Shown piece by piece: positions 1-35,178 of a stretch of DNA of 35,178 bases (its first letter is position 1; the number at the start of each line of letters is the position of its first letter). The position numbers were made by a program, and so were the translations under genes. Below the pieces are notes generated by a model that saw only the letters and a list, made by a program, of their open reading frames with translations, was not told the origin of the DNA and did not search any database. The DNA comes from Gammaproteobacteria bacterium. Lineage in GTDB: Bacteria > Pseudomonadota > Gammaproteobacteria > Thiohalomonadales > Thiohalomonadaceae. Location: the NCBI GenBank assembly GCA_003252455.1, contig QKED01000082.1, forward strand, positions 1 through 35,178, read 5' to 3'.

Positions 1-213
1 GGTCGCCCATACCACCGAGATCGTCGTCGAGGCCACCCAGGTCGCCCATGCCACCGAGATCGTCGTCGAGGCCACCCAGGTCACCCATACCGCCGTCGTC
101 GAGGCCGCCCAGGCCGCCCATACCGCCGTCGTCGAGGCCACCCAGGTCACCCATACCACCGTCGTCAAGGCCGCCCAGGTCGTCCATGCCGCCGAGATCG
201 TCGAGGCCACCCA
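1..213 (-). repeat. Tandem minisatellite coding for Asp/Gly/Leu-rich FimV repeats
   Basis: Two 39-nt units (1-39, 40-78) differ at one base. Three 33-nt units (79-111, 112-144, 145-177) and a 36-nt unit (178-213) follow. All lengths are multiples of three, so unit number can change without a frameshift. On the minus strand each unit reads as a variant of DLGGLDD(D)LGGMG. The array touches the window edge, so the true copy number is unknown. More degenerate units of the same kind continue to about 340. Confidence 0.9.
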
Positions 214-2629
214 GGCCGCCACCGATCTCCTCCAGGCCACTGCTTATCGCGTCGTCACCGCCAAGGCTGGTATCGCCGCCCATGTCGTCGAGGGCGCCAA
301 GGTCCACCCCCCCCAGGTCTTCTGTGCCACCGAAGTCCATGCCTGAGAGGTCGAAGTCGTCCATCCCATCACTCTCTTCGGCAGTGGCCTTGGCCGCCAC
401 GGCGGCGCCAACCACAGCGGTCGCAGCGACCGCCATTCCACCGAGACTACCGAGGTCGCTCTCCTCCGCCTTACTCGGCTTGGGCTCCTCTTTCTTCTTT
501 TCTTTCTTCTTCTCACCTGTCAGGTCGGAGAAGTCGAGACCCAGGTCGAGGGCGAAGTCGTCGTCACCACCGATTCCGGCGGCGGCGGAGGACTCCATCT
601 CGGCAGCCAAGGCATCGATGTCCAGTCCAATATCCAGGATGTCATCGTCATCGGCCAGCGTACTGCCTGAGCCGCCCGTGTCGCCGCCCTTGGCCGCACT
701 GAACATAGGGTCATCGGGCAGCAGGTCGTGGCCCCACTTGAGGACCTTGTCCCACAGCGGGCCCTCGCCACCCAGCTCCTCTTGGGCCAGGGTGGCGTGC
801 TCGGCGAAGGCATCCTTGTTCTTGGTGCTGTGATAGAGCTCAAGCAGTTTGACGCGCAGCTCGTGGCGTTCGGGATCCGACTCGATCGCCTCCTTGAGCA
901 ACTCTTCACCCTGCTGGTGACGCCCATAGGCCATGTAGACATCGGCCTCGGTCAACGGATCCACCTCGGACTCGTCCGCGTGGATGTTGTTCATCCCACT
1001 GATGGCCAGGTCGCTAAAGAAGGAGGACTCCTCAGAGGGCTCGCCGGTATCACTCGACTTGGTCTCACGCATGGCAGTGCTGCCACCGGTGAGGATACTC
1101 TCGGTGAAACCCATGCCATTCTTGCGACGGCGATAGACCACAGAACCGAGGCCGAGCAGGATGAGCACCAGGATCGCCCCACCGATGAGCATGATGTTGT
1201 CGAAGATGAGATCGACAATGCCCTTTTCGGGTTCAGGCTCGGGGACCGGTGGCACGACCGGGGCGGGTGTCGGCTTCTTCGGCGGCACGACGACCGGCGG
1301 GGTCTCGGTGGCGGTGGGGGTCGTCTCGGGCTTGGGGGCCTCGACGGCTGGCGTCGGAGGCACCGGCTCAACCACGCTCGGCGCAGGCTTGGGCGGAGTG
1401 ACCACCTCGCCTTGTGCGTTCTCACCCATCAGCGGCGGCAACTCCGGCGGAGTCACGCGCTTTTCGCCCGTACTCGGCTTGACAGGCTCGGTGACGACCG
1501 GCTGACTCACCGGAGGCATCAGCGGTTCGCCAGAGGGCATGTCGGACTGCACTGGAACCATGGGCGCCGGCTTGGGTTTGACCGGCTCGCTCGGGGTCAC
1601 GTCACTCGTGGCAGGTGCACCGGCGAGACCCTGTCGCGCCTCGACCAACTGCTGCTCCAACTGCGCGATACGCTCACGCAGCTTCTCGTTCTCCTTACGC
1701 TGGGCAGAGGAGCTGGCCAGGGCCAGCATCATATCTTCGCGCAGCTGCTTGAGCTCCTCGTTGTCTGCCACGCTGTCGCCGCCACTTGGCATCTCTGCAC
1801 TGGGCAGCGCCACCTCTGGCATGCTCTCAGGGACGACGGGTTTGGTGGTGCGCGGTGTCGGCGTCTGTGTGCCACCGCTACTGCGGCGCATGGAGCGCCA
1901 CTCGCGGATCTGCGCCTCCACCAACTCATTGGCCTGCTCACGCGAGAGACGGGTGATGTCGCTGGGGTTGGCGATACGCAGGGTGACGCCCGACTTCAGG
2001 CCATTGATGTTGCCGTTGTCGAAGGCATCGGGATTGTTGCGCAGCAGGGCGATCATCACCTGCTGGGCGCTGATTGAGGGGTCGGGACGCAGGCGTTCGG
2101 CCACCGCCCAGAGGGTGTCTTCAGCCTTCACCGGACCATAGGTGATGGCACCGCCGGACAGGGCAGAGGGTGGCGCGCTGGGTGTTGTTACAGCGCGCTC
2201 GACCGTCGCAGGGCGGGGCGGAGCACTACCACTGGAGAGGGGGTTGAGCAGGGTGGCATATTCACGCAACAGACGACCGGAGCGCGACTGCACCTCGATG
2301 AGGAAGTCGAGGAAGGGCTCGCGCACCGGTTCCTTACTGCTGATCTTGACATAGTACTCACCGCTGGCACGCTTGAGCACCTGGAATTCGAGCTGGTTGA
2401 GCACGGCACTGCGCTCGAGCCCCGCACGCATGAAGGACTCGATGGGGGCCAGCCGCACCTTGATGGTGTCCGCCTCGGAGGCACTGACCGACATCAGCTC
2501 GATCTCCGCGTCCAGTGGCTGGTTGAGCGCGGAATAGAGTTTGATCTCGCCCATACCCAGTGCCCAACTGGTGATGGGTGCCGTTATTAATAGCGCTGCC
2601 GCTATACATGACCGGATCTGCTGCCGCAC
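1..2629 (-). CDS. fimV: FimV-type polar/pilus assembly protein, C-terminus cut by window edge
   Basis: FimV is an inner-membrane hub, with a periplasmic peptidoglycan-binding part and a cytoplasmic part, that supports type IV pilus assembly, twitching and polar organisation. Visible in order: a signal peptide ending near SWA; the FimV N-terminal signature (LGMGEIKLYSALNQPLDAEI, residues 24-43); a LysM-like stretch around residues 160-215; a coiled-coil segment (KENEKLRERIAQLEQQ); a long Pro/Val/Glu-rich linker; one membrane segment near residues 465-495 followed by RRRK; a TPR-like region (EADVYMAYGRHQQGEELLKEAI); then an acidic Asp/Gly/Leu repeat region. The conserved FimV C-terminal domain lies beyond base 1. 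The start is uncertain: GTG at 2629 gives the best signal peptide but its AGGAG is only 1 nt away. In-frame GTG 2638 and ATG 2692 are alternatives, the latter without a visible ribosome-binding site. It lies downstream of usg, as in Pseudomonas. Confidence 0.93.
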   Translation of the reverse strand, partial: MRQQIRSCIAAALLITAPITSWALGMGEIKLYSALNQPLDAEIELMSVSASEADTIKVRLAPIESFMRAGLERSAVLNQLEFQVLKRASGEYYVKISSKEPVREPFLDFLIEVQSRSGRLLREYATLLNPLSSGSAPPRPATVERAVTTPSAPPSALSGGAITYGPVKAEDTLWAVAERLRPDPSISAQQVMIALLRNNPDAFDNGNINGLKSGVTLRIANPSDITRLSREQANELVEAQIREWRSMRRSSGGTQTPTPRTTKPVVPESMPEVALPSAEMPSGGDSVADNEELKQLREDMMLALASSSAQRKENEKLRERIAQLEQQLVEARQGLAGAPATSDVTPSEPVKPKPAPMVPVQSDMPSGEPLMPPVSQPVVTEPVKPSTGEKRVTPPELPPLMGENAQGEVVTPPKPAPSVVEPVPPTPAVEAPKPETTPTATETPPVVVPPKKPTPAPVVPPVPEPEPEKGIVDLIFDNIMLIGGAILVLILLGLGSVVYRRRKNGMGFTESILTGGSTAMRETKSSDTGEPSEESSFFSDLAISGMNNIHADESEVDPLTEADVYMAYGRHQQGEELLKEAIESDPERHELRVKLLELYHSTKNKDAFAEHATLAQEELGGEGPLWDKVLKWGHDLLPDDPMFSAAKGGDTGGSGSTLADDDDILDIGLDIDALAAEMESSAAAGIGGDDDFALDLGLDFSDLTGEKKKEKKKEEPKPSKAEESDLGSLGGMAVAATAVVGAAVAAKATAEESDGMDDFDLSGMDFGGTEDLGGVDLGALDDMGGDTSLGGDDAISSGLEEIGGGLGGLDDLGGMDDLGGLDDGGMGDLGGLDDGGMGGLGGLDDGGMGDLGGLDDDLGGMGDLGGLDDDLGGMGD

Positions 2630-2724
2630 TCTCCTCACTCCCTTAGCAATCTGCCCCTTCGGGGGACGGATCGATATCCCCGAAAGCGGCATGGACTGGC
2701 CAAAACTTCGCGCGAAACTTTAAC

Positions 2725-2750
2725 TATCTAAGGTAACTATAACTTAGATA
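2725..2750. other. AT-rich inverted repeat between usg and fimV
   Basis: TATCTAAG (2725-2732) and CTTAGATA (2743-2750) form a perfect 8-bp inverted repeat with a 10-nt spacer. The usg stop codon lies inside the right arm. No good T-tract follows on the minus strand, so it could be a weak terminator or an operator for fimV. A nearby CCCC-TTCG-GGGG hairpin (2654-2665) sits just upstream of the proposed fimV GTG. Confidence 0.4.
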
Positions 2751-3772
2751 TAGTCTTTTACCAAAATCTCTGCGATTTGAATACCGTTCAAAGCGCTACC
2801 TTTGCGCAAATTGTCGATTGTGACCCACAAAGTTACATTCTCTTCGCTTATAGGGTGCTGGCGCAGACGTCCGACCAACACCTCGTCCTGGCCTATCGCC
2901 TCCCCCACCGGGGTAGGGTAACCAGCGCCGTGGTTTGCGTCCATCAGCGCCAAACCGGGCGCTTCGGCAAGGGCCTCGCGCAGCAACGCCAACGCCACCG
3001 GCTGGGCGAACTCCAGCGTCAGGGTGGCACTGTCACCGTAGAAAGTAGGGACCTGCACAGCGCTCACCTGCGCCTGCGGCAGGTTGTAATCGAACAGGCG
3101 CTGCAACTCTTCGGCCAACCCCAGTTCAGCCGAACTCCAGCCCTCTGCATCCAGCCCCCCCACCTGAGGGTGGAGGTTGAAGGCGACCTGGGATGGCAGC
3201 CCATCCAGCTCCAGCTCCCGGCAGTTGAGCAGGGCCACGGTCTGACGCGCGAGGCGATCGACACCCTGGCGCCCGGCGTGCGAGATGGAGTAAAGGGCGG
3301 TAATGCTGAGGCGGTTGAGTGGTGCCAGCCCCTGCAGTGGCGCCAACACCAAGGCGAGGGCGCAGCTGAGCGCGTCCGGCACAGCCACGAGCCCGCTCTC
3401 GCGCAGGTCGACCAGGGCGTGCGGATTGAGCTCCGGGAGCACCAGCGGTACACCTGTGGCGTAACGATGGGTGGCGGTGAGGTCCACCACCAGCGCCCCG
3501 GCACCGAGGGCGCGCTGGGCCCACTCCTGCACCTGTTCCGACTCGCCGTCGCAAATCACCACGAGTTGCGCCATACCGAAGTCGAAGGCTTCGGCACTGG
3601 CCACACGCCAGTGTTTGCCCCCGCACTCCACCCGCCCACCGGCCGCCTCGTCGGACTCCAGAGGGAAGAGCTCGGCGAAGGGAAACGCCCGTTCGCCGAG
3701 CAGGGTGATGAAGGCCTCCCCAATGAGGGAGGTACTACCGATGACGGCCAGATCGACCTTGTTCGACGGCAT
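2744..3772 (-). CDS. usg: Aspartate-semialdehyde dehydrogenase-like protein (Usg/Asd2), probably non-catalytic
   Basis: A 342-aa ASADH-fold protein starting MPSNKVDLAVIGSTSLIGEA, with the N-terminal NAD(P)-binding glycine pattern. In true ASADH the catalytic cysteine lies in an NPNC or GGNC motif. Counting back from the conserved PL, the matching segment here is VPDALSC (residues 131-137), which places Ala134 at the cysteine position and the nearest Cys three residues later. This resembles E. coli Usg and the Pseudomonas paralogue lying between asd and fimV, whose function is unsettled. The gene begins 10 nt after asd, so the two are probably co-transcribed, and fimV follows. Dehydrogenase activity is doubtful and a structural or regulatory role is possible. 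Confidence 0.9.
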   Translation of the reverse strand: MPSNKVDLAVIGSTSLIGEAFITLLGERAFPFAELFPLESDEAAGGRVECGGKHWRVASAEAFDFGMAQLVVICDGESEQVQEWAQRALGAGALVVDLTATHRYATGVPLVLPELNPHALVDLRESGLVAVPDALSCALALVLAPLQGLAPLNRLSITALYSISHAGRQGVDRLARQTVALLNCRELELDGLPSQVAFNLHPQVGGLDAEGWSSAELGLAEELQRLFDYNLPQAQVSAVQVPTFYGDSATLTLEFAQPVALALLREALAEAPGLALMDANHGAGYPTPVGEAIGQDEVLVGRLRQHPISEENVTLWVTIDNLRKGSALNGIQIAEILVKDYI

Positions 3773-3782
3773 GCAGTACGAC

Positions 3783-4895
3783 TCAGCCTTCGAGCAGGAT
3801 GCGCAACATACGGCGCAGCGGCTCGGCAGCGCCCCACAGCAGCTGGTCGCCGACGGTGAAGGCGGAGAGATATTCGGGACCCATCTTCAGCTTGCGCATG
3901 CGCCCGACGGGCACGGTGAGGGTACCGGTGACAGCGGCAGGGGTGAGCTGCTCCATGGTGAGCTGGCGGTCGTTCGGCACCACCTTCACCCAGTCGTTGT
4001 GCGCGGCGATGATGGCGTGGATCTCGTCGAGCGGCACATCCTTGGTCATCTTGATGGTCAGTGCCTGGCTGTGGCAGCGCATGGCGCCGACGCGCACGCA
4101 GAGGCCGTCGATCGGCACCTGATTGGCGGAGCGACCGAGGATCTTGTTGGTCTCGACCTGGGCCTTCCACTCCTCCTTGGACTGCCCACTCTCCAACTGG
4201 ACGTCGATCCAGGGGATCAGGGAGGCGGCCAGCGGCACCGGCCAGGCGTCGAGCGGGTAGCGGTCGGAGCGGAGGAAGTCGGTCACCTGCTTGTCGATCG
4301 CCAGGATCGCGGAGGCCGGGTCGTCGAGCAGCCCCTTCACCTCGGCGTTGACCGCGCCCATCTGCTGGATCAGCTCGCGCATATTGCGCGCACCGGCACC
4401 GGAGGCGGCCTGGTAGGTCATCGGCGAGATCCACTCCACCAGCCCCTGCTCGAACAGGCCGCCGATGGCCATGAGCATGAGGGAGACGGTGCAGTTGCCG
4501 CCGACGTAGGTCTTGATGCCGTTGGCGAGGCCGTCCTTGATCACGTTGAGGTTGACCGGGTCAAGGATGATGATGGCGTCGTCCTTCATACGCAGGCTGG
4601 AGGCGGCGTCGATCCAGTAGCCGTCCCAACCGGTGGCACGCAGGTCGTCGTAGACCGCCTTGGTGTAGTCGCCACCCTGGCAGGTGACGATCACATCCAT
4701 CGCCTTGAGCTCGTCGATGCTGTTGGCATCCTTGAGCGGCGGCACCTCTTTGCCGATATCGGGGCCGGGCTGACCGGCCTGAGAGGTGGTGAAGAAGACG
4801 GGCTCGAAGTGGTCGAAATCGGCCTCCTCACGCATGCGCTGCATGAGCACGGAACCGACCATACCACGCCAACCGATCAAACCTACGCGCTTCAT
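3783..4895 (-). CDS. asd: Aspartate-semialdehyde dehydrogenase
   Basis: Asd catalyses the NADPH-dependent reduction of L-aspartyl-4-phosphate to L-aspartate-4-semialdehyde, the branch-point step to lysine/diaminopimelate, threonine and methionine, in the cytoplasm. The 370-aa length is usual for the gammaproteobacterial enzyme. It shows the nucleotide-binding start [21 protein letters not shown], the catalytic Cys135 in GGNCTVSLM, the [11 protein letters not shown] active-site segment and the [11 protein letters not shown] histidine motif. These are all intact, unlike the adjacent paralogue. It sits 81 nt downstream of leuB and 10 nt upstream of usg on the same strand. It is the only catalytically complete asd in the window and is therefore likely essential. 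Confidence 0.97.
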
Positions 4896-4976
4896 TTACT
4901 CTGACTCCTGTACGTCTCTTACACACCCCTCGGGGCGCGACCTGAAGTGATTTACGCTCTGACGGGGCCGCCGCCC

Positions 4977-6056
4977 TTAGGCACGCATCGCCGCGACCAC
5001 GGCGTCGCCCATGCCAGCAGTGCCGACCTTGGTGCAACCCTCGGTCCAGATGTCGCCGGTGCGCACACCTTCGTCGAGCACCTTGTTCACGGCGGCCTCG
5101 ATGCGCTCGGCCATCTCCGGGGCGTCGAGGGTGTAGCGCAGCATCATGGCCACGGAGAGGATGGTGGCCAGCGGGTTGGCCAGGTCCTTGCCGGCGATGT
5201 CGGGGGCGGAGCCGTGGATCGGCTCGTACATCCCCTTGCTGTTGGCGTCCAGCGAGGCCGAGGGGAGCATGCCGATGGAGCCGGTGAGCATGGCGGCGCA
5301 ATCGGAGAGGATATCGCCGAACATATTGGTGGTGACCATCACGTCGAACTGCTTGGGCGCACGCACCAACTGCATAGAGGCGTTGTCGACGTACATGTGC
5401 GAGAGCTGGATCTCCGGGTAGGCCTTGGCCTCCTCGATCATCACCTCACGCCACATCTCGGTGCACTCCAGCACGTTGGCCTTGTCCACCGAGCAGACAC
5501 GCTTGTTACGCTTCATGGCGATATCGAAGGCGACCTTGCCGATGCGACTCACCTCGGACTCCTTGTAGACCAGGGTGTTGTAGCCCTGACGCTCGCCGTT
5601 CTCCAGCACGCGGATACCGCGCGGCTGACCGAAGTAGATGCCGCCGGTCAGCTCGCGCACGATCATGATGTCGAGACCACTGACCACCTCGGGCTTGAGG
5701 GTGGAGGCGGAGGCGAGCTGCGGGTAGAGGATGGCCGGGCGCAGGTTGGCAAACAACCCGAGCTCGGCGCGCAGGCCGAGGAGGCCCTTCTCCGGGCGCA
5801 CGGCGATGGGTAGAGACTCCCACTTGTACCCACCCACAGCGCCAAGCAGCACCGCGTCGGCCGCCTTGGCCAGCGCCAGGGTCGCCTCGGGCAGCGGGGT
5901 GCCGGTGGCGTCATAAGCCGCACCGCCCACCAACCCATCTTCCATCTCGATGCTCAGGCCGAAGTCGTCACGCAGCACTTCGAGCACCTTGACCGCCTCG
6001 GCGACGATCTCCTGGCCGATGCCGTCACCCGGCAGAATGGCAATCTTCTTGGTCAT
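4977..6056 (-). CDS. leuB: 3-isopropylmalate dehydrogenase
   Basis: LeuB oxidatively decarboxylates (2R,3S)-3-isopropylmalate to 2-oxoisocaproate with NAD+, in leucine biosynthesis. The 359-aa protein opens [18 protein letters not shown]. It carries the arginines of the substrate site ([25 protein letters not shown]), the metal-binding aspartates (NMFGDILSD) and the NAD-site segment [20 protein letters not shown]. It lies downstream of leuD with a 189-nt gap that holds a GC hairpin and repeat sequence, so it may have its own promoter. The methyltransferase gene that sits between leuD and leuB in Pseudomonas is absent here. Confidence 0.97.
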
Positions 6057-6092
6057 AGTCTCAACAGTTCCAATAGTCGGTAGATACGACAG

Positions 6093-6112
6093 CGCCCCGC
6101 ATGCACGGGGCG
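6093..6112. other. Perfect GC hairpin upstream of leuB
   Basis: CGCCCCG (6093-6099) and CGGGGCG (6106-6112) pair around the 6-nt loop CATGCA, 37 nt ahead of the leuB ATG and downstream of leuD. There is no T-tract on the minus strand, so a simple intrinsic terminator is not clear. It may be an mRNA processing or stability element. Confidence 0.45.
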
Positions 6113-6166
6113 TGGCGAAAACGTTTCATTATACGCTGGCTAGCGCCTTGATTCGATAGCTGCGAA

Positions 6167-6240
6167 TGTGCCACGGAGGCACAGAGGACACGGAGAAGAG
6201 GCAGTTTAGGGATTGCACTCTCCACTCCGTGCCTCTGCTG
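6167..6240. repeat. CACAGAGG-type intergenic repeat with inverted partner
   Basis: The segment 6167-6201 reads TGCCACGGAGGCACAGAGGA, then CACGGAGAAGAGG. An imperfect inverted copy (CTCCGTGCCTCTG) lies at 6225-6237. The same motif recurs near 29093 and between 33365 and 33511, which suggests a dispersed repeat family. It lies in the leuD-leuB gap. Confidence 0.6.
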
Positions 6241-6245
6241 CGCGC

Positions 6246-6896
6246 TCAGCCCCGTCCGGGGAAGAGCCAGGGCGCCTCGGTGGCACGGCGCTGTTCGTAG
6301 GCGCGGATGTCGTCCACGTGCTGCAGGGTCAGGCCGATGTCGTCCAGGCCGTTGAGCAGGTTGTGGCGGCGGGTGTCGTCCACCTCGAAGGCGATCACCT
6401 CACCCTCGGGGGTGGTGATGGTCTTGGCCTGCAGGTCGATGGTCGGCTGCCACGGCTGCTCACTCGCCGCCTCTGCCTCGAACAACTTCTGCACCGTGGC
6501 GGCGTCCAGGCGGATGGGCAGGATGCCGTTCTTGAAGCAGTTGTTGTAGAAGATGTCGGCGAAGCTCGGGGCGATGACCGCGCGGATGCCGAAGTCGAGC
6601 AGCGCCCAGGGGGCGTGCTCGCGGCTGGAGCCGCAGCCGAAGTTGTCGCGCGCGAGCAGGATCTGCGTCCCGGCGTAGCGCGGCAGGTTGAGCACGAAGT
6701 CGGGGTTGATGGGCCGCTTGGAGTTGTCCATGCCCGGCTCGCCGTGGTCTAGGTAGCGCCACTCGTCGAACAGGTTGGGGCCGAAGCCGGAGCGCTTGAT
6801 CGACTTGAGGAACTGCTTGGGGATGATGGCGTCGGTGTCGACGTTGGGGCGGTCCATGGGGGCCGCGACGCCGGTCAACTGGGTAAACTTATCCAT
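6246..6896 (-). CDS. leuD: 3-isopropylmalate dehydratase small subunit
   Basis: LeuD pairs with LeuC to isomerise 2-isopropylmalate to 3-isopropylmalate. The 216-aa protein has the family opening with the [19 protein letters not shown] substrate-loop motif and the conserved [15 protein letters not shown] swivelling-domain motif. It begins 13 nt after the leuC stop and is almost certainly co-translated with it. Length and motifs are normal for the bacterial small subunit. Confidence 0.97.
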
Positions 6897-6909
6897 TCTT
6901 CTTCTCCTC

Positions 6910-8313
6910 TTAGGCGCTGCGCACGTCGACGAAGTGACCGTGGATGGCGGCAGCGGCGGCCATGCTCGGGCTCACCAGATGGGTACGCCCATCCTTGCCC
7001 TGACGCCCCTCGAAGTTGCGGTTGGAGGTGGAGGCGCAGTGCTCACCCGGCTCCAGGCGGTCGGCGTTCATCGCCAGACACATGGAGCAGCCCGGCTCGC
7101 GCCACTCGAAGCCCGCCTCGATGAAGACCTTGTCTAAGCCTTCGGCCTCGGCCTGCTGCTTGACCAGGCCAGAGCCCGGCACCACCAGCGCCTGCTTGAC
7201 GCTGGCGGCGACCTTTTTGCCCTTGGCCACTTCGGCGGCCTGACGCAGGTCCTCAATGCGCGAGTTGGTGCAGGAGCCGATGAAGACGCGGTCGACCGGG
7301 ATGGCGCTGATCGGCATGCCCGCCTTGAGGCCCATGTACTCCAGCGCCTTCTGCATGCCGGTAGCCTTGACCTTGTCGGCCTCGGCAGCCGGGTCGGGCA
7401 CGCTGGCGTCGACCGGCAGCACCATCTCGGGCGAGGTGCCCCAGGTGACCATCGGCTTCAGGCGGGCGGCGTCGATCACCACCTCTTTGTCGAACACGGC
7501 GTCGGCGTCGGAGTGCAGCTCACGCCAGGCGGCCACGGCGGCCTCCCACTCTGCGCCCTTGGGGGCGAAGGGGCGACCCTCGAAGTAGGCGATGGTCTTC
7601 TCGTCCACCGCCACCATGCCGGCGCGGGCGCCCGCCTCGATGGCCATGTTGCAGACGGTCATGCGACCCTCGACGGAGAGGTCCATGATCGCCTCACCGG
7701 CGAACTCCAGGGCGCAGCCGGTGCCACCGGCGGTGCCGATCTCACCGATGATCGCCAGCACGATGTCCTTGGCGGTGACACCCTCGGGGGCGTGGCCCTT
7801 CACGGTGACGCGCATGTTCTGCATCTTCTGCTGCACCAGGCACTGGGTGGCGAGCACGTGCTCCACCTCGGAGGTGCCGATACCATGGGCCAGGGCACCG
7901 AAGGCGCCGTGGGTGGAGGTGTGCGAGTCACCACAGACCACGGTCATGCCGGGCAGGGTCGCCCCCTGCTCCGGGCCGACCACATGCACGATGCCCTGAC
8001 GGATATCGTCCATGCGGAACTCGTCGATGCCGAAGTCGGAGCAGTTCTGGTCCAGCGTCTCGACCTGGGTGCGCGAGATGGGGTCGGCGATACCGACGTG
8101 GCGGTCGGTGGTCGGTACGTTGTGGTCCGGGGTGGCGACCACGGAGTTGGTGCGCCACACCGGACGACCGGCCATGCGCAGCCCCTCGAAGGCCTGCGGC
8201 GAGGTCACCTCGTGGACCAAGTGGCGGTCGATGTAGAGCAGGCTGGTGCCGTCCGGCTCGCTGCGTACCACGTGGGCGTCCCACAACTTGTCGTAGAGTG
8301 TCTTTGCGGCCAT
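6910..8313 (-). CDS. leuC: 3-isopropylmalate dehydratase large subunit
   Basis: LeuC carries the [4Fe-4S] cluster of isopropylmalate isomerase. The three cluster cysteines are visible as Cys348 (FIGSCTNSR) and Cys409/Cys412 (EPGCSMC). The [13 protein letters not shown] motif around residues 127-139 is also present. At 467 aa it has the standard length. The start ATG at 8313 is preceded by a consensus AGGAGG with good spacing. The gene is divergent from a LysR-family regulator across a 108-nt intergenic region containing a perfect palindrome, so LysR control of the leuCD unit is likely, as proposed for the same arrangement elsewhere. Confidence 0.97.
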
Positions 8314-8392
8314 CTGTTGTTCCTCCTAGTCAGTGACAGTGAGGTTACCGAATCGGTCAGCATTACTCCAATTCATATTTTTCATATAATTG

Positions 8393-8407
8393 ATTCCAAT
8401 TTGGAAT
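8393..8407. promoter_or_regulatory. Candidate LysR operator, perfect interrupted palindrome
   Basis: ATTCCAA-T-TTGGAAT is a perfect 7-1-7 palindrome in an AT-rich stretch between leuC and the LysR gene. It fits the T-N11-A outline of LysR-type sites: the 15-mer contains T and A at that spacing. It lies just upstream of the LysR start, where autoregulation and divergent control would be expected. Binding is inferred. Confidence 0.55.
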
Positions 8408-8421
8408 ATGGAATCAGTGCT

Positions 8422-9288
8422 GTGGAGTTTGCCAGCCTCAACACCTTTCTCGCCGTGGCCGAATCGGGCTCCTTCTCCCTTGCCGCCGAGCGCCTCTTCC
8501 TCACCCAACCGGCGGTGAGCAAGCGCATCGCCGCACTGGAGTCGGACCTGGGTCAGGCGCTGTTCGACCGCATCGGTCACCAGATCCGCCTCACCGAGGC
8601 GGGCCGCACCCTGCTGCCGCGCGCCCGCGCCATGCTCGACGCCCTGGCCGACACCCGCCGCACCCTGGCCAACCTCGATGGGCATATCGCCGGGCCGCTG
8701 CACTTCGCCACCAGCCACCACATCGGCCTGCACCGCCTCGCACCGCTGCTTAGGCACTTTCACCAGACCTATCCCGAGGTGGAGCTGGCCATCGACTTTC
8801 TCGCCTCGGAGGAGGCGATTAGACGAATTCAGCACGGCGAGCTGGAGCTGGCGGTGATCACCCTCCCCCCTCAGGCGCCACCGCAGCTCATCTGTACACC
8901 GATCTGGAACGACCCCCTCGAACCCGCCGTCGCGCGCGACCACCCGCTTGCCAGCATCCACTCACTGACGTTGGAGACGCTGACCAGCCACCCGGCGATC
9001 CTCCCCGAGCCCGACACCTATACCCGCGAGGTGATCGACCAGGCACTCGCCCCGAACAAGGCCAATGTGCTCATGCAGACCAACTACCTGGAGACGATCA
9101 AGATGCTGGTGACGGTGGGGCTCGGCTGGAGCCTGCTGCCGAGCCGCATGCTTGGAGAGGGGTTGATTGCGCTGCCGGTGGAGGGGCTCCATCTCACACG
9201 TCCACTCGGTATCGCGCGCCATCGCGGCCATACCCTCTCCAACGCCGCCGCGGCATTCATCCAATGGCTGGAACAGGAGCAGACCTGA
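8422..9288 (+). CDS. LysR-family transcriptional regulator
   Basis: A DNA-binding regulator with the usual LysR layout: a winged helix-turn-helix at residues 1-60 (FLAVAESGSFSLAAERLFLT, then QPAVSKRIAALE) followed by a periplasmic-binding-protein-like effector domain. The reading frame is open far upstream, antisense to leuC. The GTG at 8422 is preferred because it gives the typical short LysR N-terminus (VEFASLNTFLAV) and has GGA about 9 nt ahead. TTG at 8401 is an alternative. The product is 289 aa. It is divergent from leuC and probably regulates it, with an isopropylmalate-like co-inducer as a reasonable guess. A strong hairpin follows the stop. Confidence 0.92.
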   Translation: MEFASLNTFLAVAESGSFSLAAERLFLTQPAVSKRIAALESDLGQALFDRIGHQIRLTEAGRTLLPRARAMLDALADTRRTLANLDGHIAGPLHFATSHHIGLHRLAPLLRHFHQTYPEVELAIDFLASEEAIRRIQHGELELAVITLPPQAPPQLICTPIWNDPLEPAVARDHPLASIHSLTLETLTSHPAILPEPDTYTREVIDQALAPNKANVLMQTNYLETIKMLVTVGLGWSLLPSRMLGEGLIALPVEGLHLTRPLGIARHRGHTLSNAAAAFIQWLEQEQT

Positions 9289-9290
9289 AA

Positions 9291-9320
9291 CGCACAAGGG
9301 CCCCGCAGGGCCCTTGTGCG
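9291..9320. terminator. Bidirectional hairpin terminator between convergent genes
   Basis: CGCACAAGGGCCC (9291-9303) and GGGCCCTTGTGCG (9308-9320) form a perfect 13-bp stem with loop CGCA. It lies 2 nt after the LysR gene stop and 15 nt before the stop of the convergent minus-strand gene. Flanking T-tracts are short (TTT on the minus strand). Confidence 0.8.
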
Positions 9321-9335
9321 CTCAAAGTGGTGCGC

Positions 9336-10784
9336 TCACTGCATGTCGCTGCCCACGACCACGCGCACGGCCACGTCCTTGGGTAACGCCGGCTCCTTGC
9401 TTACCACCTGGTTGCCCGGTAACACATGCCCCACCTTGACGCCGTCGCCGGAGAGGCCCGGACGGTAGCGTACCCAGCTGACCGGTGAGGTCGTGCCACT
9501 GTCACTGTCGACCCGTACTACGTTGTAGCCTGCGGCACGCAGCTGCTCGGCGACCTTGTTGCCCGCACTCAGGCGCCCCGACTGGTTGAGCACCTCCACC
9601 TGTAACCCACAGCGGGAGTGGAAATCGTCGGCGTTGTAGCACCCGACATTCGCAGCCGCCGCCAGTGGGGTTGCAGCGACGGTGACCGGCTTGGCGACGG
9701 CCTGCACCCCCTTACCCGCCGCCGTCGCCACGGGTCTCACCGCCGCACTCGGCACGGCAGCCACCACGCCGCGCGGGACACGCACCGGCACATCCACGAC
9801 TCGGTTCACCGCCTCGGCCTGATAGACCTTGGGTGCCGGCGGCGCAGGGGGGGCGGGGGTCAAGGGGGCAGCCACCACCGTCTCGTCGCTCTTGGGCGGG
9901 GTCGTGTCTTGCGCAGCCTCACCAGGCGATTTTGCCTCAACCACCACCACCATCTTCCGCGCCGCCGTGGCGTTGGTGTTGAACGAGACCCCGGCGTAGA
10001 CCTGGCTCTCGGGCTGATAGGGTTGATCATCCTCGGAGAGGTCCAGTGTCGCCCCCACAGAGAAGGTGACGAAGCGGTTGCGCTGATAGCGCATCGAGGG
10101 GGTGAGGGTGAGGGTCTGCTGCGCGTCGTCGTCCTGTCGGTTCACCAGCTCCACGGCGTAGGTGCCTTTGGCGCCATCGGCGTGATACTCGTATCCGAGC
10201 GCGGCACTGGTCTCGTAGAGGCGCACCCAGCTACGACTCACCGCGGGTGAAAACGTGAAGAGCGGGCGGTCTACCTGACCACGCCCCAACGAGAGGTAGA
10301 CACTGCTACTGCCACCCATGTAGCCCACATTCACCGCCCCCCCGCCCATGTCGTAACCACTGCCGACCCCGGTTAGGGCGCTGGCGGAGAAGACCGAGAG
10401 ATAACCGGAGAGGGAGGCGGCGGCGCCACGCCGCTCTCCGAGGAAGCGCCAGTTGAAATAGCCACCGATGTTCTGCAGGCCGTTGGCGTTGAGGCTGTTG
10501 TTAGAGAGATAGGGCATGGAGAGCCCCGCCTCGAAGCGCTCGGTAAGGGCGCGCGAGAGGGAGGGGGTAAGGCGGAAATCCGACTGCTCCTTGCCGGTCA
10601 CCGGGTCCTTGTAGGTGTCGTACTGGATGAAGATGGCGCTATCCACATCCCCGTGCGGCATGGTGACCGGGGTGCGACTGATGAGCAGGCCGGTACCGCC
10701 ACCGGGGTGCGAGACCCCCGCCATGGCCGCCCCACCGCACAGAGCAGAGAGGGTCACCCATGCGGGTAGGAGTTTGCTGCGCAT
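9336..10784 (-). CDS. Exported barrel-like protein with C-terminal LytR_C-type domain (paralogue 1)
   Basis: I do not recognise a named gene. The protein has a signal peptide (ends AAMA), then about 250 residues rich in alternating aromatic/polar strands (GGYFNWRFLGE, YLSVFSASA, VYLSLGRG, QVYAGVSF) that resemble an outer-membrane beta-barrel. A Pro/Ala/Val-rich linker follows. Last comes a domain of about 85 residues (QVEVLNQSGRLSAGNKVAEQ, later SWVRYRPG and VAVRVVVGSD) that looks like LytR_C. In numbering from the alternative start at 10793, Cys385 and Cys395 directly precede this domain. ATG at 10784 is chosen because AGGGA is 9 nt upstream; for 10793 it is adjacent. A paralogue lies at 12774-14183. 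Location (outer membrane) and an envelope role are inferred. Confidence 0.8.
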   Translation of the reverse strand: MRSKLLPAWVTLSALCGGAAMAGVSHPGGGTGLLISRTPVTMPHGDVDSAIFIQYDTYKDPVTGKEQSDFRLTPSLSRALTERFEAGLSMPYLSNNSLNANGLQNIGGYFNWRFLGERRGAAASLSGYLSVFSASALTGVGSGYDMGGGAVNVGYMGGSSSVYLSLGRGQVDRPLFTFSPAVSRSWVRLYETSAALGYEYHADGAKGTYAVELVNRQDDDAQQTLTLTPSMRYQRNRFVTFSVGATLDLSEDDQPYQPESQVYAGVSFNTNATAARKMVVVVEAKSPGEAAQDTTPPKSDETVVAAPLTPAPPAPPAPKVYQAEAVNRVVDVPVRVPRGVVAAVPSAAVRPVATAAGKGVQAVAKPVTVAATPLAAAANVGCYNADDFHSRCGLQVEVLNQSGRLSAGNKVAEQLRAAGYNVVRVDSDSGTTSPVSWVRYRPGLSGDGVKVGHVLPGNQVVSKEPALPKDVAVRVVVGSDMQ

Positions 10785-10949
10785 GACATTCATTCCCTAC
10801 ATCCCTTACTATCGATTGGAGGGCATGTCTGGGCATACCTCCACCGGGGCCTCACCGTCCGCCACTCAGTCGGCCAGGACCATTTCTAGAATCAACTTCA
10901 TATTTATAGCATATATCGCTGTAACAAAAAGGGTTTTGCTGACGACAGG

Positions 10950-11495
10950 ATGATACAAGATGCGCCAACACTCGCCCCTATCATTGCCCCCGAGAGCGGC
11001 CACCATGCCCTTGCGCTCTGGTACGCCGAGCCGTTGAGCCCAGCGCAGGCCGAGCGGCTCGCTGCCTGGGCCAAGGCGCGGCGTCTGGGCCTGCGCCGTC
11101 CCGCCCCCCTGGCCGGCCTCGGCGAGCTGATCGCCCGCTTCTGGCTGGGCCAACCCACCTACACGCTCTACGAGCGTCTGGCGCAGACCCCTCAGGGGGC
11201 ACACCGTCGTGCCCTGGTGGAGCTGGTCCACGGTCAACTCCTGATGAGTCGACGTCTTGCAGGGGCCCATCACCACCTACACCGGGGCTTCGAACTGGCC
11301 TACCCACTCCTGAGCGCGCGGGATTATCTACACCTGCTACGTCGCCACGAGGCCCTCGCCCCACTACCCCTGGCGCAGACACCCAGCCCCGCCGAGGGGT
11401 TGGCGGACCTGCTGCGCGTCGCCGGCGTGATCCGCCGCCTGCAACCCCAGCACCGCGGCCACTACAGCCGCGACCCCAACGACCTCTACGGCTAG
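10950..11495 (+). CDS. Unrecognised 181-aa protein
   Basis: I do not recognise this family. It is an intact 181-aa frame with the composition of a soluble, helix-rich, Leu/Ala/His/Arg-rich protein. It has no signal peptide, membrane segment or cysteine cluster. Notable stretches are AGAHHHLHRGFELAYPLL (histidine-rich), DYLHLLRRHEAL, and a C-terminus ending in NDLYG. The gene is divergent from barrel paralogue 1 with a 165-nt AT-richer promoter region between them. It converges on the MFS gene with only 4 nt between stops. The ATG has a weak ribosome-binding site (GACAGG immediately adjacent). Position suggests a link to the surrounding envelope genes, but no function can be assigned. Confidence 0.7.
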   Translation: MIQDAPTLAPIIAPESGHHALALWYAEPLSPAQAERLAAWAKARRLGLRRPAPLAGLGELIARFWLGQPTYTLYERLAQTPQGAHRRALVELVHGQLLMSRRLAGAHHHLHRGFELAYPLLSARDYLHLLRRHEALAPLPLAQTPSPAEGLADLLRVAGVIRRLQPQHRGHYSRDPNDLYG

Positions 11496-11499
11496 GACC

Positions 11500-12660
11500 C
11501 TATCGCGCGGGCTGCACCGGGCTGCCCTCCTCCACCCATCGCCACACCAGAAAGGCCCCGACGAAGGTCAGGGCCGAGGCGATGGTGTAACTGGCCAGCG
11601 GCCCCACCCCCTCCCAGGCGATACCGCTGAAATAGCTCCCGAGTGCCCCACCGCCACCGAAGCAGAGGCCGTTGTAGAGCGCCTGCCCCTTGCCGTGGCT
11701 GCGCCCCCGGAAGTAACGATGCACCAGGGCGATGGCAGAAGCGTGAAACACGCCAAAACTAGCGGCGTGGAGCAGCTGTGCCGCGACGATCACCACACCC
11801 ACCTCGGGCATCAGGCCGATAAGTAGCCAGCGCCCACCGGTCAGGAGAAAGCTGGCGAGCAACAGCCGACGTAGACCGAAACGGGCGATGAGTCGGTGCA
11901 TGATGAGGAACAGTCCCACCTCCGCCAGTACACCGAGGGCCCAGAGCTGACCGATAACACCACGACTGTAGCCGTAACCCTCCAGATAGAGGGTATAGAA
12001 GGTGTAGTAGGGACCGTGACCGGTCTGCATCAAGGTCGCCGCGGCGAGTAGCGCGAGCACCGCAGGACGACGTAGCAGTCGCCCCATCGGCTCCCCCTCA
12101 CCCGGCGCGCCACCCTCCCCCTCATCGAGGGTCAGGGTGCTCAAGAAGATGGCCCCGTAGATGATCGCCAAGGTGGTGGGGATGAGGATCAGCGGGGCCC
12201 ACTCCAGCAGCTCACCGAGTAGGACCACGGCACAGATAAAGCCGATCGAACCCCACATGCGTACTTGGCTGTAGCGGTCGCTGTGTCGACCGAGCAGGTT
12301 GAGGGTAAGAGACTCGAACTGCGGCAGTACCGCGTTCCAGAAGAAGCTGAAGGCAAACATCACCCAGGCGATGGACCAGAACTGGTCGACGAAAAAGATG
12401 AGGCTGAAACTCCCCACCGCCATCAAGGCCCCTGCGCGGATCACCCACAGCCGCCGCCCGAGGTGGTCGGCTAGCCATCCCCACAGGTGTGGCGCCACCA
12501 CCTTGGTGAGCATGACGATGGCCATCAGCTCACCGATCTCCCGCGCACCGAAGCCGAGCCCCTTCAGGTAGAGGCTCCAGTAGGGTACCAGGGTGCCGAG
12601 TGCGGCAAAGTAAAAGAGGTAGAAGGCCGAGAGGCGCCAGTAGGGCAGCTCGTTACGCAT
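11500..12660 (-). CDS. MFS transporter, HcaT/PPP-like (MFS_1_like)
   Basis: An inner-membrane major facilitator of 386 aa with about 12 predicted membrane segments. It starts MRNELPYWRLSAFYLFYF and carries the loop 2-3 motif GWLADHLGRRLW near residue 65. The N-terminal WRLSAFYLFYFAALGTLVPY and the later RMWGSIGFI and GVFHASAIALVHRYF segments are typical of the 3-phenylpropionate transporter-like (HcaT) group, whose substrates are mostly unknown. ATG 12660 is preferred over the upstream in-frame ATG 12699: it has GGAG 5 nt ahead and removes a 13-residue unconserved tail. It lies downstream of barrel paralogue 2 on the same strand, separated by hairpins. Confidence 0.88.
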   Translation of the reverse strand: MRNELPYWRLSAFYLFYFAALGTLVPYWSLYLKGLGFGAREIGELMAIVMLTKVVAPHLWGWLADHLGRRLWVIRAGALMAVGSFSLIFFVDQFWSIAWVMFAFSFFWNAVLPQFESLTLNLLGRHSDRYSQVRMWGSIGFICAVVLLGELLEWAPLILIPTTLAIIYGAIFLSTLTLDEGEGGAPGEGEPMGRLLRRPAVLALLAAATLMQTGHGPYYTFYTLYLEGYGYSRGVIGQLWALGVLAEVGLFLIMHRLIARFGLRRLLLASFLLTGGRWLLIGLMPEVGVVIVAAQLLHAASFGVFHASAIALVHRYFRGRSHGKGQALYNGLCFGGGGALGSYFSGIAWEGVGPLASYTIASALTFVGAFLVWRWVEEGSPVQPAR

Positions 12661-12706
12661 GCATTCTCCAGGGCGCGAAGGGGTTTCAGGGGCCCACAAA
12701 TGGACA

Positions 12707-12767
12707 AGGCGACGGTGCGGAACACCGTCGCCTCGTGTCAGGCAGGGCGCCCACCCGAGGGGTGGGC
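12707..12767 (-). terminator. Two tandem hairpins after barrel paralogue 2
   Basis: GCCCACCC/GGGTGGGC (12749-12756 with 12760-12767, loop GAG) and AGGCGACGGTG/CACCGTCGCCT (12707-12717 with 12723-12733, loop CGGAA) are both perfect stems just downstream of the minus-strand stop at 12774. They probably separate that gene from the MFS gene. T-tracts are weak. Confidence 0.65.
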
Positions 12768-12773
12768 CCGAGG

Positions 12774-14183
12774 TTACAGCTTGGAGCCGAGCGGTATCAT
12801 GTCGGTACCCACCACCACGCGGATGGTAATGCCCGGGTCGAGGGAGAGTTCGCGCGTGACGATCTGATCCATCGGGATGTGGTGGGCCAGCTTCACGGCC
12901 TCGTCCGGGTAGCCGGGGCGATAGTAGACCCAGCTGATGATCTGGCGGTAATCCAGCTCGGTCACACGGGCCACATCGTAACCATCCTCACGCAGCATGC
13001 GCGCCACCTTCTCGGCCAGCACCGGGTCGCCGGAGGCGTTGATCACCTCCACCTGCATGGTGCACGGGGAGCCCGCAGTCGGCAGCTTGGAGCACTTGAC
13101 GAACTGCGTGTTGCCGTTGGTCATCAACGGACGGTACTTGATCGGGTTGAGCATCTCGGTGGTGACCGAGGCGGTCGCGTCGGAGACCTGGGCGACGATA
13201 CGAGAGGCCGCGGTATCCAGCGCCTGTGAGGCGTTACGCTCCAGGTCGGTGACCGTGGTGGAGGTGAACCAGGCGTTGGCCAGGCCATCCATGTTGCCAC
13301 TACTCGGGCGCTTGTCGGTCCAGCGCAGGGCGACGCCGAGCGGGCGGCCGACACGACGCGGGTCATTGTTGCCGTAGGAGACACCTGCGAAATAACGGGT
13401 GTGCGGCGGGGTACGGTCAGAGGGATTACCGGCGGCAAAACCGACGGTGAAGGCCCAATCGGCGTTCGGGGCGAACTTGACGCCCGGCACCACATAGGTG
13501 GCGACATTGTCCGCCTCGTCCTGGGTGGTGATGGCCTCCAAGGTCACGGCCACATCGGAGCGCGGGTGCAGCTCGAAGCCGAGGCCGACCTTCTTCATGT
13601 TGCCGCTGGTGAAGACGCGCTCCCAGCCGCCACCGGCCTTGGCCACAAAGCTGCCGGTATCGACAGTGTGTGCACCGAGGGAGAGGTGTAGGCCGTAGTT
13701 GCGCTCGTAGAAACTGAAGAGGATGTCACCACCCGAGGTGGTCTCACCGCTGCCGAGCCCCTCGGCGGCATCGCCGGTGCTGCCGGAGTAACCGGCAATG
13801 GCCACAGAGAGCGGGTCACCGTCACCACCGGAGAGGCGGAACTTGGCGAACACCTTGGAGCTGCGCACACCGGAGACATCATAGTGCGGGGCCTGGACCG
13901 TCTCGGCCACCAAACCCAACTCCATGAAATCGAAGAGGCCGACAGTGACCGAGGGGATGAGTGCGTAGTCGACGTACTCTTTACCCGTGGGGTCGTCGTA
14001 GGCATCCACCGAAGCGAACAGACCGACATCGGCGGTTGCATGTTCGAGGACATCGGCAGTACCCATGGCCACCAGTCCCGTACCTCCTTCGAGGTAGGTG
14101 AACCCGGCATGTGCCGAGCTGGAGAGGATAATCGCCGGGAGTATAGCCAGCCGGAAGCCGCTGATTTTTCGACCGATGCTCAT
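12774..14183 (-). CDS. Exported barrel-like protein with C-terminal LytR_C-type domain (paralogue 2)
   Basis: A 469-aa exported protein with a signal peptide ending SSAHA. It aligns by eye with the gene at 9336-10784: GGTGL (residues 33-37), D-x-Y-x-DP-x-GKE (60-69), L-x-PS near 76-79, and E-x-GL near 88. The middle is rich in beta-strand patterns (LHLSLGAHTV, TRYFAGVSY). A helical linker (LERNASQALDTAASRIVAQV) replaces the Pro/Ala linker of paralogue 1. Cys364 and Cys374 again form C-x9-C immediately before the LytR_C-like domain (QVEVINASG, SWVYYRPG, ITIRVVVGTD; residues 376-461). Outer-membrane location is inferred. No named family is recognised for the whole architecture. Confidence 0.8.
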   Translation of the reverse strand: MSIGRKISGFRLAILPAIILSSSAHAGFTYLEGGTGLVAMGTADVLEHATADVGLFASVDAYDDPTGKEYVDYALIPSVTVGLFDFMELGLVAETVQAPHYDVSGVRSSKVFAKFRLSGGDGDPLSVAIAGYSGSTGDAAEGLGSGETTSGGDILFSFYERNYGLHLSLGAHTVDTGSFVAKAGGGWERVFTSGNMKKVGLGFELHPRSDVAVTLEAITTQDEADNVATYVVPGVKFAPNADWAFTVGFAAGNPSDRTPPHTRYFAGVSYGNNDPRRVGRPLGVALRWTDKRPSSGNMDGLANAWFTSTTVTDLERNASQALDTAASRIVAQVSDATASVTTEMLNPIKYRPLMTNGNTQFVKCSKLPTAGSPCTMQVEVINASGDPVLAEKVARMLREDGYDVARVTELDYRQIISWVYYRPGYPDEAVKLAHHIPMDQIVTRELSLDPGITIRVVVGTDMIPLGSKL

Positions 14184-14306
14184 CGCCTTTTTCCCTTACA
14201 ACATCGCGTGTTAGGCAAGATTAATAACAATTGTTTTAGAAGTCCAGCCTAAGACCTTATTTTTTCGAGATTCTCACTTGACACTCTATCGGCGATTTCA
14301 CCCCGT

Positions 14307-14328
14307 TGGCGTGACTGATATCACGCCA
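14307..14328 (-). terminator. Possible aroC terminator hairpin
   Basis: TGGCGTGA (14307-14314) and TCACGCCA (14321-14328) form a perfect 8-bp stem with loop CTGATA, 5 nt beyond the aroC stop. There is no clear T-tract. The rest of the gap up to 14183 is AT-rich and probably holds the promoter of barrel paralogue 2. Confidence 0.5.
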
Positions 14329-14332
14329 CGGA

Positions 14333-15427
14333 TCATACCCTGGGTGCAATGGGGGCCAGTGTCGGCGCCACCTCGGCGTTTTGTGCACGATGCCGCAGAT
14401 AGTGATCCATCAACACCAGCGCGGTCATCGCCTCGGCGATGGGCACGGCACGAATGCCGACGCAGGGGTCGTGACGCCCCAGGGTCACCACCTCGGCACT
14501 CTCCCCTTGCATATTGATGGTCTCGCCGGGGATGCGCAGGCTGGAGGTGGGCTTTAAGGCGATGGAGGCGAGCAGGTCCTGACCCGAGCTGATGCCGCCG
14601 AGCACGCCACCGGCGTGGTTGGAGCGAAAACCCTCGGGGCTCATCAGGTCGCGGTGCACGCTGCCGCGCTGGTCGACCACACCGAAGCCGTCGCCGATCT
14701 CCACCCCCTTGACCGCGTTGATGCTCATCAGCGCATGGGCCAGGTCGGCGTCGAGGCGGTCGAAGATCGGCTCACCGAGCCCCACCGGCATGCCGGTGGC
14801 GATGACGTTGACCCGCGCACCGATGCTGTCGCCCTCCTTGCGCAAGGCGTCCATGTAGGCCTCCAGCTCCGGCACCTTGTCGGGGTCGGCGCAGAAGAAG
14901 GGGTTGTGGTCGACCTGGTCGAGCTGCGCGCAGCCGAGGGCGAGGGGACCGAGCTGGGCCAGCCAGCCACGGATCTCGATACCCTTGGTGGCGAGATATT
15001 TTTTCGCGATGCCCCCGGCGGCGACACGCATGGCGGTCTCACGCGCGGAGGAGCGCCCGCCGCCGCGATAGTCGCGCAGGCCGTACTTCTGCTGGTAGCT
15101 GTAGTCGGCATGGCCGGGACGAAAGAGATGCATGATCTCCGAGTAGTCCTTGGAGCGCTGGTCGGTATTCTCGATCAACAGGCCAATAGGGGTGCCGGTG
15201 GTGCGCCCCTCGAAGACGCCGGAGAGGATCTTCACCTGGTCGGGCTCGCGACGCTGGGTGGTGTGGCGTGAGGTGCCGGGGCGGCGGCGGTCGAGGTCGT
15301 GCTGCAGGTCCGCTTCGCTCAGTTCCAGGCCGGGGGGACAGCCGTCGACGATGGCGCCGAGGGCGGGACCGTGGCTCTCGCCGAAGGTGGTGACGGTAAA
15401 GAGTTTGCCGTAGCTGTTGCCGGACAT
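14333..15427 (-). CDS. aroC: Chorismate synthase
   Basis: AroC eliminates phosphate from 5-enolpyruvylshikimate-3-phosphate to give chorismate, using reduced FMN. The 364-aa protein begins [20 protein letters not shown], with the signature histidine in GESHG. It also carries the [14 protein letters not shown] and [14 protein letters not shown] motifs of the FMN/substrate site and the [16 protein letters not shown] segment. Length and motifs are normal. It lies 28 nt downstream of hemN on the same strand, but the two pathways are unrelated. Confidence 0.98.
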
Positions 15428-15455
15428 GGAGCGGATTCCCAGTTAAAACCTAGTG

Positions 15456-16841
15456 CTAGATGACCTTGGAGAAGCGCTGGTTGGCGCGCTCGCGCAGGTA
15501 GCGGTCGAAGACCATGCAGATGTTGCGGATGAGCAGCTTGCCAGCAGGAACGACCTGGATGGTACCCGCGCCGAGCTGCAGCAGGCCATCGGTCTGCATG
15601 GTCGCCAGCTCCGCCATCTCGGTGGCGAAGTAGTCGTCGAAGACGATGTTGTAGGCGTGCTCGATCACCGCTTTTTCCAGGTAGAAGTGGCAGATGAGGC
15701 GGGTAATCACCTCACGCCGCAGTTTGTCATCGGCGGTCAGTTCGACGCCTCGGAAGACGGCAAGGTCGCCCTTATCGATGGCCGCGTAGTACTCGTCGAG
15801 CCCCTTGAGGTTCTGCCCGTAGCTATCGCCGACCATGCCGATGGAGGTGCTGCCCATACCGACCAGATCGCAGTCGGCATGGGTCGAGTAGCCCTGGAAG
15901 TTGCGATAGAGGGTGCCGTCACGCTGGGCCACCGCCAGCTCGTCGTCGGGGCGGGCGAAGTGGTCCATGCCGATGTAGACGTAACCGGCACAGGTCAAGG
16001 TCTCGATGGTCATCTGCAGGATGTCGAGCTTCTCCTGTGGGCTCGGCAGGTCCTCTTCGTTGATGCGCCGCTGTGGCTTGAACAGCTCCGGCAGGTGGGC
16101 GTAGTTGAAGATGGACATGCGGTCGGGGCCGATGTCGATGGCGCGCTTCAGGGTCTCGCTAAAACTCGCCACGCTCTGGTGCGGCAGGCCGTAGATGAAG
16201 TCGAGGCTGATGGACTTGAAGCCGACATCGCGTGCCGCCTTGAGCGCGCCGTAGGTCTGCGCGTCGGACTGGATGCGGTTGACCGCCGCCTGCACCTTGG
16301 GGTCGAAGTCCTGCACGCCGAGGCTCATGCGGTTGAAGCCGATCTCGCGCAGCAGGGCGATGGTGTCGGTCTTTACCTCGCGCGGGTCGATCTCGATGGA
16401 GTATTCGCCGCTGTCATCATCGCGCAGGTTGAAGTGCTCGCCGGTGACGCGCATCAGTTCACGCATCTCGTCGTGGCTGATGAAGGTGGGCGTGCCGCCA
16501 CCCCAGTGCAACTGGTCGACGCTGCGGCTCTTGTCGAACAGCGCCCCCTGCATGGCGATCTCCTTGTAGAGACGCTCCAGGTAGGGCGAGGTGCGCGTGC
16601 GGTCCTTGGTCACCACCTTGTTGCAGCCGCAGTAGTAACAGACGGTGTCGCAGAAGGGGATGTGGAAGTAGAGCGAGAGCGGGCGCCCGGAGGCGTTGGT
16701 CGCCGCGGCGATGGCGCGGTAGTTGGCGCTGCCGAAACCGTCGTGGAACTGCACGGCGGTGGGGTATGAGGTGTAGCGCGGACCCGACTTGTCGTAGCGC
16801 TTGATCAGGTCGATGTCGAAGATGATCTGCTGATTGTCCAA
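15456..16841 (-). CDS. hemN: Oxygen-independent coproporphyrinogen III oxidase (radical SAM)
   Basis: HemN oxidatively decarboxylates coproporphyrinogen III to protoporphyrinogen IX without oxygen, in heme (and, if present, chlorophyll) synthesis. The radical SAM cluster motif is CDTVCYYCGC (Cys64, Cys68, Cys71, plus Cys73), as in E. coli HemN. LHWGGGTPTF and the C-terminal HemN domain are also present. The frame opens at 17015, overlapping the next gene. The family start (LDNQQIIFDIDLIKRYDKSG aligns with the E. coli N-terminus) instead points to TTG at 16841, which has GAGG 6 nt ahead. The product is 461 aa, against about 457 in E. coli. No in-frame ATG fits. The upstream neighbour is an unrecognised 110-aa gene on the same strand. 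Confidence 0.95.
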   Translation of the reverse strand: MDNQQIIFDIDLIKRYDKSGPRYTSYPTAVQFHDGFGSANYRAIAAATNASGRPLSLYFHIPFCDTVCYYCGCNKVVTKDRTRTSPYLERLYKEIAMQGALFDKSRSVDQLHWGGGTPTFISHDEMRELMRVTGEHFNLRDDDSGEYSIEIDPREVKTDTIALLREIGFNRMSLGVQDFDPKVQAAVNRIQSDAQTYGALKAARDVGFKSISLDFIYGLPHQSVASFSETLKRAIDIGPDRMSIFNYAHLPELFKPQRRINEEDLPSPQEKLDILQMTIETLTCAGYVYIGMDHFARPDDELAVAQRDGTLYRNFQGYSTHADCDLVGMGSTSIGMVGDSYGQNLKGLDEYYAAIDKGDLAVFRGVELTADDKLRREVITRLICHFYLEKAVIEHAYNIVFDDYFATEMAELATMQTDGLLQLGAGTIQVVPAGKLLIRNICMVFDRYLRERANQRFSKVI

Positions 16842-16885
16842 GGGGGGCCTCGCTCGGGTTGTGCCTGGGTGGTGAGCCGAGGGGC

Positions 16886-17218
16886 TCACGCCTCGTCGTC
16901 GACGTTGAGACCCTGTTGGTGGGTCTCGTTGATCACGGCGAGCAGGCGGTGGAAGGGGATCTTGTCCTTGAAGCGGTTGACGTACTTCATGTAGGCCAGA
17001 TCCTCGCTGCCCCACGCATAGCTGCCATCGCGCATGGCGGCGAGCAGTTCCTTCAGCTCACCATCGATGGGCTCGACGAAGTTCGGTGTGGACCCCATAC
17101 CCTCCATGTCGAATTCATAGCTGTAGCGCAGCTCGTCCACCTCGGCCAGGGCATCCTCGATCATCTTGACGTAGGCCTCGACGGTGCGTGGACGAAAGTT
17201 CTTCTCTTGCTGGCTCAA
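16886..17218 (-). CDS. Unrecognised conserved-looking 110-aa protein
   Basis: I cannot assign a family with confidence. The 110-aa protein is acidic and helical, with no signal peptide or membrane segment. Features are VEAYVKMIEDALAEVDELRY, a central MGSTPNFVEPIDGELKEL and a C-terminal VNRFKDKIPFHRLLAVINET. The absence of cysteine makes metal-cluster binding unlikely. It lies between prmB and hemN, 44 nt ahead of the proposed hemN TTG, so it may be co-transcribed with hemN. The start ATG at 17218 is preceded by GAGGTGACCACTTG. Confidence 0.75.
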   Translation of the reverse strand: MSQQEKNFRPRTVEAYVKMIEDALAEVDELRYSYEFDMEGMGSTPNFVEPIDGELKELLAAMRDGSYAWGSEDLAYMKYVNRFKDKIPFHRLLAVINETHQQGLNVDDEA

Positions 17219-17261
17219 GTGGTCACCTCGATTGCGGCTGTAGGAGGGGTGTAGTGGGTGT

Positions 17262-18188
17262 TCAGGCGAAACTCGCCCGGCACTCGTCGAGCTGCTCGGC
17301 GGTCAGCAGGAAGACCCCGGAACCGCCACGCTCGAACGCCAACCAGACGAAGGGCACCTCGGGGAAGGCCTCGGTGAGCGCCCACTCGCTGTTCCCCACC
17401 TCGACGACGAGGATACCGTGGTCACTCAGGTGACGACGGGCCTCGCGCAGGATGCGTCGCACCAGGTCGAGCCCGTCGTCACCGGCGGCCAGGGCCAGGG
17501 CCGGTTCGTGGCGGTACTCGGGGGGGAGCGAGGCCATATCCTCGGCGTCCACATAGGGGGGGTTGGAGACGATTATATCGTACTTGCGCCCGGCGAGGCC
17601 GTCGAACAGGTCGGAGGCGACCACCTCCACACGCCCTTCGAGCTGGTGCTTGGCGACATTGCGCTGGGCCACCTCGATCGCCTCGGCGGAGAGCTCTCCC
17701 GCGTCCACCCGGGCATCGGGGAAGGCGTAGGCACAGGCGATGGCGATACAGCCACTGCCGGTACAGAGGTCGAGCACCGCCTCCACCCGCTCGGGGTCGA
17801 TCCACGGCTCGAACTGGTTCTCGATCAGCTCCGCGATGGGTGAGCGCGGGATGAGCACACGCTCGTCGACGTAGAACGGCAGGCCGCAGAACCACGCCTC
17901 GTGGGTCAGGTAGGGGGCGGGCAGACGCTGTTCGATGCGCTGCTCAAAGAGCGCCAGCACCTGCTGGCGCTCCTCTAGCGTGAGGCGGCAGTCGAAGTAG
18001 CGCTCGTCGCTGTCGTGCGGCAGGTGCAGGGCGTGCAGCACCAGATAGACCACCTCGTCCACCGCGCGCGCGCTGCCGTGGCCGAAATAGAGCTGCCCCG
18101 CCTGTTCTGCCGCATTGAAGCGTGAGATGCCATAGCGGATATAGTCGCGCAGGGTGTGCAACTGGTCGGTCAGGTCGGTCTGGTGCAT
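17262..18188 (-). CDS. prmB: 50S ribosomal protein L3 glutamine methyltransferase
   Basis: PrmB methylates a glutamine of ribosomal protein L3 using S-adenosylmethionine. Numbered from ATG 18188, it has the SAM-binding [14 protein letters not shown] (residues 140-153), the catalytic NPPY (209-212) typical of glutamine/adenine N-methyltransferases, and the PrmB-like N-terminal helical domain. [20 protein letters not shown] and [19 protein letters not shown] support PrmB over PrmC. The start 18188 has AGAGG 4 nt upstream; an in-frame ATG at 18239 would add 17 unconserved residues and overlap mogA. The product is 308 aa. It lies 7 nt after mogA. Confidence 0.94.
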
Positions 18189-18195
18189 GGAGCCT

Positions 18196-18750
18196 CTAGG
18201 GGGTGGGGCGTTTGGCGTGTTTCGGGCGGAAGGCGGCAAGGCGTACTGGGTCGGTGTCGAGCCAGGGGCCTTCGAGCAGGTCGATGCAGTAGGGCACGGC
18301 GGGGAAGACCGCGTCGAGGCAATCCTTGATCGCCGAGGGCTTGCCCGGCAGGTTGATGATCAGGCAGCCGCCACGGGTCCCGGCGATCTGGCGCGAGAGG
18401 ATGGCGGTGGGGACGAACTTGAGCGACACCGCGCGCATCTGCTCGCCGAAGCCGTCGAGGATCTTGTCGCACACCGCCGCAGTCGCCTCCGGGGTGATGT
18501 CACGCCGCGCCGGGCCGGTACCACCTGTGGTCACCACCAGACAGCAGCCGTGCGCATCGGCCAGCTCACGTAGCACGGCCTCGACCTCGGGCTGCTCGTC
18601 GGGCACCAGCCGCTCGACCCCCTCCCAGGGGGTGGTGAGGGTCTCGCTCAGCCAGGCACGGATGGCCGGCCCACCCTCGTCCTGGTACTCGCCACGGCTG
18701 GCGCGGTCCGAGACAGTGACAATGCCGATCTTGGCCACTGCAGTACTCAT
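18196..18750 (-). CDS. mogA: Molybdopterin adenylyltransferase
   Basis: MogA adenylylates molybdopterin before molybdenum insertion during molybdenum cofactor synthesis. The 184-aa protein follows E. coli MogA closely by eye: [20 protein letters not shown] at the N-terminus, [17 protein letters not shown] (the MPT-binding motif), [16 protein letters not shown], and [11 protein letters not shown] near the C-terminus, then [11 protein letters not shown]. It lies 7 nt ahead of prmB and 21 nt after the Wzy-like gene. No other Mo-cofactor gene is in the window. Confidence 0.95.
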
Positions 18751-18771
18751 CTCCCCTCCCCTGTCGCTCGA

Positions 18772-20265
18772 TTACATCACCACCAGGCGCTCTTCCGGCT
18801 CATCCCCATCCTCCGCGTGATTACCCGGATTGAGGTGGGCGGTGAGCCAGGGGAGCGCCAGAATGACCATGAAGGTCAGGGCTATGGCGGGAATTTGCAA
18901 GGGAAAATCCACCGTGAGCTGGATCAGCAGCGCGACGATGGACATCATCACGCCAAAGGTGATGCCACGCATGGTAGGGCTATGGCGTCGGTAGTGCACC
19001 CGCAGCGCAGTGACAAAGGCAAGGGAGACGAAGGTGGCGAGGATGAGAAAGCCGATGATGCCGTTCTCGGCGGTGAACTCCAGGTAATCGTTGTGCCCAT
19101 GGTCGATATACCCCCCCAAGTAGATGCGTACCTTGTAACGGGTGAGTGCGGCCTGATAGCTGCCTGGGCCGGTACCGAGGAGAGGATAATCACGGATCAG
19201 CGCAAGGGTTGCCTCGTTGTACTCAGCACGGTCGGAGGTCTCCAGGTCGGTCCTCCCGATGCGTTCCACCACCTGACTGAGGCCGAACCAGGAGCCCACC
19301 ACCAGGATATCGATGACGATCAGGCTGACGATCAGGCGCACAGTACGTCGACTGGCGTGCTTGGAGGTGAAAAGCGCCAACAACCCCACCAGCAACAGGC
19401 TGGCGAAAAAGGCGGCATTACCCATACGTGAGTGGGTCATTACCACCGCGACGACCATCACCATCAGATAGAGACGTAGACGCAGGTCGGCACTAAAGAG
19501 CCAATTGAGCACGGCACGGGCACGCGCCTTCCACGTGGCGAGGCTACCGGTGTAGGGGCGCGCCAGCAACAGCCCAATACCGAGACCTAGACAGAGGTTG
19601 AGGTAGGCGGCCAAGTGGGTGCGTGCGACGAAGGTACCGGTGGCGAGGCCGCGCATGTAGTCCTTCTCCACCAAAAAGCCGTATTCGAGTCCAGTAAGCA
19701 CCATACTGGCGCCATAGGCGGCCTGGAACAGCCCGGAGAAGACCAGCACGCGGATCAACAGCACCATGCGCCGTTCACTGCGTACTAGTAAAAGGGTGAG
19801 GAGGAACATCAGCACATAGCTGCTACCCTTGAGCAGCGCCTGCTCGGTACCGTCCGGCTGTAGACTCAGCGGGAACCAGGCAGTGTCACGAAAGCCGGCC
19901 ACCTGGGCATACATCTCGGCGGTATTGGGCGAAACGAGGGCGATCAGACCCGGAGGTAGGGGGATCAGATAGAGCCCTTGATAGAGTAGCCAGACCCCGA
20001 GCAGGATGAGCGGCGTGCGGGCGCGAAGAATGATTTGAGGGATATGCACTTGGCCACGCATCAACAGTAGCAGCCATCCGGCCACTAGCGTGTAGACCCA
20101 GATATCCATAACCCCCCAGGCCCAGGCGCGCACCCCGGCGTTGGGTATCGGCGCCCACACCAGTAATACGAGAAAACCCCAAAAGATGAGATTGTCGGGC
20201 TGCTTGCCCCGCGCCTGTGGCTTTTTCGCCCACTCCTGTTCGGTATCGACGCCCTGACCAAACAT
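18772..20265 (-). CDS. O-antigen ligase/polymerase family membrane protein (Wzy_C)
   Basis: A 497-aa polytopic inner-membrane protein with about 10-12 hydrophobic segments. It shows the signature of the Wzy_C/WaaL family in its large periplasmic loop: THSRMGNAAFF, YPLLGTGPGSYQ, and HGHNDYLEFTAENGIIGF. Members ligate or polymerise undecaprenyl-linked glycans (O-antigen, exopolysaccharide) or glycosylate pilin. The substrate cannot be told from sequence. Both termini are charged and cytoplasmic-looking, and the C-terminus is acidic (EDGDEPEERLVVM). No glycosyltransferase genes are adjacent, so it is an isolated copy. A 204-nt non-coding gap with a small palindrome precedes it. Confidence 0.9.
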   Translation of the reverse strand: MFGQGVDTEQEWAKKPQARGKQPDNLIFWGFLVLLVWAPIPNAGVRAWAWGVMDIWVYTLVAGWLLLLMRGQVHIPQIILRARTPLILLGVWLLYQGLYLIPLPPGLIALVSPNTAEMYAQVAGFRDTAWFPLSLQPDGTEQALLKGSSYVLMFLLTLLLVRSERRMVLLIRVLVFSGLFQAAYGASMVLTGLEYGFLVEKDYMRGLATGTFVARTHLAAYLNLCLGLGIGLLLARPYTGSLATWKARARAVLNWLFSADLRLRLYLMVMVVAVVMTHSRMGNAAFFASLLLVGLLALFTSKHASRRTVRLIVSLIVIDILVVGSWFGLSQVVERIGRTDLETSDRAEYNEATLALIRDYPLLGTGPGSYQAALTRYKVRIYLGGYIDHGHNDYLEFTAENGIIGFLILATFVSLAFVTALRVHYRRHSPTMRGITFGVMMSIVALLIQLTVDFPLQIPAIALTFMVILALPWLTAHLNPGNHAEDGDEPEERLVVM

Positions 20266-20407
20266 CCGTTACGCCTCGGTTATTACCAGCAAATCAATCC
20301 CCTCGGGGAGTCCGAGGCGGGCTGCATTATGGCATAGATAGCCCTTGTGGATGCCAACGGATGCCACATTTGCGTCCGCGACAATCTGTTGCAACCCCTT
20401 GATCGGG

Positions 20408-20422
20408 CGTGACTAGGTCACG
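20408..20422. promoter_or_regulatory. Short palindrome upstream of the Wzy-like gene
   Basis: CGTGAC-TAG-GTCACG is a perfect 6-bp inverted repeat in the 204-nt gap (20266-20469) between amrS and the Wzy-like gene. It could be an operator or part of the amrS terminator. Nothing else recognisable was found in this gap. Confidence 0.35.
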
Positions 20423-20469
20423 TGGTAGGCGTCATTTAAACCACCCAGGTGATACCTTGGGCACCCACT

Positions 20470-21582
20470 TTAGGACCCGAGCTGGATCGGACGCCGACGC
20501 CGCCCCCAATCCCCCGGGGCAGGGGGAAAATGGCCTGCGCAGAGGGCCCCACACACCTTACACGCCCCACTCGCATCGAGACCCCAGTGGGTGAGCAGAT
20601 ACCAGTCGCGCCCGATGAGCCGCTCACCACAACTGGCGCAGTAGGTCGTATCCCCCTCGGGGTCGTGCACATTGCCAACATATACATGCTTCAACCCCTG
20701 CTCCAGGGCGATATGACGCGCCAAGCGCAGGGTCGCGACACTGGTAGCAGGGCGATCACGCAGCTTGTAATCGGGGTGAAAGGCGGTGAAGTGCAGTGGC
20801 ACCTGCGGCCCCAACGCCTCCGCCACCCAGCGACTGAGCGCCTCCAGCTCGATGGCCGAGTCGTTCTCGCCCGGGATCAACAGGGTGGTCAGCTCCAGCC
20901 AGACGGGGGTCTCGTGGTGCAGATAGAGTAAGGTGTCCAGCACCGGCTGCAGGTGCCCACCGGTGAGCTGATGGTAGAAGCGCTCACTGAACGCCTTGAG
21001 GTCGATATTCGCCGCATCCATCTGCGCGTAGAACTCACGCCGGGGGGCGTCGCATACATATCCGGCACTCACCGCCACCGAGGCGATGCCCCGCTCGCGG
21101 CAGGCGATGGCGGTATCGATGGCGTATTCATGGAACACCACCGGGTCGTTGTAGGTGTAGGCGACGCTGCGCACCCCCAGGTCGGCCGCAGTCTGTGCCA
21201 GTAACTCGGGGCTGGCGGCATCGGCCAGTGTATCGGTCTGTCGCGAGTGGCTGATGTCCCAGTTCTGGCAGAATTTGCACGCGAGATTGCAGCCAGCGGT
21301 ACCGAAAGAGAGCACCGGCGAACCAGGATAGAAGTGGTAGAGTGGCTTCTTTTCGATGGGGTCGATGCAAAATCCGCTGGAGCGCCCGTAACTGGCCAAC
21401 ACCAGCTCCCCCGCCAGATTGCCACGTACGAAGCAGAGCCCACGCTGCCCCTCGGCGAGGTGGCAGGCACGCGGACAGAGGTCACACTGTACGCGACCAT
21501 CCCCCAGTGCGTGCCAGTAACGGGTAGGGACGATACTCCCCGGCGGGGCATCCTCGCGCCGCAGGGTGTGACTCGACGACAT
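20470..21582 (-). CDS. amrS: AmmeMemoRadiSam system radical SAM enzyme
   Basis: A 370-aa radical SAM protein with the AmrS layout. N-terminal cysteines (Cys33, 36, 40, 50: CDLCPRAC and GLC) precede the SAM-cluster motif CNLACKFCQNWD (Cys98, Cys102, Cys105). The core follows with AYTYNDPVVFHEYA and NIDLKAFSERFY, and the C-terminus carries CASCGERLIG and CKVCGALC. Homologues are often labelled pyruvate formate-lyase activating enzyme, but gene context argues for AmrS: it is divergent from the Memo and AMMECR1 genes, 84 nt apart. The chemical product of this three-part system is not established. Confidence 0.94.
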   Translation of the reverse strand: MSSSHTLRREDAPPGSIVPTRYWHALGDGRVQCDLCPRACHLAEGQRGLCFVRGNLAGELVLASYGRSSGFCIDPIEKKPLYHFYPGSPVLSFGTAGCNLACKFCQNWDISHSRQTDTLADAASPELLAQTAADLGVRSVAYTYNDPVVFHEYAIDTAIACRERGIASVAVSAGYVCDAPRREFYAQMDAANIDLKAFSERFYHQLTGGHLQPVLDTLLYLHHETPVWLELTTLLIPGENDSAIELEALSRWVAEALGPQVPLHFTAFHPDYKLRDRPATSVATLRLARHIALEQGLKHVYVGNVHDPEGDTTYCASCGERLIGRDWYLLTHWGLDASGACKVCGALCAGHFPPAPGDWGRRRRPIQLGS

Positions 21583-21666
21583 GGCGGCTCCTAGCCCCCA
21601 GGAGGCGGGGGACGGCTATGCTAGCGGTACGACTCAACAACAATAGTGTGCAGTGAGGCCTCTGTC

Positions 21667-22470
21667 ATGCCGACCCTACGCCCCCCCGCGGTGGCCGGGC
21701 TCTTCTACCCCGACGACCCGGCGACCTTGCAACGGGAGGTCGACCGCCTCCTCGCGGCGGCCCCCCACCCGAGTGCCCCGACAGCGATCAAGGCACTGGT
21801 GGTGCCCCACGCTGGCTATGTCTACTCCGGCGCCACCGCCGCCCGCGCCTTCGCCGAGCTGACACCACAGGCGGACACGATAGAACGGGTGATCCTCCTC
21901 GGCCCGGCCCACCGCGTCGGCTTTCTCGGCCTGGCGCTGGCCGATACCCAGAGCTTTGTCACCCCCCTGGGCCCGGTCCCCCTCGATCTGGAGGCAAGCG
22001 CTCTGATCGCATCTCTGCCCCAGGTACATACCCTCGCCACGGCGCATCAACTGGAGCACAGCCTGGAGGTACAACTGCCCTTTCTGCAGCGCGTACTCGG
22101 TGCGTTCAAACTGCTGCCACTGGTGGTAGGAGAGGCACAGCCACAGGAGGTGGCCGAGGTGCTCGACCGGCTCTGGGGCGGACCCGAGACGCTCATCGTA
22201 GTAAGCAGCGACCTGAGTCACTACCTCCCCTATGCGCAGGCGCAGCGGCGCGACCGCCACACCTGTCAGGCCGTGGAGGCACTCGACGAGACGGCCATCG
22301 GCGAGCAGGACGCCTGTGGCCGCCATCCGCTGCGCGGCCTGCTGCGCTGCGCCAAGGCCCACCACCTCACCGCCACCACCCTGGCCCTGTGCAACTCCGG
22401 CGACGGGATCGGCGACCGACAACGGGTGGTGGGCTATGGGGCCTGGCGCTTTTGCGAGGCAGAGGCATGA
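21667..22470 (+). CDS. amrB: AmmeMemoRadiSam system protein B (Memo family)
   Basis: A 267-aa Memo-like protein, a fold related to non-heme-iron extradiol dioxygenases. Motifs: RPPAVAGLFYPDDP at the start, VPHAGYVYSG (His48), LLGPAHRVGF, EHSLEVQLPFLQ, VSSDLSHYLPY (Asp/His) and CGRHPLRGLL (Cys), matching the putative metal-ligand positions of the family. The ATG at 21667 is chosen because GAGG lies 8 nt upstream; GTG at 21646 is in frame but poorly supported. The stop TGA overlaps the ATG of the AMMECR1 gene, so the two are translationally coupled. Its role in bacteria is not established. Confidence 0.93.
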   Translation: MPTLRPPAVAGLFYPDDPATLQREVDRLLAAAPHPSAPTAIKALVVPHAGYVYSGATAARAFAELTPQADTIERVILLGPAHRVGFLGLALADTQSFVTPLGPVPLDLEASALIASLPQVHTLATAHQLEHSLEVQLPFLQRVLGAFKLLPLVVGEAQPQEVAEVLDRLWGGPETLIVVSSDLSHYLPYAQAQRRDRHTCQAVEALDETAIGEQDACGRHPLRGLLRCAKAHHLTATTLALCNSGDGIGDRQRVVGYGAWRFCEAEA

Positions 22471-23036
22471 ATCACTACAACGACACCCAGCGCCACGCGC
22501 TGCTCGACCTGGCGCGCACCTCGATCCGCCACGGCCTCGACCTGGGCCGCCCCCTGGAGCCGCCCCATCCCCCCCACGACGCGGCCCTGCTGGCACCGCG
22601 TGCCAGCTTCGTCACCCTGCACCACGAGGGTGAACTACGCGGCTGCATCGGCACCCTGGAGGCGCAACGCCCACTCTATCTCGACGTGGCCCACAACGCC
22701 TATGCCGCCGCCTTTCGCGACCCGCGCTTTTCGCCCCTATTGGCGCCGGAGTATGCAGACCTGCGCCTACACATCGCCATCCTCACACCACCAGTGCCCC
22801 TAGTGACGACGGACGAAGCCGCACTGCTCGCCGCACTGCGCCCCGGGGTGGATGGGGTGATCTTGGAGGAGGGCCGCCACCGTGCCACCTTCCTACCCGC
22901 CGTGTGGGCGCAACTCCCCTCCCCGGAAGAGTTTCTCCTGCACCTCAAGTACAAGGCAGGACTGGGCGCGGGGTACTGGTCTCCCGATCTGCGCGTGAGC
23001 ACCTACCAGACTGAGGCCTTTGGCGACGAGGGGTAA
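22467..23036 (+). CDS. amrA: AmmeMemoRadiSam system protein A (AMMECR1 domain)
   Basis: A 189-aa AMMECR1-domain protein. The invariant LRGCIGTLE motif is at about residues 56-64, followed by VAHNAYAAAFRDPRFSPL and VDGVILEEGRHRATFLPAVW, then PEEFLLHLKYKAGL. The start ATG overlaps the Memo stop by 4 nt (ATGA at 22467-22470). The frame is open further upstream, but that part is the shadow of the Memo gene. Together with Memo and the divergent radical SAM gene it completes the AmmeMemoRadiSam triad. Function is unknown; a modification or ligand-handling role is speculation. Confidence 0.93.
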   Translation: MNHYNDTQRHALLDLARTSIRHGLDLGRPLEPPHPPHDAALLAPRASFVTLHHEGELRGCIGTLEAQRPLYLDVAHNAYAAAFRDPRFSPLLAPEYADLRLHIAILTPPVPLVTTDEAALLAALRPGVDGVILEEGRHRATFLPAVWAQLPSPEEFLLHLKYKAGLGAGYWSPDLRVSTYQTEAFGDEG

Positions 23037-23142
23037 GAACGGATAGAACGAGTCGGGCAGCGGGGAGAGAATGCGACCGACACCCCACGTAGGGCAGCGG
23101 ACCCGCGTCGCACGGCCGCACGCGACCGACGGTCACAGCGCC

Positions 23143-24228
23143 TCAGATGGTGTCGATCAGGAGCTTGCCGAGGTCCGGCAGGCTAAAGACCTTGTCGACC
23201 AGACCGCGCTCGGTCACCGAACCGGGCATACCGTAGACCACGCAGCTCTGCTCGTCCTGGGCCCAGAGGGTGGCACCGAAGCGTTTGAGCTCCTCGGCCC
23301 CGAGGGTGCCATCGGTGCCCATACCGGTGAGGACGATGGCCAGCGCCTTCTTGGGAAAGAAGCGTGCAGCCGAGGTGAAGGAGCGGTCCACCGAGGGGAC
23401 ATAGTTGTCGCCTGGCTGCGGCTCAGTGAGCTTGATGCGCGTCTCGTTGCCGTGATGACTCAACTCCAGGTGACGTCCGCCAGGGGCCAGGTAGGCGCAC
23501 CCCGGACGCAGCAGCTCGCCGTGTCGCGCCTCCATCACCTCGATGGCGCACAGCTCGTTGAGGCGCTGGGCGAAGAGTGGGGTAAAGCTGGCCGGCATGT
23601 GCTGCACCAGCAGCAGCGGCACCGGAAACTCCTTGGGCAACTGAATGAGCAGCTCCTGCACCGCCATCGGCCCGCCGGTAGAGGCGCCGATGAGTACCAC
23701 TTCAAAGTCGGAGTGACGGATGCCGCTGGTCATGTTGCGCAACGGGCGCGGCAGGCGTGGAGCGAGATAGGGGTTACGATAACGCATTGGCAGGCCGTGC
23801 CCACCGATGGCGACCACCTTGTCGCAGATCTCGCAACCCACCTGGTCACGCTTGCGGCTGAAGATGCCGTAGCGCTTGGGCAGGTAGTCCACCGCGCCAT
23901 ACTCCAGCGCCTCCAGGGTGGTGCGTGCCCCCTGGGTGGTGAGCGAGGAGAACATCAGGATCGGCGTCGGGCGGGTGGTCATGATGCGCTGAATGGCGCC
24001 GATGCCATCCATCACCGGCATCTCCACATCCATGGTGATCACATCGGGCTGCAACTCCAGAGTCAGCTCCACCGCCTTGGCGCCGTTCTCCGCCGTACCC
24101 ACCACCTCCAGTCGCGGATCGGCGTTGAGGATCAACGAGAGGGTCCGGCGCAGAAAGGTGGAGTCATCCACCACCAATACGCGGATCCGCTTGGCGGTCA
24201 TGTACTCAGGCTCCAACATGTCCAGCAT
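23143..24228 (-). CDS. cheB: Chemotaxis methylesterase/glutamine deamidase CheB
   Basis: CheB removes methyl groups from chemoreceptor glutamates and deamidates receptor glutamines. The 361-aa protein has an N-terminal receiver domain (acidic pair Asp21/Asp22, phospho-acceptor Asp67 in TMDVEMP, VDYLPK near 113-118) and a C-terminal methylesterase domain with the catalytic triad Ser183 (IGASTGGP), His210 (VQHMP) and Asp306 (GMGTDG). A CEIC pair (Cys132, Cys135) sits in the linker. The start at 24228 has AGAGG 7 nt upstream; ATG 24201 is an alternative. No cheR, cheA, cheW or receptor gene is adjacent, so this is an isolated copy. It ends facing amrA. Confidence 0.95.
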   Translation of the reverse strand: MLDMLEPEYMTAKRIRVLVVDDSTFLRRTLSLILNADPRLEVVGTAENGAKAVELTLELQPDVITMDVEMPVMDGIGAIQRIMTTRPTPILMFSSLTTQGARTTLEALEYGAVDYLPKRYGIFSRKRDQVGCEICDKVVAIGGHGLPMRYRNPYLAPRLPRPLRNMTSGIRHSDFEVVLIGASTGGPMAVQELLIQLPKEFPVPLLLVQHMPASFTPLFAQRLNELCAIEVMEARHGELLRPGCAYLAPGGRHLELSHHGNETRIKLTEPQPGDNYVPSVDRSFTSAARFFPKKALAIVLTGMGTDGTLGAEELKRFGATLWAQDEQSCVVYGMPGSVTERGLVDKVFSLPDLGKLLIDTI

Positions 24229-24297
24229 GGCGACACCTCTTGCTCAGGGGCAGACCCGACACCGCCCATATCGGGGCCAGAGACAGGACGACGGACC

Positions 24298-24852
24298 TCA
24301 TGCGCCCACCCCACGCAGCAGATGGGCACGGTAGTGGCGCAGCTCATCGATGGATTCGCGGATGTCGTCCAGTGCACGGTGGGTGTCTTGTTTCTGCACC
24401 CCCTCCAACACCTGCGGAGCCCAGCGCTTGGCCAGCTCCTTGAGGGTCGAGACATCCAGATTACGGTAGTGGAACCACCCCTCCAGCTCAGGCATCAGCC
24501 GCGCCATGAAGCGTCGGTCCTGACAGATGCTGTTGCCACACAGGGGTGAGGCCCCCTTGGGCACGTATTGGGCGATGAAGTCGAGGGTCAGGCGCTCTGC
24601 CTCGGCGGTATCTACCTGGCTCTCGCGCACCCGCTGGGTGAGGCCGGAGGCGCCGTGGTGAGTGGTGTTCCACTCATCCATACCCGCCAGCACCACATCG
24701 CTGTGATGGATGGCCAACACCGGCCCCTCGGCCACCAACACCAACTCACTGTCGGTAATCAGGGTGGCGATCTCGATGATCTGATCGTTGAACGGGTCGA
24801 GCCCGGTCATCTCCAGATCGATCCAGACCAGATGGGTGGCGGATAGGGCCAT
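24298..24852 (-). CDS. orn: Oligoribonuclease
   Basis: Orn is the 3'-5' exonuclease that degrades short RNAs and pGpG from cyclic di-GMP turnover, and is essential in many gammaproteobacteria. The 184-aa protein has the DEDDh signature: [11 protein letters not shown] (Asp and Glu at residues 11 and 13), [11 protein letters not shown] with the second Asp, and THRALDDI with the catalytic His and Asp. Length is standard. It is followed by cheB on the same strand with a 69-nt gap, and is divergent from the M48 protease gene across a 188-nt AT-richer promoter region. Confidence 0.97.
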
Positions 24853-24933
24853 GTAGCGTACCTAGGTCTCGTTATTCGAATGTTTGGCAGTTTAGCAAAA
24901 GCATTTTTGCGCCAAGCGTGACGAGTCAAAACA

Positions 24934-24999
24934 ATTGTCACATCTCACCTGGGGTTAAATTTACTCGGTACAAGGGCTTTGCCTGACACATCGCGTCAG
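24934..24999 (+). promoter_or_regulatory. Candidate promoter and inverted repeat ahead of the M48 protease operon
   Basis: TTGTCA is followed 15-16 nt later by an AT-rich TTAAATTT, a plausible sigma-70 pair in an otherwise GC-rich setting. Downstream, CTGAC (24983-24987) and GTCAG (24995-24999) form a small inverted repeat. The whole 24853-25040 gap holds no gene. The element is inferred from pattern alone. Confidence 0.4.
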
Positions 25000-25040
25000 A
25001 ATCCCTTACCATGGACGCCTGTGCACCAGCGAGTGACCCC

Positions 25041-26288
25041 ATGTCCAGCTTTACCCTCCTCTTCCTTGCCCTGCTGCTCGTCGGCAGCGGGCTGCAGCTC
25101 TACCTAGCCTGGCGCCATGGGCGCCACGTGGCGGCCCACCGCGATGCCGTGCCGAGTGCCTTCGTCGACCGCATCAGCCTGCAGGAGCACCAATTGGCGG
25201 CCGACTACACCACCGCCAAGGTACGACTGGAGCTGGTCGGAATCCTCTGGTCCAGCCTACTACTCCTGCTCTGGACCCTAGGCGGCGGCCTGCAGTGGCT
25301 CGATCAGCGCTGGGACGCCCTGGAGCTCTCACCCCTCTGGCACGGGACCGGCTTCATGCTCAGTGCCCTACTGCTGATGGGGCTACTCGACCTACCGCTA
25401 TCGCTCTACCGCACCTTCGTCATCGAACAACGCTTCGGTTTCAATAAGAGTAGCTGGGCGCTCTGGATCGGCGACCTGTTCAAATCCACCCTGCTCTCGC
25501 TGCTCATCGGCGTCCCCCTGTTGTTGCTCGTACTCTGGCTGATGGGCAACGCCGGTCCACTCTGGTGGCTGTGGGTATGGCTGGTATGGAGCGGCTTCGG
25601 CCTGCTCATGCTGTGGGCCTACCCCGCCTTCATCGCGCCGTTGTTCAACAAGTTCTCCAACCTGGAAAACCCCGAACTCGAAAGCGCCATCCGCGACCTC
25701 CTGACCCGCTGCGGCTTCGCCTTTCAGGGGGTCTTCGTGATGGATGGCTCACGGCGCAGCAGCCACGGCAACGCCTACTTCACCGGGCTTGGCAACAACA
25801 AGCGCATCGTCTTCTACGACACCCTGTTAAAGGCCCTCGGGCAGAACGAGATCGTCGCCGTACTGGCCCACGAACTCGGCCACTTCCGCCGCAAGCACGT
25901 GCGCCAGCGCATGATCATCATGTTCGCGAGCAGTTTTCTCGGCCTCGCCCTGCTCGGCTGGCTCAGCGGACAGAGCTGGTTTTTCAACGACCTCGGTCTC
26001 ACCACCCCATCACTGCACGGGGCACTGATGCTCTTCCTGTTAGTGGTACCGGTGTTCACCTTCTTCACCCAGCCGCTGCTGGCCGCGCACATGCGCAAGC
26101 ACGAGTTCGAGGCCGACGACTTCGCCGCCGCACAGAGCGACGCGCGTGACCTCATCCGCGCCCTGGTCAAGCTCTACCAAGACAACGCCAGTACCCTCAC
26201 CCCCGACCCCTGGTACTCGGCGTTCCACGACAGCCACCCGCCCGCAGCGGTGCGCATCGACCATTTGTCGGCTAGAATCGCCCCATAA
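25041..26288 (+). CDS. M48 family membrane metalloprotease (Ste24/CAAX protease 1-like)
   Basis: An integral-membrane zinc protease of 415 aa from ATG 25041. It has several N-terminal membrane segments, the family sequence LYRTFVIEQRFGFNKSSW, the zinc motif AHELGHFRRKH (HELGH) and the downstream glutamate ligand in KHEFEADDFA. C-terminal SAFHDSHPPAAVRIDHL is also typical. Eukaryotic Ste24 trims prenylated proteins; bacteria have no such substrates and the role is probably membrane-protein quality control. The start is uncertain: ATG 25011 adds 10 residues, and neither start has a strong ribosome-binding site. It is first in a plus-strand run with a cytochrome c, phhB and rsgA. Confidence 0.9.
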   Translation: MSSFTLLFLALLLVGSGLQLYLAWRHGRHVAAHRDAVPSAFVDRISLQEHQLAADYTTAKVRLELVGILWSSLLLLLWTLGGGLQWLDQRWDALELSPLWHGTGFMLSALLLMGLLDLPLSLYRTFVIEQRFGFNKSSWALWIGDLFKSTLLSLLIGVPLLLLVLWLMGNAGPLWWLWVWLVWSGFGLLMLWAYPAFIAPLFNKFSNLENPELESAIRDLLTRCGFAFQGVFVMDGSRRSSHGNAYFTGLGNNKRIVFYDTLLKALGQNEIVAVLAHELGHFRRKHVRQRMIIMFASSFLGLALLGWLSGQSWFFNDLGLTTPSLHGALMLFLLVVPVFTFFTQPLLAAHMRKHEFEADDFAAAQSDARDLIRALVKLYQDNASTLTPDPWYSAFHDSHPPAAVRIDHLSARIAP

Positions 26289-26314
26289 ACGCCCTATTTC
26301 AGGAGAGTTGCCCC

Positions 26315-26620
26315 ATGCGCCGCCTCATCGCCCTGCTGCTCCTTGCGAACCTGGCCCCGCTCGGCGCCCATGCCGCCGAAGCCCCCGACGCCAAGGCCCT
26401 GCACGCCGCCAACTGTACCGCCTGCCACGCCTCGCGCTTTGGTGGCGATGCCAACCTCATCTACACCCGCAGCGACCGCCGGGTACAGAGTCTCACGGCC
26501 CTCGGCAAGCAGGTACGCTTCTGCAAGGACACCATCGGCCTCACCTGGTTCGATGAAGAGGTCAACGGCATGATCGACTACCTCAACACCACCTACTACC
26601 ACTTCCCCACCGACAAATAA
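26315..26620 (+). CDS. Small periplasmic c-type cytochrome
   Basis: A 101-aa exported monoheme protein. It has a signal peptide ending AHA, then one heme-binding CTACH (Cys34, Cys37, His38). The C-terminal helix is WFDEEVNGMIDYLNTTYY. No methionine stands where a class I cytochrome normally supplies the sixth heme ligand; a cysteine (Cys70, VRFCKD) lies near there instead. The start has AGGAGA 8 nt upstream. It lies 26 nt after the protease gene and 9 nt before phhB. It probably carries electrons in the periplasm; the redox partner is unknown. Confidence 0.92.
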   Translation: MRRLIALLLLANLAPLGAHAAEAPDAKALHAANCTACHASRFGGDANLIYTRSDRRVQSLTALGKQVRFCKDTIGLTWFDEEVNGMIDYLNTTYYHFPTDK

Positions 26621-26629
26621 GACGCCGCC

Positions 26630-26962
26630 ATGAATGACCTCGCCGCCCGCCGTTGTACCCTCCTCGAACCGACCGACAAGCCCCTCAGCGAAGAGGAGGT
26701 GAGGCAGTACCTCGAACGTCTGGGCGGCTGGGAGTTGAGCGAGGATCGCCACGCCATCCACCGCAGCTTCGCGTTTCAGGACTACTACCAGACCATGGCC
26801 TTTGTAAACGGCGTGGTCTGGATCGCCCACCACGAAGACCACCACCCCCACCTCAGCGTCAGCTACGACAAGGTGGTCATCACCTACAGCACCCACGTCA
26901 TCGGTGGCCTCTCGCTCAACGACATGGTCTGCGCCGCCAAGGTCGATCGCCTCCTCGCCTGA
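26630..26962 (+). CDS. phhB: Pterin-4a-carbinolamine dehydratase
   Basis: PhhB dehydrates 4a-hydroxytetrahydrobiopterin to recycle the pterin used by phenylalanine hydroxylase; homologues without phhA are common. The 110-aa protein has the family active-site region AHHEDHHPHLSVSYDKV (His-rich) and the C-terminal TYSTHVIGGLSLNDM. Length is standard. It lies 9 nt after the cytochrome gene and 3 nt before rsgA, so it is in the same operon. No phhA is seen in the window. Confidence 0.94.
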   Translation: MNDLAARRCTLLEPTDKPLSEEEVRQYLERLGGWELSEDRHAIHRSFAFQDYYQTMAFVNGVVWIAHHEDHHPHLSVSYDKVVITYSTHVIGGLSLNDMVCAAKVDRLLA

Positions 26963-26965
26963 CCC

Positions 26966-28009
26966 ATGTCGCGCCGCAAACTGACGCGTCAGCAGCTCTG
27001 GCGTGCCGAGAAGGTGCAAGAGGAGCGCATTAAGCGCGCCCAACGCCGTGATGCCCGACTTGGCGAATCCCTCGACATCCACGACGCCGAAGAGCGCCAA
27101 GGCACCTTAGTCAGTAACTTCGGCGCCACCCTGGAGGTCGAGGGTGAAGACGGCTCGCGCGTGCGCTGTAGCGCCCGACAAAACATCGGCACACCGGTGG
27201 TCGGTGACCGCGTAGTGTGGCAGGCCCACGGCGAGGGCGGCGTAGTCACCGCCCTGCAACCACGCCGCACCCTGCTCGCCAAGCCCGACAAGTCCGGCCA
27301 GCTCAAAGGGCTCGCCGCCAACCTCGACCAGATCATCGTCGTCGTCGCCCCCGCCCCGCTCTACAGCCTCGATCTGATCGACAACTATCTGGTCGCCGCC
27401 GAGAGCACCGGCATCACCCCGCTCATCCTGCTCAACAAGATCGACCTGCTCGACGATGATGCACGCGCCGAAGTCGACCGCGAACTGGCTATCTACCCCC
27501 AGCTCGGTTATACCCTCATCCGCGCCAGCACCCACACTGCCCACGGCCTCGACGCCCTGCACGAGGCCCTCAAAGGCCGCTCCAGCGTCTTCGCCGGACA
27601 GTCCGGTGTAGGCAAATCCTCCCTGGTCAACCACTTCATCCCCCACGAAGAGGCCCTCGTCGGCGCCATCTCCGAACAGAGCGGCCTAGGCCGCCACACC
27701 ACCTCCGCCTCGCGCCTCTACCACCTCCCCGATGGCGGCAGCATCATCGACTCCCCCGGCGTGCGTGAGTTTCGCATCTGGCCCATGCCCGATGAGCAGC
27801 TGGTCGAGGGGTATCGGGAGTTTCGCGAGCACCTCGGCCACTGTCGGTTTCGGGACTGTAGCCATGTGCACGAGCCAGGGTGTGCGCTGCTTGGGGCGAT
27901 TAAGAACGGTGATATTGACCCACGTCGGCATGCCAGCTTTTTGCGCCTAAGGCAGGAGATGGCCACACAGCAGACGCGGCATTCGGAGTTGGAGTCGCCT
28001 TATGGGTGA
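26966..28009 (+). CDS. rsgA: Ribosome small-subunit-dependent GTPase
   Basis: RsgA (YjeQ) is a GTPase that checks late 30S maturation. The 347-aa protein has a basic N-terminus (RKLTRQQLWRAEKVQEERIK), an OB-fold, then a circularly permuted GTPase with motifs in the order LNKIDLLDD (G4), GQSGVGKSSLVNHF (G1) and DSPGVREF (G3). A C-terminal zinc site follows (CRFRDCSHVHEPGC). The permuted order is diagnostic. The ATG lies 3 nt after the phhB stop. In most gammaproteobacteria it also neighbours orn, which lies about 2 kb away here on the other strand. Confidence 0.97.
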   Translation: MSRRKLTRQQLWRAEKVQEERIKRAQRRDARLGESLDIHDAEERQGTLVSNFGATLEVEGEDGSRVRCSARQNIGTPVVGDRVVWQAHGEGGVVTALQPRRTLLAKPDKSGQLKGLAANLDQIIVVVAPAPLYSLDLIDNYLVAAESTGITPLILLNKIDLLDDDARAEVDRELAIYPQLGYTLIRASTHTAHGLDALHEALKGRSSVFAGQSGVGKSSLVNHFIPHEEALVGAISEQSGLGRHTTSASRLYHLPDGGSIIDSPGVREFRIWPMPDEQLVEGYREFREHLGHCRFRDCSHVHEPGCALLGAIKNGDIDPRRHASFLRLRQEMATQQTRHSELESPYG

Positions 28010-28102
28010 TGGGTGCGGAGTGGGGTTGGCGGGGTTCTTTGTTTGGCGTGGATGGGACGGGTAGATGCCGCCTTTCAGCCCTGACAATGGGGAATAACCG
28101 AC

Positions 28103-28609
28103 GTGAACGACGACAAACAGCCATCCGTACAGCACCCGAGGTTTGATGGTCAGAACTCCCCTAGCATCATTGACGCTGACCCCTCGAAGCAAAGGCCAAG
28201 CTTTTGCCCTTATATCTCCTATTCAGATGAAGCACGCGTGTGCAGAGACTGTGCACGGACCTTTATCTTCTACGCTGCCGAAGAACAATTCTGGTACGAA
28301 ACACTGAAGATCCCCCAAGATGCATATGCATTAAGATGCCACGAATGCAGACGAACATGGCGACAAGATAGGGCTTTGATTCGGCGTTACAATCAATACG
28401 CCGACCAAGAGCCTCAGACTAAGGGTGATCTCGAAACGTTTGCAGAAATTTCTGTCCGTATGGCTGACCGAGGCTATTTGAAGCACCCGAGGAGAGTGCT
28501 TCATCTACTCAACGTCTATAAGCGTGAACATGGTTCACTAACTGAGGAGATGTTGAGAAATCGTGCGAAGCTGCTACAGCTAACTCAATCGTCAATCGCC
28601 CAGTGCTGA
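28103..28609 (+). CDS. Zinc-ribbon protein of unknown function
   Basis: A 168-aa soluble protein, apparently starting with GTG at 28103 (GGGGA about 10 nt upstream). Cysteines at 35, 47, 50, 79 and 82 include two C-x2-C pairs. The region VCRDCARTFIFYAAEEQFWY followed by RCHECRRTW resembles the probable zinc-ribbon domain found in small proteins of unknown function. The C-terminal half is charged and helical. Base composition is visibly more AT-rich than the genes on both sides, and codon use is correspondingly relaxed, so acquisition by transfer is plausible. No partner gene can be identified. Confidence 0.78.
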   Translation: MNDDKQPSVQHPRFDGQNSPSIIDADPSKQRPSFCPYISYSDEARVCRDCARTFIFYAAEEQFWYETLKIPQDAYALRCHECRRTWRQDRALIRRYNQYADQEPQTKGDLETFAEISVRMADRGYLKHPRRVLHLLNVYKREHGSLTEEMLRNRAKLLQLTQSSIAQC

Positions 28610-28711
28610 GGAAATTCACGTTCGAATACTTACAGCGTATTCATAGCTGTCAAGTCACTCTTCATTGTTGGGAGTGTATCGCTATCTGAGATTACGTGTT
28701 ACTTCAATGAG

Positions 28712-28891
28712 TTAGCGATCAGTATATTGGCAGGTTTGAGCTTTCATCTCCCAGCGACCACCAGCATCTAAACAGCTATCGATCTGCACCTGCTCTTTGA
28801 GCCATGGGTATACCAACGCAAAAAGAATGACCACAGCAACGACGGCGGTGATCCATAAGAGACGAGACGGTGGCTTAGGTATGAGTGACAT
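28712..28891 (-). CDS. Small single-pass membrane protein
   Basis: A 59-aa frame from ATG 28891 with one membrane segment (LLWITAVVAVVILFALVYPW) after a short positive N-terminus. A small C-terminal tail follows with two cysteines (DSCLDAGGRWEMKAQTCQY). This C-x-GG-x-W...C tail recurs in small bacterial envelope proteins of unknown function. The ribosome-binding site is poor, and an upstream in-frame ATG at 28972 would add 27 residues that overlap a repeat. The gene lies inside a less GC-rich, repeat-bearing island. Confidence 0.5.
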   Translation of the reverse strand: MSLIPKPPSRLLWITAVVAVVILFALVYPWLKEQVQIDSCLDAGGRWEMKAQTCQYTDR

Positions 28892-28910
28892 AGGGCAAAT
28901 CGAGCACTCC

Positions 28911-29075
28911 GTAGGATGGGCAAAAGGAGCGATAGCGACGTGCCCATCAGAGCGGTTTGGTGGGCCACCCAAACGGTGACAGATGCTCCAACAGATCCTT
29001 TCGAGCTTGGAGATAGGGCTCGACGCTCTTTACCTTGATGGGCACGTCCGCTAGCGCTCCCTTTGCCCATCCTAC
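28911..29075. repeat. Pair of inverted 38-39-nt repeat copies
   Basis: Copy A (28911-28948, plus strand) begins GTAGGATGGGCAAAAGGAGC. Copy B (29037-29075, minus strand) begins GTAGGATGGGCAAAGGGAGC. Each has internal ends GATGGGCA and TGCCCATC that can pair, giving a REP-like hairpin. The copies face each other across 88 nt. I see no transposase. Confidence 0.75.
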
Positions 29076-29092
29076 GCGTCTTCGTCCTTAGA

Positions 29093-29114
29093 CCTCTGTG
29101 TTCTCTGTGGTGAA
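29093..29114 (-). repeat. CACAGAGG-type repeat copy
   Basis: On the minus strand this reads TTCACCACAGAGAACACAGA followed by GG, a second copy of the motif seen at 6167. It lies in the non-coding gap before the recR stop (28892-29184, nothing else coding seen). Confidence 0.55.
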
Positions 29115-29184
29115 CAGCCCAACCCGCCGGGACGAGGCGCTTTACCATGCCACAAAGCCCTGCCAGAACCGATCAGGAAGCTGG

Positions 29185-29781
29185 TCAGACCTTCCGCCGC
29201 CCGTTAAAGGCGTGCGCCAGAGTACCGCCATCCACATACTCCAGCTCGCCACCGACGGGAACGCCGTGCGCGAGGCGAGAGAGCTGAATGGGCAGGTCGC
29301 GGGCCATGTCGGCAATGTAATGGGCGGTGGCTTCGCCTTCGATGGTGGGGTTGGTGGCGAGGATCAGCTCTTGTACCTCGCCTTGGGCGAGCCGTTCGCC
29401 GAGGTGGTCGAGGCCGATGTCGCTCGGGCCGATGCCGTCGATGGGGGAGAGGTGGCCCATGAGCACGAAGTAGAGGCCACGGTAGCCGGTGGCCTGCTCC
29501 AGTGCCTGGACGTCGGAGGGGGATTCGACCACGCAGAGCTGTGTGGTGTCGCGCCGGGTGTCGGCGCAGAGGGGGCAGGTCTCGCCTTCGCTGAAGTCGC
29601 GGCAGAGGCGGCAGCGCCCTACCCCGTCAATCGCGGCCTGGAGCGCCCCGGCCAGCGCTTGTGCGCCGTGGCGGTCGCGTTCGAGCATGTGGTAGGCCAT
29701 GCGTTGCGCCGACTTGGGGCCGACGCCAGGCAGGCCTCGCAACGCCTCCACCAGGGCGGCGATGAGCGGGGTGTAGGCCAT
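29185..29781 (-). CDS. recR: Recombination mediator protein RecR
   Basis: RecR acts with RecF and RecO to load RecA at single-strand gaps. The 198-aa protein has the N-terminal helix-hairpin-helix ([18 protein letters not shown]), a four-cysteine zinc finger (Cys57, 60, 69, 72: CRLC and CPLC) and a Toprim domain ([13 protein letters not shown]). The C-terminal segment [20 protein letters not shown] is also present. It follows ybaB by 9 nt, the usual ybaB-recR pair, but dnaX, normally immediately upstream, is separated by about 1.4 kb with other genes. Confidence 0.97.
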
Positions 29782-29790
29782 AGAGGGGGC

Positions 29791-30111
29791 TTAGAAGGGG
29801 AGTTTGAAGCCGCCAGGCAGACCCATCCCGGCGGTCATGCTCGACATGCGCTCGGAGCTGGTCTTCTCCAGCTGGCGCACGGCGTCGTTGAAGGCGGCGC
29901 CGATGAGGTCTTCGAGCATCTCTTTGTCGTCCATCACGGAGTCGTCGATCTCGACGCGGCGCACGTCGTGACGACCGGTCATGGTCACCTTGACCAGGCC
30001 GCTGCCGGACTGGCCGGTGATCTCCATGTTGGCGATCTCCTCCTGCATGCGCTGCATCTCCGCCTGCATGCGCTGCGCCTGCTTCATGATGTTGCCCATG
30101 CCACCTTTCAT
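29791..30111 (-). CDS. ybaB: YbaB/EbfC family nucleoid-associated protein
   Basis: A small DNA-binding protein of 106 aa. Family features: [20 protein letters not shown] with heptad-like repeats, [22 protein letters not shown], and the helix [20 protein letters not shown]. The C-terminus is Met/Gly-rich. It binds DNA with little specificity. It lies directly upstream of recR with a 9-nt spacer. The 202-nt stretch upstream (30112-30313) holds no convincing gene. Confidence 0.96.
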
Positions 30112-30313
30112 AGCCAGTTCCTCTTAAGTTCGCGATGTGTGTCTGAAGGCGGTCCAGTATAGCAGGTGGGCCGAGCGATTTGCCCCACGGCGGCGGGCGC
30201 CGTCGCCACCACTCGCTGCGGGTAGCCGGGAACGGACATCCCCTTCATCGCCGCGAAACCGCTGGCCCGAGAGGTCACTGACGCAGCAGCGGAGAGTGCT
30301 GCAGAAGGGGGAG

Positions 30314-30694
30314 TTAGACGGCCTCCATCTGCTTGTCCACGTTGCGCAGCACCAGACGCGCCATGGCCAGGTTTGCGTGGGCCCGATCCAGAGCGACATA
30401 GAGGAATACCTCAGGCTGCCGACTGAGCAGGCGGATGAGGTGGTACTGGGTGCCAAGGGTGATGAGGATATCCTCGATATGGTCATCACCCAGGCCGATC
30501 TCACGCATCGCGCGCAACTTGGCCTGCACCACCTCGGTATTCGCCGCCGCCGCCATCTCGATGGCGAAGGTCCCCTGGACCCGCGATTCGAACATCATGC
30601 CACTGGTGGAATCGACCAAGGCGGCGGCGATGAAGCCGTCCAGCTCTGCCAAGGGGTCGAGCCTATCGCTCACCGTCACGAGTTGATTGCCCAT
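30314..30694 (-). CDS. Roadblock/LC7 domain protein
   Basis: A 126-aa cytoplasmic protein with a Roadblock/LC7 (MglB-like) pattern: FIAAALVDSTSGMMFESR (the conserved strand with D-x-x-SG), a helix EVVQAKLRAMREIG, then EDILITLGTQYHLIRLL and FLYVALDRAHANLAMARLVL. Such proteins dimerise and regulate small Ras-like GTPases or act as scaffolds. ATG 30694 is chosen because GGAG lies 7 nt upstream; ATG 30709 has none. No MglA-type GTPase is in the window. It lies between dnaX and ybaB, where this family is not usual. Confidence 0.8.
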   Translation of the reverse strand: MGNQLVTVSDRLDPLAELDGFIAAALVDSTSGMMFESRVQGTFAIEMAAAANTEVVQAKLRAMREIGLGDDHIEDILITLGTQYHLIRLLSRQPEVFLYVALDRAHANLAMARLVLRNVDKQMEAV

Positions 30695-31105
30695 ACTTGC
30701 ACTCCACATGACTGTTTAATCAGGATTTCTCACCCTGGCCGAAGGTGCACCCCACCCTATTCGCGGGGTGGACGGCATGCGATGGCGGTCACGGGTGAGA
30801 CGTAACCGGCATGACGAGAGGGCCCCTGTCGACATCACATGGGCAGCGCCATATCCGTGAATTTATGTCAACAATTCTCTCATCTCCAGGGGAGATGGGG
30901 ATGGCGCCTGTGGGAACAAGGGCGTGGATCGCATGGGTGTGCGTGGTAGTGGGCTATCGCATGGCGCGGGTGAGCCGGACGAGCGACCCCCCCCTCGCAG
31001 CGAGGGAGGCCAGACGACGGGCGAGCCCAGCTGTTGGATGGCATCGTCCTGTCATTTACCCGCACTAGACTGGTGCGCAATTCAGCCGTGGATGGGAGGT
31101 GCAAG
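30695..31105. other. Non-coding stretch with several palindromes
   Basis: There is no convincing gene in these 411 bases. A plus-strand open frame at 30811-31068 has no family features. I see CCACCC/GGGTGG around 30752-30771, CATCTCC-AGG-GGAGATG at 30881-30897, and CCCTCGC-A-GCGAGGG at 30992-31006. An AT-richer patch near 30860-30880 may be the promoter of the small SAP-like gene, and the palindromes may be its operators or leader structures. Confidence 0.5.
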
Positions 31106-31306
31106 ATGCTCAAAGAGCAACTCAGGGCCATCGCCAACGAACTGGGTGTGGCGACCGGCAGACTCACCAAGGCGGAGCTGGTACGCCAGATCCAGCGCGC
31201 CGAGGGTAACTTCGACTGCTTCGGCAGCGCCATCGATGCCCAGTGCGACCAAATCGCGTGCCGCTGGCGCGAGGAGTGCCTGAGGCCCATCAAAGGGGCA
31301 AAGTAA
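31106..31306 (+). CDS. Small SAP/Rho-N-like protein with a four-cysteine tail
   Basis: A 66-aa protein from ATG 31106 with GGAGG 6 nt upstream (in-frame ATG 31034 lacks one). The N-terminal 32 residues (MLKEQLRAIANELGV, then KAELVRQIQRAEG) have the helix-turn-helix pattern of SAP or Rho-N nucleic-acid-binding domains. The C-terminal part has four cysteines (FDCFG, AQCDQIAC, REECL), which could bind zinc. Similar small proteins of unknown function occur in other proteobacteria, from general recall. A long non-coding leader with palindromes precedes it. Confidence 0.72.
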   Translation: MLKEQLRAIANELGVATGRLTKAELVRQIQRAEGNFDCFGSAIDAQCDQIACRWREECLRPIKGAK

Positions 31307-31471
31307 CGGCCCCCCCTCGGCACCCACGCACGACGCCGAACCGGCGAGTGGTGCCGATTCGGCTGAACGCCGTGCTGCACCTCCCGACGCAGACGATGAT
31401 GCCTATGACGACGTAGCACGAAGCCGTAGGCCGCACAGTTGAATAGACCAGAGAGGGGGCCGCCCGGCGCC

Positions 31472-33319
31472 CTACTCGCCTGGCGGCTCCATCCGCAACC
31501 CCGCCAATGCCCGCACCGAGTCGGCTACCAGCTGCACATCGAAGCGCTTACGCAGCTCCTTCACCACCGGGTCTTCACTGATCAAACGCTCGGCCTCCTT
31601 CAGACGCAGTCGCTCGCGTTGGCGCTGCCGCCATTGGGGGGTGGGGGCACCGGCCCGCCCCTGCTCCAGCACAAGGGCAATGGTCTGACCGAGGTGCGTA
31701 CCGAGGGCCTCTGCCAAGGCATCGCGACGCGCGGCGGTGTCGAGGTGACGACAACCAGGGTCGAGGGCGAGGCGGACCTGACCCTCACTCTGGGCGACCA
31801 GGGTGCAGTTGACGGCGAGTTGCTGCACCAAGCCCCCGAGGGCGAGTTGCTCACAGAGTGCCTCCCAAGGGTCGGGGATGAAGGGTGAAGGGCCGCGTGT
31901 CCCGCCCCCCACGCCCTGGAGTCCTCCCGCTACGTCACTCGGAGGGCGTGCGGGGGCAGGCTCATCGTCCCCCTCGCCGGGGGCGGGTCGCGCCTGCGCG
32001 GGGCGTTGCTGCGGCTGACGGCTGCGATTATCGCGCCCGCCTTTATCGCCGAGCATGGCGCGGATGTTGTCGGTAGGGCGATTTCCTCCCCCACTATTAC
32101 CCGCGGGCGACGGGGTCGGGCGTGAAGGGGGGCTCTGCGGGCGCGAGGCAACGGTCGGATTAGCGCGCGTGGTCGGCACGCTCGGCGACGCAACCGGGGC
32201 CGCTGGGGCAGAGGGGAGCGCCAGCGTGGCCGGGCGGAAGGCGAGCATGCGCAGCAGGGCCATCTCCAGGCCGCTGCGTGGGTCGGGCACCAGGGGTAGA
32301 TCACGACGGGCGTGCAGGGCAATCTGGTAGTAGAGCTGCACCTCCTCGGCACTCAGCTGGGCGGCCAACTCACCGAGCAGGGCGGCGGCCTCCTCATCGC
32401 CCTCCTCCGCCCCCCCCTCGGCACCGAGCACCTGCGCCATGGCCAGGCGGTGGAGGAGGTCGATGAGCGCTTCGAGTACAGCACGATAGTCGGGGCCGAG
32501 TTCGGCCAGGCGCGCGGTCTCGGCGAGCAAGCCGGGACCATCCTCGGCGGCGAGCGCCTTGAGCAGCTCGACCACGCGGGCGCGGTCGATGGTGCCGAGC
32601 ATCTCGTGTACCTCTTGCGCCTTGACCCCGTCGCTGCCGAAGGCGATGGCCTGATCGAGCAGACTCAGGGCGTCGCGCATGGAGCCGTCGGCCGCGTGGG
32701 CCAGGGCGCTCAGTGCGCTGGGCTCGAAGGCGATCAGCTCCTTGCCGAGCAGATCGGCCAGATGGTCGCGGATCAGACCGACGGAGAGGCGCTTGAGGTT
32801 GAACTGCAGGCAGCGCGAGAGGATGGTGGCCGGGAGCTTCTGCGGATCGGTGGTGGCGAGGAGAAACTTGACGTGCGGCGGTGGCTCTTCGAGGGTCTTC
32901 AACAGGGCGTTGAAGCTGCTCTTGGAGAACATGTGCACCTCGTCGATGAGGTAGACCTTGTAACGCCCACGGGCGGGGGCGTACTGCACGTTCTCCAGCA
33001 GGTCGCGGGTGTCGTCGACACCGGTGCGCGAGGCGGCATCCACCTCGATCAGGTCGACGAAGCGCCCCTCGTCGATCTCGCGGCAGTTGGCACACACACC
33101 GCATGGCTCCGAGCCGACGCCGTGTTCACAGTTGAGTGACTTGGCGAAGATACGCGAGACGGTGGTCTTGCCCACCCCACGCGTGCCGGTGAAGAGAAAG
33201 GCGTGATGCAGGCGATCGCTATCGAGGGCGTTGATCAGCGCACGCAGCACATGCTGCTGGCCGACCATCTCGGCGAACTTGCGCGGACGCCACTTACGCG
33301 CCAGTACCAGGTAGCTCAT
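31472..33319 (-). CDS. dnaX: DNA polymerase III subunit gamma/tau
   Basis: DnaX is the clamp-loader ATPase (tau/gamma) of the replicative polymerase. The 615-aa protein starts MSYLVLARKWRP, matching the E. coli start. It has a Walker A GTRGVGKTT near residues 45-53, a zinc module (CEHGVGSEPCGVCANC), LIDEVHMFSKSSFNALLKTL (Walker B) and TTDPQKLPATILSRC (sensor 1). A Pro/Ala/Ser/Arg-rich linker runs from about 370 to 490, followed by a tau C-terminal domain. ATG 33319 has GGAG 8 nt upstream; GTG 33328 is in frame but weak. No A6G-type slippery site appears in the linker, so the E. coli-style gamma frameshift is not visible. Confidence 0.96.
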   Translation of the reverse strand: MSYLVLARKWRPRKFAEMVGQQHVLRALINALDSDRLHHAFLFTGTRGVGKTTVSRIFAKSLNCEHGVGSEPCGVCANCREIDEGRFVDLIEVDAASRTGVDDTRDLLENVQYAPARGRYKVYLIDEVHMFSKSSFNALLKTLEEPPPHVKFLLATTDPQKLPATILSRCLQFNLKRLSVGLIRDHLADLLGKELIAFEPSALSALAHAADGSMRDALSLLDQAIAFGSDGVKAQEVHEMLGTIDRARVVELLKALAAEDGPGLLAETARLAELGPDYRAVLEALIDLLHRLAMAQVLGAEGGAEEGDEEAAALLGELAAQLSAEEVQLYYQIALHARRDLPLVPDPRSGLEMALLRMLAFRPATLALPSAPAAPVASPSVPTTRANPTVASRPQSPPSRPTPSPAGNSGGGNRPTDNIRAMLGDKGGRDNRSRQPQQRPAQARPAPGEGDDEPAPARPPSDVAGGLQGVGGGTRGPSPFIPDPWEALCEQLALGGLVQQLAVNCTLVAQSEGQVRLALDPGCRHLDTAARRDALAEALGTHLGQTIALVLEQGRAGAPTPQWRQRQRERLRLKEAERLISEDPVVKELRKRFDVQLVADSVRALAGLRMEPPGE

Positions 33320-33367
33320 CGTCGCCACTCCATCGCGGGGAAAGGGGCGATGTTAACACGGGGGTTT

Positions 33368-33510
33368 GCCACGCAGGCACGGGGGGCGCCGGGAACCCCA
33401 GCGTATCGCCAACAAGAATTACGACATGCGCGAGTGGAAGCGCGGCCATTGTGATGCGGGCAGAAACCGAAAAGTAGAGGCGCACTCAGCGTCCTCTGTG
33501 CCTGCGTGGC
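33368..33510. repeat. 13-bp perfect inverted repeat of CACAGAGG-type sequence
   Basis: GCCACGCAGGCAC (33368-33380) and GTGCCTGCGTGGC (33498-33510) are exact inverted copies 117 nt apart, in the gap between dnaX and the SRP RNA gene. The right copy continues into CAGAGGAC on the minus strand and matches the 6167 repeat. It has the outline of a small mobile or REP-like element. No coding function is seen inside. Confidence 0.6.
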
Positions 33511-33538
33511 GCATTCGTACTGGGTAGGCCAAAAAGGA

Positions 33539-33650
<112 letters not shown>

Positions 33651-33710
33651 ATAGAACTCGATGTCGGGGATTCGGGCCGTAGGCCCTGAGGAAAATCCAC
33701 TGCGGGAATT

Positions 33711-33798
33711 TGGCGGAGAGGGGGGGATTCGAACCCCCGATACGTTGCCGTATACACACTTTCCAGGCGTGCTCCTTCAGCCACTCGGACACCTCTCC
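33711..33798 (-). tRNA. serV-like tRNA-Ser: tRNA-Ser(GGA)
   Basis: A complete type II tRNA of 88 nt with acceptor stem GGAGAGG, D-arm GTCCGAGTGGCTGAAGG and anticodon loop CTGGAAA, giving anticodon GGA (serine, reads UCC/UCU). It has a long variable arm (TATACGGCAACGTA) and the T-arm GGGGGTTCGAATCCCCC. The 3' CCA is encoded (33711-33713 on the complement). The sequence is close to E. coli tRNA-Ser(GGA). The gene symbol is not assigned with certainty. Confidence 0.97.
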
Positions 33799-34120
33799 AG
33801 GTATGACTGCATCCTGCGGTCAAGAGCGGGCAATTATACGCATAGGACGTTGAAAAGCAATGCCCGGTCAGGGGTTGTGGAGAAGAAATTTACCGCAGAG
33901 CGCGCGCAGCCACCGCGTCCGGGAGGGGTCGTTCGCTTCGCCATCACGCGCTGTTCGATACTGCGGTACGAGCGGCCTGATTTCACGCGGTGCTCCGCTC
34001 CATGCCATCGACGCACACTGCGCTGTGGTGAACGTCACCCAAGAAGCCCGCCCTGAGGTAAAAGTCGTCACCGACTTTGCGTTATAGTCAGCGCCATACG
34101 TCCTCAAGCGGAGAGCATCC
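33799..34120. other. Divergent intergenic region between tRNA-Ser and lemA
   Basis: No gene is seen in these 322 bases. The left end holds the tRNA promoter. The right end holds a perfect hairpin, AAAGTCG-TCAC-CGACTTT at 34061-34078, and a TATAGT at 34083-34088 that could be the lemA -10 element, although no good -35 is visible. The middle shows nothing recognisable. Confidence 0.5.
33833..33860 (-). promoter_or_regulatory. Sigma-70-type promoter of the tRNA-Ser gene
   Basis: A minus-strand TATAAT (33833-33838) is preceded by TTGCTT (33855-33860) with a 16-bp spacer. The predicted start of transcription lies about 28 nt before the tRNA 5' end. The -10 is a perfect consensus. SRP RNA and possibly dnaX may also use this promoter. 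Confidence 0.7.
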
Positions 34121-34696
34121 ATGCAGATCGGTACCTTCATCCTCCTCGGCATCCTGGTGGTGCTGCTTATCTACATCGTCATCCTCTACAACGGCCTGGT
34201 GGGCATCAAGCACGCGGTGGACAAGGCGTGGTCCAACATCGACATCCTGCTCAAACAGCGCCACGACGAGCTGCCCAAACTAGTGGAGGTGTGCAAGCAG
34301 TATATGGGCTACGAGAAGGAGACCCTGGAGCGGGTGATGCAGGCGCGCAGCGCGGTGGCCAATGCCCGAGCAGCGGGCAACGCTGCCAGCCTCGGTCCGG
34401 CCGAGGCGCAGCTGCGCATGGGGCTCGGCAACCTCTTCGCCGTGGCCGAGGCCTACCCGGAGCTGAAGGCCAACGACAACTTTCAGCACCTCACCGGGCG
34501 CATCACCGGCCTGGAGAACGCCATCGCCGACCGCCGCGAGTTCTACAACGAGCAGGTGAACATCAACAACGTACGCATCGAACAGTTCCCCGACATCCTC
34601 GTCGCCCGCCTGTTCAACTTCCGCGAACGCGCCCTGCTCACCTTCGACGCCGAGGAGTTGAAGGATGTCAACCTGGGCAAGCTGTTCAACGGCTGA
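34121..34696 (+). CDS. lemA: LemA family protein
   Basis: A 191-aa membrane-anchored helical protein. One N-terminal membrane segment (FILLGILVVLLIYIVILYNG, residues 5-24) is followed by the LemA signature: YNGLVGIKHAVDKAWSNIDI, LLKQRHDELPKLVEVCKQYM, YPELKANDNFQHL, and RREFYNEQVNINNVRIEQFP. The C-terminal long helices lie outside or inside the cell depending on topology, which I cannot decide. Function is unknown. It starts with GGAGA 6 nt upstream, and the following gene begins 3 nt after its stop. Confidence 0.95.
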   Translation: MQIGTFILLGILVVLLIYIVILYNGLVGIKHAVDKAWSNIDILLKQRHDELPKLVEVCKQYMGYEKETLERVMQARSAVANARAAGNAASLGPAEAQLRMGLGNLFAVAEAYPELKANDNFQHLTGRITGLENAIADRREFYNEQVNINNVRIEQFPDILVARLFNFRERALLTFDAEELKDVNLGKLFNG

Positions 34697-34699
34697 CCC

Positions 34700-35178
34700 A
34701 TGTCCCTCTCCGAGCAGCTACGCCTGTGGGCCTTCACCGCCTCTAACTTTGAGTTCTGGCTCTACATGGTGCTGCTGCTAGCGGCGGCCCTCGGCGGCCT
34801 CTGGCTGCTGCAACGCAGCCTGCGCCGGGCACGCATCATCGAAGACACCCCCACCTCGAAGATCCGCTCCGCCGCCCAGGGCTACGTCGAGCTGGACGGC
34901 TGGGGCGAGCTGCTGCCCGGCGCCCCCATCATCTCGCCCCTGAGCGGTACCCGCTGCCTCTGGTACCGCTACAAGCTGGAGGAGCGCGAGCGCGACAACA
35001 ACAACCGCGAGCAGTGGCGCACCCTACAGAGCGGTACCAGCGATGACCTCTTTCAGATCAAGGACGACAGTGGCGAGTGCGTGGTCGACCCCGAGGGGGC
35101 GGAGATCATCCCCTCGGTGAAGCGCGTCTGGTACGGCAGCAGCGCCAATCCCCAGGCCAACGCCCCCCTCGCCCGCCC
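34700..35178 (+). CDS. GIDE-domain (E3 ubiquitin ligase-like) membrane protein, 3' cut by window edge
   Basis: The first 159 residues are present. A membrane segment (FEFWLYMVLLLAAALGGLWL) is followed by RIIEDTPTSKIRSAAQGYVE, LDGWGELLPGAPIISPLSGT and CLWYRYKLEERER. This is the pattern of bacterial proteins with the GIDE domain, named after the mitochondrial E3 ligase; the bacterial ones lack ubiquitin partners. Such genes commonly lie next to lemA, and here the start is 3 nt after the lemA stop, so co-translation is likely. Function is unknown. Confidence 0.85.
   Translation, partial: MSLSEQLRLWAFTASNFEFWLYMVLLLAAALGGLWLLQRSLRRARIIEDTPTSKIRSAAQGYVELDGWGELLPGAPIISPLSGTRCLWYRYKLEERERDNNNREQWRTLQSGTSDDLFQIKDDSGECVVDPEGAEIIPSVKRVWYGSSANPQANAPLAR

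Follow-up and report, generated by a model that had tools for sequence, protein, structure and literature searches.

Two genes of a gammaproteobacterial genome encode barrel-like proteins that end in LytR_C domains, and between them lie a transporter gene and a gene for a protein of 181 amino acids. Do these four genes form an envelope system, and what could a LytR_C domain do on an outer-membrane barrel? The DNA analysed here, below called the window, comprises positions 1-35,178 of contig QKED01000082.1.

LytR_C is known mainly from Gram-positive and mycobacterial cell-wall proteins. Its function is called unknown in PMC11481543 (excerpt). The LytR_C-only proteins VirR and Cei of M. tuberculosis have one predicted transmembrane domain each (PMC7831098, excerpt) and affect peptidoglycan remodelling and permeability (PMC11832169, excerpt).

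Domain structure of W1 and W2

The two genes, W1 (9336-10793, 485 amino acids) and W2 (12774-14183, 469 amino acids), are both on the minus strand, with ORF positions as in the first-pass annotation, and have the same layout. Both proteins start with signal-peptide-like N-termini, read by eye: residues 1-25 of W1 (10719..10793), with cleavage after A-M-A, and 1-26 of W2 (14106..14183), with cleavage after A-H-A. They are followed by a GGTGL segment and a predicted 12-stranded outer-membrane barrel, assigned from models and structural matches (W1, 9972..10718, residues 26-274 with GGTGL at 32-36; W2, 13365..14105, residues 27-273 with GGTGL at 33-37). The linkers, 100-125 residues long, have low confidence in the models. 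The linker of W1 is Pro/Ala-rich (9606..9971, residues 275-396, cysteines 385 and 395), and that of W2 contains a possible helix at residues 311-336 (13059..13364, residues 274-375, cysteines 364 and 374). The C-terminal domains match the LytR_C family PF13399 of Pfam well above its curated cut-off of 22.2 bits (W1, 9345..9605, residues 397-483, 42.1 bits, E 1.7e-10; W2, 12801..13058, residues 376-461, 44.7 bits, E 2.6e-11). Thus the signal peptides and LytR_C-type ends proposed in the first-pass annotation were recovered, the former by eye. The profile of alignment A1 hit the solved chain 2m5y ('putative tuberculin related peptide'; E 3.7e-7), which we take to be VirR-related; the next best match was a designed protein (E 0.0026). 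No LCP domain (PF03816), OmpA domain (PF00691) or SLH domain was found in W1 or W2 by Pfam at E <= 1. The promoter and terminator scan gave no usable result.

LytR_C occurs at only two places of the genome at E <= 1, namely W1 and W2. A search of the genome with W2 matched W1 in two blocks, the barrel (E 1.1e-20) and the tail (E 7.5e-18), confirming the suggested paralogy; a further match on contig C78 was at chance level (E 0.245) and was dropped. The two proteins are 26% identical in the N-terminal part and 44% identical in the last 92 residues. Recent duplication is not favoured, because the W2 barrel is closer to the second barrel of UBA6915 (32%) than to that of W1 (26%), whereas the tails of W1 and W2 share 44% identity, and the barrel and tail trees disagree, joining W2 with G052b (0.80) and with W1 (0.72), respectively, with low to moderate support on seven sequences. 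Foreign composition of the pair was rejected: GC3 is 0.81 in both genes, within the range of 0.75-0.95 of 14 other window genes.

Structures were predicted for the whole proteins with AlphaFold2. Confidence in the models is moderate (mean pLDDT 66.9 and 61.8, built on 7 sequences). They contain 12 strands at residues 51-270 of W2 and, after two strands split by DSSP were joined, at residues 50-273 of W1. The top structural matches are solved 12-stranded barrels, and the barrel takes up all the PDB matches listed. The best fold match is FapF (5o65; VIA-align Z 20.8 for W2 and 22.0 for W1; TM-scores normalised by target length, about 0.54-0.66); COG4313 (4rl8; 20.3 and 20.8) and NalP (1uyn; 20.2 and 19.5) follow. 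Barrel closure was judged from these matches. The models thus bear out the barrel suspected from the sequence, and W1 and W2 probably combine a barrel and LytR_C in one polypeptide, the unusual fusion that had been pointed out. Strand 1 starts at residue 50-51, about 25 residues after the signal peptide. The GG[ST]GL-type segment before it is partly conserved in alignment A1, where it is exact in four of the seven proteins, and the DxYxDP..GKE part is confined to W1 and W2. The proposed shared N-terminal block therefore stands for this pair and recurs only loosely in five homologues.

Neighbouring genes

The first-pass annotation had proposed a four-gene envelope system made of W1, W2, the transporter and the 181-aa protein, to be checked by co-occurrence in other genomes. 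The 181-aa protein (10950..11495, plus strand) is conserved; neither Pfam (E <= 1) nor NCBIfam (E <= 0.1) contains a match to it, and by eye its N-terminus does not look like a signal peptide. The transporter (11500..12699, minus strand, start uncertain) belongs to the MFS_1_like family (PF12832, E 3.9e-112). It had been described as HcaT-like: the best NCBIfam model is indeed a 3-phenylpropionate transporter, but it is below the cut-off, and only the generic MFS model passed.

The MFS gene is present in 17 of the 20 genomes of the family, including this one. At the MFS loci of the 16 relatives, compared over at most 1.5 kb on each side, the chorismate synthase gene aroC (14333..15427, minus strand, in the window) was found in 13 cases, the 181-aa gene in eight, and a relative of W1 or W2 in none. 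The MFS gene thus adjoins aroC, its conserved neighbour, where no barrel gene is present. In four relatives the 181-aa gene has a gene for a LysR-family regulator 18-42 bases away, at the spot that W1 takes here; in the window the LysR gene occupies 8425..9288 (plus strand, true start uncertain). In the draft assembly of G006 the fusion gene is on contig C27 and the MFS-aroC pair is on contig C62. Conversely, relatives of the MFS, 181-aa, aroC, LysR and leuC genes were not found at E <= 1e-5 around the fusion homologues (stretches L022, 20 kb; L023, 4 kb; L024, 20 kb; L032, 18 kb) or in the five lipoprotein loci described below. A four-gene trans-envelope machine has in its favour the adjacency in this one window, and the gene order, both in relatives and around homologues, leaves it hardly any probability; it was rejected. 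The 181-aa gene was not judged a partner, and the two genes between W1 and W2 look like ordinary neighbours.

Homologues in other genomes

The same layout of barrel, linker and LytR_C was found in five proteins from three other gammaproteobacterial genomes: three in UBA6915 (a MAG), and one each in G006 and G140. The barrel of the G140 protein was placed by alignment A1 only (20-25% identity): with W1 and W2 as tblastn queries (E <= 1e-5) the tail alone was found. G006 is the only other member of the family with a clear fusion gene. Its protein is matched by PF13557 (Phenol_MetA_deg, E 2.7e-7), which had no match in W1 or W2 in the Pfam scan. The linkers of the five homologues have 45-211 residues, and several look heptad-like by eye. 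In UBA6915 barrel-LytR_C genes form a tandem pair.

The barrel-LytR_C family is rare. LytR_C matches were found in eight of 369 genomes of the class, and seven were kept. The one left out, in G144, is a protein with an ACT domain whose score of 25.3 bits likewise exceeds the cut-off for LytR_C. A weak match in G012 belongs to no Pfam family at E <= 0.01, and a match in G010 (E 7.2e-4) contains two stops and was dropped. A search of genome contigs with W2 alone found no relative. A search with the tail motif gave six real loci; two more, L058 and L059, were dropped, as they lack nearby slot genes (see below) and represent an unrelated ORF by eye. A domain-only Pfam scan of the tails found no second family in common. 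No report of a barrel-LytR_C fusion was found in the literature searched, which covered few subscription journals; the subject of PMC4605624 and PMC7549365 (excerpts) is LytR-CpsA-Psr rather than LytR_C on a barrel.

The LCP domain PF03816 was absent at E <= 0.001 from all eight LytR_C-bearing genomes, with the control positive in seven of 14 genomes and one of the eight, G052, only 86% complete. Therefore LytR_C apparently functions in these genomes without the partner it usually has.

Lipoprotein-like proteins and recycling genes

The same LytR_C subtype occurs in five further genomes (loci L052-L056) on short lipoprotein-like proteins with a long linker and the domain at the C-terminus. All five contain a G-C-S lipobox and score above the LytR_C cut-off. 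The genes are directly upstream of YkuD-NagZ-MscS in all five loci, with CYTH in between in four of them. The tandem pair of UBA6915 fills the same slot by YkuD and NagZ, with AmpG in addition in this genome only; by NCBIfam, AmpG and NagZ are over the cut-off and the ElsL-like assignment is below it. Thus cell-wall recycling genes lie beside these relatives, a context that applies to them and not to W1 and W2 themselves. The five genomes with lipoprotein-like proteins may be close relatives of each other. Among the window genes scanned, no peptidoglycan genes were seen.

Possible function

We give nearly even chances to the following explanation: an outer-membrane anchor, either a barrel or a lipid, would present LytR_C to peptidoglycan or to a wall-bound protein, and thus tie the outer membrane to the wall. 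W1 and W2 would be exported and their signal peptides removed. The first ~250 residues would assemble in the outer membrane as a barrel of 12 strands, shaped like those of COG4313 and FapF. Its lumen may take up the GG[ST]GL-type segment that precedes strand 1, as happens with the N-terminus of COG4313. LytR_C would engage peptidoglycan itself or a protein bound to the wall, so that the barrel, and the outer membrane with it, would be tied to the wall by the principle of OmpA/Pal and OmpM with a different wall-side domain. The domain layout, the predicted barrel, the recurrence of the fusion, the lipoprotein-like version and the recycling-gene slot come from computation; we infer that W1 and W2 insert into the membrane, that their tails lie in the periplasm and that they bind the wall. 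Taken in this way, the barrel-LytR_C pair suggests a rare kind of link between outer membrane and cell wall. The genome contains nine matches to the OmpA domain PF00691, and some are present in all four fusion genomes; therefore a LytR_C tether would be an addition and not a replacement.

The best-matching folds belong to a channel for peptide secretion (FapF) and one for hydrophobic uptake (COG4313), which could also mean that the barrel is mainly a channel of this kind for uptake of small molecules or secretion, where LytR_C only positions or gates it and wall attachment is minor. The PF13557 match in one homologue agrees with this, as does the segment before strand 1, placed like the lumen-inserted N-terminus of COG4313 (PMC4493636, excerpt). 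However, a similar fold does not establish what a protein does. None of the neighbouring genes that were read stood out by eye as catabolic or amyloid-related, and the same tail is carried by a lipoprotein-like protein that has no barrel. The tail therefore has its own job, and a channel of this kind seems unlikely. One such job could be to activate a peptidoglycan enzyme or to serve as its adaptor: a barrel or lipid would hold LytR_C at the outer membrane, and the long linker would let it reach the enzyme. LpoA and LpoB act so on penicillin-binding proteins, and the lipoprotein-like form, with its long linker and C-terminal domain, fits this model. So do the UBA6915 slot beside genes for the ElsL-like carboxypeptidase, NagZ and AmpG, the altered peptidoglycan remodelling in VirR and Cei mutants, and the interaction of VirR with LCP proteins via LytR_C (PMC11832169, excerpt). 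On the other hand, no candidate partner enzyme was identified. The recycled fragments on which AmpG, ElsL and NagZ act are handled in the cytoplasm or inner membrane, and therefore the proximity of these genes names no periplasmic partner; we regard an activator as quite unlikely.

It is still less probable that LytR_C serves for self-association, so that the barrels cluster or form trimers and the wall is not touched. LytR_C of VirR interacts with itself and with LytR_C of LCP proteins, the signal being seen only with truncated LCP proteins (PMC11832169, excerpt), LytR_C comes up in the discussion of LcpA oligomerisation (PMC7831098, excerpt), and the heptad-like linkers, by eye, point in the same direction. 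However, clustering of barrels accounts neither for the lipoprotein-like version nor for the recycling context.

Attachment to the wall, if true, would lengthen the list of ways in which the outer membrane is held. We tentatively suggest, as possible but rather doubtful, that LytR_C is a third kind of domain for non-covalent attachment of the outer membrane to the wall in diderms, beside the OmpA-like and SLH domains, used by some Gammaproteobacteria on 12-stranded barrels and lipoproteins without LCP enzymes. In that case the barrel and lipoprotein proteins would also reveal the ligand of LytR_C itself, a domain linked to the integrity of the envelope in mycobacteria and actinobacteria. In the present proteins LytR_C is parted from LCP enzymes and sits on seemingly two different outer-membrane anchors, so the ligand could be approached with a simple domain in a Gram-negative host.

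Comparison with known systems

The predicted plan of W1 and W2 resembles OmpA/Pal in having a barrel or lipid anchor, a linker and, at the C-terminus, a small alpha/beta domain that faces the wall, with one wall-side domain used on both a barrel and a lipoprotein or lipoprotein-like protein. However, this domain is LytR_C instead of PF00691, its wall binding is inferred, and 12 strands are predicted, whereas the OmpA barrel has eight. The stalked porins OmpM and SlpA join a barrel by a stalk to a wall-binding domain, as W1 and W2 may do. OmpM, tether and channel in one protein, has an N-terminal SLH domain and a 16-stranded trimeric barrel, in contrast to the C-terminal LytR_C and 12 predicted strands here (PMC10628300, excerpt).

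COG4313 (PF13557; 4rl8) shares the 12-stranded barrel, predicted here, and a segment before strand 1. The match spans the whole 4rl8 chain, whereas W1 and W2 have no PF13557 match and add the linker and LytR_C after the barrel. The amyloid secretion channel FapF resembles the predicted W1 and W2 in being a 12-stranded barrel with a periplasmic extension (PMC5557850, excerpt). It has an N-terminal periplasmic coiled coil before the barrel, whereas W1 and W2 have only ~25 residues between signal peptide and strand 1, and no LytR_C is described in FapF. VirR and Cei have in common with W1 and W2 a stand-alone LytR_C without a catalytic LCP domain, but the anchor here would be a barrel or lipid, in genomes without a detected LCP enzyme.

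Finally, a TPR-LytR_C protein is encoded beside T2SSE/Tad-type genes in G126. It too is a proteobacterial LytR_C on a lipoprotein-like protein, but it lacks the LPGNQ motif and contains tetratricopeptide repeats.

Fusion of a predicted barrel with LytR_C

The barrel-LytR_C architecture of two paralogous ORFs, W1 (9336-10793, minus strand, 485 aa) and W2 (12774-14183, minus strand, 469 aa), is real. Their C-termini, called LytR_C-type in the first-pass annotation, match that domain (PF13399) over the Pfam cut-off at residues 397-483 of W1 (E 1.7e-10) and 376-461 of W2 (E 2.6e-11). These are the sole places found by the profile in the genome (E <= 1). The proposed paralogy was confirmed, as the W2 query recovers W1 from the same genome, together with one chance-level match (E 0.245). 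Signal peptides were predicted by eye, with cleavage after AMA (residue 25) in W1 and after AHA (residue 26) in W2. Just N-terminal to LytR_C there is a cysteine pair C-x9-C, at residues 385/395 of W1 (window 9609-9641) and 364/374 of W2 (window 13062-13094). Since these are the only cysteines of the mature proteins, they likely form a disulphide.

The same layout of barrel, linker and LytR_C was observed in five further proteins from three genomes: a tandem pair (L022:5561-7264 and 7299-8642) and a third protein (L023:1095-2417) in UBA6915, and single proteins in G006 (L024:9896-11137) and G140 (L032:7691-8908). In G140, tblastn with W1 or W2 found the tail and not the barrel, which is judged from the alignment alone. 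LytR_C scores above the cut-off in six of the seven fusion proteins and is matched in all seven at E <= 10. The one below the cut-off, from G006, has a tail aligning to those of W1 (E 4.4e-11) and W2 (E 2.9e-9) and a barrel matching PF13557 Phenol_MetA_deg (E 2.7e-7). The first UBA6915 protein has a C-x8-C pair (468/477) before LytR_C; no cysteine pair was seen there in the other four homologues. The linkers of the seven proteins are 45 to 211 residues long, and several look heptad-like by eye.

AlphaFold2 models built with the seven-sequence alignment contain both the barrel and the alpha/beta tail anticipated earlier. The W2 model (mean pLDDT 66.9) has twelve predicted strands at residues 51-270 (pLDDT of ten-residue blocks 59-86, three blocks below 70). 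Its linker (274-373) is of low confidence, and its tail (377-458, block pLDDT 71-89) is ordered strand-helix-strand-strand-helix-strand-strand. The W1 model (mean pLDDT 61.8) has strands within 50-273, twelve after joining two split by DSSP, and a tail of the same kind (398-480). The top matches of both models (Foldseek and VIA-align) are 12-stranded barrels, in lists that are filled by the barrel part and bear on the barrel, not on the tail: FapF (VIA-align Z 20.8 for W2 and 22.0 for W1; Foldseek TM-scores by target length about 0.54-0.66), the COG4313 channel 4rl8 (Z 20.3 and 20.8), and NalP 1uyn (Z 20.2 and 19.5). Five of the seven aligned proteins have the sequence G-[VIM]-[ST]-aromatic in the final strand of the barrel, which resembles the end signal of BAM-folded barrels. 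The N-terminal GGTGL block noted at first pass is present at residues 32-36 of W1 and 33-37 of W2 and precedes strand 1. In the COG4313 structure (PMC4493636), some 14 N-terminal residues ahead of strand 1 enter the lumen; by this analogy, it is fair to infer that the GGTGL block is a lumen segment.

Gene neighbourhoods

The first-pass annotation tentatively combined W1, W2, an MFS transporter (11500-12699, minus strand) and a 181-aa gene (10950-11495, plus strand) into one envelope system. The window order is LysR(+), W1(-), 181-aa gene(+), MFS(-), W2(-), aroC(-). The MFS gene was found in 17 of 20 family genomes, this one included (E <= 1e-30). In the 16 relatives, where the loci extend no further than 1.5 kb to either side of MFS and some contigs end sooner, aroC is found in 13 loci, seven times within about 120 bases and six times with 0.86-1.1 kb between, the gap being filled by a PKHD-hydroxylase-like ORF of the same kind (Pfam on one). 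The 181-aa gene is near MFS in eight relatives, LysR lies 18-42 bases from it in four, and W1/W2 relatives were found in none of the 16. Conversely, no relatives of MFS, the 181-aa gene, aroC, LysR or leuC were found around the homologues and the lipoprotein genes considered below (E <= 1e-5); L024 has one weak radical-SAM match to a hemN-like window gene. Since relatives keep the block without W1 and W2, and the homologues occur without these neighbours, gene order indicates that W1 and W2 are each placed at a junction of an old gene block. It gives no support to the partnership proposed for the four genes.

The scan of other window genes revealed none for peptidoglycan; those scanned include a gene of the O-antigen ligase family (18772-20265) and one for LemA (34121-34696). 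The region 2744-8313 (minus strand) contains leuC, leuD and leuB type genes and then a tandem of two genes from the semialdehyde-dehydrogenase family (2744-3772 and 3783-4895, minus strand).

Five loci (L052-L056) encode short LytR_C proteins of 218-249 aa, all with a lipobox G-C-S and an LPGNQ motif. Serine after the lipidated cysteine fits outer-membrane sorting by the +2 rule. The next genes on the same strand are YkuD-NagZ-MscS in all five, with CYTH between in four; a search of the five loci for relatives of AmpG found none. The UBA6915 tandem pair occupies the corresponding slot, and the genes after it are CYTH, AmpG, YkuD, NagZ and MscS. In an NCBIfam run limited to the UBA6915 copies, AmpG and NagZ were over the cut-offs, and the YkuD protein (L022:10368-10943, plus strand), which has relatives in L052-L056, was nearest to ElsL, the model of a cell-wall-recycling L,D-carboxypeptidase (E 4.1e-56, below the cut-off). 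Thus one slot by muropeptide-recycling genes holds either LytR_C form. YkuD, NagZ and AmpG make a compact recycling cluster in UBA6915; L052-L056 have YkuD and NagZ. As the five genomes with the lipoprotein form may be closely related, they would represent fewer than five independent events. UBA6915 belongs to another family (f34) than G230 and G330 (f90).

Possible function

The barrel would anchor W1 and W2 in the outer membrane, with the linker and LytR_C hanging into the periplasm. According to PMC11832169, the LytR_C-only proteins VirR and Cei of M. tuberculosis influence remodelling of the wall, its permeability and the release of vesicles; the LytR_C of VirR self-interacts and also interacts with that of truncated LCP (LytR-CpsA-Psr) proteins, full LCP proteins giving no signal. 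In a Streptomyces paper (PMC11481543), the function of LytR_C is described as not yet known, and CglA minus LytR_C has a salt-rescue effect equal to gene removal. Because no LCP domain was found in any of the eight LytR_C-bearing genomes tested, LytR_C probably has another ligand there. Peptidoglycan itself or a wall-bound protein would be the simplest candidate, in view of the two kinds of predicted outer-membrane anchor and of the slot by recycling genes. This would resemble OmpM of Veillonella, established (PMC10628300) as a one-protein barrel, stalk and wall-binding domain serving as tether and channel. As all four fusion genomes carry OmpA-domain proteins (nine matches in this one), W1/W2-type proteins would add to that tether rather than replace it. 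A wall-binding role is putative but the best-supported reading. The principle of a barrel plus a wall domain is known; LytR_C would be a new choice of wall domain, and literature searches on LytR_C found no report of the fusion.

Distribution of LytR_C

Single-query searches of 56 relatives yielded four genomes with W2 at E <= 0.001 (this one, G006, UBA6915, and one weak, dropped) and three with W1. Among the 20 family genomes the fusion profile matched three (E <= 1e-5: this one, G006, and one weak, dropped), and among 398 phylum-sampled genomes it matched two at E <= 1e-10, this one and, by the tail alone, G126. A protein of G012 (L044:990-1784, minus strand), whose C-terminal part weakly matches the profile (E 3.7e-6), has by eye coiled-coil-like stretches and one hydrophobic segment, and no Pfam match. 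In a contig collection of 84,980 species the W2 query found no relative. The tail motif [LV]GH[IVL]LPGNQ hit 21 stretches, from which eight loci were obtained, two spurious and six real (the five lipoprotein-like genes and UBA6915), in a scan that misses tails without the exact motif, including W2, and may omit the present genome.

A sample of 369 genomes of the class yielded PF13399 in eight, including this one. One was rejected, as its hit is an ACT-domain protein (G144, L051:8175-8693, minus strand) scoring 25.3 bits, above the LytR_C cut-off; this warns that the profile can pick up ACT-type domains. The seven retained comprise three barrel fusions (this genome, UBA6915, and G140 with its barrel from alignment only), two lipoprotein-like forms (G230, G330), a short protein in G321 and a TPR protein in G126. 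The G321 protein (L050:7674-8369, plus strand) is secreted-looking and coiled-coil-like, with neither barrel nor lipobox by eye; LytR_C matches at E 2.5e-9 over profile positions 2-57. The G126 protein (L049:7381-8406, plus strand) starts with a lipobox-like segment and ends in LytR_C. Its gene, beside T2SSE/Tad-type genes, follows a T2SSE-type ATPase gene and two genes that we take to be tadB/tadC-like, and thus LytR_C is also part of at least one Tad-type locus.
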